Origin: an uncultured Clostridia bacterium | GTDB taxonomy: Bacteria; Bacillota; Clostridia; Christensenellales; Borkfalkiaceae | Direction: 5' to 3' | Assembly (NCBI GenBank): GCA_947627015.1 | Contig: CANQUL010000001.1 | Location: forward strand, 25,232-89,231 | DNA length: 64,000 bases | Part shown: positions 1-64,000 of the stretch, one piece after another | Position numbering within the stretch: position 1 is the first letter of the stretch | How the letters are laid out: each line of letters begins with the position of its first letter | Position numbers and translations under genes: made by a program | Notes under the pieces: generated by a model | What the model was told of the DNA's origin: nothing | The model's input: only the letters and a program-made list of their open reading frames with translations | Databases searched by the model: none

Positions 1-139
1 AATACACGATGATCGCACCGATGGCGCGCGGACCTTGGAAGATCGCCGAGACGAGGTTGAAGTTGAAGATCCCGAAGAGTCCCCAGTTGATCGCTCCCGT
101 CAGTACAAGGATATACGAGATAAGATTTGCAATGACCAT
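1..139 (-). CDS. DUF378 family membrane protein (N-terminal part, cut by window edge)
   Basis: Absent from the ORF track as a minus-strand gene; found by reading the reverse strand. It starts at an ATG ten bases behind a GGAGGC ribosome site and encodes MVIANLISYILVLTGAINWG and onward, open through the window edge (46 codons visible). The hydrophobic first helix followed by a TGAINWGL motif is characteristic of the small DUF378 (YuzA-like) two-helix membrane proteins, usually 60-80 residues, so most of the gene is seen. The function of the family is unknown. Family call is by motif recall only. Confidence 0.8.
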   Translation of the reverse strand, partial: MVIANLISYILVLTGAINWGLFGIFNFNLVSAIFQGPRAIGAIIVY

Positions 140-213
140 TGTTTGCCTCCTAAGGCCATTGTGTGCAGTCGGAGAGAGGTTATTCGCATGGGGGCGATTT
201 ATGGGAACCATAC

Positions 214-245
214 GAAAAAAAGCGCCGCGGATCGCGGCGCTTTTC
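214..245 (-). terminator. Rho-independent terminator of the surface protein gene
   Basis: A perfect 9-bp stem (AGCGCCGCG / CGCGGCGCT) with a GAT loop, followed on the minus strand by a run of T. It begins about 11 bases past the stop codon of the gene at 256-2808. Confidence 0.9.
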
Positions 246-255
246 GGACGGAAGG

Positions 256-2808
256 TCAATCCTTCTTGTTCTTTTCTTTGGAGCCCTTGAGGGTGGAGAG
301 GTCGACTTCGGCGATCTGCTCTTCCTTGGGCTTGACGAACCAGACGACGAGGATGGCGACCCCGAGGACGGCGGAGATGGCAAAGAGCACGATGGGAACA
401 ATGTTGTTCTCGAGCCACTTGCTCGTTCCCGCGATGACGTCGGACTGGTTCCGGATATAGATGACCTGATAGGCGGTCTTGGTCGTGTTGACGAGGTACG
501 CATCCGTGACCTGCACCTGCACGATGTAGTATCCGCGGTCGGGGGGAACAAAGCTCAACGACGAGTCGGGATTCCACGCATATTTGTTATCCGATTCATC
601 CCAACGGTCGGTCCCCTCTTCGAGTTCGGAGTTGTACTTGTCGATCTCGCGGAGGATCTTGGCCTCGCCGTCCGCCTTCTCGTCGTCGCTCTTGCGATAC
701 TGCTCGACGTATGTGTCGATGTTCTTGACGAAGTCGGAGTATTCGGGCCTTGCCTCTCCTTCGGCAAGCGCGGACTCGTTGAAGTAGTAGAGGGTGTATT
801 CCTTTTCGTACCCGTCGAGCGCGATGATGTCGAAGTCGGTGATGGTATAGGTGCGTTCGCGTGCACCCTCGGTCTGTTCGCCCGCATCCTCGATGGAGGG
901 CCCTTCGTAGTCGATATAGAAGTGGAATTCGGGCACGTTGGGGATGTCCCATACGTTGGAGGAGCTGAGCATGACGAGCTCGCCGTCCTCGTCGTAATAC
1001 TTCATGGCGTTGCCGGCTGCATCCTGCGCAATGACGCGGAAGCGATACTCGCCGAGCTTGTCGACTTCGAAGCGAAGGTTGTTGTAACGCAACGACGTGG
1101 AGCTCGATGCACTGCTGCCCGACTGTGCCTGCGGACGATAGTAGTAGATGCTGAACCGGAGATTTCTGTAATCGGCGTAGTCGCTCTTGATGAGGTCGCG
1201 GAGGGACGGGAGGTAGAAGTACGCACCGTCGCCCGCGCTGACTTTCTCGGCCGCCGCGGTGACGGCTTCCTGATACTTGTCCCGTGCGGTCTTTCCGTTC
1301 TCGTCGGCGTTGACGATCTGATTGTCGCCCTTGCCGTTCTCGGCGGCCGCGTCGGGTTCCACTGCCGTAAGATCGGTATAGACGGGACCTTCCGCTTCGA
1401 GGTCGACCTTGATGTAGTCGAAATAATTGCTCCGGAAGTCCTCGATGTCCTTCTTTTTGCCGTCGCACGTTGTGGCTTCCTCGCCCTCTTCGGCGGGCTT
1501 GGTATGCGTTTCGTCGTCGGTCATGGCCGCATATTCCTCGGCGGTGAACTCCTTCCCGCACTTGGAGCAGACATATCCGCCCGTGTAGGAGTCGTCACCC
1601 AGTTTCTGTATGACCGAATCATTGGCGGCGTACCAGGTGAGGTACACATAGTAGTTGCTGTGCGTGCCGTCGTTGAGCAGGAAGCGGATGGAGACGTATG
1701 CCTCCTTGTCGCCCGTGTCGCTCGTGGGCATAAAGTAAGTAGTCGTACGCAGCGTGCCGTAATCCTTGCTGTTCAGCTCGGCGGGCTTGTGCCAGGTGGT
1801 GAGGTTGCCCTCTGCATCCTTGTCCTTCTTGGCCATGAAGTAGCTGCGCTCGGGCGTGATCACGTCGCGGCAGACGTCGATGGCCTCATAGGTGAGACTG
1901 AACCGCTGGCCGAGGCGGAAGGAATAGACGGCTTCGGAAAGAACGAGCACGGGAACGGCGTCGTCCTCGACACGGTCATCCGAACCGACCTTCATGGTCT
2001 GGCCGTTCAGGGACTTCATGAGGAGCTTGAAGTTCGGCTCTTCCTCGCTTCCCGATGCGGGAAGGTCGACCTCGAATGTGAGAGGCGTGCGGGGCGTGGA
2101 TGCAGAGGAGGAGAGATATTCGAGATAGTAACCGCCGATGTTGGTGAACGTTCCGACCTTTTCGGCAGTGCCGTCGCCGACCTTGACACAGATGTCGAAC
2201 TCGCCGGAGTTTTGGGTCGCCGCGCTCGCAAAGGAGACGGTGATGTCCTGCTCCTGCGTATAAGCTATATTGTGGATCACATCCTTGTAATCGGTGTCCT
2301 CTTCGTCATAGGAGGAATCGCGCACGGCGACGTCGAGGCCGGAAGTTTCGGCCTTTTTGAATACGAGACGGTTGGTGGAGAGCCCTTCCTTGGTGATGTT
2401 CTCCTCCGCGCTCTCGAACTTGAGTTCAATGGACGTGAAGTCGAGCGTGGGGAGCGCAAAGGACATGGAGAAGAACTTCTCCTGCCCGGGATTGGCCCAT
2501 TCGCTCTCGGTCCCCTCTTCCGCCGCTTCGAACCAGCGGAGCGCGAGATCGCGGCGGTAGTGCACGAGCCCGCCGTCGGTGAAGGTGAACTGGACATAGT
2601 AATCGGTATCCGCCGAGGCGTCCGTCTCGGGTCTGTTCGTGCCGACTTCGCCGCCGATCCCTGCGGAGAAGATGGCCGTCGGCGCGTACGTTGCCGCGTT
2701 TGCGGTGAGCCTTGCGGGGGAAAGAGATGCGATCGCAAAGCTCAAAAAGACCGCAAACATTGCAATGAGAGATACGATCGTGATCGAACGAAGGTTTTTC
2801 TTGCTCAT
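256..2808 (-). CDS. Secreted, C-terminally membrane-anchored surface protein, unknown function
   Basis: 850 residues from the ATG at 2808. That start (MSKKNLRS) has GGGAG eight bases upstream; the longer ORF-track start is a TTG overlapping the ribosome site. A signal peptide covers residues 1-35, ending near ANA. The ectodomain is rich in beta-type sequence with short aromatic segments (FHFYIDYEGP, RGYYIVQVQV) reminiscent of Ig-like or cadherin-like surface domains, but I cannot name a family. Around residue 410 there is a CSKCGKEF knuckle followed after about 30 residues by another Cys. One membrane helix lies near residues 799-822, followed by a charged tail of about 25 residues (KPKEEQ...KNKKD). 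Anchoring is by this helix, since no LPXTG is present. It has its own promoter and terminator, so it is monocistronic. Confidence 0.75.
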   Translation of the reverse strand: MSKKNLRSITIVSLIAMFAVFLSFAIASLSPARLTANAATYAPTAIFSAGIGGEVGTNRPETDASADTDYYVQFTFTDGGLVHYRRDLALRWFEAAEEGTESEWANPGQEKFFSMSFALPTLDFTSIELKFESAEENITKEGLSTNRLVFKKAETSGLDVAVRDSSYDEEDTDYKDVIHNIAYTQEQDITVSFASAATQNSGEFDICVKVGDGTAEKVGTFTNIGGYYLEYLSSSASTPRTPLTFEVDLPASGSEEEPNFKLLMKSLNGQTMKVGSDDRVEDDAVPVLVLSEAVYSFRLGQRFSLTYEAIDVCRDVITPERSYFMAKKDKDAEGNLTTWHKPAELNSKDYGTLRTTTYFMPTSDTGDKEAYVSIRFLLNDGTHSNYYVYLTWYAANDSVIQKLGDDSYTGGYVCSKCGKEFTAEEYAAMTDDETHTKPAEEGEEATTCDGKKKDIEDFRSNYFDYIKVDLEAEGPVYTDLTAVEPDAAAENGKGDNQIVNADENGKTARDKYQEAVTAAAEKVSAGDGAYFYLPSLRDLIKSDYADYRNLRFSIYYYRPQAQSGSSASSSTSLRYNNLRFEVDKLGEYRFRVIAQDAAGNAMKYYDEDGELVMLSSSNVWDIPNVPEFHFYIDYEGPSIEDAGEQTEGARERTYTITDFDIIALDGYEKEYTLYYFNESALAEGEARPEYSDFVKNIDTYVEQYRKSDDEKADGEAKILREIDKYNSELEEGTDRWDESDNKYAWNPDSSLSFVPPDRGYYIVQVQVTDAYLVNTTKTAYQVIYIRNQSDVIAGTSKWLENNIVPIVLFAISAVLGVAILVVWFVKPKEEQIAEVDLSTLKGSKEKNKKD

Positions 2809-2866
2809 GGAAACTACTCCCAACGGGCGTGGCCGCCCGAATCGTTTTTTCGAAAATATCTTTTAT

Positions 2867-2895
2867 ATTTTACACGAAATTTTGCCTTCCGTCAA
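2867..2895 (-). promoter_or_regulatory. Sigma-A promoter of the 256-2808 surface protein
   Basis: TTGACG, 17-bp spacer, TAAAAT on the minus strand. The start site would be near 2860, giving a leader of about 50 bases that contains a GGGCG/CGCCC hairpin ahead of the ribosome site. Confidence 0.75.
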
Positions 2896-2923
2896 GCGGT
2901 AATACCCGTTTTCGCGGAGAAAT

Positions 2924-3661
2924 TCAAAATTTCACATATTTTTCGAACGAGAAAGTGCGCTCTTCGGCACGCATGGCGGCCCCGATGTCGAAGGCGCGCC
3001 ACGGAAGTTCCCCTTCGGGAGGCTCCGCCATAAAGCGCATGCGCTCCTTGAGGACGGGATGCGTGAAGGCGAGCGAATAGGCCCACAGGCCGAGCTTGCC
3101 CTTTTTGGCGTCGGGCCCGCCGTAGCGTTGGTCGCCGTAGAGCGGATGCGAGATGCCGGCCATCTGGACGCGGATCTGGTGCGACCGTCCCGTATGCAGA
3201 CGGATGTCCGTGAGGCAGTAGCCGCCCTTTTCCTCGAGGGCCGCATAGTCGAGCACGGCGAGCTTGGCGCCGTCCGTCCCCTGCGTGGAGAGGTACACCG
3301 TGTTGTTGACGGTATTCTTTTTGAGCCAGTTGACGAGCCGTCCGCTCCGCTCCTCGGGCGTGCCGCGCACCACGGCGAAATACCGCTTGGAGAAGTCGCC
3401 CGACTTCATCTGTTCGGACAGCCGTGCCGCCGCCTTGCTCGTCTTGGCAAAGACCATGACGCCGCCCGTGGGACGGTCGAGCCGATGCACGAGCCCCAAA
3501 AAGACGTTGCCCTTCTTGTCATAGCGGACGCGGAGGTCCTCTTTGAGGAGGTCAAGAAGATTTTCGTCGCCGCTCTCATCGGGGCAACAGGCGAGATTCT
3601 GCTCCTTAACGACGACGAGGAGATGGTTGTCCTCATACAGCACAATGGGTTCATAAGTCAT
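2924..3661 (-). CDS. RluA-family 23S/tRNA pseudouridine synthase
   Basis: 245 residues from ATG 3661 (MTYEPIVLYED); the N-terminal 64 residues of the ORF track are out-of-frame shadow of the upstream gene. The catalytic motif VHRLDRPTGG with its Asp, and the HTGRSHQIRVQ and HPLYGDQRYGG segments, identify the RluA/RluC/RluD family. It has no N-terminal S4 domain, so it resembles the short, single-domain members (RluA/TruC-like) and its exact target uridine cannot be read from sequence. GGGAGG lies 11 bases before the start. The start overlaps the end of the upstream methyltransferase by 11 bases, so the two are probably coupled in translation. The C-terminal FSFEKYVKF is an ordinary end. Confidence 0.9.
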   Translation of the reverse strand: MTYEPIVLYEDNHLLVVVKEQNLACCPDESGDENLLDLLKEDLRVRYDKKGNVFLGLVHRLDRPTGGVMVFAKTSKAAARLSEQMKSGDFSKRYFAVVRGTPEERSGRLVNWLKKNTVNNTVYLSTQGTDGAKLAVLDYAALEEKGGYCLTDIRLHTGRSHQIRVQMAGISHPLYGDQRYGGPDAKKGKLGLWAYSLAFTHPVLKERMRFMAEPPEGELPWRAFDIGAAMRAEERTFSFEKYVKF

Positions 3662-4520
3662 GGATGTAAATTCCTCCCGCACCGCAGGGAAGCGGGATGC
3701 CCTCCTCGGTCGGAAGCCCCACCTCGTACGCGTCGATCTTGCCCTCCCGCCGGATGCAGAGGGAAAGGATGTTGGAAAGCACGGCGGGTTGCAGGCCCGT
3801 CGTATAGCTGTTGATGAGAAAGAACAGGGGCATGTCCGAAAGAAGCTCGGCACAGAGGGACACGAAGGGGAAGAGTTCGGTCTCGATCTTCCACATCTCT
3901 CCGCCCGGACCCCGCCCGTAAGAAGGCGGATCCATGACGATGCCGTCGTAACGGTTGCCCCGTCTCAGTTCGCGCTGCACAAATTTTTTGCAGTCGTCGA
4001 CGATGTAACGGATCCCGCTTGCGATCCCCGACAGACGGGCGTTTTCGCCCGCCCGTTCGACCATGCCCTTGGCCGCATCGACGTGCACGACCTCGGCGCC
4101 TGCCTTTGCAAGGGCGACCGTGGCGCCGCCCGTATAGGCAAAGAGGTTGAGGATGCGGGGCCTTCTGCCCGCTTGAACGGCCTGTCTGACGAGCGCCGAC
4201 GTCCGTTCCCAATTGACGGCCTGCTCGGGAAACAGCCCCGTATGCTTGAAGCCCATGGGCTTGATGCGGAACCTGAGGTCCTTGTAGCCGATCTCCCAAC
4301 TCTCGGGGATGGGCCGCCGGTATTCCCAATTGCCGCCGCCCTTTTCACTCCTGTGATAGACGGCCGCCAGCCCGGGATAGGAAAAGAGATCGCGCTGCGC
4401 CTTCCAGATGACCTGCGGATCGGGCCGCAGGAGAACGATCTCCCCCCACCGCTCGAGCTTATACCCGTCGCCCGTCGCAAGGACGGAATATTCGCGCCAA
4501 TCTTCTGCGATCCGAATCAT
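3651..4520 (-). CDS. Class I SAM-dependent methyltransferase (RlmI/RlmK-like)
   Basis: 289 residues from ATG 4520 (MIRIAEDWREY). Residues 1-100 form the beta-rich lead-in seen in RlmI-type enzymes, followed by the SAM-binding motif I NLFAYTGG, an acidic residue after motif I (VVHVDAAKGM), and the catalytic motif IV DPPSYGRG. This DPPSYGRG signature is shared by enzymes that methylate bases in rRNA. No N-terminal PUA domain is visible, so it is a short relative rather than RlmI itself. It is the first gene of an operon with the RluA enzyme, a sensible pairing of two RNA-modifying activities. The start sits only six bases from a -10 box, with no room for a ribosome site (see findings). No other in-frame Met occurs before about residue 85. 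Confidence 0.85.
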   Translation of the reverse strand: MIRIAEDWREYSVLATGDGYKLERWGEIVLLRPDPQVIWKAQRDLFSYPGLAAVYHRSEKGGGNWEYRRPIPESWEIGYKDLRFRIKPMGFKHTGLFPEQAVNWERTSALVRQAVQAGRRPRILNLFAYTGGATVALAKAGAEVVHVDAAKGMVERAGENARLSGIASGIRYIVDDCKKFVQRELRRGNRYDGIVMDPPSYGRGPGGEMWKIETELFPFVSLCAELLSDMPLFFLINSYTTGLQPAVLSNILSLCIRREGKIDAYEVGLPTEEGIPLPCGAGGIYIHDL

Positions 4521-4526
4521 AACCCT

Positions 4527-4555
4527 ATTATAACGGTTCGCCCGCACTTTGTAAA
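4527..4555 (-). promoter_or_regulatory. Sigma-A promoter directly abutting a start codon
   Basis: TTTACA (4550-4555), exactly 17 bp, TATAAT (4527-4532) on the minus strand. Only six bases separate the -10 box from the ATG at 4520, so transcription should begin at or next to the A of the start codon. Confidence 0.85.
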
Positions 4556-4594
4556 GCAAAACCTTGCCGCGGCCGTGAATTTTTTTAAGGTGGA

Positions 4595-4622
4595 TAAAAA
4601 AACCGCCCGAACGGACGGCTTT
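4595..4622 (-). terminator. Terminator after the dipeptidase gene
   Basis: Minus strand reads GCCGTCC-GTTC-GGGCGGT (one G-U pair) followed by seven T. It closes the long priA-to-dipeptidase operon, 15 bases past the stop codon at 4638. Confidence 0.85.
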
Positions 4623-4637
4623 CCCGTGCGAAATTTT

Positions 4638-5570
4638 TCAGCGCAGGATTTCGGTAAGAACGCGCTGTGCGTTGCGGAAGGCGATCTTTTCTGCCGTCGC
4701 AAAGCCGAACCGCGCCGTGAATTCCTCCAAAAGGCGCGGCATCTCTGCCGCATTCCCGAGATAAGGATTGGGCGGGATGCCGTCGAAGTCGCTGCCGAGG
4801 GCGAGCACGTCCGGCCCACCCATGTCCAAGATATGCCCTGCGTGGGCGAGGATCGCCGCATGCTGGTCCGCCGCGCTTTTTCCGTCGGACAGGAAATCCG
4901 CACAGAACACGAGCCCCACTGCGCCGCCGCAGTCGGCAAGCGTACGGATCTGCCCGTCGGTCAGGTTGCGGGCATGCGGATAAACGGCGGCCGCCCCCGA
5001 ATGACTTGCGACAAAGGGGATGCCCGTCTTTCGGCTGTCCTCCGCGACCTCGAAAAAGAGTTTGTCGCTCCCGTGCGAGACGTCGATGAGCATGCCGAGC
5101 TCCCGCATGCGCGCCGTGACTTCCCTGCCGAAGCGGGTGAGCCCGTGCTGTGTTTCACGCTCTCTATGGCACCCATATCCGAAGGAACGCTTCCGATAAT
5201 TTACAAAGTTGGGCCATCCGAGTTCGTTCGGGTCATTCCAGACGAGCGTGAGAAGGCGCACGCCGCGGCGGTAGAGCGCGTCGAGACGGTCGAGGCTCCC
5301 CTCCAGTGCTCCGCCGCCCTCCACCGTGAGAAGCGCGTGGATCCCGTCTCCGTCAAGGTCCGATGGCGAACGGACGCGCCGATACCCTTCCCGTTCGCAC
5401 ATTCCGTCGAATTTTTCGCAGAGGGCGACCGTCCCGCAAAAGTCGGGCTTCTCCGAAAAGGCCGCAAAACACTGCAAGAGACACCCGCCCGCGGCGAGCA
5501 GTTCGTGCGAGACCTGAAAGACGCCCTCCGTTTTCGTGAGGGCGTCGCAGTGCAGATCGATATATTTCAT
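4638..5570 (-). CDS. Membrane dipeptidase-type metallopeptidase (peptidase M19)
   Basis: 310 residues. It has the M19 zinc signature in order: IDLHCDAL near the N terminus (His-x-Asp ligands), the bridging Glu in LTVEGG, IDVSHGSDK and ASHSGA (two His), and the Asp in ALGSDFDG near the C terminus. Renal-dipeptidase relatives hydrolyse a wide range of dipeptides, including some with a D-residue at the C-terminal position. No signal peptide is present, so the enzyme is cytoplasmic. The start codon overlaps the stop of spoVM (ATGA) and has no ribosome site of its own, so it is expected to be translated by coupling to spoVM. It is last in the operon and followed by a terminator. Confidence 0.93.
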   Translation of the reverse strand: MKYIDLHCDALTKTEGVFQVSHELLAAGGCLLQCFAAFSEKPDFCGTVALCEKFDGMCEREGYRRVRSPSDLDGDGIHALLTVEGGGALEGSLDRLDALYRRGVRLLTLVWNDPNELGWPNFVNYRKRSFGYGCHRERETQHGLTRFGREVTARMRELGMLIDVSHGSDKLFFEVAEDSRKTGIPFVASHSGAAAVYPHARNLTDGQIRTLADCGGAVGLVFCADFLSDGKSAADQHAAILAHAGHILDMGGPDVLALGSDFDGIPPNPYLGNAAEMPRLLEEFTARFGFATAEKIAFRNAQRVLTEILR

Positions 5571-5632
5571 CGCTTGTAGAACAGCCGTACGATGCTTCCC
5601 ACGATGCGCGGGAGCCGGATACAGACGATCAT
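5567..5632 (-). CDS. spoVM: Stage V sporulation protein SpoVM
   Basis: A 21-codon gene too short for the ORF track: MIVCIRLPRIVGSIVRLFYKR. It matches Bacillus SpoVM in pattern, with I-(K/R)-L-P-(K/R) followed by G-x-I-V-R and a basic end, including the proline at position 8. SpoVM is an amphipathic peptide that recognises the convex forespore membrane and anchors the spore coat scaffold ATPase SpoIVA. The ribosome site is very strong (GAGGAGGTAAC). Position supports the call: in Bacillus spoVM directly follows thiN, as here. It overlaps thiN by ATGA at its start and the dipeptidase by ATGA at its end. Slightly shorter than the 26-residue Bacillus form, and it has a cysteine at position 4. Confidence 0.92.
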   Translation of the reverse strand: MIVCIRLPRIVGSIVRLFYKR

Positions 5633-6258
5633 GTTACCTCCTCGTTGATGATGACGAGCACGGATCCGCCGCTTACCCGAAACGAAAAACTCCCGTCCTT
5701 CGTCGTGAGATTGGAGACGCCGCGCGTGGAGCCGTAACGGAGCCAAAGGTCCCCCATCGGATATTTGAGGCCGTCCGTTCCCATTATATGCGCGTCGCCG
5801 CCGAAAGGCAACAGCGAGACGGTCTGCCCTTCTTTGCAGGGAAAGGTCTGCTCTCCCGTATCGCAGAGTACGATCTGTGCGCCGTTCGTCCGAAGTACGG
5901 CAAAGACGCCCGCCTTTTTCGCCTTGTACAGGAGGTGCAGATTGCCGAGAAAGTGGTCCTCGCGACCGCCTCCGCCGCCATAGATGACGATATCCGTGGC
6001 ACCCATGCCCAAAGCACGGTCTACGGCAAGCTCTCCGTCTGTCTCATTCTTCTCCGAAGGGAACCGCATGCGCGGCGCGGGGACGGGTGTCTCGGCAAGG
6101 GAATCGAAGTCGCCGAGATTTTCGTCGATGCGGACCTTGTCTTTGGCCCACGAATATGCCCCGTCGCAGCAGATGACGCAGGCCTCTTCCGCAGGGATCT
6201 TCCCTTTATACGGCTCGCCGTTCAGGAGGATGACGAATGATTTTTTCTCCCCGTTCAT
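5629..6258 (-). CDS. thiN: Thiamine pyrophosphokinase
   Basis: 209 residues from ATG 6258 (MNGEKKSFVILLNGE); the first 74 residues on the ORF track are shadow of rpe. The family pattern is clear: CCDGAYSWA, then GDFDSL, then ETDGELAVDRAL (the metal-binding TD in place of TD-x-x-x-A), and IYGGGGGREDHFLGNL (the GR-DH motif). The enzyme transfers pyrophosphate from ATP to thiamine to make thiamine pyrophosphate. The C-terminal half carries the usual beta-sandwich thiamine-binding domain (GVSNLTTKDGSFSF). It starts inside the end of rpe (ATGA overlap) and ends inside spoVM. Confidence 0.92.
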   Translation of the reverse strand: MNGEKKSFVILLNGEPYKGKIPAEEACVICCDGAYSWAKDKVRIDENLGDFDSLAETPVPAPRMRFPSEKNETDGELAVDRALGMGATDIVIYGGGGGREDHFLGNLHLLYKAKKAGVFAVLRTNGAQIVLCDTGEQTFPCKEGQTVSLLPFGGDAHIMGTDGLKYPMGDLWLRYGSTRGVSNLTTKDGSFSFRVSGGSVLVIINEEVT

Positions 6259-6902
6259 CCGCGGAGCCTCTCGATCGTCGCCGCCATATCGGAGGAACGA
6301 AACACGGCGCTGCCCGCGACGATGACGTTGGCGCCTGCCGCGATGACGTCCTTCACGTTCTCTTCGGTGATGCCGCCGTCCACCTCGATATCGAGATCGG
6401 GACGGCCGATCCGGATGCAGCGGTTGCGCAATGTCTCGATCTTTTTGAGCGTTTCGGGAATGAACTTCTGCCCGCCCCAACCGGGATGGACGCTCATGAG
6501 GAGCAGCATGTCCGCTTGTTCGGCCGCGGGAAAGAGCGCCTCTGCGGGCGTCTCGGGATTGATGACCGCGCTCTTTTTGATGCCGAAGGAGGCGATCCGT
6601 TCAAAGAGCGTTCCGATGTCGCATGCCTCCGCATGCACGGTGATGATGTCGGCACCCGCCGCGGCGAAATCATCGACATGGGTCTCGGGATGGAGCACCA
6701 TGAGATGGCAATCGAGGGGGAGCGACGTATGCGGACGCATGGCCTTTACCGCCTGTGCGCCGAAGGTGATGGGCGGGACGAAATTTCCGTCCATCACGTC
6801 GCAGTGTACAAGGTCGGCTCCGCTCCGCTCGAGGACGGAGACCGTCTCCCCGAGCCGCGAAAAGTCGCTTGCGAGAATGGATGGTGCGATCTTGATCTTC
6901 AT
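6255..6902 (-). CDS. rpe: Ribulose-phosphate 3-epimerase
   Basis: 215 residues from ATG 6902 (MKIKIAPSILASD), with GGGAGG seven bases upstream. The TIM-barrel motifs are textbook: SILASDF, HCDVMDGNFVPPITFG, DCHLMV, LLMSVHPGWGGQKF, DIEVDGGI and NVIVAGSAVF. His and Asp metal ligands (HCDVMD, CHLMV, VDGGI) are present. It interconverts ribulose 5-phosphate and xylulose 5-phosphate in the pentose phosphate pathway. In Bacillus it lies between rsgA and thiN; here it follows rlmN directly after 38 bases. Confidence 0.97.
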   Translation of the reverse strand: MKIKIAPSILASDFSRLGETVSVLERSGADLVHCDVMDGNFVPPITFGAQAVKAMRPHTSLPLDCHLMVLHPETHVDDFAAAGADIITVHAEACDIGTLFERIASFGIKKSAVINPETPAEALFPAAEQADMLLLMSVHPGWGGQKFIPETLKKIETLRNRCIRIGRPDLDIEVDGGITEENVKDVIAAGANVIVAGSAVFRSSDMAATIERLRG

Positions 6903-6940
6903 AAATACCTCCCTGTGAGCGGCGGGCAATGGCTTTGCGG

Positions 6941-7981
6941 CTACTCTTCCCGCGAAAGGTAGCTTGCTCGGAGCTGGCCGCAGGCGCCGCCGATGTCGGA
7001 GCCCATGCTTCGGCGGAGCGTGGCGGAGATGCCGCAGTCTGTGAGCGTTTTCAAAAATGCCTGCGCCGTCTCTTCCGAAGTCCCGCGAAGGTTGCGCTCC
7101 TTCACCTCGTTGAGACGGATGAGATTGACGTGGCAGGGCCTCCCCTTTAAGAGGGATGCGAGTGCATACGCATGGCCCATGTCCGCGTTTTCATCTTCGA
7201 TCAGTGAATATTCAAAGAGATAGCGGCGGCCCGTCTTTTCGAAATAGAGCGTACAGGCGTCGAGGATCTCCCGGATGGAGTAGCGTGCCGCGATCGGCAT
7301 GGTGCGGCGGCGTTCCTCATCCGTCGTCGCATGCAGCGAGACGGTCAGATTGAGCGGAATGCCCTCCTCCGCAAAGCGTCTCATCTCGGGCACGAGGCCG
7401 CAAGTCGAGAGACTGATGTTGCGCGCACTGATCCGGATGCCGCCCTCCGCCGTGACATTCCTCAAAAACCCGACCACATTCTCATAATTGTCGAACGGTT
7501 CGCCGCTCCCCATGAGGACAAGATTGGTGACGGCGCGGTCCTTCAGCGTTCCGCCCTCGGCACGGTTGACCGCGAGCACTTCGGAGAGGATCTCGCCTGC
7601 CGTGAGGTCGCGGATCCTTCCCCCGAGGGTTGAGGCGCAGAACTTGCACCCCATGCGGCATCCGACCTGCGTGGAGACGCACTGGGTGTTGCCGTACTGA
7701 TAGTGCATCCTCACACCTTCGATGAGGTTGCCGTCCGCGAGTTCGAAGAGATACTTTTCCGTTCCGTCCGGGGATCGAAAGACCTCGCGGATCCGGACGG
7801 GCTCGTCCTCGTAGACCGCAAGCAGTTTTTCGCGCATGGGAGCGGGAATGGGCAGCTCGGAAATGCGCTTCCCCTGCATGAGGCCGAGGTAGATCTGCTC
7901 GGCACGGAATTTTTTTTCACCCATCTCCCCGACGAGCGCGGAAAGCTCGGCATGGGAGAGGTCCTGTAAAATTTGTTTCAT
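6941..7981 (-). CDS. rlmN: Dual-specificity RNA methyltransferase RlmN
   Basis: 346 residues, the usual family length. The radical-SAM cluster motif CRMGCKFC is near residue 115, the second catalytic Cys near the C terminus is in DIGGACGQL, and LMGSGEPFDNY and SLHATTDEERRRTMP are conserved. RlmN makes 2-methyladenosine at 23S rRNA A2503 and tRNA A37. The start overlaps the rsmB stop by ATGA. In Bacillus the next genes would be prpC-prkC-rsgA; here rpe follows instead. Confidence 0.96.
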   Translation of the reverse strand: MKQILQDLSHAELSALVGEMGEKKFRAEQIYLGLMQGKRISELPIPAPMREKLLAVYEDEPVRIREVFRSPDGTEKYLFELADGNLIEGVRMHYQYGNTQCVSTQVGCRMGCKFCASTLGGRIRDLTAGEILSEVLAVNRAEGGTLKDRAVTNLVLMGSGEPFDNYENVVGFLRNVTAEGGIRISARNISLSTCGLVPEMRRFAEEGIPLNLTVSLHATTDEERRRTMPIAARYSIREILDACTLYFEKTGRRYLFEYSLIEDENADMGHAYALASLLKGRPCHVNLIRLNEVKERNLRGTSEETAQAFLKTLTDCGISATLRRSMGSDIGGACGQLRASYLSREE

Positions 7982-9192
7982 GACCGCCTCAGTTTGGAGA
8001 CATAGAAGCCTGCGCCGAATGCGGCGTCGGGCAAAAAGCAGAGCCCGAACTTGCCCCGTTCATGGGCAAGCGGACTGTCCGCTTCTTCGGGCAAAAAATC
8101 GGGATGGCGGCGAAGGAAGCGCTCCACCGCGCCGTCGTTCTCCCGCGGAAGCACCGAACAGGTGGAATAATAGAGCACGCCTCCCCGCCCGACATAGCGC
8201 GAACAGGTGTCGAGAAGAGCCTGCTGTACGGCCGTGATGTTCTCGACGTCCTCCTCCGTCTTGCGGAGCGGAAGGTCGGGATTTTCCGAAACCGTACCCA
8301 GTCCCGAACAGGGCGCATCGACGAGAACGCCGTCAAAGGCCTCCGCGAATTCGGGACGGAATTTTGTCGAATCGGCCTGCACGACATGCACGTTTTCCGC
8401 ACCCATCCTGCATTTGTACTGCTCGATGAGCGCAACGCGGTGCGGGTGAAGTTCGGCCGCCGTGACCTCCTTACAGCGCTTTGCGAGAAGGACGCTCTTG
8501 CCGCCCGGTGCGGCACAGGCGTCAAGGAGGCGCTCGCAGGGCTCCACGACCGAACAGATCGCAACGCTGCCGATCGATTGGAAGGTATAGTCGCCCCGGT
8601 CATAGCCCTCGTCGCGCACAAAGCGGTCAAAGATGACCACGTCCGGGAAGGGCGTCTCGGTATGGGGAAGCAACAGATAGCGCGCGGCATCGCGTTCGAA
8701 CCGCACGGTCACGCCGCGGCTCTTTGCAAGGAGAATGCGTTCCGCACGCGGTCCGTAGGCGGCTTCGAGCTCCTTGACGGCAAACAGCGGAAAGTTGCTG
8801 CGCACGGCAAGGCCCTCCGACCCCGCGGGAACGTGTACTTTGGCCTCATCGAAGGCCCTGAGGCTCGCATTGAGGAAGCCCGCCTGTGCGCCCTTCCCCA
8901 AGATCTTCGCGAGGGAAACGGCCTCATTGACAGAAACCGCGGGGGGCATGTCCGCATACAGGCGTGCAAAAATCGCAATTTTCAGGATAAGCCGGATCGC
9001 AGGCTTTGGCGGTTTTCGGACGATCGACGCGACGCACAGGTCGAGATAGCGATCGTGTTCGAGAACGCCGTAGGCATAGGAAACGGTGCGGCCGTGATTG
9101 CCGCTCCCGAGTTCCTTGAGCGCAAGTTTTAAGTGTGCTCCCTCCGAATAGACCCGCCACAAAACGCGGTATGGTTCAAGAAAGACGTTCAA
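7978..9192 (-). CDS. rsmB: 16S rRNA (cytosine 967-C5)-methyltransferase RsmB
   Basis: 404 residues. Residues 1-130 are the NusB-like helical domain (with RLYADMPPAVSVNEAV), and the rest is the RsmB catalytic domain with motif I LDACAAPGGKS, motif IV DAPCSGLG and motif VI YSTCSVLPREN, the two catalytic cysteines being in the last two. The start is TTG (9192), located inside the end of fmt, with GTGGGGATG upstream; no in-frame ATG exists for about 80 residues. Coupled translation with fmt is likely. Confidence 0.95.
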   Translation of the reverse strand: MNVFLEPYRVLWRVYSEGAHLKLALKELGSGNHGRTVSYAYGVLEHDRYLDLCVASIVRKPPKPAIRLILKIAIFARLYADMPPAVSVNEAVSLAKILGKGAQAGFLNASLRAFDEAKVHVPAGSEGLAVRSNFPLFAVKELEAAYGPRAERILLAKSRGVTVRFERDAARYLLLPHTETPFPDVVIFDRFVRDEGYDRGDYTFQSIGSVAICSVVEPCERLLDACAAPGGKSVLLAKRCKEVTAAELHPHRVALIEQYKCRMGAENVHVVQADSTKFRPEFAEAFDGVLVDAPCSGLGTVSENPDLPLRKTEEDVENITAVQQALLDTCSRYVGRGGVLYYSTCSVLPRENDGAVERFLRRHPDFLPEEADSPLAHERGKFGLCFLPDAAFGAGFYVSKLRRS

Positions 9193-10099
9193 ATTTCATC
9201 CCCACTCTGAGTTTTCCGCCGTTCAGAAAGGCGGTATCCGCCATCCGTTTTCCGCCTGCAAGCTGCACTTCGGAGAGCCGCACCGCGCCCGTGCCGCACT
9301 TTACGACAAGACCGCGCTTGGGGGAAGCCTCCACGACCGTCCCGGCGGGGACGTCCGCATCGCATGCGGTCTCCGCGGCGAAGCAGAGATTGAGCAATAT
9401 CCCGCCGCACACGCCGAACGAGCCGGGCGACGGCGACAGCCCGCGGATGAGACAACTCACCTCGCGTGCGCTTCGCGAAAAGTCGACTTCGGTCCGCGCG
9501 ACCTTTTTGCAGGTGAAGCCATCGCCCTGCTTTTTCAGGACGAAATCACCCCTTGCGATCGTGTCGAGTGCCTCCGGGATCATCTCCGCGGCAAGCAGAG
9601 AAAGACGGCCCGAGAGCGTCTCCGCGGTATCCATGTCCGAGATGGGGAGCGAACGCGCGGTAAGAATGTCCCCTGTGTCGAGGCCGAGTTCGGTCCGCAT
9701 GATCGTGATGCCTGTCTCGGTTTTTCCATCGAGGATCGCGCGCGGAATGGGTGCCGCCCCGCGGTAATCGGGCAACAGGCTCGCATGGATGTTCCATACT
9801 CCCATCGGGAAGAGGTCCAGAACTTCCTGCGTCAGGATCTGTCCATAGGCGCAAGTGACCATGAGGTCGGCTCCCGTTTCCCGAAGGGCGGCGAGATCCG
9901 TGCGGAGCCGTTCGGGCTGCAGAACGCGGATCCCGCGGGAGAGCGCCTCCTTTTTGACGGGCGGAGGCGTAAGGATCCCCTTGCGCCCCTGCGGACGGTC
10001 TGGCTGCGTCAAAACTGCCGAAATTTCGAACCCATGTTCATAAATCGCCAAAAGAGGCGGACAGGCAAAAGCGGGTGTACCCGCGTAGACGAGTTTCAA
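9176..10099 (-). CDS. fmt: Methionyl-tRNA formyltransferase
   Basis: 307 residues. The active-site segment HASLLPDYRGAAPI with the preceding NI, and the tetrahydrofolate-site GLDTGDI, identify Fmt, which formylates initiator Met-tRNA. The C-terminal OB-like domain is present. The start codon is TTG at 10099 (MKLVYAGTPAFA), placed six bases behind AAGGAG; no ATG alternative fits. It follows def, its functional partner, after 80 bases. Two consecutive genes (fmt and rsmB) therefore use TTG starts. Confidence 0.96.
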   Translation of the reverse strand: MKLVYAGTPAFACPPLLAIYEHGFEISAVLTQPDRPQGRKGILTPPPVKKEALSRGIRVLQPERLRTDLAALRETGADLMVTCAYGQILTQEVLDLFPMGVWNIHASLLPDYRGAAPIPRAILDGKTETGITIMRTELGLDTGDILTARSLPISDMDTAETLSGRLSLLAAEMIPEALDTIARGDFVLKKQGDGFTCKKVARTEVDFSRSAREVSCLIRGLSPSPGSFGVCGGILLNLCFAAETACDADVPAGTVVEASPKRGLVVKCGTGAVRLSEVQLAGGKRMADTAFLNGGKLRVGMKFERLS

Positions 10100-10179
10100 A
10101 TTCTTCTCCTTTTATCGAAGAGGGACGGCCGCATGCCCCGCGCTTTTTGCGGAAAAGGCGCGGCCGGAAGGTCCTGCGG

Positions 10180-10635
10180 TCAGTCCTCGACGGTGCGGAC
10201 TTTGTCTGCCTTGTCGGTATAGAGCACGCCGTCGAGATGGTCGAGTTCATGGCAGATGGCGCGGGCAAAGAAGTCGTGCGCCACGAGCGAATAGCGATCC
10301 CCGTTGCGGTCGGAAAACACCACCTTCACCTTGGAGGGACGGAGGACGTTGCCCGTCTTTCCGCGGACGGAGAGGCATCCCTCGCTGCCGTACTGCTCGC
10401 CCTTCTGCCAGACGAACACGGGGTTGATGAATTCGAAGTAGCCCTCCTCCACGTCGACGACGGCGACACGGAGCGGAACGCCCACCTGCGGGGCGGCAAG
10501 TCCGGCGCCCTCCGCGGCCTTGAGCGTCTCCTTCATGTCGTCGAGGAGCACGGCGAGCTCGCGGTCGAAGGACTTGACGGGTTCGCATTTTTTGCGGAGA
10601 ACGGGGTCTCCGATCTGGACGATTTCACGGATCAT
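10180..10635 (-). CDS. def: Peptide deformylase
   Basis: 151 residues with the three metalloenzyme motifs in order: GAGLAAPQVG, EGCLSV and HELDHLDG, providing the Cys and two His metal ligands and the catalytic Glu. It removes the formyl group from nascent proteins. It lies 12 bases downstream of priA and upstream of fmt, the usual def-fmt pairing. Confidence 0.97.
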   Translation of the reverse strand: MIREIVQIGDPVLRKKCEPVKSFDRELAVLLDDMKETLKAAEGAGLAAPQVGVPLRVAVVDVEEGYFEFINPVFVWQKGEQYGSEGCLSVRGKTGNVLRPSKVKVVFSDRNGDRYSLVAHDFFARAICHELDHLDGVLYTDKADKVRTVED

Positions 10636-10647
10636 GATTTCACCTCT

Positions 10648-12822
10648 TCAGCTGAGATTCGCGGGATTTTCTTCCACATAGACGAGGACGTTTTTGAAGT
10701 GCTCCTCCGCGCAGGCGGCGTACACATCCTTGAGGACACGGCTGTCCGCAAGCCGCATGAGCACCTGATAGCGGAACTTGTTCTGGATGCGCTTGATGGG
10801 CGAGTGCATCCGGTTGAAAAAGAGGAAGGCGTCGGGTTCGGAAGTATACAGCCTGTTCAGCTTTTCATAGACGCATTTGAGCGCGGAAAGCGTCTCCTGC
10901 TCGTCCTCCCCCGTCACCATCACACGGACGATCTTTGCAAAGGGCGGAAACATCGTCGCGGCACGCATGGAGATCTCATGGGCGTAGAAGCCCTCATAGT
11001 CGTAATTCGCCGCAAAGCGGAGGATGTAATTTTCGGGATCGTACGTCTGGAGGACGACCTCGCCGGGTTCCTGTGCCCGTCCGCTGCGCCCCGCCACCTG
11101 CGTAACGAGCTGGAAGGTCCGCTCTCCGCTCCGGAAATCCGCAAAATGCAGACTCATGTCCGCATCGAGGATGCCGACGAGCGTGACTTGAGGGAAGTCG
11201 TGCCCCTTGGCGACCATCTGCGTCCCGACGAGGATGTCGGCCTCATGCGCGGCAAACTGTTTCAGAATGCGGTGATGTCCCTCCTTGCCGCTCGTCGTGT
11301 CGACGTCCATGCGAAGGATGCGCGCCGCGGGGTACATCTTTCTGAGGTCTCCGACGACCCGTTGGGTGCCCGTTCCCACATATCCGAGGTGCTTCCCCCC
11401 GCATTCGGGACAGGCGGGCGGCATGCGGTAGCGCGCGCCGCAGTAGTGGCATTTGAGGCAGTTTTCGTCGCTGTGGTAGGTGAGCGAGACGTCGCAACTC
11501 TCGCACTTTGCGACATAGCCGCAGTCCCGGCAGATGACCGTCTGCGAATACCCCCTGCGGTTGAGGAACAGAATGGCCTGATTGCCCCGTTCGAGGCATT
11601 GAGAGAGCTTTTGGCGGAGCTCCGTCGAGAAGCCCGTGACGTTGCCCCGCCGCACCTCACGGCGCATATCGACGATGCGAACCTCGGGCATGGGTCGGGC
11701 GTTGATCCTCTCGGGCATGGAAACGAGCTCGAATTCGCCGTCCTTTGCGCGCTTGTACGTCTCGACGGACGGCGTTGCGCTCCCGAGGACGAGCTTGCAA
11801 TGGTTATAGCGGGCACGGAGCAGTGCGATGTCAAAGGTATTGTAGCGCGGCGAACTCTCGGAGGAGTAACTTCCGTCGTGTTCCTCGTCGAGGACAATGA
11901 TCCCCACGTTCTCGAGCGGAGCAAAGACGGCCGAACGGGCGCCGACGGCGATACGGGCCGTTCCCTCCCGAAGGCGCATCCATTCGTCGAAGCGTTCGCC
12001 CGCAGAGAGTCCGCTGTGAAGGATCGCCGCCGAACTGCCGAACCGCGCCCGGAGCTGCATGAGCATCTGCGGCGTCAGCGAGATTTCCGGGACGAGAAAG
12101 ACAGCCGTCTTGCCCGCCTTGAGCGTATCGGCGATGAGGGAGAGGTAGACCTCCGTCTTTCCGCTCCCCGTCACGCCGTGGATGAGGATGACCGTCTTGT
12201 CCGTCCGGTTGACCGTTTCGACGGCGTTTTGTTGGAATGGGGTCAGGTTTTTTACGCTGTTTTGCCCCGTCTCCCCCTGATAGGGATCGCGGAAAACGCG
12301 CCGTTTTTCGCTCAGGACGATACCCTTTTCTTTGAGCGCTTTGAGCGCCCCGCCGAAGCGTTCGCGGAGCAGTGCGGAATCGGCTTCCCCCGCCTCGGCA
12401 AGGTATTCGACGAGCGCAAGCTGCGCCTTGGCACGGGGAGAGACCGGGCCGGCGTTCTCCGCAAGACGGCAGACGGTGCGATAGCGTGTGCTCACCTTGC
12501 CCGTGCGCATTTCGGCAGGCAGGAAGAGGCGGAGCGTCAGGGCCATGGGGACCCGATAGCGACTCGTGACGGCCTCCGCGAGGCAGAGCGATTCGGCGGT
12601 GAGTGCGGGGAGCGTGTCCTCTGTCCGAAGCACGCGCTTGATCTTTTCGGGCGGAACGTCGGTCGTGGGCTTGACGCGCATGACAAAGCCCGTCGTCACG
12701 CCCCTGCCGAAGGGCACGACGACGCGCATCCCGGGGCGCATTTCCTCCCCACATGCGTAATCGAAGATCTTATCGACATCGCTGTGCGCGATATCCACGA
12801 TGACTTCCGCGTACATGTTCAC
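10648..12822 (-). CDS. priA: Primosomal replication restart helicase PriA
   Basis: 724 residues. The N-terminal 3'-DNA-binding domain is followed by Walker A GVTGSGKTE, the DEEHDGSY motif II, a zinc-binding domain with paired cysteines (CRDCGYVAKCESC, CLKCHYCG, CPECGG), and helicase motifs V-VI (GTQMVAKGHD, QVAGRSGR). PriA reloads the replisome at stalled forks. I prefer the GTG start at 12822 because GGAGG sits ten bases ahead; the ATG two codons later is too far from it. It follows the terminator after rpoZ, so it is reached by readthrough or an unseen promoter. Confidence 0.96.
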   Translation of the reverse strand: MNMYAEVIVDIAHSDVDKIFDYACGEEMRPGMRVVVPFGRGVTTGFVMRVKPTTDVPPEKIKRVLRTEDTLPALTAESLCLAEAVTSRYRVPMALTLRLFLPAEMRTGKVSTRYRTVCRLAENAGPVSPRAKAQLALVEYLAEAGEADSALLRERFGGALKALKEKGIVLSEKRRVFRDPYQGETGQNSVKNLTPFQQNAVETVNRTDKTVILIHGVTGSGKTEVYLSLIADTLKAGKTAVFLVPEISLTPQMLMQLRARFGSSAAILHSGLSAGERFDEWMRLREGTARIAVGARSAVFAPLENVGIIVLDEEHDGSYSSESSPRYNTFDIALLRARYNHCKLVLGSATPSVETYKRAKDGEFELVSMPERINARPMPEVRIVDMRREVRRGNVTGFSTELRQKLSQCLERGNQAILFLNRRGYSQTVICRDCGYVAKCESCDVSLTYHSDENCLKCHYCGARYRMPPACPECGGKHLGYVGTGTQRVVGDLRKMYPAARILRMDVDTTSGKEGHHRILKQFAAHEADILVGTQMVAKGHDFPQVTLVGILDADMSLHFADFRSGERTFQLVTQVAGRSGRAQEPGEVVLQTYDPENYILRFAANYDYEGFYAHEISMRAATMFPPFAKIVRVMVTGEDEQETLSALKCVYEKLNRLYTSEPDAFLFFNRMHSPIKRIQNKFRYQVLMRLADSRVLKDVYAACAEEHFKNVLVYVEENPANLS

Positions 12823-12874
12823 CTTGATTTTGCCTCCGCATCCGATAAAATGCGATATGGGGTACGATTTTATG

Positions 12875-12903
12875 AAAAAATCGCCCCGCGAACGGGGGCG
12901 TTT
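12875..12903 (-). terminator. Terminator between rpoZ and priA
   Basis: Minus strand CGCCCC, seven-base loop, GGGGCG, then ATTTTTT. It starts directly after the rpoZ stop, splitting the conserved operon into yicC-gmk-rpoZ and priA onward. Confidence 0.85.
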
Positions 12904-13125
12904 TCAGTCCTTGGTGCTCTTGAACTTGCCGTTCATGACCTCGTTGCAAGCAACGACGATCTCCTTTTGCTTGCCGGGAAGTTCGGTCGCGCCCGTCGAT
13001 TGCATCTGCTCGATGATCTGGCGCGTGCGCTTTGAAATGAGCACGCACAGCTCGTAGCGGGATACGGGCTCCTCTTCCGTGCCCAATTTTCTCACAAGTG
13101 CGTCCACAGACGGTTCATTGATCAT
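12904..13125 (-). CDS. rpoZ: RNA polymerase omega subunit
   Basis: 73 residues. The omega core is visible: SRYELCVLISKRTRQI, then GKQKEIVVACNEVMNGKF. Omega helps assemble the beta-prime subunit. AGGAG lies ahead of the ATG. Position after gmk and before priA matches Firmicutes generally, except that coaBC, normally between rpoZ and priA, is absent. Confidence 0.92.
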   Translation of the reverse strand: MINEPSVDALVRKLGTEEEPVSRYELCVLISKRTRQIIEQMQSTGATELPGKQKEIVVACNEVMNGKFKSTKD

Positions 13126-13137
13126 ATTGCTACACTC

Positions 13138-13716
13138 CTACTTGGTTTTTTCCTGATGGATGACGGCGGCGAGTTCGTCGGTCGCGGCCGAAAGGTCGTC
13201 GTTGACGACGGTATAGTCGAACTCCTTCGCCATGGAGAGCTCATACCCGACGCGCGCACGGCGGAGTTCGAGCTGTTCCCGGGTCTCGGAGCCACGGTGA
13301 AGAAGTCGCGCTTCGAGCGATGCGAGGTCGGGCGGCGCAATGAGAATGGTCACCACTTTGTCGCCTTCTCCTCGGGCATGGTATGCGCGTTTGACGTTCA
13401 ACGCCCCCACAACGTCGATTTCGAGAAGTACCGAACGATGTGCGGCAAGCTGCTTTTCGACATAGGAACGGGGCGTCCCATAATAGTTGCCGAAGTGCTC
13501 GTCGTATTCCACGAAGGCATCCCGGCGGATGTCCTCCTCGAATGTTGCACGGTCGATGAAAAAGTAATCGATCCCCTCTCTTTCCCCCTTGCGGGGAGGG
13601 CGGGTCGTGCAGGAGACGGAGAGCGCGAGACTTGCATCCCGTTTGATGAGTTCGCGCACCAACGTGCCCTTTCCGACGCCCGACGGGCCCGAAATACAGA
13701 ACAGTAAGTCTCTCAT
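13138..13716 (-). CDS. gmk: Guanylate kinase
   Basis: 192 residues. Walker A GPSGVGKGT, the GMP-binding SCTTRPPRKGE with the EGIDYFF and EYDEHFGNYYGT segments, and the LEIDVVGA motif are all present. It phosphorylates GMP to GDP. The start is one base past the yicC stop; 12 bases separate it from rpoZ. Confidence 0.97.
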   Translation of the reverse strand: MRDLLFCISGPSGVGKGTLVRELIKRDASLALSVSCTTRPPRKGEREGIDYFFIDRATFEEDIRRDAFVEYDEHFGNYYGTPRSYVEKQLAAHRSVLLEIDVVGALNVKRAYHARGEGDKVVTILIAPPDLASLEARLLHRGSETREQLELRRARVGYELSMAKEFDYTVVNDDLSAATDELAAVIHQEKTK

Positions 13717-13717
13717 A

Positions 13718-14590
13718 TCACTCTAAATTCTGGATCTGCTCGCGGACCTTTTCGATCTCGTTCTTCATCTCGAGCGCGAGGTTCGTCACCTCTCTGTCGC
13801 CCGATTTGGAGCAGATGGTATTGCATTCGCGGTTGAACTCCTGCACCAGAAAGTCGAGTTTGCGACCGACCTGATCGAGTGCGGCGATCTTGCGGAATTC
13901 CACGATGTGCGAGGCGAGACGGGTGAGCTCTTCGTCGATGTTGCACTTGTCCGAATAGACGGCCGCCTCCGTCAGGATACGCGTCTCGTCCACTTTGCCG
14001 CCGAGGTACTCCGTAATGCGCTCCGTGAGCTTTTTGCGATACTCCTCCGCGACCATGGGCGCCCTCTTTGCGATCGCATCGCGAAGAGCCGCGATCGTAT
14101 CCATCCGCGCGAGAAGGTCCTTTTTGAGGCGTTCGCCCTCCCCGAGACGCATGGCTTTATGGGCATCGAGCGCAGCTTTGAGCGCCGATTCCAACGCCGA
14201 AAGGAGCTCGGCGTCGTCCGAAGTCCCGTCCTCGGCCTTTACCACATCGGGCAGGCGCAGAAGGTAGGACAGGGTGACGTCGTCCGGAACGGCGGGAAAT
14301 TCGGCCTTGAGCGCAGCCGCCGCCCCGAGATAGGCACGGGCGGCCTCGAGATCCGCAGACAGGGCATGCGCGGTCTCACGCCGATCGGTATAGGAGACAA
14401 AGACGTCGACATGCCCCCGTGAAATGCTCTCGCGGACATGGCCGCGGATGAGCTCTTCGGACGCGAGAAAGACGCGCGGACTCTTGACGGAGAGGTCGAG
14501 ATAGCGGTTGTTGACCGACTTCACCTCGACGGTGAGTTCGATCCCGCCTTCCCGGTATTCGCCCTTTCCGTATCCCGTCATGCTGTACAT
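13718..14590 (-). CDS. yicC: YicC/YloC family endoribonuclease
   Basis: 290 residues, beginning MYSMTGYGKGEYR, the family's SMTGxG signature, and ending with the conserved EMKNEIEKVREQIQNLE. EVKSVNNRYLDLSVKSPR near the N terminus and the QEFNRECNTICSKSGD segment near residue 255 are diagnostic. Members degrade certain RNAs as metal-dependent endoribonucleases. First gene of the operon, with its own promoter and a strong leader hairpin. Confidence 0.93.
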   Translation of the reverse strand: MYSMTGYGKGEYREGGIELTVEVKSVNNRYLDLSVKSPRVFLASEELIRGHVRESISRGHVDVFVSYTDRRETAHALSADLEAARAYLGAAAALKAEFPAVPDDVTLSYLLRLPDVVKAEDGTSDDAELLSALESALKAALDAHKAMRLGEGERLKKDLLARMDTIAALRDAIAKRAPMVAEEYRKKLTERITEYLGGKVDETRILTEAAVYSDKCNIDEELTRLASHIVEFRKIAALDQVGRKLDFLVQEFNRECNTICSKSGDREVTNLALEMKNEIEKVREQIQNLE

Positions 14591-14608
14591 GAAAGCAACC
14601 CCCGTCTG

Positions 14609-14650
14609 CCCGCATAGAGCCTTTTCCGTGACGGAAAAAGGCTGTGCGGG
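14609..14650 (-). promoter_or_regulatory. Strong hairpin filling the yicC leader RNA
   Basis: Outer CCCGCA/TGCGGG pairs and inner AGCCTTTTCCG/CGGAAAA(A)GGCT pairs form a stem of about 17 bp with a three-base loop and a single bulged base. There is no T run, so it is not a simple terminator. The predicted start site is near 14658, so the hairpin occupies the 5' end of the transcript. Confidence 0.75.
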
Positions 14651-14664
14651 AGCATTCTCATTCC

Positions 14665-14693
14665 ATTATACCATGCGCGCGCGATGTTTGCAA
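14665..14693 (-). promoter_or_regulatory. Sigma-A promoter of the yicC-gmk-rpoZ operon
   Basis: TTGCAA, 17-bp spacer, TATAAT on the minus strand, about 75 bases upstream of the yicC start. Confidence 0.85.
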
Positions 14694-14715
14694 GTGATTT
14701 CCGCGAATTTTTGCG

Positions 14716-14746
14716 CAAAAAAGGGACGGACCGCAGTCCGCCCCTC
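14716..14746 (-). terminator. Terminator of the InlB/BspA-type lipoprotein gene
   Basis: Minus strand GGGCGGAC-TGC-GGTCCGTCCC (one G-U pair) followed by six T, 15 bases past the stop codon at 14761. Confidence 0.88.
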
Positions 14747-14760
14747 TCTGTTTCCGTCCC

Positions 14761-17700
14761 TTATGCGGGATCGGTCTCACTGTCGACGACAAATTCGTTG
14801 TCGTCGATATGGAACTTGACGACCTTTTTCGTCACGGTGCTCGTGAAGGTGTAGTAGGTCACTCCTCCTTCGACTGTCTTTGTATAAGAGACGACCTCGG
14901 GGTGATTGACGCCGCCTTCTCCGGGATTGTAGACCCAAAGCCGATCGCGGGAGAAAATGGTGATGCGGTTATATTTGATTTCAGCCCCATCTGCATTTTT
15001 ATAATAAATCGCTCTCGTGGGTCCCCAGATCTCAATCGCATCGTTGTCGTTGAAATCATAGACGTAGACACCCTCGAAGTAGCCGGTCTCGCCGACCTCG
15101 CCTCCGTGGAAGTTGTTTCCGTCCCAAGTAAAGCTACCCGAATAGAGCAACTCGCCCGCCTTCAGGACAGCGCCGACGGATTTATCCGGCTTGAGCCAAA
15201 TAAACTGATACACGATGCCGTCGACTGTCTTGATGTCCTGGCTCTCATGCTCAACGGTCACCGAAAGGGTGAAGCCGTAATCTCCGGATTCGACCGTAAT
15301 CTGAAGTTTCAGCGTAGTTTCCCGATCGTTATTGAGGAATGTCACGGACGTATTCAGCTGATACCCCGCTCCAAACGCATCGCCTTCCTGCAAGCCGCTA
15401 TCAACGAAGAAGAACTGATTCGCAATGCCGACCACCGCATACTTCCCACTGACGGAAAACTTGATGGATTGAGAGTTGCTGACGGCTTTCCCGTCTTTGC
15501 CGAGTTCAAACCAATTCGCGGTCCCATAGATCATAGAGCCCGCGAACGGCTCTTTCGAGATCGCGACATAGGTCAGTCCGTAATATTCGTAAACGACCGT
15601 GCCAACGCCGCGCTCCGTATCAAGTTCACCGTCCGTCCCTTCGGGCGTTTTTTCACCGATATTCGTATGCAGCTTGCCGTTCGTGTAGGTGTAAGTTCCC
15701 TGCTTGTCTACGCCGTCAAAATAGATGAGGTTGCCCTTTCCGTCGAGATAAAGACGATACGATGTACCGGAGGAAACATAATACACGCCCGCCTCCTGCT
15801 CTGCCGCAAACACATAGGTCTTGGCTGCCTCATCGAGCTGAAGGATATAGACGGCTCCGGCTTCGTCGGCATAGACGATGTCCGAAGAATCACCGAATAC
15901 CTTATAGATGTATTCCTTTCCGTTCGTCTGAATGGTGTAATAGCCGTCGAGCGTCACGGTGGTATCGCCGTTCCGATAGGTTCCCGCAAGACGGGTCTCG
16001 ACTACGGAGAACTTCAGGTTGTCTTCGTAATCACCGTAATAGCCCTCAAGCAGATTCTCGAGATTGCGGTTGTACGTCCACTCTTTATCTTGCCCGTTGA
16101 GCGTGAACATGAACTTGCTGCCGATGATGATGTACGTCGTGCTGACCGTCTTGCCCTTGAAGGTGAGCGTAATGGTGCCGTCGTACTCCTTGGTGGATCT
16201 CCCGTCAAGGATCGCCTTTGCGCCGTTGGCGATGTCGTAGTAGACCCCAGCCTCTTCTCCGAGTCTGATGTAGGACTCTGCGCCGACCGTAAGGTTCCCG
16301 GACGCGGAATCGTACTTCGCTTCCGTAAGCCCCGTGATGCCTTCAATCGTAATGGCGCCGTTTTCACCGACCGTATAGGACCCAACGTTCGTTGCACCGT
16401 CCTCGCTGTAATAGGTCACCTTTCCGTAACCGTCCAATACATAGAGGTCGGAATTGACATCGCCGTAGGTGCCGGCTTCGGCGCCGCGAAGGTTGAGGTC
16501 CATATCTTCCATATCGAAGGAAGCATAGAGGTCAAAGGTCTTCATCTCGCCGTCCGAAAATTCGGTATATACTGTAATGTGTTTGGGATCGCTCTCGGCG
16601 CCGTAACCGGGCAGCGTGCCGATATAGACATAGCCGTAACCCGTCACTTCGCCGTCCTCCGTAAATTCACACAACGTGTAGCCCGAATCGGTCCCGCTCA
16701 TGATGATCTTCCCGAAATCGGTGTAATATTCCGTACCCTTTGCAAAGACTCCGCTCGTCTTGAGCTGGCCGAAATCCTTTGTTGTAATGGTTTGGGCCGT
16801 GAGTTCATCGTCCGCGTTATATATGAGACAGTCTCTCAGCGAGGCATTGAACGCATCGACAAAGGGAAGACACGGCGCGGGACCGTAATCCCAAATATTG
16901 TAGTCATAATCACCGGTCGTAGAAAGCGGCGTCCAGATCTTGACCGTTCCGTATCCCTCCAAAGCAAGCTGACTGTAGAGTACGGAGGAGAACTGCGTGG
17001 TCCCGAAAGAGCCCCCGATCCCCGAATACGTGAACGCACCGTCCTCGATGACGGGAGCATGTTCTCCGCGGAAAATTATCTCCGCAAAAACACCTTGACC
17101 GAAGAGGGCATCCGCTTCGATGCGCTCGATCCCGCTTCCGAACGAGACGCTCAAAATCGTACCCGTATTGATGCCGTTGGAGATAAAGGTAGAGAACGCG
17201 TAGGAGCCGACGGACTTTACGGAATCGGCAAAGGACAGGAACCGGATCGAACTGTTGTTCACGCCCGCACCGGCCGCAACACGCGTGATGCCCTCGGGCA
17301 CATCATATACGATGGCCGTCCCCACATAGTCATAGAGCGTCGAACCGTCGATGACTTCACCCGCGGGATTGGCCGTAAGTTTCTTGGTAGACCACTTTGC
17401 GGCGTCGATCTTGTAGACGTCGCGTGAGCCGTCCTCCTTGTTGAAGAACACGCTGTCATAACCATAGAGGTCGCTCACGCAAACTTCGTCGTCCGTTACG
17501 ATCACGGCAAGCCGGCCCATGCCGACATAGATAAGGGCATCGCCGCGATAGATGCCCTCATAGGCGACATATGTATCGCGATCTTCATCGGAAAGATTGT
17601 AGAGGCCGCCCGTAAATCCCATGGCTTGGAGGGCATTCTCGATGGCTTCCATCTTCTCCTCGTCGGTTTCGAAGTCGTTCCCTTCGACGAGTTTGTCGAG

Positions 17701-18723
17701 CGCACTCTGCGCCGCAAAGGTGGTCAGATCTCCCGCCGAAAGCGCGTTGCGTCCGATGGTGGGGATATCGCCCGCAAAGGAGATCTCGAACTCGCCCGAC
17801 GTATCGTTCTTACGGAAGGCGCTGACGCCGATCTTGACCGTGGAGGCGGGTACCATGACCGCGATGAGCTTTGTGTTTTCAAAGGCGCTGTCCCCGATCT
17901 CCGTGGCCTCGCCGAGGTCGACGGCAATGAGGTTGGTGTCGCTGAAAGCGTGCTCGCCGATGGAGACACGGCCCTTGAGTTCGAGGATCTCGATCGACGT
18001 GTTGTTCTCGAATGCCTGCGCATCGATGACGCGGATGCCGTTCTCGATGACGACCTCCGACGCCGTGAGCGCCTTCATATCCCCGACACGGATGACGGGA
18101 GCGCCCGCGTAGGTCGAGGGAATGACCACCTTATCCGCAAAGGCATAGCCCTCTTTGGCCGTGATCATATAAGTTCCCGAGCTGCCGATGGCGCTGTACA
18201 CGAAGCCGTTCTCCTCGTGCACGACGGGATTCCACTTGGCGAAGAGCCACAGTTCGCCCGTCACCTTTGCGCTGAAATCGTACGTCTGCGTGAGCGCCTC
18301 GTCGGTGTACCATCCGTCAAAGGTGTAGCCGTCGCGCGTCGGCGCCGCGGGCCGGGAGACTGTTTCCCCTTCCGCCACCGTGGAATCGGCGACCTCCGTT
18401 CCGTCGCCTTCGACAAAGTGGACGGTAAAGTTCTCCGCGACCTTGTCCCATTTGGCATGGAGCGTGAGAGATTCCCCGACCGTCTCGTCGAAAGAGAAGG
18501 GTTCGGTGCACGCCGCGTCCTTGAACCAGCCGCCGAAGGTGTACCCGTCCCGCGTCGGCGCTGTGGGCTCTGCGATCTTGCCGTTTTCGGCGATCTGCGC
18601 CTCGACGCCCGATCCGTAGGCCGAATCGAAGGACACAACGATCGTCTTGTCGCAGGCGGCAAAGGCGAGAGACGCCGTGAGCGCGGCCGCGACCGAAAGA
18701 ATGAGTCCAAGTTTCTTTTTCAT
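14761..18723 (-). CDS. Large lipoprotein with InlB-type and BspA leucine-rich repeats
   Basis: 1320 residues from ATG 18723 (MKKKLGLILS), eight bases behind AGGAGG. A lipoprotein signal ends at LAFAAC near residue 24. Two Listeria-Bacteroides (InlB B-type) repeats follow, at about residues 30-90 and 95-160, each with RDGYTF-GW core and ending in LxAKW. Next are BspA-type leucine-rich repeats (residues about 200-310 and again about 450-580; motifs such as IEILELKGRVSIGEHAF). From about residue 650 to the end, beta-rich repeats carry a recurring LDGYGK-like core. These repeat classes are typical of secreted adhesins and host- or surface-interacting proteins; the partner cannot be inferred. Monocistronic with its own promoter and terminator. 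Confidence 0.85.
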   Translation of the reverse strand: MKKKLGLILSVAAALTASLAFAACDKTIVVSFDSAYGSGVEAQIAENGKIAEPTAPTRDGYTFGGWFKDAACTEPFSFDETVGESLTLHAKWDKVAENFTVHFVEGDGTEVADSTVAEGETVSRPAAPTRDGYTFDGWYTDEALTQTYDFSAKVTGELWLFAKWNPVVHEENGFVYSAIGSSGTYMITAKEGYAFADKVVIPSTYAGAPVIRVGDMKALTASEVVIENGIRVIDAQAFENNTSIEILELKGRVSIGEHAFSDTNLIAVDLGEATEIGDSAFENTKLIAVMVPASTVKIGVSAFRKNDTSGEFEISFAGDIPTIGRNALSAGDLTTFAAQSALDKLVEGNDFETDEEKMEAIENALQAMGFTGGLYNLSDEDRDTYVAYEGIYRGDALIYVGMGRLAVIVTDDEVCVSDLYGYDSVFFNKEDGSRDVYKIDAAKWSTKKLTANPAGEVIDGSTLYDYVGTAIVYDVPEGITRVAAGAGVNNSSIRFLSFADSVKSVGSYAFSTFISNGINTGTILSVSFGSGIERIEADALFGQGVFAEIIFRGEHAPVIEDGAFTYSGIGGSFGTTQFSSVLYSQLALEGYGTVKIWTPLSTTGDYDYNIWDYGPAPCLPFVDAFNASLRDCLIYNADDELTAQTITTKDFGQLKTSGVFAKGTEYYTDFGKIIMSGTDSGYTLCEFTEDGEVTGYGYVYIGTLPGYGAESDPKHITVYTEFSDGEMKTFDLYASFDMEDMDLNLRGAEAGTYGDVNSDLYVLDGYGKVTYYSEDGATNVGSYTVGENGAITIEGITGLTEAKYDSASGNLTVGAESYIRLGEEAGVYYDIANGAKAILDGRSTKEYDGTITLTFKGKTVSTTYIIIGSKFMFTLNGQDKEWTYNRNLENLLEGYYGDYEDNLKFSVVETRLAGTYRNGDTTVTLDGYYTIQTNGKEYIYKVFGDSSDIVYADEAGAVYILQLDEAAKTYVFAAEQEAGVYYVSSGTSYRLYLDGKGNLIYFDGVDKQGTYTYTNGKLHTNIGEKTPEGTDGELDTERGVGTVVYEYYGLTYVAISKEPFAGSMIYGTANWFELGKDGKAVSNSQSIKFSVSGKYAVVGIANQFFFVDSGLQEGDAFGAGYQLNTSVTFLNNDRETTLKLQITVESGDYGFTLSVTVEHESQDIKTVDGIVYQFIWLKPDKSVGAVLKAGELLYSGSFTWDGNNFHGGEVGETGYFEGVYVYDFNDNDAIEIWGPTRAIYYKNADGAEIKYNRITIFSRDRLWVYNPGEGGVNHPEVVSYTKTVEGGVTYYTFTSTVTKKVVKFHIDDNEFVVDSETDPA

Positions 18724-18756
18724 ATTGACCTCCTGTGACGCACGGCATTGAGGATA

Positions 18757-18805
18757 TTTTTGCATAATTTACACAATTATGCAAAAAGCGGGTTCCCGCT
18801 TTTGC
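18757..18805 (-). promoter_or_regulatory. Two overlapping, mutually exclusive leader hairpins
   Basis: Hairpin A (18781-18805) pairs GCAAAAGCGGG with CCCGCTTTTTGC and ends in a T run, like an intrinsic terminator. Hairpin B (18757-18787) is a perfect 13-bp inverted repeat, TTTTTGCATAATT/AATTATGCAAAAA, around a five-base loop. They share 18781-18787, so both cannot form at once. They lie between the promoter and the lipoprotein start. Confidence 0.7.
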
Positions 18806-18830
18806 CCCGGCCGGACGTCTTATTTTGTCT

Positions 18831-18860
18831 ATTGTATCACACGCATGGGCGCGATGTCAA
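18831..18860 (-). promoter_or_regulatory. Sigma-A promoter of the large lipoprotein
   Basis: TTGACA, 18-bp spacer, TACAAT on the minus strand. Predicted start near 18824 gives a leader of about 100 bases. Confidence 0.85.
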
Positions 18861-18973
18861 TGATTCATGAGGCAAATTTTGATTTTTTTCAAAGAAAAAA
18901 GGATCCTTTCCTTCGAAAGAGTCCCGAACTATAAGCGCTGCTTATCGATATCGAGGAAATGTATAAATTTTAC

Positions 18974-21025
<2,052 letters not shown>

Positions 21026-23350
21026 TCAGTCGAGCAGGATCTCGAGCGGGGCGAGGGCCGCCGCTAAATCCTTGTTCCCCACCGTGGGGAAGTGCACGGT
21101 GACGATGAGGTTCTTTTCGCTGCCGCGCATGGCGATCACCGTCCCGTCGCCGAACCGTGCATGGCGGACGCGCAGCCCCACGCGGAAGGAGGAGGTGTCT
21201 TTGCTCGCTTTCTGAGGCTGTACCGCGGGCATGCCCATGCCCGAAAAGGTCGCAGGGGGCTTTGTACTTCCGCCGAAGGAGGCGTACGAATCGCTGTGTT
21301 CCGCCTCACGGCGGACGGGCGAAGGTCTCGTCTGCGGCCGTTCATAGCCCTCTCGCCGGCCCGAGCCGCAGCCATAGCCCGAACCGTAGCCCGAGCCGTA
21401 ACCGCTGCGGTCGTAATCGCCCGAGTAGCGGCGGAAGGTCGCCCGTTCGGGCAGGTCGAGCTCGCCCTTCAGTTCCTCCACGAAGCGGGAACGGGCGGAC
21501 GGCTCTCTGTGGCCGTAGAGGTAGCGGCTCCGCGATCGGGTGAGCCACAGCTTCTCACGGGCACGGGTGATGGCGACGTACATGAGACGGCGTTCCTCTT
21601 CGACTCCGTTGCGCTCCTCCACCGCTCGGGAGGTGGGCATGATGTTCTCCTCGAGCCCGATGAGGAATACGCAGCGGAATTCGAGTCCCTTGACGGCATG
21701 GATGGTCGCCACGGTGACGTAGTTGCCCTCGTCCATTTCGTCGGTATCCGAGTAGAGCGTGATCTGCTGGAGGTAATCCGCGAGCTCCGCCCCCTCGTTC
21801 ATGCGGACGTATTCGTCCACGGAATTCTGAAATTCATCGAGATTGGCACGCTTGGTCACGCTCTCGTCGCTGCTGTCCGCGTACTGCGCGTAGATGCCCG
21901 CGCTCTCGAGGATGTAGCGCACGAGCTCGTTGACGGGCAGGAACTGCGAGCGGACGACGAGGTCCTTGATGTACGCGCCGAATTCCTTTAATTTATTGCG
22001 AATGGCCGCGGACAGGGGGAGCATGTCTGCGGCGAGCACGGCGTCATAGAGCGTGAGGTCCTCCCGTTCGGCGTACTGCGTGAGCGTCTCGATCGTCTTG
22101 TCGCCGATGCCGCGCTTGGGCACGTTGACGATGCGAAGGAGCGCTTCGCTGTCAAAGGGATTGGAGATGAGCCGGAGATACGCGAGGATGTCCTTGATCT
22201 CCTTGCGTTCAAAGAACTTGAACCCGCCGAACACCTTGTGCGCGATGCCGTACTTTGCGAATTCCTGCTCGTAGGCGCGCGTCAGGGCGTTGATGCGCAT
22301 GAGGACGGCGAAGTCCGAATAGCGGTACCCCATGCGGCAGAGTTCGGAGATGATGCGGGCGCAGTAGAGCGCTTCCCCCGTCTCGTCGTCCGCTTCGAAG
22401 TAGACGGGCTTTTCGCCGTCGGGTGCCTCCGTCCACAGTTTTTTCCCCTTGCGGTGCGTATTGTGGGAAATGGAGGCATTCGCGAGGGCGAGGATGGCCC
22501 CTGTGGAGCGATAATTGCGCTGAAGTTTGTACACCTTGGCATTCGGATAGACCCGTTCGAAGTGCAGGATATTCTCGATCTGCGCCCCCCGCCAACCGTA
22601 GATGCTCTGGTCGTCGTCGCCGACGACAAAGAGGTTTCCGTGCACGCTTGCAAGCAGCTTGATGAGGTCGAACTGCACGGCGTTGGTGTCCTGAAATTCA
22701 TCGACATGGATATAGCGGAAGCGGCCGGCGAGGTATTCGCGCGCGTCCGTGTCCTCCATGAGAAGGGCACGCGCCTCGGTGAGTAGGTCGTCGAAGTCGA
22801 GCGCGTTGTAGGCCTTGAGATGAGCACAGTAGCGGCGGTATACCTTCATGGCGGCGTCGATGCCGTGCTCGTGGGAATACATCTCCGCATAGGTCTCGGG
22901 AGAGACGCCGAGCATTTTGGCGTTGGAAATGTGAAAGCGCACCGATTTCAAGAGCGCTTCTTCCTCGTAACCGAGTTCCTTGAACGTCTGCTTGATGACG
23001 GCCGAACGCTCCTGTTCGGAATAGATGGAGAAGTTGGGGGAAAGTCCCCGTCGCTCGGCATACATGCGCAAGATCTTGACGCACATGGAGTGGATGGTGC
23101 AGACCCACATGCGGCCCGTCTCGCATACCCGTTCGAGCCGTGTGCGCATTTCCGCCGCCGCCTTGTTCGTGAACGTGATGGCGAGGATGGATTCGGGCGC
23201 AACGTCCTTTTCCGAGATGAGGTATTCGATGCGCGAAGTGAGGACACGCGTCTTGCCGCTGCCCGCTCCCGCGAGCACCAAAACGGCGCCCTCGGTGTCG
23301 AGGACGGGCGCGATCTGTTCGTCATTCAAAGAATCTCTCAGCGTTTCCAT
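21026..23350 (-). CDS. pcrA: ATP-dependent DNA helicase PcrA/UvrD
   Basis: 774 residues. Helicase motifs: LAGAGSGKT (Walker A), ITFTNKAA (Ia), VDEFQDTN (II), GDDDQSIYGWRGA (III), LQRNYRS (IV), TIHAVKGLEF (V) and LMYVAITRA (VI). It unwinds DNA 3' to 5' in repair and replication-conflict resolution. The core is followed by a flexible linker with a GSGYGSGYG tract and then the C-terminal Tudor-like segment (VGLRVRHARFGDGTV) that in PcrA contacts RNA polymerase. The start lies only eight bases from an extended -10 box (see findings). First gene of pcrA-ligA. Confidence 0.97.
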   Translation of the reverse strand: METLRDSLNDEQIAPVLDTEGAVLVLAGAGSGKTRVLTSRIEYLISEKDVAPESILAITFTNKAAAEMRTRLERVCETGRMWVCTIHSMCVKILRMYAERRGLSPNFSIYSEQERSAVIKQTFKELGYEEEALLKSVRFHISNAKMLGVSPETYAEMYSHEHGIDAAMKVYRRYCAHLKAYNALDFDDLLTEARALLMEDTDAREYLAGRFRYIHVDEFQDTNAVQFDLIKLLASVHGNLFVVGDDDQSIYGWRGAQIENILHFERVYPNAKVYKLQRNYRSTGAILALANASISHNTHRKGKKLWTEAPDGEKPVYFEADDETGEALYCARIISELCRMGYRYSDFAVLMRINALTRAYEQEFAKYGIAHKVFGGFKFFERKEIKDILAYLRLISNPFDSEALLRIVNVPKRGIGDKTIETLTQYAEREDLTLYDAVLAADMLPLSAAIRNKLKEFGAYIKDLVVRSQFLPVNELVRYILESAGIYAQYADSSDESVTKRANLDEFQNSVDEYVRMNEGAELADYLQQITLYSDTDEMDEGNYVTVATIHAVKGLEFRCVFLIGLEENIMPTSRAVEERNGVEEERRLMYVAITRAREKLWLTRSRSRYLYGHREPSARSRFVEELKGELDLPERATFRRYSGDYDRSGYGSGYGSGYGCGSGRREGYERPQTRPSPVRREAEHSDSYASFGGSTKPPATFSGMGMPAVQPQKASKDTSSFRVGLRVRHARFGDGTVIAMRGSEKNLIVTVHFPTVGNKDLAAALAPLEILLD

Positions 23351-23358
23351 ACCCCATT

Positions 23359-23367
23359 ATTATAGCA
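23359..23367 (-). promoter_or_regulatory. Extended -10 promoter abutting pcrA
   Basis: TGCTATAAT on the minus strand, with a TTGCCA-like -35 at a short 15-bp spacing. Eight bases lie between the -10 box and the ATG, so the RNA leader would be 0-2 bases. Confidence 0.7.
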
Positions 23368-23449
23368 CACAGCCCGGAAAATGGCAAGCGAATGGGGCGC
23401 CGCAAGCCACACATTGTCGGGGGAAACGCAAAGCCCCTGCGGGCGGCTG

Positions 23450-23860
23450 TTACTGTACGGGTTGCCCTTGCTTTCTCCCGCGGATTTCGAACTCGTATTC
23501 CCGCTTGAAACGTTCGAGCGCGCGAAGATATTTTTCGGAGAGCTCAAGATTGTAGCGCTGCTTTTCGGAATACGAGAGCGTTGCGTAGTAGCTCTTGTCG
23601 GTAAGCCGTCCGATGGCGTCGGAGACCTCGCCCTCCTCCAAGAGCAGCTTTTTGACGCGGAGATAGAACGCGTCGGGGAGTTCTCCCTTGATCTCGGCAT
23701 CCACCTTGTCGCGGAAGTAGAGCTCGAGCTTGCTCTCGTTGATGCCCTGCTCCTTGGCATGGTCGCGCTCTTCGCCCAGCCGCCGTTCACACTCCTCCCA
23801 GAATCCCCGCTTCATTCTGCTCTTTGCCTCTTTTGCAAGTGCCTTTAAGGTTCGTTCCAT
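23450..23860 (-). CDS. Small soluble helical protein, unknown function
   Basis: 136 residues from ATG 23860 (MERTLKALAKEAK), eight bases behind GGAGG. The ORF-track version adds an unsupported N terminus reading through rpsU. Predicted all-helical and highly charged: a lysine/arginine-rich start (KEAKSRMKRGFWEECERRL), a middle part with ELYFRDKVDAEIKGELPD, and a coiled-coil-like end (RYNLELSEKYLRALERFKREYEFE). No signal peptide, membrane helix or catalytic motif. I do not recognise a family. It sits just downstream of the rpsU terminator, so it may be expressed by readthrough from the strong rpsU promoter. Confidence 0.7.
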   Translation of the reverse strand: MERTLKALAKEAKSRMKRGFWEECERRLGEERDHAKEQGINESKLELYFRDKVDAEIKGELPDAFYLRVKKLLLEEGEVSDAIGRLTDKSYYATLSYSEKQRYNLELSEKYLRALERFKREYEFEIRGRKQGQPVQ

Positions 23861-23897
23861 AAACCGCCTCCGTTCCTGTGGATTCGACTGTTTTCGC

Positions 23898-23930
23898 AAA
23901 AAAAATCGCAACCCGAAGGTTGCGATTTTT
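23898..23930. terminator. Terminator after rpsU
   Basis: AATCGCAACC-CGAA-GGTTGCGATT, a perfect 10-bp stem with a stable tetraloop and A/T runs on both sides, so it can work in either direction. It starts at the rpsU stop codon. Confidence 0.92.
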
Positions 23931-24107
23931 TCAGTTTCTGCTTCTCTTTCTTGCTGCTTCCGACTTCTTTCTCTTTTTGACGGAGGGCTTCTCGTAGAAC
24001 TCCTTTTTGCGGAGATCACCGATGATGCCGTCGCGCGAGCACTTTCTCTTGAATCTGCGGAGCGCGGACTCGAGGTTCTCGTTTTCACCGACCTTGATCG
24101 TGGACAT
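23931..24107 (-). CDS. rpsU: Ribosomal protein bS21
   Basis: 58 residues from ATG 24107 ([20 protein letters not shown]), with GGAGG upstream; the ORF-track start is spurious. The conserved [26 protein letters not shown] block and the basic Lys/Arg tail define S21 of the small subunit, which sits near the anti-Shine-Dalgarno end of 16S rRNA. Driven by a perfect consensus promoter and followed at once by a terminator. Confidence 0.97.
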
Positions 24108-24144
24108 ATTCAACCCTCCTTCGCCGAAGCACTTAATGTTCATT

Positions 24145-24173
24145 ATTATAGCAGACGCGAGGCGGTTTGTCAA
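24145..24173 (-). promoter_or_regulatory. Perfect-consensus sigma-A promoter of rpsU
   Basis: TTGACA, exactly 17 bp, TATAAT on the minus strand. A palindrome GCGGTT-TGTC-AACCGC overlaps the -35 box. Predicted leader about 30 bases. Confidence 0.93.
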
Positions 24174-24252
24174 CCGCTTTCACCCGCGAATAGGAAAATT
24201 TTTCGGCCATTTTCGGGGATCCGACGCATTCTCTCCTCGGGGAAGGCCCGCT

Positions 24253-26817
24253 TTATGCCGCGGGGCCGATCTCCCCGGAGCCGGAGTCCGGTTCGGGCTC
24301 GGGTTTGTTCACGGTCACCGTGAAGGTGACGGAGGCCGAGTTCCCGCTGCCGTCCGCGATCGTGTAGACATAGGTGCCGGAAACGAGCGCGTCGCCCGCG
24401 AATACTGCGATGCCGTCGCGCGAAAATTGACCGCTCCTTGCGGACATGGTGCCCACGGAGTTGTCCGTGACGGTCAATTTATCAAAGAGATCGGAGACTG
24501 TTTTGCCCTCTTCGGCTTCATAAGTGAGCTCGTACGGCGTACCGGCCGCCGCAGCGCCGTCCACAAAGAGTTTGGGCGCCTCGAGGTCGACGAGCATGGC
24601 CCTTGCCGTCAGGCCCTCTTCGCAGGTAAATTCGGTCATCTTCCGGAGGCCTTTTTCCTCATCGCCCTCTTTCGTGACCGTCTCAAATGCGGACACGGGT
24701 ACGGAAATCGCTTCGGAAATGCGGGCACAGCCGCCCGTGAGCACCTTGCCGAGGAAGAGCTTTGCGACATGCGTGCCGACGGGAAGATCGGGGAAGGATA
24801 ACTTGATCCCCTTGAGCGTAAAGGCCTCGCCCGCATAGGAGACGGGTTCCGTGACAGCCTGTGCAAACGAATCCCACGCCACATAGAGCGCGTACTGCGA
24901 GCCCTTGGTGAAGATGACCGTCTTTTCGACGTCGAGCGTGACGGCCGAATAGTCGATGCCCTCCGCAGTGACCGCCGCCTGTCCCTTGATCTTTCCGCTG
25001 ATCCCGACCGGTCCGAAATCGTCGGGACGGGCGGGCATATCCTCAACTTCGACGATCTCATACTCGCCGAGAAGGGAATGGAGCCGTCCGATCGTCTCGT
25101 CGCATTCTTCGCAGGTTTTGATGCAGACCTCCCGCATGCCGTCCAAACCGAGTGCTCCGTTATACACGTCGAGCATGATCTCCTCCGCGATCCCCTGCAA
25201 GTCTGTCGCAAGGATGGCGCCGATTACGTCGGACGGGGCGTCGCAGCCCTGACGGACGCTCAAACCGAGGTCGGTCCAGCATTCCTTGATCAGTTCCAGC
25301 TTGCGGGCGTCATCGTAGCCGCGGCCGAAATCGGGAAGGAAGCGGAGACTCAGCCCGGTGATGGGGTCATCCCGATCGAAGGTCGCCTTCATTTCGATCC
25401 GGACGGAATCGGTCACCAATTCGTCCCAGTCGGTAAAGTGCACCTCCCGTCCCTGTCCGTCCGTGCCGACATATTGATACCCCTTCTCCGCCTGTTCCTC
25501 ATAGCTCAATTCGGTGTATTCGACAATGCCGTACCCTTCTTTCCAGATGCAGTCGTCGGGGCGGAACGTCTTTCCGTTGGCAAGATGCAGCGTGTATACC
25601 TCATACATGTGCGGATCCCCGGGAAGGCCCACGTCCCGGAAATCGAGATCGACGCTCCCCCAGCCGACAAGATCGCGGCCATTGTTTGCATAGACTTCGC
25701 CCCCGTACGTATGATAGTTGCCGATGTTAAGGGTCTCGACTTCGAAGCGGAATTCATCCGTCCCGGCATAGACGTCCGCGGGGACTTTTTTCTCCCCCGT
25801 AATGCCGTCATAGGCCGAGACGTTGCCCGCCGTCTCCATCAGAATGCCGTCTTCCGACTGCGTATAGAAGAGAATGGACGGACCGGCCCCGAGTTCATAG
25901 GATCCGCTATGGGAGCAGAACGGCGCTTTCGTGCTGAGGGAGGAGAACTGATAGCCGCGCCACCCGTCTCCCTTGCGATACATCTCCGTGATGAAGCCGT
26001 CATAAACCGACTCACCGCCCAAGGCGGGATCCGGATGGACGAGGATATTCTCGTAATAATACCGCTTCCCGGCCGAATAAATGAGGTGCTCTACCTGGTC
26101 GCTGTTGCGTCCTTCCCTTTCGTCCGAATTGACGTACCAATATTCCGCCGTCTCGTCGCCGTCCGCATCGGGATAGATGAGAAGGTCATAGGTCTCGCTT
26201 CCGTCCGACGTATCCGTCACATCGTACACATGCAGGGTATCCGTCTCGGGGATATAATTGAGAAGATAGTGATACGCGCCGATGTGGACGAACTTGTTCA
26301 TGACGTTGACGGTTTGAAGCACGGTATCCCTGATTCCTTCCGCACTCTCGTGCGCTAAATCGACAGAATCCCTGCTGCTCTCGAAAAAGTCCTGCGTGGT
26401 CGTCCGCATGGTGTCGGGCGTGCCCGTAAAATGATCGTTCTCCGTGGGGATGAACGGCTCCCATTCCTCCTTGCCGTCGGACAGGGGGACGGGAACGTCG
26501 AGCGCGCACATCGCCGCCTCGGCGCCGCCGATCGTAAAGTTGAAGGAGAGGTCGGCATTTTCGAGACGGTCGACCGAGAAGGCGAGAAGATCGGCATCGG
26601 GGAGTTCGGTCACCGTCCCGGGCTGCGGTCCGGGGTCGAGTTCTCCGCCCTCGGGGTCTCTTCCTTCTTCGGGGTCTTTTCCCTCTTCGGGGCCTTTTCC
26701 CTCTTCGCCGCTGAACGGAGGAGCGGGATCGGGACCCGGACCGGGGCCCGGTGGGGTGCAGCCGGCCGGCACGATCATGAGCATTGCCAACAGGACTGTC
26801 AAAATCCGCTTCTTCAT
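24253..26817 (-). CDS. Large lipoprotein, unknown function
   Basis: 854 residues from ATG 26817 (MKKRILTVLL), behind GGGGAGAAG. The lipoprotein signal ends at VPAGC near residue 20. A low-complexity Pro/Gly/Glu spacer follows, with repeats of the type EEGKDPEEGRDPE, probably a wall-spanning linker. The body (about residues 75-560) has no family I recognise; it is rich in Tyr, Asp and Gly and contains a Cys cluster (CIKTCEECDE, near residue 560). The C-terminal 90 residues end with an Ig-like/HYR-type repeat (TYVYTIADGSGNSASVTFTV). The gene begins 11 bases after pgcA ends, so it is probably co-transcribed with it. Likely an exposed lipid-anchored protein. Confidence 0.75.
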   Translation of the reverse strand: MKKRILTVLLAMLMIVPAGCTPPGPGPGPDPAPPFSGEEGKGPEEGKDPEEGRDPEGGELDPGPQPGTVTELPDADLLAFSVDRLENADLSFNFTIGGAEAAMCALDVPVPLSDGKEEWEPFIPTENDHFTGTPDTMRTTTQDFFESSRDSVDLAHESAEGIRDTVLQTVNVMNKFVHIGAYHYLLNYIPETDTLHVYDVTDTSDGSETYDLLIYPDADGDETAEYWYVNSDEREGRNSDQVEHLIYSAGKRYYYENILVHPDPALGGESVYDGFITEMYRKGDGWRGYQFSSLSTKAPFCSHSGSYELGAGPSILFYTQSEDGILMETAGNVSAYDGITGEKKVPADVYAGTDEFRFEVETLNIGNYHTYGGEVYANNGRDLVGWGSVDLDFRDVGLPGDPHMYEVYTLHLANGKTFRPDDCIWKEGYGIVEYTELSYEEQAEKGYQYVGTDGQGREVHFTDWDELVTDSVRIEMKATFDRDDPITGLSLRFLPDFGRGYDDARKLELIKECWTDLGLSVRQGCDAPSDVIGAILATDLQGIAEEIMLDVYNGALGLDGMREVCIKTCEECDETIGRLHSLLGEYEIVEVEDMPARPDDFGPVGISGKIKGQAAVTAEGIDYSAVTLDVEKTVIFTKGSQYALYVAWDSFAQAVTEPVSYAGEAFTLKGIKLSFPDLPVGTHVAKLFLGKVLTGGCARISEAISVPVSAFETVTKEGDEEKGLRKMTEFTCEEGLTARAMLVDLEAPKLFVDGAAAAGTPYELTYEAEEGKTVSDLFDKLTVTDNSVGTMSARSGQFSRDGIAVFAGDALVSGTYVYTIADGSGNSASVTFTVTVNKPEPEPDSGSGEIGPAA

Positions 26818-26828
26818 ATCTTCTCCCC

Positions 26829-28529
26829 TCAAAGAATGGCGCTTACGTCCGCATGGATGCGCCCGAGCATCGCTTCCGCCGCCGCTTCGTCCTTTGCGCG
26901 CACGGAGAAGTACAGCTTGAGCTTGGGTTCGGTCCCCGAGGGACGCACGCAGACAAAGTTGCCGCCTTCGAGTTCATAGTATACGCAATTGCACTTGGGA
27001 ATGTGCAGCGCGGTGACTGTTCCGTCCGCGGCGATGCGCACATCCTTGGAATAGTCGCGCACGGCCTCCACACGGATGCCGCCGAAGGCCTCCGCCTTGC
27101 GCGTCTTGAGGGCGTCCACCGTGGCGTTCATCTCCTTCATGGCGTTCAGTCCCTTGTATTGGATGGAGATGTTCCGGTCGAGCACATAGCCGTATTTTGC
27201 ATAGATCTCCATGAGACGGCGGTATACGGTCTTGCCCTTCATCGTGTAATAGCAGACCATCTCCGCACAGAGCATGGAGGCGACAACGGCGTCCTTATCG
27301 CGGGCATGGGTGCCACGGAGATACCCGCAGCTCTCTTCAAAACCGAACACAAAGGTGTGTGAACCGTCCTGTTCCCATTCCTTGATCTTCTCGCCGATGA
27401 ACTTGAACCCGACAGGCGTTTCGAAGAGAGCGACGCCGAAATCCTCGCAGATCGCGCGCGCCATGCCCGTGGAGACAAAGGACTTGACGACGGCGGCGTT
27501 TGCGGGGAGGGACCCCTCTTCCTTGAGACGGGTCAGGATGTAGTCGAGGAGAAGAATGCCGACCTGATTGCCCGAGAGTGCATGGAATTCCCCCTCGTCG
27601 TCCTTGACGGCCACGCCGAGACGGTCGGAGTCGGGATCGGTGCCAAACACGACGTCGGCCTTGATGCGGTTCGCGAGCTCAATGCCCATGGAGAGCGTCT
27701 CCTTGAATTCGGGATTGGGCACGGCGACCGTCGAGAAGGCGGGATCCTCCGCGGTCTGTTCCTCGACGACCGTCACATGGATGCCGAGCTTTTGAAGGAT
27801 GCGCATGACCGGCACATAGCCCGAGCCGTGGACGGGAGTGTAGACGAGTTTCAGATCCTTCCCGCACGCCTTTACGGCTTCCTCCGAGAGCGTGAGCTTG
27901 GAGAGTTCCTCGATGTAATCGTCATCGACGCTTGCGGGCACGGGTACGATGAGCGGACTCTCTTCGTCGCCCGTGACGGAGAGATAGTCGGTGATCTTCT
28001 CGATGAATCCGACCACGACGTCGGTCGCCTCGGGAGACATCTGGGCGCCGTCCTCGCCGTAGACCTTGTAACCGTTGTATTGCTTGGGATTGTGCGAAGC
28101 AGTGATCATGATCCCGCAGATCGCGTTCAGCCTTCTCACGGCATACGAGAGCATGGGAACGGGGTGCACGCGTTCGAAGAGGTAGGCTTTGATGCCGTTC
28201 TTTGCGAGCACGCCCGCGGCCGCACGCGCGAACCGGGCAGATCCGAAACGGGTATCGTAAGAGATGACCACGCCGCGCTCCTTGGCCTCCGCAGGCAGAG
28301 TGCCGATGTATTCGGAGAGCCCCTGCGTGGCACGGCGGACGGTGTAGACGTTCATCATGTTGATGCCGCATCCGATGATACCGCGCATACCCGCCGTCCC
28401 GAAGGCGAGTTCGCCGCCGAAACGGTACTCGATCTCCTTTTCGTCGGTGAGCGCCGCAAGTTCCGCCCGATCCTCCGCGGAGAGACGGGAGTCGTTCAAC
28501 CAGCTCTCGTAAAGTTGCTTGTAGTTCAT
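26829..28529 (-). CDS. pgcA: Alpha-phosphoglucomutase / phosphomannomutase
   Basis: 566 residues, close to Bacillus PgcA in length and pattern: FGTAGMRGIIG near residue 43, the phosphoserine loop ITASHNPKQYNGYKVY, the metal loop DPDSDRLGVAV, the sugar-binding GFEESCGYLRGT and the C-terminal phosphate-binding CVRPSGTEPK. It interconverts glucose 1- and 6-phosphate, feeding UDP-glucose for wall polymers. GGAGG lies seven bases ahead. It is downstream of two membrane proteins (63-base gap) and upstream of a lipoprotein. Confidence 0.95.
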   Translation of the reverse strand: MNYKQLYESWLNDSRLSAEDRAELAALTDEKEIEYRFGGELAFGTAGMRGIIGCGINMMNVYTVRRATQGLSEYIGTLPAEAKERGVVISYDTRFGSARFARAAAGVLAKNGIKAYLFERVHPVPMLSYAVRRLNAICGIMITASHNPKQYNGYKVYGEDGAQMSPEATDVVVGFIEKITDYLSVTGDEESPLIVPVPASVDDDYIEELSKLTLSEEAVKACGKDLKLVYTPVHGSGYVPVMRILQKLGIHVTVVEEQTAEDPAFSTVAVPNPEFKETLSMGIELANRIKADVVFGTDPDSDRLGVAVKDDEGEFHALSGNQVGILLLDYILTRLKEEGSLPANAAVVKSFVSTGMARAICEDFGVALFETPVGFKFIGEKIKEWEQDGSHTFVFGFEESCGYLRGTHARDKDAVVASMLCAEMVCYYTMKGKTVYRRLMEIYAKYGYVLDRNISIQYKGLNAMKEMNATVDALKTRKAEAFGGIRVEAVRDYSKDVRIAADGTVTALHIPKCNCVYYELEGGNFVCVRPSGTEPKLKLYFSVRAKDEAAAEAMLGRIHADVSAIL

Positions 28530-28592
28530 GGTTTTACCTCCGAAAATGCTTTATTTTCCGACCCCATATCGATATTTCGGTATGAAAGGCAA

Positions 28593-29558
28593 TTATTCTG
28601 TACGCATCGCGGCCGATTCGGGCTCCACGATGGTATTCCGGTCAAGGAAGTACTTGGTCCCCTCCGTCTCGTAGTAGTTGACGTACTGCATGGCGATGAG
28701 GAAGAGGAAGGAGAGCGGAATGGTGATGAGCAGGCCGCTCCCCGCCGTAAAGAGCGCGAATCCCACGTTGACAAAGACGATGAGATAGCAGGCGATGAGG
28801 AATCCGCCGAAGCGGGAGATCGCGCCTTTTTGCATGTGTGCGCCGTATTTGAATGCACCGATCACGGACATGCCCCCCACCACCATGGCGGGCATCCAAC
28901 CCGAGATGAAGGAGAGCTTAAAGGCCTGCAATATGATCATGGCCGTCACGGTGAGTGCGATCGAGAGAATGACGGTCGCAACGCCCCACGCGGGGAGCAG
29001 CGACGGAAGGTAAAAGAAAAGGAACCAGCAGGCGAGCGCGCCCAAGAGGTCATAGACAAAGGCGAGCGGAACATACAGGAGCTCATAGAGCGAGGCCCGC
29101 GCGATGTTGCGGAAAAATGCTGCGCCGAACTGCGTCCGCGAGCAGGTGGCCATCTTGTCGTTGACGATGCTTCCGACGGCAAAGTGCGCGATACCGTTCA
29201 AAAACCGCTTGAAAAGGTACATCACGGCAACGCCGATGACCGAGCCGATGATCGAGCCCATGTTCGCCGCGAGCAGGCCGAGGAATTCGCCGAACACCGT
29301 ATGAAAGACGGACTGGAATTCGGTGAGCGCCGCGGGATCGCCCTGCATGAGCGCATCCGTGAGCGCCCGGAAGAAGTCATCGAAGAGACCCGTCAGATTC
29401 GAGAGTTCCGGGCTGTTCATGACAAAGGACAGGCCGCTCCAAAGAATGAGGTAAGTGAGGCTGTAAAAGAGGACCCCCGTGACAATGCGGTACAAGAGCA
29501 GTTTGAACACATTGGAAAAGAGGTCGCACGTCAGATGAACGGTATGCTTGAAACGCAT
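28593..29558 (-). CDS. Polytopic membrane protein, unknown function
   Basis: 321 residues. I count about six hydrophobic segments, including ones near residues 20-45, 95-115, 155-190, 195-215 and 265-295. The N terminus is cytosolic-looking (MRFKHTVHLTCDLF). There is no recognisable transporter, ATPase or enzyme motif. It starts three bases after the end of the preceding membrane protein and behind AAGGAG, so the two form a pair. Polytopic proteins of this general type include DUF-class uncharacterised families in Firmicutes, but I cannot assign one. Confidence 0.7.
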   Translation of the reverse strand: MRFKHTVHLTCDLFSNVFKLLLYRIVTGVLFYSLTYLILWSGLSFVMNSPELSNLTGLFDDFFRALTDALMQGDPAALTEFQSVFHTVFGEFLGLLAANMGSIIGSVIGVAVMYLFKRFLNGIAHFAVGSIVNDKMATCSRTQFGAAFFRNIARASLYELLYVPLAFVYDLLGALACWFLFFYLPSLLPAWGVATVILSIALTVTAMIILQAFKLSFISGWMPAMVVGGMSVIGAFKYGAHMQKGAISRFGGFLIACYLIVFVNVGFALFTAGSGLLITIPLSFLFLIAMQYVNYYETEGTKYFLDRNTIVEPESAAMRTE

Positions 29559-29561
29559 GGA

Positions 29562-30383
29562 TCAATACTCCTTATAACTGCGAAGCTCGTCCTCGCGGTC
29601 GAGCTTGTCGGTCTCGAAATAGAGGGTCTCCATCCGGATGAAGAACCCGAGGTAGGCCGCGGCGATCGCGATGACGGCAACGATGCGGAAGACGGATTCG
29701 GGCAAAAAGCAGGTGGCGGCAACGACAAGCAGCACGCAGAGATAGGTGATGCTGTAAGAGAGGACAAGCCGCCATCTCACTCCCATCACGAGGCGATACG
29801 AATAGAGGAAGGCGTTGTAGGGCCCGAAGCCCGTCATCTGTCTGCACGGGAGCCACAGATAGAACACGGTGGCGACATAGAGAAGGGCAAACACAAAGAC
29901 GAGGCCCGCGACCGTCATGAGGATATAGACGGCGACGGAGGACTCGAATTCCGCGATCACAAAGAGCAGCGCAGACAGGAGCAACGCCCATGCCTCGAAG
30001 ATGAACGTGTAGAGGAAGGTCACGGCGAGCGCGGACGGAAAGATGTTCAGAAATCCCGACAGGATCCCGGAAAAAGAGCGCTTCCCGATCCGCATGTGCT
30101 TTTCGACGAACGCAAGCATGAGCGCGGAGCAGACGGCAAGGAAGAGAAAGGCGAGGACGGAGTAGATGCCGCCCAACCACGAATCGAACCGCACAAAGCT
30201 GAGCGCGCCGAAATAGTCGGCAAAGCCGAGGCGCGGGTCTCCCGAAAAGAAACCCGTCGCAAAGGTCCGGATCGCCGTAAAGTCGAGCGACAGCGCCATA
30301 AAGACGGCTGGCATGACGGAAAACGGCAGTACGAACCAGATATTCTTCATGATATACTTCCAATTGTCGAACAGATGCTGCAT
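29562..30383 (-). CDS. Polytopic membrane protein, unknown function
   Basis: 273 residues with about six membrane segments (for example VLPFSVMPAVFMALSLDF, GIYSVLAFLFLAVCSALMLAF and ITYLCVLLVVAATCFLP). First gene of a probable operon with the 28593-29558 membrane protein, pgcA and a lipoprotein. GAGGTGATCC precedes the ATG at 30383. Both it and its partner start with an amphipathic 15-20 residue segment (LFDNWKYIMKNIWFVLPF here; DLFSNVFKLLLYRIVTGVLF in the partner), suggesting that they are distant paralogues. No motif identifies a substrate. Confidence 0.7.
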   Translation of the reverse strand: MQHLFDNWKYIMKNIWFVLPFSVMPAVFMALSLDFTAIRTFATGFFSGDPRLGFADYFGALSFVRFDSWLGGIYSVLAFLFLAVCSALMLAFVEKHMRIGKRSFSGILSGFLNIFPSALAVTFLYTFIFEAWALLLSALLFVIAEFESSVAVYILMTVAGLVFVFALLYVATVFYLWLPCRQMTGFGPYNAFLYSYRLVMGVRWRLVLSYSITYLCVLLVVAATCFLPESVFRIVAVIAIAAAYLGFFIRMETLYFETDKLDREDELRSYKEY

Positions 30384-30428
30384 GGATCACCTCGCCGCGG
30401 GCGGCTTTCTCCCGTATCGGTTATCCTT

Positions 30429-30457
30429 ATTATATAACAAAATGCGGGCGCTGTAAA
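30429..30457 (-). promoter_or_regulatory. Sigma-A promoter of the membrane-protein/pgcA operon
   Basis: TTTACA, 17 bp, TATAAT on the minus strand. Predicted leader about 38 bases. Confidence 0.87.
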
Positions 30458-30518
30458 GTATTTTTTCGAAAAAACCGCCGTTTCCGTATCCCAAGTCGCT
30501 TTTTTGCTCCCAAAATTG

Positions 30519-30559
30519 CCGAAGCGGCCCGCCGTGCGATGCACGGCGGGCCGCTTCGG
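30519..30559 (-). terminator. Very long perfect terminator hairpin after fucO
   Basis: A perfect 19-bp GC-rich stem (CCGAAGCGGCCCGCCGTGC and its complement) with a GAT loop. On the minus strand it is followed by CAATTTT, a weak T tract. It begins ten bases after the fucO stop and separates fucO from the next promoter. Confidence 0.8.
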
Positions 30560-30569
30560 GACAAAAGGA

Positions 30570-31715
30570 TCAATATGCCTTGCGATAGAGTTCGAGAAGG
30601 ACGGCGGGAGAGACCTCGCGCGGATTCCCGCCCGTGCAGACGTCGGCGTAAGCGTCCTCGGAGAGCATGGAAAGCGCACGTTCGGGGATCCCGATGTCGC
30701 GGAGGTGCTGCGGAATGCCGAGATCGAGCGAGAGCTTGCGGACAGCCTCCACAGCCGCTTTTGCAGCCTCATCTTCGGACATGCCCCCTATCTCCACGCC
30801 CATCGCCTTTGCGATCATGCCGTATTTTTTCTTCGCCGCGGGAAGGTTGTACTCCATCACGATGGGAAGCAGCAGGGCATTGGCGACGCCGTGCGCGATG
30901 TCGAACCGTGCGCCGAGCGGGTGAGCCATGGAGTGCACGCAGCCGAGCCCGACGTTGGAGAAAGCCATACCGGCAACGTACTGCGCGAGGGCCATGTTCT
31001 CACGCGCCTGCATGTTCTTGCCGTCGCGCGTCGCCGTACGGAGGTTGGCGGAAATGAGCTCGATGGCCTTGAGCTCAAGCAGGTCGGAGAACTCCCACGC
31101 GCCCTTGGTGATGTACCCTTCGATGGCGTGCGTCAGGGCATCCATGCCCGTTGCCGCAGTGAGACCCGCGGGCATGGTAGCCATGAGTTCGGCGTCAACG
31201 ATGGACAGAACGGGAATGTCGTTGGGGTCCACGCAGACCATTTTACGGCCGGACGCCTCGTCGGTGATCACATAGTTGATGGTCACTTCGGCCGCCGTCC
31301 CTGCCGTCGTGGGAAGGGCGATGACGGGGATCGACTTGTGCTTGGTCGGGGCCGTTCCCTCGAGGGAAATGACGTCGGCGTATTCGGGATTGGCGATGAT
31401 GATGCCGATCGCCTTGGCGGTATCCATGCACGAGCCGCCGCCGACCGCGATGAGGAAATCGGCTCCGCTCGCACGGAAGGCCGCGACGCCTGCCTTTACG
31501 TTGGCCACAGTCGGGTTGGCCTTAAAGTCGGTGAAGGTCTCATAAGGGACGCCAATCTCACGCTCCACAAGCGCCACAACGCCGAACTTTACGAGGTCCT
31601 TGTCGGCCACGAGGAGCGCCTTGCGGAATCCCCTCTTGGCGATCTCTTCGCCGAGGACGGTGCGCGCACCGCTGCCGAAATAAGAAGTTTCGTTGAGAAT
31701 AAATCTGTTTGCCAT
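30570..31715 (-). CDS. fucO: Lactaldehyde reductase (iron-dependent group III alcohol dehydrogenase)
   Basis: 381 residues. It follows Escherichia coli FucO closely along its whole length: MANRFILNET at the start, the NAD-binding GGGSCMDTAKAIGI, PTTAGTAAEVTINYVITDE, DALTHAIEGYITKGAW, and the metal-binding His residues in GCVHSMAHPLGARFD-x-x-HG. FucO reduces L-lactaldehyde to 1,2-propanediol during anaerobic fucose or rhamnose breakdown. No other fucose gene is nearby, so a broader aldehyde-reducing role is possible. It has its own promoter (14-15 base leader) and terminator and is a single-gene unit. Confidence 0.93.
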   Translation of the reverse strand: MANRFILNETSYFGSGARTVLGEEIAKRGFRKALLVADKDLVKFGVVALVEREIGVPYETFTDFKANPTVANVKAGVAAFRASGADFLIAVGGGSCMDTAKAIGIIIANPEYADVISLEGTAPTKHKSIPVIALPTTAGTAAEVTINYVITDEASGRKMVCVDPNDIPVLSIVDAELMATMPAGLTAATGMDALTHAIEGYITKGAWEFSDLLELKAIELISANLRTATRDGKNMQARENMALAQYVAGMAFSNVGLGCVHSMAHPLGARFDIAHGVANALLLPIVMEYNLPAAKKKYGMIAKAMGVEIGGMSEDEAAKAAVEAVRKLSLDLGIPQHLRDIGIPERALSMLSEDAYADVCTGGNPREVSPAVLLELYRKAY

Positions 31716-31736
31716 AATTTGCCTCCTGATATCCTA

Positions 31737-31765
31737 ATTATACACCCGTCCGCACCGTTTGTAAA
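31737..31765 (-). promoter_or_regulatory. Sigma-A promoter of fucO
   Basis: TTTACA, 17 bp, TATAAT on the minus strand; the ribosome site CAGGAGG follows within a very short leader. Confidence 0.87.
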
Positions 31766-31820
31766 GAGATTGAGGGAAAAAATTTTCCCCTTTCGTCTGC
31801 CGCCGCGGGGCGAAGGGTCA

Positions 31821-31854
31821 AAAAATATCCACCCCCGAAAGGGTGGATATTTCT
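31821..31854 (-). terminator. Terminator of the 2006-residue surface protein
   Basis: AAATATCCACCC, six-base loop, GGGTGGATATTT, then T residues on the minus strand. Starts seven bases past the stop codon. Confidence 0.92.
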
Positions 31855-31860
31855 CAAAGA

Positions 31861-34800
31861 TTATTCATCTTTTTCGGCGGGAGCCTCGGCCTCTTGGGTC
31901 TCGGTTTCCTCGGCGGGAGCCTCGGCTGCTTCCTCGGTCTCTTGTGCTTCTACCTCCTCAACGGGAGCCTCTTCGGCTGCTTCGGCAGGAGCTTCTTCGG
32001 CTGCTTCGGCAGGAGCCTCTTCAGCTTCCTCGACAGGAGCCTCTTCAGCTTCCTCGACAGGAGCCTCTTCGACTTCCTCGGCGGGAGCCTCTTCGACAGG
32101 AGCTTCGGCCTCGGCGGGCGTCTCTACGGCTTCCTCGTCCTCGATCGCCTCTTCGGTGTCCTCGGCTTCGGGCTCATTCTCGGAGCCGCTGTAAGACTCG
32201 ATCTCGACTTCGGGAAGGGCGGGAGCATTTTCGATGACGTCGGAGGCATCCATATTCCAGAATACGGGTGCGGGAACCTGCTTCTCCTTGATCTGGCCCT
32301 CGGAGATGAGCTGCTCGTTGGACTTGTAAGGAAGCGTGTAATCCGTCGTCGGGAGTTCACCCTGTGTAAGCCCGAGCTTCTGCATCACAAGGTCGATGAT
32401 CGCCTTGGCGTACTTCGCGGTACGCGCGTTGCGGATCTTGAGCTTGGTAGGAACGTCGGCGTATTTCTTCGTCTTGGAGACATCCTTGGCGTGGTAGCGA
32501 GCGTCGACTTCCTTCGGATCGATCGCGAAGTACAGGAACAGCGACTTGCCCTTGAACTGGAACTTGGCGATCTTGTTACGTCCCTTGTTGAAGGTATCGT
32601 ACTTCCAGCTGACGCGGGAACGAACGTACTTGTAGGACAGGATGTAGTTCTTGAGTTCGGAGTAGAGCTTCTGGAGCTCGCTCTCGGCCTGCGTGAGACG
32701 TGCGGTGAAGCTCCTGTCGAGAATGGTCATGACTTCGTCTTCCGGAGCAATGACCTCCTCTTCCTCGGCCGGCCGGTCGAGGCCTGCCGCCGCAAGCAGA
32801 TCCGCAGCGGGCTTGGGCTCCTCTTCGCTCTCTTCGACCGCGGGCTCTTCCTCGGCCGCTTCTTCCGTAGGCGCCGCGGCGATCGCTGCGACGGGCTCTT
32901 CTTCGGTTGCTTCTTCCACAGCTTCCTCGGCGGGCTCTTCGGCAATCTCTTCGGCTGCTTCCTCGACGGCCTCTTCTTCGGTTGCTTCTTCGGTTGCTTC
33001 TTCCGCAACCTCTTCGACGGGCTCTTCGGCAGTCTCTTCGACGGTCTCCTCTTGCTTGGTTTCCGTCGGCGTCTCTTCGGCAGTCTCTTCCTTCGCCTCT
33101 TCTTCGGCCTTCTCTTCCTTCGCGAGCTTGATGCGGGCGATCAGGATGATGACGACGATGAGAGCGATGAGAAGGAGCACCGCGACGACGATGAGGAGGA
33201 TGAGCAGCCACATCGGCATGCCGAACATCTCTTGCTCAAAGAATCCGAGGGTCTTGTGTCCGACGATGAGGAAGTCGGAGAAGTCCCCGATGGTGAGCGT
33301 GATCTTGCCTCCCTCTGCGGCCGCATCCGTCGTGATATACGTTCCGTTGTGGATGTGGACCACGGTCATGGTGCCGGCGAGCTTGGGCAGGGTGTTGATG
33401 GTGATGGTGAACGTCACGCCCTGCGGAACGGGGACGGTCGCGCCGCTCTCGTCGACGAGCTTGATGTCGTACGAGAAGTTGCTCGGATTGACCTTTTCGC
33501 CCTTGAAGAGCGCTTCGAGCTTGGCCTTGTCGACCGTGAAGTTCTCGTTCTTGGTGATGACAACGTGGTAGTCCTTGGAAAGGCTGCCGTTCTTGAGGGT
33601 GACGACAACGTCGCTGCCGAGTTTTCCGACTTCGGCGTCTGCATCGTACACATTGGGCGTAATCGTCCAAGACTGCGTGAAGGTTGCAACCGTCTTTTCG
33701 GTGTTGAGCGTACCGCCGGCAAGCATATAGTTGTCGATGTATTCGCTCTTGAGGGTGAAGGTAGCAGTTGCGGTGAGAGTCTTTCCGGCTTCCTTGGACG
33801 TATTGCCGGTCACATTCATCGTCACGTAGTCCTTACACGAGTCGGGCGTGATGGCAGGAGTCGGCGTGATGGTCTGTTCCTTCCCGTTGTCCGTGAAGGT
33901 CGTCGGGGTCCACGTCACCGAGATGGTGATAGTCGCCTTTGCGACGGTGAACTCTTTTCCATTGAAGTCGACGGGCAGGTTGTTAAGTTTCGTGCCTGCG
34001 GCCGTAAGCGCAGCCTCATCGGGCGTGACCTTTACGGTGTACGTCCCGGCGTTCTTGACCTCGATCGTCGCCTGATCGTTCACGGTGAGCTTGAGGAAGC
34101 CGAGGACGGTCGCCTGCTTATCGACGGGGATGTTCGTTGCGCTGAGGTCGACCTTGATGCCGGCGAAGAAGTCGGTCCCGTTATAGGTGAGGCCGTCGAT
34201 GCCGGCGATCTTGGCGCCTGCGAGATTATACTCGATCCCCTCGATGGTAAGGGTTGCGGTGCGCTCGAACGGAGGCTGATCCTCTCCCGTTACCACATAG
34301 TTGTTGCTCACGAGCGTGACGGTTACGACGATGGTGTATTCGCCGATGTCACCGATCTCGTTGAACGCGATCGTGTCGCCGTCCTTCTTGTAGGAGTATG
34401 CGACGGTGTAATACTTCTCCTCGTAGGTGTAGGTCTGGAACTCGGACTCGGTGAGCGCTTCGCCGTACGTCTTGGTGAAGGTTGCATTCCATGCCGCGGG
34501 AGCCGCGATCGCCTTCTTGGTGATCTCCCAAGTCAGCTTGATCTCCTGCTCGGCGGTGACTTCTTCACCCTCGTACTTCAGCGTGTAGTGCTCCGTGTCT
34601 ATGAGTGTGAGGAGACCGGTCGCTTCGTAATTTGCGCCTGCGTCGGTCTTTTTGTTCTGCTCGGACTCGAACGTGAGGATTCCCTCGTAATCGGCCGCCT
34701 TGCCAAAGGCAATCGTTGCGGTGTGGGCTTGTTCGTCGTATTCGATCGTGGGCTTTGCTTCGCCGTCGATCATGACCGTGAAGTCGGCCTCGGTGAGATC

Positions 34801-37800
34801 GATCTTTGCCTTCTCGATGGTCCAGCTGAAGGTAAACACGCTATCTCCGGTGAGCGTGTAGTTTTCGTTCTTGGCGGCGAAGGTGAGCTTGCCGGCGTAG
34901 CTATTGACCTCGGTTTCCGTGAGATTCTCGGCCGTGACATTGAAGTAATCGGTCACTTCGCCTTCGACCTCTTCGCCGTTGAGCTTGAAGGCGACAATGT
35001 AGGAGATCGTGTAACCGTCCTTCTGATACGGCGTCTTCCAACCGGTCTCGAGGTCCTTGTCATCATATTGGAAGGTGACGCTTAAGATCTTGAGTTCGGA
35101 CTTGAGGATCTTCCATGCGTACTCCCCGGTGTACTGCGAGACGGCTTCTTCCTCGACGAGGAAGGTGTAGTTGGCAGAGGCGTCCTCGGTCAGCTTGATC
35201 GTAAGGGACGCCGTGTACACCCCGGCGTTTATCTCGCTGACCTCACCCGTGGGCGTGTATTTCTCAAAGAGATCCGTGGAAACGTCCTCGCCGTCCTTGT
35301 CGGTCAAATCGACGTCGGCGGTAACCGTGTGTGCCGTGGCGTTGTAATAGACTGCATTTTCCGGAATCGCCGTCCCATCGATCAGCCAGCTGATGCCGGC
35401 CTTGACTTCTTTCTTCTCGATGTTGACTTCGAAGGACTCATAGGACTTTTTGTAGCCGCCGATGTCGTCGTCCAAGACATACTCGGTGACTTCAACGGTG
35501 TAGGTGCCGCTTTGGGCAACGTTCTGAACCGTGTAGGTGTCGCCGTCGACCTCGAGGGTCTCCGGCTCGTCCCCGCCCGTGGGCAGGAAGCTCCATTTAT
35601 ATGTATAGCGCGCGTACGGGACGCCGTCTGCATTGACTTTGAGTTCGTAAAACGTGTCTTCGTCGTATTCCGCTTTGATGGGAGCGGCCGCTGCGCCGTT
35701 GACCGTGCCCGTCAGTTCGAACTCGGTCACAGCGTAGAACTTGGCGTCCTTCGCGGGCATGGTATCGGCTGTTTCGCCCTTTTCGTCGATCCAGTACAGC
35801 ACTTCATACTGCTTGCCGTTCTCTTCGACATATTCGGGACGGGCAAAGCGTTCGACGGTTGCGCCTTCGGGAAGGAAGCCCTCGCGGACGGCCTCGCCGC
35901 CGACGATGTATTCCACTTTATATACGCCGGGGAACTCTGCCTTGAGGTCGAGGTCAACGGTGTACACCGTGTCCTCGCCGAGGAGCGTCTTTGCCTTGTC
36001 GACAAGGTCCGCAACGGACTCGAAGCCGTGGTTGTTGAGCACGGACGAGACCTTGTTGAATACCTTTTCGAGGTCGATGGTGTAGCTGCCCTTGTGCGAA
36101 TAGTGGTTGTTGCCGTCGTAGAGGTCGACGAGCGCGCCGTCCTTTACGTTCTGGGGAAGATATCCGAACAGCTTTTCGGCATAGCCCTTGAACTTCTCAT
36201 AGAGGTCGTTAATCCGGTCGAGCCCGACGGTGTTCTCGAACTTTTCGATATAGCTTACGATCTTCGAGTTGAACGTCTTGCTGTTCGCAACGATGTCACG
36301 CACGGTATTTGCATCGTACTTGGTCCAATCGATGCGGTTGACAACACCGAGGAACTTGTTTACGAGCTTTTCGACAGCCGTGTTGTCGAGACGGGCGATG
36401 AGGGACTTGACGACGGGGATATCCCTGAGGAATTCGGTCGCTTCGTCATACGTCCAGCCCTTGTTGGCGAGCTGCTGGGCTCTGCGCGAGAAGGCGTTGA
36501 TGACCCGGTCGATGTCCGACTTCTCGATGCGGACGCCGAACACGGATTCGAGATAGCGGTTGAAATAGGTATCGATAAAGTCGCCGTTCAGGAAGTTGTT
36601 GAACCACTTCTGGAAGTCGATGCCCTTGATATAGGTTATGAGATCATCATAGGAATAGCTCTCGGCCTTATCGAAGATGTCCTGCGCAGTCTTTCCGAAC
36701 AGGGAGAAGATCTTGTTCTTGAGCGAATCGGAGATCTGCGTGGTCTCGGTCAGTTTGAGGAAGAGGTCGGAAAAGGCTTCCGGAACGCGGACGTTGACGG
36801 AGAGGTCGTTGCCGCTGAGCGACACGTCGATGTGCTCTGCGATGACACGGGCAGCATCCTGAATGTGCGTCGTATCGCCGAAGAAACCGAACGTGAGGTG
36901 GAACCCGATGTCGCCGAAGGTCGTCTTGACCATGATGTCGGCTTCGATGAGGTTACGGAGTTCCGCCTGCCCCATTTCGGCGATCTCGCCGGGACGGGGG
37001 ATGAGGGAAAGAAGGCTCTTGAGACCGGCCTTGCTGAACCCGTTCGTCTTGGAGTAGATCTCGTTGCCGTTGACGGAAATCCCGCTGAATGCGGCGACGA
37101 GCTGTTCCATCGTGATGGTGGGCGCCTTGCCGCCGTTCGCTTTGACCGTGGTGACCGATTCCTGAACGACTTCGTTCTTCTGCGTTTCCCACTTTTCGAC
37201 GTCGAACTCGGCCTGCTGCTCGTGGGACATCGATCCGACTGCGTCCTTGGCTGCATTAAAAGCGTTGTCTACGACTTCGTTCATGACTTTCTGAACTTTG
37301 CCGAGGACATCCTGAAGGTCTTCGCCCTTGGACACCTGATTTTCGACATAGGTGCCGACCGCGTAGTCGAGGAGGGCCTTGTACTCGCCGTCGACGAACT
37401 TCTGGAATTCGTCGGGTTGGCCGAGACGCTCTTCAACATAATCTTTGAACTGTTTCAGCAGCTCGTTGTTGTTGAGAAGGTTCTCGACGTCTCCCGAGTA
37501 TCCGGGAAGTTCGACCCCGCCCGGTGTCGATGCGTAGAGCGCGACCGTCGCGATGTGCGCCGCGGGATCGTCCTCGTTGCCCTGCAAAATGCTCTGCATG
37601 ACGATCTCTTTGACGGCGGCTACAACACCGTTCACGAGCTCCTTGGCCTCTTCGCGGTTTGCATCGAGGTACGTGCCAAAACTATCGCTGAGACGGAACT
37701 CGAGCGAGTCTTTGGAGTACTTCAACTCATACCAACCGGAGGAAACCGTTTGCGTCTCGGTGGCGCCGTCCGCAGCTCCCGCTTCGAACCCGTTGCCCAG

Positions 37801-37881
37801 CGACACGAAGCCGCAGAGCATCAGCGCGAAGGACAGGAACACGAGAAGGGCGAGCGTCAGCTTTCTGCCAATCTGTTTCAT
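31861..37881 (-). CDS. Giant single-pass envelope protein with MBG/Ig-like repeats and acidic cytosolic tail
   Basis: 2006 residues. A signal peptide (residues 1-36, ending near EAGA) is followed by a helical region (about 45-600, containing segments such as LNNNELLKQFKDYVEERLG), then a series of about nine beta-sandwich repeats to residue 1550 with MBG/YDG-like endings (AGTYTVKVTP, WEITKKAI, SWTIEKAKI). A single membrane helix lies near 1555-1582 (WLLILLIVVAVLLLIALIVV). Inside the cell are an acidic Glu/Ala/Thr repeat (about 1583-1700), a compact basic module (about 1718-1835) and a second acidic repeat to the end. This second half is unlike normal adhesins, which have short tails. GGGAG precedes the start. 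Monocistronic. Confidence 0.8.
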   Translation of the reverse strand: MKQIGRKLTLALLVFLSFALMLCGFVSLGNGFEAGAADGATETQTVSSGWYELKYSKDSLEFRLSDSFGTYLDANREEAKELVNGVVAAVKEIVMQSILQGNEDDPAAHIATVALYASTPGGVELPGYSGDVENLLNNNELLKQFKDYVEERLGQPDEFQKFVDGEYKALLDYAVGTYVENQVSKGEDLQDVLGKVQKVMNEVVDNAFNAAKDAVGSMSHEQQAEFDVEKWETQKNEVVQESVTTVKANGGKAPTITMEQLVAAFSGISVNGNEIYSKTNGFSKAGLKSLLSLIPRPGEIAEMGQAELRNLIEADIMVKTTFGDIGFHLTFGFFGDTTHIQDAARVIAEHIDVSLSGNDLSVNVRVPEAFSDLFLKLTETTQISDSLKNKIFSLFGKTAQDIFDKAESYSYDDLITYIKGIDFQKWFNNFLNGDFIDTYFNRYLESVFGVRIEKSDIDRVINAFSRRAQQLANKGWTYDEATEFLRDIPVVKSLIARLDNTAVEKLVNKFLGVVNRIDWTKYDANTVRDIVANSKTFNSKIVSYIEKFENTVGLDRINDLYEKFKGYAEKLFGYLPQNVKDGALVDLYDGNNHYSHKGSYTIDLEKVFNKVSSVLNNHGFESVADLVDKAKTLLGEDTVYTVDLDLKAEFPGVYKVEYIVGGEAVREGFLPEGATVERFARPEYVEENGKQYEVLYWIDEKGETADTMPAKDAKFYAVTEFELTGTVNGAAAAPIKAEYDEDTFYELKVNADGVPYARYTYKWSFLPTGGDEPETLEVDGDTYTVQNVAQSGTYTVEVTEYVLDDDIGGYKKSYESFEVNIEKKEVKAGISWLIDGTAIPENAVYYNATAHTVTADVDLTDKDGEDVSTDLFEKYTPTGEVSEINAGVYTASLTIKLTEDASANYTFLVEEEAVSQYTGEYAWKILKSELKILSVTFQYDDKDLETGWKTPYQKDGYTISYIVAFKLNGEEVEGEVTDYFNVTAENLTETEVNSYAGKLTFAAKNENYTLTGDSVFTFSWTIEKAKIDLTEADFTVMIDGEAKPTIEYDEQAHTATIAFGKAADYEGILTFESEQNKKTDAGANYEATGLLTLIDTEHYTLKYEGEEVTAEQEIKLTWEITKKAIAAPAAWNATFTKTYGEALTESEFQTYTYEEKYYTVAYSYKKDGDTIAFNEIGDIGEYTIVVTVTLVSNNYVVTGEDQPPFERTATLTIEGIEYNLAGAKIAGIDGLTYNGTDFFAGIKVDLSATNIPVDKQATVLGFLKLTVNDQATIEVKNAGTYTVKVTPDEAALTAAGTKLNNLPVDFNGKEFTVAKATITISVTWTPTTFTDNGKEQTITPTPAITPDSCKDYVTMNVTGNTSKEAGKTLTATATFTLKSEYIDNYMLAGGTLNTEKTVATFTQSWTITPNVYDADAEVGKLGSDVVVTLKNGSLSKDYHVVITKNENFTVDKAKLEALFKGEKVNPSNFSYDIKLVDESGATVPVPQGVTFTITINTLPKLAGTMTVVHIHNGTYITTDAAAEGGKITLTIGDFSDFLIVGHKTLGFFEQEMFGMPMWLLILLIVVAVLLLIALIVVIILIARIKLAKEEKAEEEAKEETAEETPTETKQEETVEETAEEPVEEVAEEATEEATEEEAVEEAAEEIAEEPAEEAVEEATEEEPVAAIAAAPTEEAAEEEPAVEESEEEPKPAADLLAAAGLDRPAEEEEVIAPEDEVMTILDRSFTARLTQAESELQKLYSELKNYILSYKYVRSRVSWKYDTFNKGRNKIAKFQFKGKSLFLYFAIDPKEVDARYHAKDVSKTKKYADVPTKLKIRNARTAKYAKAIIDLVMQKLGLTQGELPTTDYTLPYKSNEQLISEGQIKEKQVPAPVFWNMDASDVIENAPALPEVEIESYSGSENEPEAEDTEEAIEDEEAVETPAEAEAPVEEAPAEEVEEAPVEEAEEAPVEEAEEAPAEAAEEAPAEAAEEAPVEEVEAQETEEAAEAPAEETETQEAEAPAEKDE
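31900..32110 (-). repeat. Degenerate tandem repeats coding an acidic C-terminal tail
   Basis: Near-30-bp units reading CTTCCTCGACAGGAGCCTCTTCAG-like on the plus strand repeat several times, coding EEAPVEEAEEAPVEEA-type peptides in the 2006-residue protein. The units are coding and not a CRISPR array. Confidence 0.85.
32830..33120 (-). repeat. Degenerate tandem repeats coding the first acidic cytosolic segment
   Basis: Short repeated blocks such as CTCTTCTTCGGTTGCTTCTT code AEEATEEATEEEAVEE-like peptides directly after the membrane helix of the same protein. Confidence 0.8.
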
Positions 37882-38024
37882 ACTGCAAATCTCCCTGCTT
37901 TATTTTCTATGCAATCTCCGCAGCTTGGGGAGCCGCGGACATTCCCGTTTGGAATGACGGCCGCGAGCACGGAAGCACACATGCCCATGCGGGCGCCCGT
38001 GTTCACGTTACTGTCACAAACAAT

Positions 38025-38052
38025 ATTATAATAATTTTTTTGCCGTTGTCAA
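38025..38052 (-). promoter_or_regulatory. Sigma-A promoter of the 2006-residue protein
   Basis: TTGACA, 16 bp, TATAAT on the minus strand. Predicted leader about 137 bases, with a small CATTCC/GGAATG hairpin; the remainder of the 37882-38112 gap shows nothing else firm. Confidence 0.85.
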
Positions 38053-38112
38053 TAGATATTCGACAAAAACTTTTCATATATGGCATTTTTTTTGAAAAAT
38101 CGGGCTGGAAAA

Positions 38113-41100
38113 TCATTCCGACGGTTGCATATTTTCCCCTTCGGGCGGATTTTCGGCCTCGTCGGAGGTTGCCTCGCCCTCGACGGACGTCTCGGGAATG
38201 CTTTCCTCAGTCCGCTCATCGGGCTCGGTTTCGGCCACGGGGGGCTCGGTTTCGGCCGTGTCCTCGGGCACTTCCTCTGCCGTAGACGCCTCGATCTCGG
38301 GCTCGGAAATCTCCGTCTCGGGCTCGGAAGGCGGAACTTCCTCCGTTTTTTCGGCGATTTCGGGCGCGGAGGCCTCGGTTTCGGGCGATTTTTTGTCCTT
38401 CCGATAGCGATACGGGACGATTTCGTCGCTTGCGTACACGGCGGCGTAGATCTCGGGGTCGGGACGGGCATATCCGCTGCCGGGAACGGCATACCCGGGG
38501 GCTCCGTCATGCGCTTTGACGGGCTCGGGGGGCACCGTGTCCGCATCGTCGGCCTCCGTCTGCTGCGTCGCGGGCTCCTCTTCCGGCGCGGTGGGTTTCT
38601 CCGTCTCCGATGCAAGAATTCTGTCCGCACGGTCGATGTCCTGCGCGGGCGCGCGCTCTGCGGAAGGAATTTCGGCCGTCTGCACGGGAATTTGCGCCGA
38701 ATCGTCGGTTTTTTGCGATACAGGTCGCATTTCCGCTTCCCAAGGCAGGGGTTGCGCCCCCTCTTCGTCCTCCTGCGATGCGGGGACCTCCTCGGGCGCT
38801 TCGAATGTCTCCTCGGGGATCTCTTCGGGTCCCTCGGGCTTTTCGAACGTCTCGGGCGCGGGTACGGCCTCCTCGGGGACGGCTTTCTGCACGGCGGGTT
38901 CGGACATGGGCACGGCCTTTGCCGCCTTCTTTTTCTTCTTGCGGATATGCCGCACGACAAGGAATACGATGAGTGCGATGACAAAGGCGAGGAAGAGCGG
39001 GACGGCCCAATAGGCAATATGGATCAGGCGCGAGAGCGTCGTGTTGCCTGTCGGAATGACGGGCAGGGGTTCGCTCCGGAACGTCGCGTTGTACACGGCG
39101 TCGCCCGTGACCGTCTCGATGGGCTTATCCCACCCCGTAAAGACATATTGGTACGTGTCGTCGGGCGCCTTGACGGGATCGGCGGGCGGAATGACCGTGT
39201 CACCGTAGTGCATGGTGCGCGTTGCGAGCGTCATGCCCTCCGACCGGAAGGTGATGGTGTATTCGTAGAAGGCGGCCGTTGCGACGACGGCGACCGAACT
39301 CTTGGGCATCGTAAAGACCATGTCGGAAGAGACGGCGACCTCTGTTCCGTCCGCGGCGACGACCGAAATGCTGCCGAGGTACACGCCGGGCACGCATTGC
39401 GCCGTGATCGTGACGGGCGTCCCCGCGCGCACGAGGGTCTCTTTGACGGACAGGGTGACCGATTCGTTGCCCGCGAGGCTGATCTTGAACATGGGGTAGA
39501 GATCGTATTGTACGCCCGCATACATGGTGAAGGAGATCGCGGTCGCGGTGATCTCGGCATGCGTGCGGCTCGTGACGCCGTTCTCGTCCGTTCCGAAGAG
39601 GTAGGAATTGACGGGGTCGAAGTTGCCCACGATGACGATATCCACGGGGCAGGTGACCTTCGCCCGCGCGGAGGAGGTGAAATCGATGGAGAAGAGGGAG
39701 TCGCCCTCCGCCGTCATCAAGGCGGAAAATTTGATTTCACGCACTCCGCCTTCGGACATGATATGCACGGACGACGCCGAGAACGACGCGGTCGCGCTCA
39801 TGAAACGGAGACGGATGCCCGCATCCGACGCACTTGCGACGGCCACGAGGGAGGCCGCATCCACGAGGCTGTCGGGTGCGGAGGCGCAGTCGGCGGTAAA
39901 GACGTTCTCCGCGGAGGAATACGACACCCCGAGGAACTTTCCCCCCGCCTTGACGAGCGGATCGCGCTCGAACTCGGCGACATAGACGGCGTCCTCCGTT
40001 GCGGGCGCAAGGGGATGGTCCCAGCCCGTGAAGGTGTAACGGTATACGGAATCGGGTGCACGGACGGGGTCGCTGCCGTAGTCGGGCATATCCCCCGGCC
40101 AAACGGCCGTCTCGGTGCTGCGCGAATCCACCGACCATGTGATGAGGTAACTCGCCTCGAATTGAGCGACATAATGGACGGTCTTGTCCGTCATTTCGGG
40201 AAGCGGGGCGCCGTCCTCTCCGTACACGATGCCGCCCGAGATCCAACAGCCCGTAAACCGATACAGGCGGTTGCCCGCGCGGGTCTTTTGGGGAACGCCG
40301 AACCGTGCGGAATCATAGACGGGCGACGTCCCGTAGGCACATTCGTCCTCGATGTCCTTCCCGTCCAGCGACCAGACGACGCGGTACTTTATGGGAATGG
40401 CGCGGAAGCGGGGATAGAGCCTGAGGTCGCTCCCCTCTCCCTTGGGCGCGGGAATGTTCGTGATGTCGACGGGCTCGCCCGTCTCGTCCTCCCAGCCGTC
40501 AAAGACAAATTCGTATCCGGTCTCGCTCTTTACGGGGGTCCTTCCATTGTACTCCGCAAGGGTGCCGACGTCCACTTCCTCCAAGGTGCATTCGGGCATG
40601 GCCCCCTCCGATTTGGTCAGATAGAAGTAAACGGTGACCGTACGGGCATTGCGGAAGTACTTCCGTACAGAGACCGACGCGGTGTATTTTCCGTCCCCTT
40701 CGGGAGCGTTGCGGTGCGTAAATTCGCCGTTTTTGAACGCCGCGGCGAGGGCGGTCTCCTCCTCGGTGGGACGGTACGGGACAGGTTCGGCGACTTGGGC
40801 GGGACGTTCCCCCGGATCCGGAACGACGGCGGGGGCGGGACCGGGAGCCTCGACGGCCGCGGGGGGATCGCCCGGATCGCGGATGGTAGGCATGCTGCCC
40901 GGGTCCTTGACCTCCTCGGGACGGACGGGCTCGTCGGGAAGGTTGGGATAGCCCCCCGTAAGGGGAAGGGCGTCGTCCTTGTCGGCAAGGACATTCTCTG
41001 CGCCGAGGACCTCGGCGGGGTCGCGGCGGCGCGTTCCGATGCGGTAGGAGGAATCGAGGAAGCGCTCGCCCGTCTTGTCGTACTTGTAGGCCTTGATATA

Positions 41101-42396
41101 GTCGGCAATGGGAGCGTTGTCGAGCGCATTGCAGAGGTAATAGAGCTGGGCGAGAAGGACCTCGTACTGCTCCGTACGCTTCATCATGGAGATACCCTTC
41201 CGGATGGGATCGAATCCGTTGAAATATTCGAGGCAACGGAAGAGCGTATTGAAGTTTTCGCTGAGCTCCTTTTGGCAGGTGACGTAGAAGATGTAGCGAT
41301 CCTCGTCGGTCTTGATGGTATTGTAGCGTTCGAGCAGCGTCCGAAGAGCGATCGTCGCCGTGTTGGCCCGTTCGACGGCCCCCTTCTCCGCGCCGGCAAG
41401 AACGATGGCGTCCTTTTCGGCAAGCACCCTTGTAACCGATTCTCCGAGGATGGCCCCCGAAATGGTCCGGTCGAGGCTCGTCATGGGCTTGGTCAGATAG
41501 TCGAGAATGGAGAGCTGATACAGGACCTTCTGCGCTTCGGGGGAAGCCGTGGCCTCGCGGTACTGCTCCATCTTCTGTTCATATGTCTGCAGATCGGCAA
41601 GATAGGTGCGGTAGCTCTGAAGATCGGCAAGGTACTTCCGTTCGATCTCCTCGCGCGCGTCGTACAGTTCCTTGTCCTTGCGGTACTGCTCGGCTTCGCG
41701 GAGATAGGCCTGATAGCGCTCGTTCTTCGACGTCCAGCTGCGGTTTTCCTCGAGATAGGTCCGATAGGCCTCCGAAGCCGTCTCGTACGCGGCAAGGGCT
41801 TCGACATAGCCGTCGTAAGCCGCCTTCTCACTCTCGTAGCGCGCGGTCTCGCGATCGGCGGTCTCGGCCGCCGTCTCCCCCGCCGTATAGGCCGAATTGA
41901 GAAAAGACGAAATGTCGCGGGCGCGGACGGTGAACTCCGTACGGTATTCGACCGAAACGGTATCGCCCGTCACGTTATCCGCGGTACCCATGTACGAAAA
42001 TATACCGTCCTTCTCGGACATGGGTGCCCCATTTACGCTGTATGGATTCCATGTGACGCGTACTCCGTTCTTCGCAAGATAGGAATAGGGACGGGCCGTG
42101 ATGCCGATCGTGTTCTCCTGTTCGGAATACTCCGCCGAGACGTAGGACGACGTGATGGCCGCCGTATAGCGGAGAGCAAAGGGCTCGTTTTTCTCAAGAT
42201 ATGCCCTTTCGGCGGCCGAAACGGGCTCTCCCGTAAATTGGGTGAGGAAATCGGCGGCATTCACCGTGAAGGAGGCGGTATCGCCCGCCCGCGTGTAGTT
42301 GTAGGGATCGGCTGCGGCCGCTTGGGCCGTGAGCACGGGACATAGGGCCGCGACGACCGAGAGCATGAGCCCCATTGCGGCCAAGGACTTTTTCAT
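38113..42396 (-). CDS. Giant single-pass envelope protein with Tyr-rich helix, Pro-rich segment and InlB-like repeats
   Basis: 1427 residues from ATG 42396 (MKKSLAAMGLML), behind AAAGGAGGACA. Signal peptide to about residue 28 (ending TAQAAAA). Regions: beta-type head (30-165); a long helix with tyrosine about every seven residues (168-280, for example YRTYLADLQTYEQKMEQY); a helical globular part (280-470); a proline-rich strand (475-545); several InlB-like repeats (GYEFVFDGWED, YRYTFTGWDHP, YQYVFTGWDKP); a membrane helix (about 1126-1150) followed by KKKKK; and an acidic Pro/Glu-rich cytosolic tail of about 270 residues. Role unknown, probably adhesion or envelope architecture. Adjacent to the 2006-residue protein, which shares the overall plan, but each has its own promoter. 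Confidence 0.8.
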   Translation of the reverse strand: MKKSLAAMGLMLSVVAALCPVLTAQAAAADPYNYTRAGDTASFTVNAADFLTQFTGEPVSAAERAYLEKNEPFALRYTAAITSSYVSAEYSEQENTIGITARPYSYLAKNGVRVTWNPYSVNGAPMSEKDGIFSYMGTADNVTGDTVSVEYRTEFTVRARDISSFLNSAYTAGETAAETADRETARYESEKAAYDGYVEALAAYETASEAYRTYLEENRSWTSKNERYQAYLREAEQYRKDKELYDAREEIERKYLADLQSYRTYLADLQTYEQKMEQYREATASPEAQKVLYQLSILDYLTKPMTSLDRTISGAILGESVTRVLAEKDAIVLAGAEKGAVERANTATIALRTLLERYNTIKTDEDRYIFYVTCQKELSENFNTLFRCLEYFNGFDPIRKGISMMKRTEQYEVLLAQLYYLCNALDNAPIADYIKAYKYDKTGERFLDSSYRIGTRRRDPAEVLGAENVLADKDDALPLTGGYPNLPDEPVRPEEVKDPGSMPTIRDPGDPPAAVEAPGPAPAVVPDPGERPAQVAEPVPYRPTEEETALAAAFKNGEFTHRNAPEGDGKYTASVSVRKYFRNARTVTVYFYLTKSEGAMPECTLEEVDVGTLAEYNGRTPVKSETGYEFVFDGWEDETGEPVDITNIPAPKGEGSDLRLYPRFRAIPIKYRVVWSLDGKDIEDECAYGTSPVYDSARFGVPQKTRAGNRLYRFTGCWISGGIVYGEDGAPLPEMTDKTVHYVAQFEASYLITWSVDSRSTETAVWPGDMPDYGSDPVRAPDSVYRYTFTGWDHPLAPATEDAVYVAEFERDPLVKAGGKFLGVSYSSAENVFTADCASAPDSLVDAASLVAVASASDAGIRLRFMSATASFSASSVHIMSEGGVREIKFSALMTAEGDSLFSIDFTSSARAKVTCPVDIVIVGNFDPVNSYLFGTDENGVTSRTHAEITATAISFTMYAGVQYDLYPMFKISLAGNESVTLSVKETLVRAGTPVTITAQCVPGVYLGSISVVAADGTEVAVSSDMVFTMPKSSVAVVATAAFYEYTITFRSEGMTLATRTMHYGDTVIPPADPVKAPDDTYQYVFTGWDKPIETVTGDAVYNATFRSEPLPVIPTGNTTLSRLIHIAYWAVPLFLAFVIALIVFLVVRHIRKKKKKAAKAVPMSEPAVQKAVPEEAVPAPETFEKPEGPEEIPEETFEAPEEVPASQEDEEGAQPLPWEAEMRPVSQKTDDSAQIPVQTAEIPSAERAPAQDIDRADRILASETEKPTAPEEEPATQQTEADDADTVPPEPVKAHDGAPGYAVPGSGYARPDPEIYAAVYASDEIVPYRYRKDKKSPETEASAPEIAEKTEEVPPSEPETEISEPEIEASTAEEVPEDTAETEPPVAETEPDERTEESIPETSVEGEATSDEAENPPEGENMQPSE

Positions 42397-42449
42397 AAAT
42401 TGTCCTCCTTTTTTCCAAATAAAAGGATACAACTCGACAGTTTGACCCT

Positions 42450-42478
42450 ATTATACCATAGAAAGATAAAAAAATCAA
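42450..42478 (-). promoter_or_regulatory. Sigma-A promoter of the 1427-residue protein
   Basis: TTGATT, 17 bp, TATAAT on the minus strand; leader about 47 bases. Confidence 0.8.
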
Positions 42479-42560
42479 CTACATTTCATAAAATGCACCC
42501 GCAGGGAAAAACAGGACGGGAAAAAAGGCGCGGTTTGACGAAGTTTGATAAAAATAAGTC

Positions 42561-42598
42561 GAAAAAGGGCGCACCCATGTCGCGGGTACGCCCTTTCG
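42561..42598 (-). terminator. Terminator of rpoBC
   Basis: Minus strand AAAGGGCG-T-ACCC, seven-base loop, GGGT-G-CGCCCTTT followed by TT, ten bases past the rpoC stop. Confidence 0.88.
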
Positions 42599-42608
42599 CT
42601 TGGATGAG

Positions 42609-46394
<3,786 letters not shown>

Positions 46395-46412
46395 ATATCG
46401 CTCTTTCTCCTC

Positions 46413-50546
<4,134 letters not shown>

Positions 50547-50651
50547 CCGTCAAATAACTCCTTTTTGTGTTGTTATCATTTGGCGATTTACCGAGTATAT
50601 CTTTTCATCGATAAAAATCGAAATGTCCCCGAATTTTTTTCGGCGATCCCC

Positions 50652-50680
50652 TTTACAATCGCACCCGAATGCGATATAAT
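50652..50680 (+). promoter_or_regulatory. Sigma-A promoter of rqcP-ispDF-radA
   Basis: TTTACA, 17 bp, TATAAT on the plus strand. The spacer holds a palindrome, ATCGCA-N6-TGCGAT. Predicted start near 50687, leader about 232 bases. Confidence 0.85.
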
Positions 50681-50786
50681 AAAGGATGTGGAACGCCGCG
50701 CCTTTGCGGTTTTTCCGCCGGAAAACAGGGGAAAATCCGCCGAAACGGTGCAAAGCCTCATTCTGAACATAATGATACAGTATGAT

Positions 50787-50815
50787 ATTGTACCACGCCG
50801 TGTACAAGATGTCAA
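50787..50815 (-). promoter_or_regulatory. Sigma-A promoter of rpoBC
   Basis: TTGACA, 17 bp, TACAAT on the minus strand. Predicted start near 50780, leader about 234 bases, which runs back across the rqcP promoter. Confidence 0.85.
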
Positions 50816-50918
50816 CCTGTTTTCGAAGCAAAAAATAATTTTTTCTCCGATTCGACAAAAAAAGCCTCCGTCTGCGGTATTTTCCGCCCTCGGGGGCCCG
50901 ATTTCCAAGGAGCCATTC

Positions 50919-51161
50919 ATGCGGATCGATAAATTTCTCAAGGTATCGCGCATCTTAAAACGGCGCACGGTCGCGCGCGAAGCCGCTGATGCGGGCAAAA
51001 TTTCGGTCAACGGCAGAGAGGTCAAGCCCTCTTACCGTCTCAAAATCGGCGACATCGTCGAGATCTCCTTTGTATCGGGCGTGCTGAAATTCCGCGTGCT
51101 TGACCTCAAGGAGACGGTCAAAAAGGACGACGCCGCAAGCCTGTACGAAGTAATCGCGTAA
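50919..51161 (+). CDS. rqcP: S4-domain RNA-binding protein RqcP
   Basis: 80 residues from ATG 50919, six bases behind AAGGAG; the longer ORF-track start reads through promoter DNA. MRIDKFLKVSRILKRRTVAR, then DAGKISVNGREVK and the end DLKETVKKDDAASLYEVI match Bacillus RqcP (YabO) almost motif for motif. RqcP is an Hsp15-like protein that works with RqcH in ribosome-associated quality control, helping add alanine tails to stalled chains on 50S subunits. First of three plus-strand genes. Confidence 0.9.
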   Translation: MRIDKFLKVSRILKRRTVAREAADAGKISVNGREVKPSYRLKIGDIVEISFVSGVLKFRVLDLKETVKKDDAASLYEVIA

Positions 51162-51229
51162 GACGGTGCGGACTTCTTTGCCCGAAAAGAAATTCATGGG
51201 ATCGGGGACGCGCTACGGAAAAAAGATCT

Positions 51230-52390
51230 ATGGTATCGGTCATTGTATGCGCCGCGGGAAGCGGCACGCGGGCAGGTCTGCCCGGAAACAAAATTTTTTA
51301 CGAGCTGAACGGTCTGCCCGTGCTCTCGCATGCGCTCTCCGCCCTTGCACCCTTTGCGGACGAGATGCTCGTCGCATGCAGGGAAGAGGACTTGCCCCGC
51401 GCGGCGGCCCTTCTCTCCCCCTTCCCCCGGGCAAGAGCGATCCCCGGCGGGGTGACCCGATTCGAGAGCGTTACCCGTGCCCTCGCCCTTGTCCGCGGGG
51501 ACATCGTCGTCGTGCATGACGCGGCGCGGCCCTTCGTGGAAAAAGAGGAGATCGCGGCGAGCATCGAGAGTGCGAAGGCGTACGGGAGCGGCATCTGCGC
51601 CGTGCCCGTTACGGATACCGTTGCAAGTATTTTTGAAGGCGCGATCGCGGACATGCCGCCAAGAGACGCGCTCTATGCACTCCAAACGCCGCAGTCCTTC
51701 CGGACCGAAGAGCTCCGTCTCGCCTATGCGCGTGCGGAGAAAGCGGCGAAAACGGACTTCACCGACGACAGCGGCGTCTATGCGGCCTATATTGCACCGC
51801 CCCGCATCGTTGCGGGCAGCCGTGGAAACCGCAAGCTGACCTATCCCGAGGACTTTTCTCCTGCCGAACGGGTGGGATTCGGCGTGGACACCCATGCCTT
51901 TGCGCATCAAGAGGAATGGGACCGCGGCATCGCACGGCTCAACCTCTCCTATCTCAAACTCGCGGGGGTCGTCATCCCCTCCAACCGCGAACTCGAGGCG
52001 CACAGCGACGGCGACGTGCTCTGCCATGCGCTCATGGACGCGCTCCTTACGGCGATCGGCGAGCGCGACATCGGGTATCACTTCCCCGAGAACGACCCCG
52101 CCTATGCGGGCGCGGACAGCATGGAACTCTTAAAGACCGTCGTAAAAACCGTATATGGGGCGGGATTTTCCGTCAAAAACGCCTCTGTGTCCGTCCTCTG
52201 CGAACTCCCCCGCCTCTCTCCCTATATCGACGCAATGCGGAAAAATCTGCAGAGCGTTCTCGGCTGTGAAGCCGTCGGGATCGCCGCGGGGACCAATGAA
52301 AAACTCGGCTACATCGGCGAGGGCAAGGGCATTACCTGCTATGCGCTCGTACTCTTGGAAAAAGCCGCGGCCGGCCGTGACCGGCCATGA
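51230..52390 (+). CDS. ispDF: Bifunctional IspD-IspF enzyme of the MEP isoprenoid pathway
   Basis: 386 residues. Residues 1-220 are IspD (CAAGSGTRAGLPGNK at the nucleotide loop, VVHDAARPFV, TPQSFR, TDDSGV), and 228-386 are IspF (GFGVDTHAF with Asp and His zinc ligands, AHSDGDVLCHALMDALL, DIGYHFP, NEKLGYIGEGKGI). The first half couples CTP to methylerythritol 4-phosphate; the second cyclises the product at an intervening step. Fusion of non-consecutive steps is known in some proteobacteria and other lineages. The ribosome site is weak (GGAAAAAAG). Eight bases separate it from radA. Confidence 0.95.
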   Translation: MVSVIVCAAGSGTRAGLPGNKIFYELNGLPVLSHALSALAPFADEMLVACREEDLPRAAALLSPFPRARAIPGGVTRFESVTRALALVRGDIVVVHDAARPFVEKEEIAASIESAKAYGSGICAVPVTDTVASIFEGAIADMPPRDALYALQTPQSFRTEELRLAYARAEKAAKTDFTDDSGVYAAYIAPPRIVAGSRGNRKLTYPEDFSPAERVGFGVDTHAFAHQEEWDRGIARLNLSYLKLAGVVIPSNRELEAHSDGDVLCHALMDALLTAIGERDIGYHFPENDPAYAGADSMELLKTVVKTVYGAGFSVKNASVSVLCELPRLSPYIDAMRKNLQSVLGCEAVGIAAGTNEKLGYIGEGKGITCYALVLLEKAAAGRDRP

Positions 52391-52398
52391 GGTGAACC

Positions 52399-53754
52399 AT
52401 GCCAAAGACGCAAACGCAATTTGTCTGCAACGAATGCGGCTACACGAGCCCGAAATGGCTCGGCCGCTGCCCCGACTGCGGGAAGTTCAACACCCTCATC
52501 GAAGAGGCTGCTCCGCCCGTTTCGACCAAAAATCCCCGTACCATGTCCAAGGTCGGGCAATCGCGCGCGCTTCCCCTCTCCCAAGTGAAATACGAAAAAT
52601 ACGAGCGCGTCTCCTCGGGCATCTCCGAATTCGACACCGTGCTCGGCGGAGGTATCGTGCGGGGATCGCTCATCCTCGTCGGCGGGGATCCGGGCATCGG
52701 AAAGTCCACCCTTCTCACGCAGGTCGCGGCCAATCTCTCCAAGGAACACAAGGTGCTCTATCTCTCCGCCGAGGAGAGCTGTTCGCAGGTAAAACTGCGC
52801 TGCGAACGGCTCGGCATCGACGGCGATCTCATGCTGCTCAACGAGACCTGTCTCGACGCCGCCGAAGAGAGCTTTTCCGAGGCGGAATACGTCGTGGTCG
52901 ACTCCATTCAGGCCGTCTATACCGAGGCTCTCTCCTCCGCCGCGGGGAGCGTGGCGCAGGTACGGGAATGCGCAAGCCGTCTCATGCGCATCGCCAAGAG
53001 CCGCGGCATCACCTTCTTTCTCGTGGGACATGTCACGAAGGAGGGCACGCTCGCGGGGCCCAAGGTCCTCGAACACATCATGGACACGGTGCTCTACTTC
53101 GAGGGCGAACGCACCGAGAGCTTCAAGATCCTGCGTGCGGTGAAGAACCGCTTCGGATCGGTGCAGGAGGTGGGCGTCTTTGAGATGACGGGCGAGGGCG
53201 TGAAGGAACTCAAGGACTATTCCGAGCTCTTCCTCTCCGATGCGCGCGGGGTGGCGGCGGGCGCCGTCGTCACGCCGAGCGAGACGGGCAACCGCTGCAT
53301 GACGGTAGAACTCCAAACGCTCATGACCAAGACGGCCTACGGGCTTCCGCGCAGAATGTCCCTCGGGGTGGATCCGAACCGTCTCGTCGTGCTCATCGCC
53401 GTCCTCGAGAAGCGGTGCTCCATCCCCCTCGGCGGACAGGATGTCTATCTCAACGTGATGGGCGGGATCCGTCTCGTCGAACCGAGCGCCGACCTTGCCG
53501 TGTGCGCGGCCCTCGTCTCCGCAGAGCGCGGCGCGGCCATCGACCGATACACGGCGGTGTTCGGCGAGGTCGGGCTCACGGGCGAAGTGCGCGGCGTGAG
53601 CTTTGCCGAACGGCGGGTGAACGAATGCCTCAAGATGGGCTTTCAGCGCATCATCCTTCCCGCAAAGAACATGAAGGCCGTGGAAAAGTTCAAAGGAAAG
53701 CTCGAACTCGTGCCCGTCTCCTACGTCTCGCAGATGATCAAAGCACTGTTTTGA
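52399..53754 (+). CDS. radA: DNA repair protein RadA (Sms)
   Basis: 451 residues. An N-terminal four-Cys zinc finger (CNECGY...CPDCGK), Walker A GGDPGIGKST, the RadA-specific KNRFG motif in RAVKNRFGSVQEVG, and a C-terminal Lon-protease-like domain (DVYLNVMGGIRLVEPSADLAVC) lacking the catalytic Ser. RadA drives branch migration in recombination. Followed by a bidirectional terminator where it meets the minus-strand ABC genes. Confidence 0.97.
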   Translation: MPKTQTQFVCNECGYTSPKWLGRCPDCGKFNTLIEEAAPPVSTKNPRTMSKVGQSRALPLSQVKYEKYERVSSGISEFDTVLGGGIVRGSLILVGGDPGIGKSTLLTQVAANLSKEHKVLYLSAEESCSQVKLRCERLGIDGDLMLLNETCLDAAEESFSEAEYVVVDSIQAVYTEALSSAAGSVAQVRECASRLMRIAKSRGITFFLVGHVTKEGTLAGPKVLEHIMDTVLYFEGERTESFKILRAVKNRFGSVQEVGVFEMTGEGVKELKDYSELFLSDARGVAAGAVVTPSETGNRCMTVELQTLMTKTAYGLPRRMSLGVDPNRLVVLIAVLEKRCSIPLGGQDVYLNVMGGIRLVEPSADLAVCAALVSAERGAAIDRYTAVFGEVGLTGEVRGVSFAERRVNECLKMGFQRIILPAKNMKAVEKFKGKLELVPVSYVSQMIKALF

Positions 53755-53797
53755 ACCCGTATTTCCCTACCCCATCCCATCATTTCGATGATAAACG

Positions 53798-53841
53798 AAC
53801 AGCGCGCCCGCGCGGCAGAATTGCCGCGCGGGCGCGCTGTT
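53798..53841. terminator. Bidirectional terminator with a 20-bp perfect stem
   Basis: Arms 53798-53817 and 53822-53841 are perfect complements (AACAGCGCGCCCGCGCGGCA) around a GAAT loop. It lies between the convergent ends of radA and the ABC permease and serves both. Confidence 0.88.
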
Positions 53842-53872
53842 TCAGATGTGTTTTGACCCTGCTTTCGGGCGC

Positions 53873-54865
53873 TTATTTCCTCTTCTCTTTCCTTTTGCCG
53901 ATGCCCAAAACGTCGGCAATCTGCTTGCCCAGTCCGATGTTGAGGGCAAGGAAGATCGCGATGAATGCCGCGTTTGCAACGGCCTGCCACTGCGGCGAAA
54001 CGGGCACGCCGAAAAAGTTGAGTTCATACCCGAACTGCCCGGCGATTTTTCCGATAAGTTCGGGCGCGTCCGCGATGCCGAGTGTTTCGACATAGGCCGA
54101 CAGCAGCTTGAGGGGCGTGTCCATAAAGGCATACCGCATGAGGGCGCAGCCGTGCGTCCCCGGAATGAACATGCACACATTTTCCACCCACTGCATGCCC
54201 TCGGGGAGCATGCCGAAGGGCATGTATGCGCCGATCAAAAATCCGATCGCCGTCGAAAAAATCGCAACGATGCTCGCCATCGTCGCCTCCTTCTTGACGA
54301 ACGAGGAGATAAAAACCGTCATGAGGGTCGCCGCCACCGTCGTATAGAGGAGCACGGCAAAGATGGTAAGCACGTTTGCAAAGGTGAGCATAAACTCCCC
54401 CATGCAGGCGAGATAGATGCCGCAGACGATGAGAAAGATCGCACAGATGAGCACCGTGACGATGAAGTTAAAGAGGAAGTAGCTCCCGATCAGGACATTC
54501 CGATGAATGGGCGAAGAGGCAAAGTCGCGGTTGACGCCGTTCTCCTTGTCCTCGACAAAGACGTTGTTGGTCTGAAGCGAGACCGTGATGACGGAGAGCG
54601 CCGTGATGCCCGAGAGCATCCACGAGTCGACGAGCGCGCCGAGATAGCGGGAGAGTTCTGCGGTGAGCTCGATCCCCTCCTCGGGCAACTTCTCGCAGAT
54701 CATGTTGAGTTCCATGGCCCGCAAGAAGAAGATATAGACGACAAAGATGATGACGGGCACGAGGAGCGTGTACATGACGCGCACCTTGTTCTTGAAAAAG
54801 ACGAGGAGATGCCTCTTCGTGAGTTGAAGAAAGATATCTGCCGTTCTCGGTTTCTGTTCAGCCAT
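53873..54865 (-). CDS. ABC-2 type transporter permease
   Basis: 330 residues with an N-terminal amphipathic helix (FLQLTKRHLLVFFKNKVRVMYT), a first membrane helix (LLVPVIIFVVYIFFLRA), an extracytoplasmic loop, and five more helices, the ABC-2 exporter pattern (for example the segment NRDFASSPIHRNVLIGSY between helices). Partner of the ATPase upstream, which it overlaps by eight bases. Substrate unknown; such pairs export drugs, lipids or polymers. Confidence 0.88.
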   Translation of the reverse strand: MAEQKPRTADIFLQLTKRHLLVFFKNKVRVMYTLLVPVIIFVVYIFFLRAMELNMICEKLPEEGIELTAELSRYLGALVDSWMLSGITALSVITVSLQTNNVFVEDKENGVNRDFASSPIHRNVLIGSYFLFNFIVTVLICAIFLIVCGIYLACMGEFMLTFANVLTIFAVLLYTTVAATLMTVFISSFVKKEATMASIVAIFSTAIGFLIGAYMPFGMLPEGMQWVENVCMFIPGTHGCALMRYAFMDTPLKLLSAYVETLGIADAPELIGKIAGQFGYELNFFGVPVSPQWQAVANAAFIAIFLALNIGLGKQIADVLGIGKRKEKRK

Positions 54866-55802
54866 TTTCGCCTCCCGACAGCGCGATGTTCTTTCCCGTG
54901 ACGTTCAGGAACACGTCGTCCATGTCTCCCTTTCTGATTTCGAAGTCCTCGATATACGTCCCGAACGCGCGCAGAACTTCCTTGGCGTCTCCCCCGCTCT
55001 CGATATCGATGCGGTAAGCCTCATGCTCGCCGTCGTAGGAAAAGTGCCTGTCCGCCCGTCGGAGTGCCTCTTCGAAGGCAGGATCGCGGGGACGGAAGCA
55101 GACGATCCGGTCGCTCGAGTAGGCGTTTTTGAGCTCGTTGGGGGTGCCGTGGGCTATGATTTTGCCCTTGTCCATGATGACGACGTCCGTCGCCTTGTCC
55201 GCCTCTTCGAGATAATGGGTGGTGAGAAAGACGGTCATGCCCGTTTCGGCGCGGATCGTATCGATGAGCGACCAGACCGCAAGCCGCGTCTTGGGGTCGA
55301 GGCCCGTCGTCGGCTCATCGAGGATGAGGAGTTTGGGACGGTGCACCATGGCGCGGGCGATGTCCACGCGACGCATCTGACCGCCCGAGAGGTTCTTGAT
55401 GGGCTTGTTGAGAATGGGTGCAAGTTCGAGGAGGCGAATGATCTCGTCGAGATTGCGCTTCTTCTCCTCTTTTGTGAGGGAATAGAACGCCGTGCGGATC
55501 TCCAAATTTTCCTTGACGGTAAGTTCCTTATCGAGCACGCTCGTTTGGAACACCACGCCGAGTTCGCGCTTGATGGCAAAGGGTTCCTCGTCGAGATCCC
55601 GCCCGTTTACATAGATCTTGCCCGCATCCTTTTTGAGAATGGAGCAGATGATGTTGATGGTCGTGCTTTTGCCCGCCCCGTTTACGCCGAGAAAGGCAAA
55701 GAGCGATCCCCTCTTCACCGAAAACGAGATATCGCCGACTGCCTTGAAGCCGTCGTATGATTTACTCAAATGCTCTATCGAGAGCGCAATACCGTCGTCC
55801 AT
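54858..55802 (-). CDS. ABC transporter ATP-binding protein
   Basis: 314 residues. Walker A GVNGAGKST, Q-loop in VVFQTS, signature LSGGQMRR, Walker B LLILDEPTTGLDP and H-loop LTTHYLEEAD. The C-terminal region after 230 is the usual extension of DrrA-type exporters. GGAG ahead of the ATG. Ten bases after the glycosyltransferase stop. Confidence 0.95.
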   Translation of the reverse strand: MDDGIALSIEHLSKSYDGFKAVGDISFSVKRGSLFAFLGVNGAGKSTTINIICSILKKDAGKIYVNGRDLDEEPFAIKRELGVVFQTSVLDKELTVKENLEIRTAFYSLTKEEKKRNLDEIIRLLELAPILNKPIKNLSGGQMRRVDIARAMVHRPKLLILDEPTTGLDPKTRLAVWSLIDTIRAETGMTVFLTTHYLEEADKATDVVIMDKGKIIAHGTPNELKNAYSSDRIVCFRPRDPAFEEALRRADRHFSYDGEHEAYRIDIESGGDAKEVLRAFGTYIEDFEIRKGDMDDVFLNVTGKNIALSGGENG

Positions 55803-55812
55803 GCTCTGCTCC

Positions 55813-57123
55813 TTATTCTTTGACGTTTCGGTTGACCTTCCCCCAGCTCGGTTTGCTCATGGCACCGACCGCGAGCGTCACCGCATACAGGATCAAAAAG
55901 CAGGGGAAGAGGAACACGGCGGAAAGCAGCTCGCTCCGCTTTTGCGCCCCGAGCTTTTTGTAATCCGAAAGCACGAGGAAGAGAGCCTGCAAATACCCGA
56001 AGAACAGGAACAGCCCGACGACGATCGCCCCGCCGATGATGACGGTATTCCACAGGGAATGATAATAATATGATACGGGCTGCATCGTGAGCGGCAGGGC
56101 TCCGTATCCCGCAAAGCCGAGAAAGATAAAGTGGTAGATGTAGTACGCGGGAACCCAAACGGCGAGCAGAATCGTAAGGAAGTTGAATATGTAGGTCAAA
56201 AACATCTCGATGTAAGAAAATCTCCTCGTCGTGAAAAACTTCCCCACCATGCTCATGAGCTTTGTCTTGAGAAGTTTCATGCCGCCGCTCCCGATACGCT
56301 TGTTGCGGCCCAGCGTGTCCCGAAAGGAAGACGGCATGTCCTCATAGACGACGGCGTCCTCGACAAAGTGCCCCTTGTAGCCGTCGAGCATGCGGTTAAA
56401 GTTGAACTCCGCGTCGTCGGAAATGCTCTCGCAGTCGTACCCGCCGCAGGCCTTGAGCATGCGCACGCTCATCATCGCGCCGCTCCCGTTGACATGGGCG
56501 GCAATGCCGAGCCGTTCGCGGACACGGCTGCCGTATCGGCTGTCAAAACTGTAAAAGAGGGTGCATGCCTTGGTGTAGAAATTTTGCGTGGCGTTGATGG
56601 CTCCCTCGTAGGGACGGGCAAGATCGACACCCGATTGGAAGGCGTCGTTCATGAGGGAAGAAAATTCGGGATTGATGAGGTTGTCCGCATCGAGATGGAT
56701 GACGATGTCGTACGGGTCTTCCTCGATTCCCATGATGTGCGCGATCCCGTGCTTTAAGGGATAGAGTGCCATGCGGTGGGCGGGATCGGGGTCGTCGAGT
56801 TCGAGGACGATGGCCCCCGCCTCGCGGGCAAGGCGCGCGGTATCGTCTGTGCAGTTGTGCGCGACGACGAACACATCGAACTTATCCCGCGGGTAATTCT
56901 GTCCGTCGATGACGCCCCTCACCGTCTTGGCGATAACGTCCGCCTCGTTATGGGCGGGAATGAGATAGGCGATCCTGCCCTTTTTTTCGCTCACGGGGAA
57001 TGTTTTCTTCTTCACGAAAGAAGCACAGACATAAAAAAGCTGCAAAAGGACGGGGATGGCAATGATGATGAGCACGATATAATTCAGGATGCTCAAAACA
57101 CGGTATAATATTTCATACCACAT
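55813..57123 (-). CDS. Membrane-bound family 2 glycosyltransferase
   Basis: 436 residues from ATG 57123 (MWYEILYRVLSILN), with GGAGG 13 bases upstream. One N-terminal membrane helix (YIVLIIIAIPVLLQLFYVC), then a GT-A domain with IPAHNEADVIAKTV, VVAHNCTDDTA, HLDADNLINP (DXD) and the acceptor region DDAEFNFNRMLDGYKGHF (ED-type), and about four C-terminal membrane helices. This resembles processive polysaccharide synthases, but the QxxRW motif is replaced by RNKRIGSGG, so it is probably a simpler, non-processive transferase. The genes that follow encode an ABC exporter, suggesting a cell-surface glycan or lipid product. Confidence 0.85.
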   Translation of the reverse strand: MWYEILYRVLSILNYIVLIIIAIPVLLQLFYVCASFVKKKTFPVSEKKGRIAYLIPAHNEADVIAKTVRGVIDGQNYPRDKFDVFVVAHNCTDDTARLAREAGAIVLELDDPDPAHRMALYPLKHGIAHIMGIEEDPYDIVIHLDADNLINPEFSSLMNDAFQSGVDLARPYEGAINATQNFYTKACTLFYSFDSRYGSRVRERLGIAAHVNGSGAMMSVRMLKACGGYDCESISDDAEFNFNRMLDGYKGHFVEDAVVYEDMPSSFRDTLGRNKRIGSGGMKLLKTKLMSMVGKFFTTRRFSYIEMFLTYIFNFLTILLAVWVPAYYIYHFIFLGFAGYGALPLTMQPVSYYYHSLWNTVIIGGAIVVGLFLFFGYLQALFLVLSDYKKLGAQKRSELLSAVFLFPCFLILYAVTLAVGAMSKPSWGKVNRNVKE

Positions 57124-57202
57124 GGCGCAGGTCAAACCTCCGTTCGATTGAATTCCGGTTTCTGTGACACGAGTCCCCGGACCCGGGCACCTCCGGGAGC
57201 TC

Positions 57203-57889
57203 CTATGCTCCGGTCCCTTTCCCCGCAACGCAGCGGAAGATGGGCATGCCCTTTGAGGAAAAGTTCCTCTCGTATTCGGTGACGATATTCCCCTCCGCAT
57301 ACTCGCTGTGATGCAGATCGCGCGTCACTTCGCGGACATGGTACCCCGCAAGCGCGTATTGTTCGAGAGAATAGTCAAAGAAGAACGCACTGTCCGTCTT
57401 TTGCTCGATGCTGCCGCCGTCCTCTAAAATGCGCCCGTAGATCGAGAGAAACCGGGGGGACGTCAGACGCTGTTTTTCGTGCGAGCTGCCGGGAAGCGGC
57501 GTCGAAAAATTGAGGTAGATCTTCCGCACGCTGCCTTCGGGCACATAGCAGCACAGGATCTCCGCGGGAATGTTCAAAAACTTTACGTTTCCGATCCCCT
57601 CGCGGAGGACGCGCTCCATGGCGGTCAGGATGACGTTGGTGCACACCTCGACGGCGAGGTAATTGACTTGGGGATTTTTGGCCGCAAGTTCACAGATAAA
57701 GCCGCCGTTTCCGCACCCCACCTCCACTTCTACGGGATTTCCGTTGCCGAAAACCTTCTCGTAATCGAGGAGCGCGCGGTAGGTCTCTGCGGCGATCCTG
57801 AGGTTCTTACAGGGGCTGCCGCGGGCAAGGAGCACCGGAGCACAGGCCTCCATTCGCGGCTCGAGGTGCCGCTTTTTATGCATTCTCAT
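57203..57889 (-). CDS. trmB: tRNA (guanine-46-N7)-methyltransferase
   Basis: 228 residues. I choose ATG 57889 (MRMHKKRHLEPR); the longer ORF-track start overlaps dut. VEVGCGNGGFICELA (motif I), YLAVEVCTNV and the family-typical LNFSTPLP (the substrate loop, usually NFPDPWPK) are visible, along with HEKQRLTSPRFL and the C-terminal TEYERNFSSKGMPI, typical of TrmB. The replacement of DPWPK by STPLPGS is a slight deviation. It follows dut by four bases and is followed by a GC-rich hairpin without T run before the glycosyltransferase. Confidence 0.88.
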   Translation of the reverse strand: MRMHKKRHLEPRMEACAPVLLARGSPCKNLRIAAETYRALLDYEKVFGNGNPVEVEVGCGNGGFICELAAKNPQVNYLAVEVCTNVILTAMERVLREGIGNVKFLNIPAEILCCYVPEGSVRKIYLNFSTPLPGSSHEKQRLTSPRFLSIYGRILEDGGSIEQKTDSAFFFDYSLEQYALAGYHVREVTRDLHHSEYAEGNIVTEYERNFSSKGMPIFRCVAGKGTGA

Positions 57890-57893
57890 GACG

Positions 57894-58322
57894 TCATTTC
57901 CCCGTCGAACCGAAGCCGCCCTCACCGCGGACGGTCTCGGAAAGTTCGTCCGCCTCTTCGAAGGTGCAGGCATAATAGGGTGCGACGACGAGCTGGGCGA
58001 TGCGGTCGCCCGCGTTCACGGTGCGCAGCTCCTTTCCGTGATTGTGGAGCGCCACCATCACCTCTCCGCGGTAATCGCAGTCGACCACCCCTACCTTGTT
58101 GGCTGGCGCGAGGTCCTGTTTGCAGGCAAGTCCGCTGCGGGCATAGACGAGCCCCACCGTCCCCATGGGAAGTTCGATCGCGATCCCCGTATGCACAAAG
58201 CGCGTCTCCCCCGCGGGGATCTCCGTCCCCTCGGCGGCATAGAGGTCGGCTCCCGCCGCATATCCCGAGCCGTAATGGGGCAGCTTCGCGCTCTCCGTCA
58301 GTTTCTTTACGTTCACTTGCAT
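57894..58322 (-). CDS. dut: dUTP diphosphatase
   Basis: 142 residues from ATG 58322 (MQVNVKKLTESAKLP), behind AGGGAG. The five dUTPase motifs: AGADLYAAE, ARSGLA, VGVVDCDYRGE, GDRIAQLVV and GEGGFGSTGK. It hydrolyses dUTP, keeping uracil out of DNA and supplying dUMP. First gene of the dut-trmB-glycosyltransferase-ABC run. Confidence 0.97.
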   Translation of the reverse strand: MQVNVKKLTESAKLPHYGSGYAAGADLYAAEGTEIPAGETRFVHTGIAIELPMGTVGLVYARSGLACKQDLAPANKVGVVDCDYRGEVMVALHNHGKELRTVNAGDRIAQLVVAPYYACTFEEADELSETVRGEGGFGSTGK

Positions 58323-58405
58323 AGAATACTCCCTTCGTCCGCAGACGGCAGACAGAGCCCCTCGGGCACGCCGTCCGACCCTCGCGGAACGTGTTGTACG
58401 CTTAT

Positions 58406-58434
58406 ACAATACACCATCTTGCGGATTTTGTCAA
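58406..58434 (-). promoter_or_regulatory. Sigma-A promoter of the dut operon
   Basis: TTGACA, 17 bp, TATTGT on the minus strand. The -35 box directly follows the T run of the preceding gene's terminator. Confidence 0.7.
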
Positions 58435-58435
58435 G

Positions 58436-58475
58436 AAAAAAACAATCTCCCCGCGCAAGTCGGCGCAGGGAGATT
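58436..58475 (-). terminator. Terminator of the 279-residue lipoprotein gene
   Basis: AATCTCCCTGCGC, six-base loop, GCGCGGGGAGATT (one U-G pair), then GTTTTTTT on the minus strand, 11 bases past the stop at 58487. Confidence 0.93.
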
Positions 58476-58486
58476 TATCGATTTGT

Positions 58487-59326
58487 TCAATATGCGGACG
58501 GGATCGTCAGCTCTGCGGAGAACGTGCCTGCCATGTCCGTGAGGACGTAGCGGTCGAACTCGGCGGAGAGATTGCTGTCGCCGTGGTGGAAGAAGAGCAG
58601 GCAGTATCCGCCGCCCTGATAAAAGCGCGCACAGCTGTAATGCGTGAGCCCGTCGTCATAGGCGGCGTCGCCGCAGACGCGCTTGCCCTCTCCCGCGGGC
58701 GAACCCGCATAATATGTCCTCTCCCCATCCGAAAACCAGACGGCGTTCGTGCCGTCGTAGGCGACCGCGATGCGCTTTTCGAGCTCTCCGCGCACGGTCA
58801 GCATCTCCGTCTCCTTTTCATAAGAGAAGAAGACGCTCTTTACCGCTTTGCGGGAATCGATGTTCCCGCCGCCCGAGAGAAATCCCACCGTGCCGCTGTA
58901 AATGACACAAAATCCGTATACCATGCCCGAGGTCTCTTGCGCAAAAGCAGTCAGATAGGGCTCTTCGGAATCGTCAAGTTCCAGCACGCGGTCGACGATG
59001 GACTCGTAGCCTTCCGCCGGGATGAGACTTTCGCGCGGGAAGGTACTGCCTTCGAAAATGGGCTCGGGAATCTCTTCCGCGGGCTCCGTTTCCGAAAGCG
59101 TGAGCGTGTTCTGTTCCCTGTCGTACACGATCTGCTTCTGCCGGGATTCGGCCCATTCGTCCCACGTGAGAAGAACCCGGTTGCCCTCTTCGCGCACCGC
59201 AAGGAGGATAACCGACGAGCGGTCGTTGCCGTACAGCAGCGTGCAGCCGCCGAGGAGGGAGACGATCGGAACGGTCAGGAGAAGGAGCGAGAGGATCAAT
59301 GTCAGTTTTTTCATCGGTTTCTTCAT
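58487..59326 (-). CDS. Small lipoprotein, unknown function
   Basis: 279 residues (start MKKPMKKLTLIL, second Met at codon 5 possible). Signal peptide with lipobox SLLGGC near residue 28. The mature part opens with a short beta-type segment (VILLAVREEGNRVLLTWDEWAE), an acidic linker (EPAEEIPEPIFEG) and a beta-rich domain with aromatic-glycine turns (VYGFCVIYSGTVGFLSGGG, ARFYQGGGYCLLFFHHGD). I do not recognise a family. It sits 51 bases after glnA with no terminator seen between, so it may be transcribed with it. Confidence 0.75.
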   Translation of the reverse strand: MKKPMKKLTLILSLLLLTVPIVSLLGGCTLLYGNDRSSVILLAVREEGNRVLLTWDEWAESRQKQIVYDREQNTLTLSETEPAEEIPEPIFEGSTFPRESLIPAEGYESIVDRVLELDDSEEPYLTAFAQETSGMVYGFCVIYSGTVGFLSGGGNIDSRKAVKSVFFSYEKETEMLTVRGELEKRIAVAYDGTNAVWFSDGERTYYAGSPAGEGKRVCGDAAYDDGLTHYSCARFYQGGGYCLLFFHHGDSNLSAEFDRYVLTDMAGTFSAELTIPSAY

Positions 59327-59377
59327 GGGAGTACCTCACATGATACGGGCCCTTCCGCATTGTTCGGGGGCGTCCGC

Positions 59378-61456
59378 TTATTTTACACTGTACAAGAGTT
59401 CCGTATAGGTCGGGAAGGGCCAATAATCGGAGGCGGTCAACTGCTCCATGCCGTCGGCAAGGCGCCTTACGGCCTCCATGTCGGGTACGACGACGTGCGC
59501 CATCGCATGCGATGCGGGGCCATCGCCCGCAGGGATCTCGCCGAGGTCCTTTTCGAGCTTGCAGACGGCGTCCATCAGCGCTTCGTTCATGAGAGAGAGC
59601 CTCTCCGCAAGGACCATGTCCGCGTTCGATGCGATCTTTTCGCTGACGGCGCGCTTGGCGGCAATCGTCGAACACAGCTCCGTCACATAGGCGTTGACGG
59701 CCGGCCAAATGTCCCGTCTCGCCATCTCGATCATGGTGAGCGCCTCGATGTTGATGGTCTTGGTGTAGTTTTCGAGGGCGATATTGGCACGGGCAATGAC
59801 TTCCTTTTCGGTGTATACGCCCTGCTTGACAAAGACGTCGATATTCTCCCGCTTGAAGAACTCGGGAACGGCGTCGGCGGTCGTCTTGTTGTTGAGAAGG
59901 CCGCGCTTTTCGGCCTCGGGCTCCCAATCGGGGCCGTAGCCGTTGTAGTTGAAGATGATGCGGTAATGCTCCTTGAGGAGCTTTTCGGTATACGCCTTGC
60001 ACGCCTTTCCGAAGTCCTTGGCGCCCTCGAGTGCTTCGACGGCGTCCGAGAAGGCCTGCGCCGCAATGGTGTTGAGGACGATGTTGGGGTCGGCAACGGA
60101 GGCCTGCGAGCCGAGCATGCGGAACTCGAACTTGTTGCCCGTGAAGGCGAAGGGCGACGTGCGGTTGCGGTCCGTCGTATCGATGGGGAAGATGGGGCTC
60201 TCGGGCACGCCGATGGAGCCGGGAACGGCCTTCTTGGGGACATACTGACGGCCCATGACGATGGAATCGACGAGCGCGCCGAGCTGATCGCCGAGATAGA
60301 CGGAGATGATGGCGGGCGGCGCTTCGTTGGCGCCGAGACGGTGATCGTTGCCCGCGGAGGCAACGGACGCGCGCAGGATGCCCTGATACTTGTCGACGGC
60401 CGCGATGACGCACGCGAGAATGAGCATGAAGCGGGGGTTGTCCTCGGGATTTTCGCCCGGATCGAGGAGATTGATCCCGCTGTCCGTGGAGAGCGACCAG
60501 TTGTTGTGCTTGCCCGAGCCGTTGATCCCCTCGAAGGGTTTTTCGTGGAGGAGACAGACGAGACCGTGCTTCTTTGCCACCTTCTTCATGAGCTCCATCG
60601 TGAGCTGGTTGTCGTCTACGGCGACGTTGGTCGTCGTGAACACGGGTGCAAGTTCATGCTGGGCGGGCGCGACTTCGTTGTGTTTGGTCTTTGCGAAGAT
60701 GCCGTACGTCCAGAGCGTCTCGTCGAGGTCTCGCATGTATTCGGAGACGCGCGTCTTGAGGGAGCCGAAGTAGTGGTCCTCGAGTTCCTGTCCGCGGGGC
60801 GCGGGCGCGCCGAAGAGCGTTCTGCCCGTCAGCTGTAAGTCCTTGCGCTCGTTGTAGACCGCTTCGTCGATGAGGAAGTACTCCTGTTCGGGCCCCACCG
60901 TCGTGGAGACCTTGCGGCACTCGATGCCGAAGAGCTTTAAGAGGCGTTTTGCCTGCAAGTCGAGCGCAGTCATGGATTTGAGAAGCGGCGCTTTTTTGTC
61001 GAGCGTCTCTCCCGTATACGAGACGAACACGGTGGGGATGTAGAGCGTCCCCTCCTTTACGAATGCGGGCGACGTGGGATCCCACGCCGTGTAGCCGCGG
61101 GCGGCGCTGGTCGCACGCGTCCCGCCCGAAGGGAAGGAAGAGGCGTCGGGTTCGCCGACGATGAGATTTTTTCCCGTGAGCTGCAGGATGACCCTGTCGC
61201 CGTCGGGCTCGATAAAGCTGTCGTGCTTTTCCGCGGTGAGATTGGTAAGGGGCTGGAACCAGTGCGTGTAGTGGGTCGCGCCCTTGGAGACGGCCCAATC
61301 CTTCATGGCGTTTGCAACGGTACTTGCAATGGAGGTGTCAAGCGGCTTGCCCTCGTCGATGGTCTTTCTGAGAGACTTGTACACTTCCTTGGGCAGCAGA
61401 TTCTTCATGACGTCATCGCCGAAGACATTGCTCGCAAACAGCTCGGTTACGTTCAT
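59378..61456 (-). CDS. glnA: Glutamine synthetase type III
   Basis: 692 residues, the size of type III enzymes (type I is about 450). Characteristic blocks: [32 protein letters not shown], the substrate loop [19 protein letters not shown], the ATP-binding [13 protein letters not shown] and [21 protein letters not shown]. It makes glutamine from glutamate, ammonia and ATP and is the ammonia-assimilation enzyme of many gut anaerobes. Ribosome site AAGGAG; own promoter with a 55-base leader. Confidence 0.97.
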
Positions 61457-61518
61457 ATGTACACTCCTTGGATAATAAAGATTCGTATGGATATGGGTCC
61501 CCCGTTTCCCACAGAAAT

Positions 61519-61547
61519 ATTATATTCGTTTCGCCGCGCAAAGTCAA
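61519..61547 (-). promoter_or_regulatory. Sigma-A promoter of type III glnA
   Basis: TTGACT, 17 bp, TATAAT on the minus strand. Confidence 0.85.
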
Positions 61548-61758
61548 ACGATTGACCGCAAAAACTCCCCCTTCCCGCCACAAGAAATTCTTATATCCGT
61601 CATAAGTTTTTCTTATGGGAGACGGGGGAGGTATAAGGACGGTTTATGGAACAGCCTGTCCGAACCGCCTTTTTTTCGGAAAATCGGCACATGGGATACG
61701 AAAATTTGCGCCTGCTTCGAATTGTACGGCGCAAAAATTCCCCCGTGGGGTTCTTGCT
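61548..61758. other. Intergenic region between sigK and glnA
   Basis: No gene. It holds a small A/T-rich hairpin, CATAAG-TTTTT-CTTATG (61601-61617), and a weak four-pair CCCC/GGGG stem followed by ATTTTT (61732-61753) that may end sigK. The plus-strand ORF starting at 61615 lacks a promoter or ribosome site. Confidence 0.5.
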
Positions 61759-62460
61759 TTACGTCTCGTAGAAGTCCTCGCGACGGAGGCCGCTGCGCAA
61801 TTTTTCGAGCGCCTTTTTTTCGATGCGGGAGACGTAGGAGCGGGAGATCCTGAGCCGGGCTGCCACTTCACGCTGGGCGAGGGCGGGACCGCCGCAGAGC
61901 GCATAGCGCAGGCACACGATCTCGCACTCCCGCTCGGTGAGGAGACTCTTGACCGCGGAGAGGAACTTCTCCTGCATGAGGCTCTTTTCGACGCCCGCAA
62001 AGACCTTTTCCTCCCGCTCGAACAGAAGGTCCATGAGCGTGAGCTCGTTGCCGTCCTTGTCGGAGCCGACGGGGTCGCTGAGCGAGACGGTGGCTCGGTG
62101 CTTTTTGCCCGCACGGATGAGCATCAGGATCTCGTTTTCAATGCAGCGCGCGGTATAGGTCGCAAGGCGCGTCCCATGTCCCGGACGGTAGGTGTTGACG
62201 GCCTTGATGAGCCCGATGGACCCCACCGAGATCATGTCATCCGTCTCGGCCGCGCCCGTGTACTTCTTTGCGATGTGCGCGACCAGCCGCATGTTGTGGC
62301 GGATGAGCTTTTCCTTGGCCGCCTTGTCCCCTTCCGCCGCAAGGGCGATACAGCGCTCCTCCTCTTCCCGGGAGAGAGGCTTGGGAAAGGAGCTTCCGTC
62401 CGAATAGGCACCCGTAAAAAAGAACAGCTTGCAGAGAAGCGCATAAATAAATTCGGGCAT
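61759..62460 (-). CDS. sigK: Sporulation sigma factor SigK
   Basis: 233 residues. It follows Bacillus sigma-K closely: a hydrophobic pro-sequence (LLCKLFFFTGAYSDGSSFPKPLS), region 2 (HNMRLVAHIAKKYTG, MISVGSIGLIKAVNTYRPG, LATYTARCIENEILM), the conserved VSLSDPVGSDKDGNELTLMDLL and region 4 (LRISRSYVSRIEKKALEKL). Sigma-K runs late mother-cell genes. The gene is whole, with no skin-like insertion. GAGGTGAACG precedes the ATG. A sigma-E-like promoter lies upstream. Confidence 0.95.
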   Translation of the reverse strand: MPEFIYALLCKLFFFTGAYSDGSSFPKPLSREEEERCIALAAEGDKAAKEKLIRHNMRLVAHIAKKYTGAAETDDMISVGSIGLIKAVNTYRPGHGTRLATYTARCIENEILMLIRAGKKHRATVSLSDPVGSDKDGNELTLMDLLFEREEKVFAGVEKSLMQEKFLSAVKSLLTERECEIVCLRYALCGGPALAQREVAARLRISRSYVSRIEKKALEKLRSGLRREDFYET

Positions 62461-62490
62461 CGTTCACCTCGTGCAAAAACCGGATATAAC

Positions 62491-62520
62491 AGTATATGCA
62501 CGGGTGATTTTGTCCTATGA
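62491..62520 (-). promoter_or_regulatory. Probable sigma-E promoter of sigK
   Basis: -35 TCATAGG, 15-bp spacer, -10 CATATACT on the minus strand, against the Bacillus sigma-E pattern KMATATT-N14-15-CATACAMT. No sigma-A promoter is visible. Leader about 23 bases. Confidence 0.65.
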
Positions 62521-62534
62521 ACTCCCCTTCCGCA

Positions 62535-62560
62535 CAAAAAAGGACCGGACGGACGGTCCG
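62535..62560 (-). terminator. Terminator of aspS
   Basis: Minus strand GGACCG-TCCGTC-CGGTCC followed by six T, 28 bases past the aspS stop. Confidence 0.9.
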
Positions 62561-62587
62561 ATCCCTTTGATTTTTCCGGCTGCGGCG

Positions 62588-64000
62588 TCACTTTGCGGCG
62601 TTCTTTGTCTTGATCGCGATATGCACCTCGTCGAGTTGTTTTTTCTCGACGGGAGAGGGCGCGTTCATCATGAGATCGCGGGCCTTGGCGTTCATGGGGA
62701 AGGCGATGACCTCGCGGATGTTGACCGTGTCCGAGATGAGCATGACCATGCGGTCCACGCCGGGAGCGACGCCTGCGTGCGGCGGTGCACCGTATTCAAA
62801 GGCATGGTACAGGGCGGGGAACTTGCTCCGCACCTCCTCTTCGCCTATCCCGACCAGCGAGAAGGCCTTGAGCATGATGGCGGGGTCGTGGTTGCGGACG
62901 GCGCCCGAAGAGAGCTCCACGCCGTTGCACACGATGTCGTACTGCCATGCGAGGATGTCGAGCGGGTCCTTTTCTTCGAGGGCCTGCATGCCTCCCTGCG
63001 GCATGGAGAAGGGATTGTGGCAGAACTCGAGCTGTCCGCTCTCCTCCCCGATCTCGTACATGGGGAAGTCGACGATCCAACAGAACCGGTACACGTCCTT
63101 TTCGAGAAGTCCGAGCCCCGTGCCGAGCATCGTGCGGAGGATCCCCGCCCGCTTCTGCACGAGAGAGAGCTTGTCCTCGGCGACGAGCGCGACGAAGGCG
63201 TTCTTTTCGACGCCGAGCGCTTTTTTCCACGCGTCGACATTCCCTGCAACGAATTTTGCAATGCCGCCTGCGGGCATGCCCCCCTCGTCGAGCTTGAACC
63301 AGTACATCGTACCGCCTTCGGTCCTGCTCTTGAATTCCTCGGCCGTCTTGTCGATCCACTTCCGCGGGACGCTGCCGTCGGAGACGACGATTGCCTTGAC
63401 GTGCTTCAACATGACGGGGTCGAACCCGCAATTGACGGTGACCTCCGTCAGGTCCCTGATGACGAGCGGGTTGCGGAGATCCGGCTTGTCGGTACCGTAC
63501 GTCTCGAGCGCCTCCCGATAGGGAATGCGCAGGAACGGCGGCTTGTCGGCGGCGCGGCCCGAATACTTTGCGAAGATGGGCGGGAGCACCCGTTCCATCA
63601 CGGCGAACACGTCCTCTTGCGTCGCAAAGGCCATCTCCATATCCAGCTGATAAAATTCTCCCGGAGAGCGGTCGGCGCGGGCGTCCTCGTCGCGGAAGCA
63701 GGGCGCGATCTGGAAATATTTGTCGAATCCCGCGCACATCAGGAGCTGCTTATATTGCTGCGGAGCTTGCGGGAGCGCGTAAAATTCTCCGGGGTAAATG
63801 CGGCTCGGCACGATGTAGTCGCGCGCCCCTTCCGGAGAGGAAGAAGTGAGGATGGGGGTGGAAATTTCGAGGAATCCTTCCTCCGTCATGAGCCGTCTCA
63901 GATCGGCGACGATGTGCGAACGGAGCACGATCTTTTCCTTGACGGCGGGGTTGCGCAGATCGAGGAAACGGTACTTGAGGCGTGCGTCCTCGCCCGCTTC
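62588..64000 (-). CDS. aspS: Aspartyl-tRNA synthetase (C-terminal part, cut by window edge)
   Basis: The ORF-track start at 63928 is an internal GTG; the frame stays open to the window edge (EAGEDARLKYRFLDLRNP and onward), giving 471 visible codons. The N-terminal OB anticodon domain (about 120 residues) lies outside. Class II motif 2 CFRDEDARADR, the bacterial-type GAD insertion (about residues 300-420 of the whole protein), LAWQYDIVCNGVELSSGA and motif 3 PGVDRMVML are present. It charges tRNA-Asp. Ordinary length and end; a terminator follows. Confidence 0.97.
   Translation of the reverse strand, partial: EAGEDARLKYRFLDLRNPAVKEKIVLRSHIVADLRRLMTEEGFLEISTPILTSSSPEGARDYIVPSRIYPGEFYALPQAPQQYKQLLMCAGFDKYFQIAPCFRDEDARADRSPGEFYQLDMEMAFATQEDVFAVMERVLPPIFAKYSGRAADKPPFLRIPYREALETYGTDKPDLRNPLVIRDLTEVTVNCGFDPVMLKHVKAIVVSDGSVPRKWIDKTAEEFKSRTEGGTMYWFKLDEGGMPAGGIAKFVAGNVDAWKKALGVEKNAFVALVAEDKLSLVQKRAGILRTMLGTGLGLLEKDVYRFCWIVDFPMYEIGEESGQLEFCHNPFSMPQGGMQALEEKDPLDILAWQYDIVCNGVELSSGAVRNHDPAIMLKAFSLVGIGEEEVRSKFPALYHAFEYGAPPHAGVAPGVDRMVMLISDTVNIREVIAFPMNAKARDLMMNAPSPVEKKQLDEVHIAIKTKNAAK

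Follow-up and report, generated by a model that had tools for sequence, protein, structure and literature searches.

A likely α-helix/polyproline II stalk in a transmembrane surface protein of uncultured gut Clostridia

The stalk of antigen I/II, in which an α-helix is combined with a polyproline II (PPII) strand, has been called a unique, novel motif in a streptococcal adhesin (PMC3707005 on Larson et al. 2010), and structures of this design come so far from streptococcal adhesins. The heptad tyrosines of its A-helix lock into PxxP pockets along its P strand (PMC7732690). The stretch of DNA analysed here (the window, 64,000 nucleotides, from an uncultured Clostridia bacterium) encodes a 1427-residue protein with the same order of parts as antigen I/II (SpaP/P1, SspB), namely an Ala/Tyr helix, a head and a proline strand. 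This raises the question of whether the helix and the strand of the Clostridia protein also pair into a stalk, and whether such a stalk would make the protein a member of the streptococcal family.

The gene, its distribution and its partner

The frame (1427 codons and stop) occupies 38113–42396 on the minus strand with its ATG at 42396, so that the position and length given by the first-pass annotation are borne out, and residues 168–545 correspond to 41895–40762. The gene lies after rpoB and rpoC and before a gene for a 2006-residue protein (31861–37881). A long frame on the other strand (38080–42345) is antisense to this conserved gene and finds no support as a coding frame: the relatives all align in the minus-strand frame. 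The features are as follows.

42316..42396, minus strand: putative signal peptide, residues 1–27 (MKKS, a hydrophobic core and AQAAAA)
41902..42315, minus strand: predicted N-terminal β domain, residues 28–165 (AlphaFold2 strands, pLDDT mostly 81–95)
41548..41895, minus strand: stalk α-helix, residues 168–283 (17-residue repeat, Tyr at 0, 7 and 10)
40969..41547, minus strand: predicted helical head domain, residues 284–476 (AlphaFold2; no known fold matched)
40762..40965, minus strand: proline strand, residues 478–545 (predicted PPII, 19-residue repeat)
39061..40704, minus strand: β modules, residues 565–1112 (including Listeria-Bacteroides-type repeats)
38953..39015, minus strand: putative transmembrane helix, residues 1128–1148, then RHIRKKKKK (from the sequence)
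38116..38949, minus strand: acidic Pro/Glu-rich cytoplasmic tail, residues 1150–1427 (from sequence and alignment; poorly conserved)
31861..37881, minus strand: partner gene, 2006 residues, with an ectodomain, one transmembrane segment and an acidic tail (conserved cytoplasmic domain in the tail)

The assembly extends beyond the helix, head and strand of the first-pass annotation, adding an N-terminal β domain, a probable closing strand behind the proline segment, β modules, a cytoplasmic tail and a partner gene. Single-protein searches of Pfam, NCBIfam and the PDB return only a weak List_Bact_rpt match (PF09479, residues 1046–1091, E 4.2e-5, under the Pfam cut-off); in the alignment, a YxFTGW...YTAxF pattern recurs in the β modules. 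There is no C-terminal LPXTG signal, and the predicted transmembrane helix with its tail of about 280 residues stands in its place, which agrees with the membrane-crossing anchor proposed earlier. The LPLTG at residues 477–481 is internal and not conserved, and was discarded as a sorting signal. None of the 25 genomes of the genus, including this one (88% complete), contains a sortase above cut-off, and a transmembrane anchor therefore suits the lineage; sortases are present in several other families of the order, and the control search is positive.

A full-length orthologue is present in 20 of 151 related genomes (33–44% identity over the match), and the orthologues in the 19-sequence alignment are 30–44% identical to the 1427-residue protein. 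The layout of helix, head and proline strand is common to more than 30 orthologues. Relatives were sought with a profile built on seven closer sequences. Searched with a profile of the head, 396 genomes of the order gave matches in 23, each with a single copy; these 23 belong to 6 of the 142 genera, and their weakest match is doubtful. No full match outside the lineage was found in a 391-genome sample of the class or a 300-genome sample of the phylum, and a stalk search of plasmids gave no match. Where the records are named, they are of uncultured Clostridia, with rabbit and sheep gut as the sources.

The downstream gene is an obligate partner, inseparable from the 1427-residue gene. Its N-terminal part occurs in the same 20 of 151 genomes as the orthologue, always directly downstream and on the same strand (in G034 it is split by a contig end). 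The domain at the cytoplasmic end of the partner has no Pfam family; of 41 related genomes, 27 carry it, often with more than one copy.

Matched repeats and lengths of helix and strand

The first-pass annotation had described one long Tyr/Ala helix at about residues 168–280 with near-heptad tyrosine spacing. The helix is borne out by the AlphaFold2 model, where it is predicted at 168–246 and 248–282, practically continuous, and the segment is 13% Tyr and 17% Ala; the spacing has to be revised to a strict 17-residue repeat, in which tyrosine intervals of 7-3-7-7-3... sum to 17. Across 19 orthologues the tyrosine signal is strongest at 3.40 residues per turn, with a power of 12.3 (maximum of 200 shuffles, 1.9), compared with 1.2 at 3.5 residues per turn, and the Ala and Leu spectra also peak at 3.40. 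Tyrosine pairs at lag 17 number 203 against 47 expected. In the 17-position logo, Tyr occupies 0, 7 and 10 (57–85%) and Leu occupies 11 and 14, the rest being Ala and charged residues. A single-sequence Fourier test at fixed periods of 3.5, 3.6 and 7 was negative because the true tyrosine period is 3.40. Members of one other family (f19) share the tyrosine pattern, but their helix contains a phase slip, which accounts for a best single period of about 3.54. Projected from the 17-residue repeat, the tyrosines are predicted to form one narrow aromatic stripe along the helix, with the Leu of positions 11 and 14 at its flanks; five of these tyrosines (Tyr 211, 228, 238, 265 and 272) are invariant in the 19-sequence alignment, and stalk Tyr and Pro rank among the most conserved residues.

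The proline-rich strand expected after a domain of about 190 residues is found at 478–545, where it is conserved, 27% Pro, and has a proline interval of about 3.1 residues. Eight prolines (478, 490, 493, 503, 508, 512, 522 and 528) are invariant in the same alignment. Its Pro, Val and Gly columns recur at lag 19 (autocorrelation 0.45–0.47), and the column profile of the whole strand also peaks at this lag, at a level reached by none of 3000 shuffles, the nulls being shuffled single columns and shuffled triplets. The strand repeat of 19 equals 2 × 9.5.

The lengths of the two segments are also correlated. Among 32 sequences, uncorrected for phylogeny, helix and strand length have a rho of 0.65, and the N-terminal (base) half of the helix and the C-terminal (base) half of the strand have a rho of 0.68, again over 32 sequences uncorrected for phylogeny; helix base against strand tip gives 0.39, and helix tip against either half of the strand is negative. 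The commonest helix/strand lengths are 131/72, and shorter pairs are found in f19 members (123/68), L055 (116/64), L049 (124/69), P0001 (124/70) and L013 (112/66), with a poorer fit for L004 (126/72) and L061 (122/71); the covariation amounts to about five concordant events. The shortenings sit at the N-terminus of the helix and the C-terminus of the strand, and the length changes fall where antiparallel pairing would predict them.

The ratio of the two lengths can be compared with that expected from wrapping. A rough calculation, in which a radius of 7.5–9.5 Å is assumed and both endpoints and radius are hand-chosen, gives 0.54–0.60 strand residues per helix residue for a 17/5 stripe and 0.50–0.52 for heptads. 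The observed ratio is 60/106 = 0.57 overall and 9.5/17 = 0.56 per repeat. In antigen I/II, with repeats of 82 and 39 residues, the ratio is 0.48, close to the 0.50 given by heptads.

These regularities bear on a rival reading, in which the tyrosine helix dimerises as a conventional coiled coil (or joins a bundle) and the proline segment serves as a flexible spacer from head to β modules. Long Ala/Glu-rich helices often dimerise and proline-rich spacers are common among surface proteins; however, the period is 3.40 rather than 3.5, and the core residue is Tyr, not Leu, Ile or Val. Nor would a spacer be expected to hold eight prolines invariant, to have a 19-residue repeat, to covary in length with the helix, to be modelled at a pLDDT of 77–90, or to owe that confidence to the N-terminal domain plus helix, as described below, and this reading is considered quite unlikely.

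The predicted stalk and head

Residues 28–668 were modelled with AlphaFold2 together with nine relatives (10 sequences; pTM 0.42), with a mean pLDDT of 85. The proline strand is without a regular DSSP state in the full model, yet has a pLDDT of 77–90. When residues 28–285 are removed, which takes out the N-terminal domain and the helix together, the pLDDT of the strand falls to 63, 54, 51, 54, 48 and 72 per block and the head is unchanged. The self-packed helix with a free proline linker, named by the first-pass annotation as the contrary outcome, is not what this pair of models gives. Instead, the loss of confidence suggests that the helix keeps the proline strand in place. A further strand at about 569–580 drops to a pLDDT of about 40 in the same deletion; it appears to be held by the N-terminal domain, and the base of the stalk would therefore be closed.

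Since the deletion removed both elements, its effect could instead reflect loss of the N-terminal domain, with the strand ordered by that domain or by the β modules and not by the helix, and the strand at about 569–580 clearly depended on one or other of the deleted parts. The fall in pLDDT, however, extends over the entire 54-residue strand, including its head-side end, and a 138-residue domain is too small to touch all of it; moreover, the periodicities and lengths of helix and strand match each other. Ordering by the N-terminal domain or β modules is accordingly judged very unlikely.

The head (284–476) is compact, conserved and all-helical in AlphaFold2. Foldseek with both models gave no match in the PDB at E ≤ 0.001, the head profile matched nothing in the PDB, and there was no convincing match in Pfam. 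The head lies between helix and proline strand as in antigen I/II, but is predicted to be all-helical, unlike the V/GbpC β domain.

Relation to antigen I/II and the proposed model

Searched against all PDB sequences, the helix profile gives six matches, three of which, at E 0.02–0.26, are 6tzl (a S. mutans adhesin), 5uqz (GbpC, E 0.04) and 6e36 (antigen I/II). None of these three reaches significance; they are a lead that Tyr/Ala composition may explain. A profile of the P strand matched nothing in the PDB. In Pfam, the Adhesin_P1_N, GbpC and antigen I/II C-terminal domains gave no match at E ≤ 1, Strep_SA_rep (PF06696) reached only E 1.8 in one of 19 members, and IgG-like C-terminal domains were not found, only List_Bact_rpt-type repeats; the PF18652 and genome-wide PF08363 searches had no positive control and prove nothing alone. 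There is no significant sequence similarity between antigen I/II and the Clostridia protein.

The likeness lies in the design. Helix and strand match in contour length, as in antigen I/II, and by analogy with SpaP (PMC7732690) the conserved helix tyrosines could sit in PxxP pockets. In SpaP the V domain is raised over 50 nm and the N- and C-terminal domains stabilise the base (PMC7732690); the Clostridia stalk would measure about 16 nm, with its base apparently closed by the domains on either side. In proteins with a GbpC/polymer adhesin domain, the sequences before and after the head are also thought to pair (PMC7726212); the Clostridia protein, unlike GbpC, has no polymer adhesin (GbpC, PF08363) domain and is not sortase anchored. 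It also differs from antigen I/II in its 17-residue repeat (3.4 per turn) in place of heptads (3.5), and in having a predicted transmembrane helix and long cytoplasmic tail in place of the LPXTG anchor.

It could nonetheless be a true distant member of the antigen I/II/GbpC family with a substituted head, or with one too diverged to recognise, given the identical order of parts, the three antigen I/II-type proteins among the best PDB matches of the helix profile, and a base that domains on the N and C sides seem to close, as in SpaP (PMC7732690). The failed domain searches, the Strep_SA_rep result, an all-helical head unlike any PDB fold, the repeat of 17 and not 7, and the absence of a C-terminal cell-wall sorting signal all argue against membership, which is regarded as unlikely. 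Heptads, a GbpC/V head, IgG-like C-terminal domains, LPXTG and profile similarity are all wanting, and the protein is therefore not filed as a member. The proposal that it folds like antigen I/II is supported by the deletion effect, the length covariation, the matched periodicities and the sub-threshold profile matches. The mechanical design is probably that of antigen I/II, a likeness of design rather than of family membership.

A stalk-profile match in another Clostridia family (L068, G476) has the same order of parts, with a 350-residue heptad Tyr helix (3.48; 525 Å), three times longer than the stalk of the 1427-residue protein, and a 161-residue proline strand (499 Å). Its small head (about 118 residues) is a different one from the helical head, and the contig ends before any anchor. 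The design seems to have been reused with other heads. Two of the weak class-level profile matches were rejected, one a TEPT repeat ahead of an LPXTG-like end (G497) and the other the coiled coil of a permease (G626).

The preferred reading, with a probability of roughly 0.78, is that of a single-pass surface protein with a self-closing helix/PPII stalk and a head at its tip, likely serving adhesion or sensing together with its partner; the stalk itself is likely. The helix (168–283), with its tyrosine stripe, would run outward to the helical head (284–476), and the chain would return as a PPII strand (478–545) lying antiparallel in the stripe. The N-terminal β domain and the β-strand that comes next in the chain would close the base. 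With a 17/5 repeat, the stripe would circle the helix once per about 61 residues, with roughly half the pitch of a heptad stripe. The β modules, transmembrane helix and cytoplasmic tail would anchor the protein where no sortase was found. The head and the co-encoded partner would let the bacterium attach to a surface or a second cell, or sense it, and on the architecture an adhesin or contact-receptor function is most likely.

There is an even chance that the protein represents a separate class of α/PPII mixed coiled coil, of independent origin from the streptococcal one, with a fixed 34:19 register and a head whose fold is new, forming the outer part of a transmembrane surface module that needs both proteins and no sortase. 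In such a register, two 17-residue helix repeats would pair with each 19-residue strand repeat, the winding being about twice as tight as that of heptads.

A second α/PPII lineage, with another repeat, head and anchor, would make this a general design for a thin, rigid, single-chain rod, and L068 suggests that other heads ride on such rods. It would also provide sequence rules (17:9.5 or 7:about 3.5) by which they may be recognised or designed. For uncultured gut Clostridia, in which most surface proteins lack an assigned function, the finding points to a paired surface system.

Tyr helix and proline strand

A further Tyr-helix/proline-strand protein is encoded at locus L068, in a genome of another Clostridia family, and consists of a Tyr-heptad helix of 350 aa, a small head and a proline strand of 161 aa, in which helix and strand match in contour length; the contig stops short of any anchor. 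An LPLTG sequence is present in the stalk protein, the predicted Tyr-helix/Pro-strand membrane protein of 1427 aa, where its proline strand begins, but its resemblance to a sortase motif is only superficial, as the position is internal and the sequence is not conserved.

G476:C278, 937-2874: L068 helix/proline-strand protein
40954-40968: LPLTG, residues 477-481 of the stalk protein

Genomic setting

The window encodes another likely surface protein, containing List_Bact_rpt and BspA-type leucine-rich repeats.

14761-18765 (-): 1334-aa repeat protein

The site downstream of rpoBC may be variable in content, because other genes separate rpoC from the stalk gene in three related loci (L032, L036 and L039). 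The interval in L039 includes an RsgI-like gene and an ABC-2 transporter gene.

Partner protein

The stalk protein and its partner, a single-pass surface protein, co-occur perfectly (20/20 genomes). The partner ectodomain matched no family, and the N-terminal part (~630 residues) had no Pfam match.

31861-37881 (-): partner, 2006 aa
32302-32814 (-): its C-terminal cytoplasmic domain, ~150 aa

The C-terminal domain, which likewise belongs to no Pfam family, is found in multiple copies per genome, across this genus as well as in a few of the order's other families, and is a hitherto undescribed intracellular module of this lineage.
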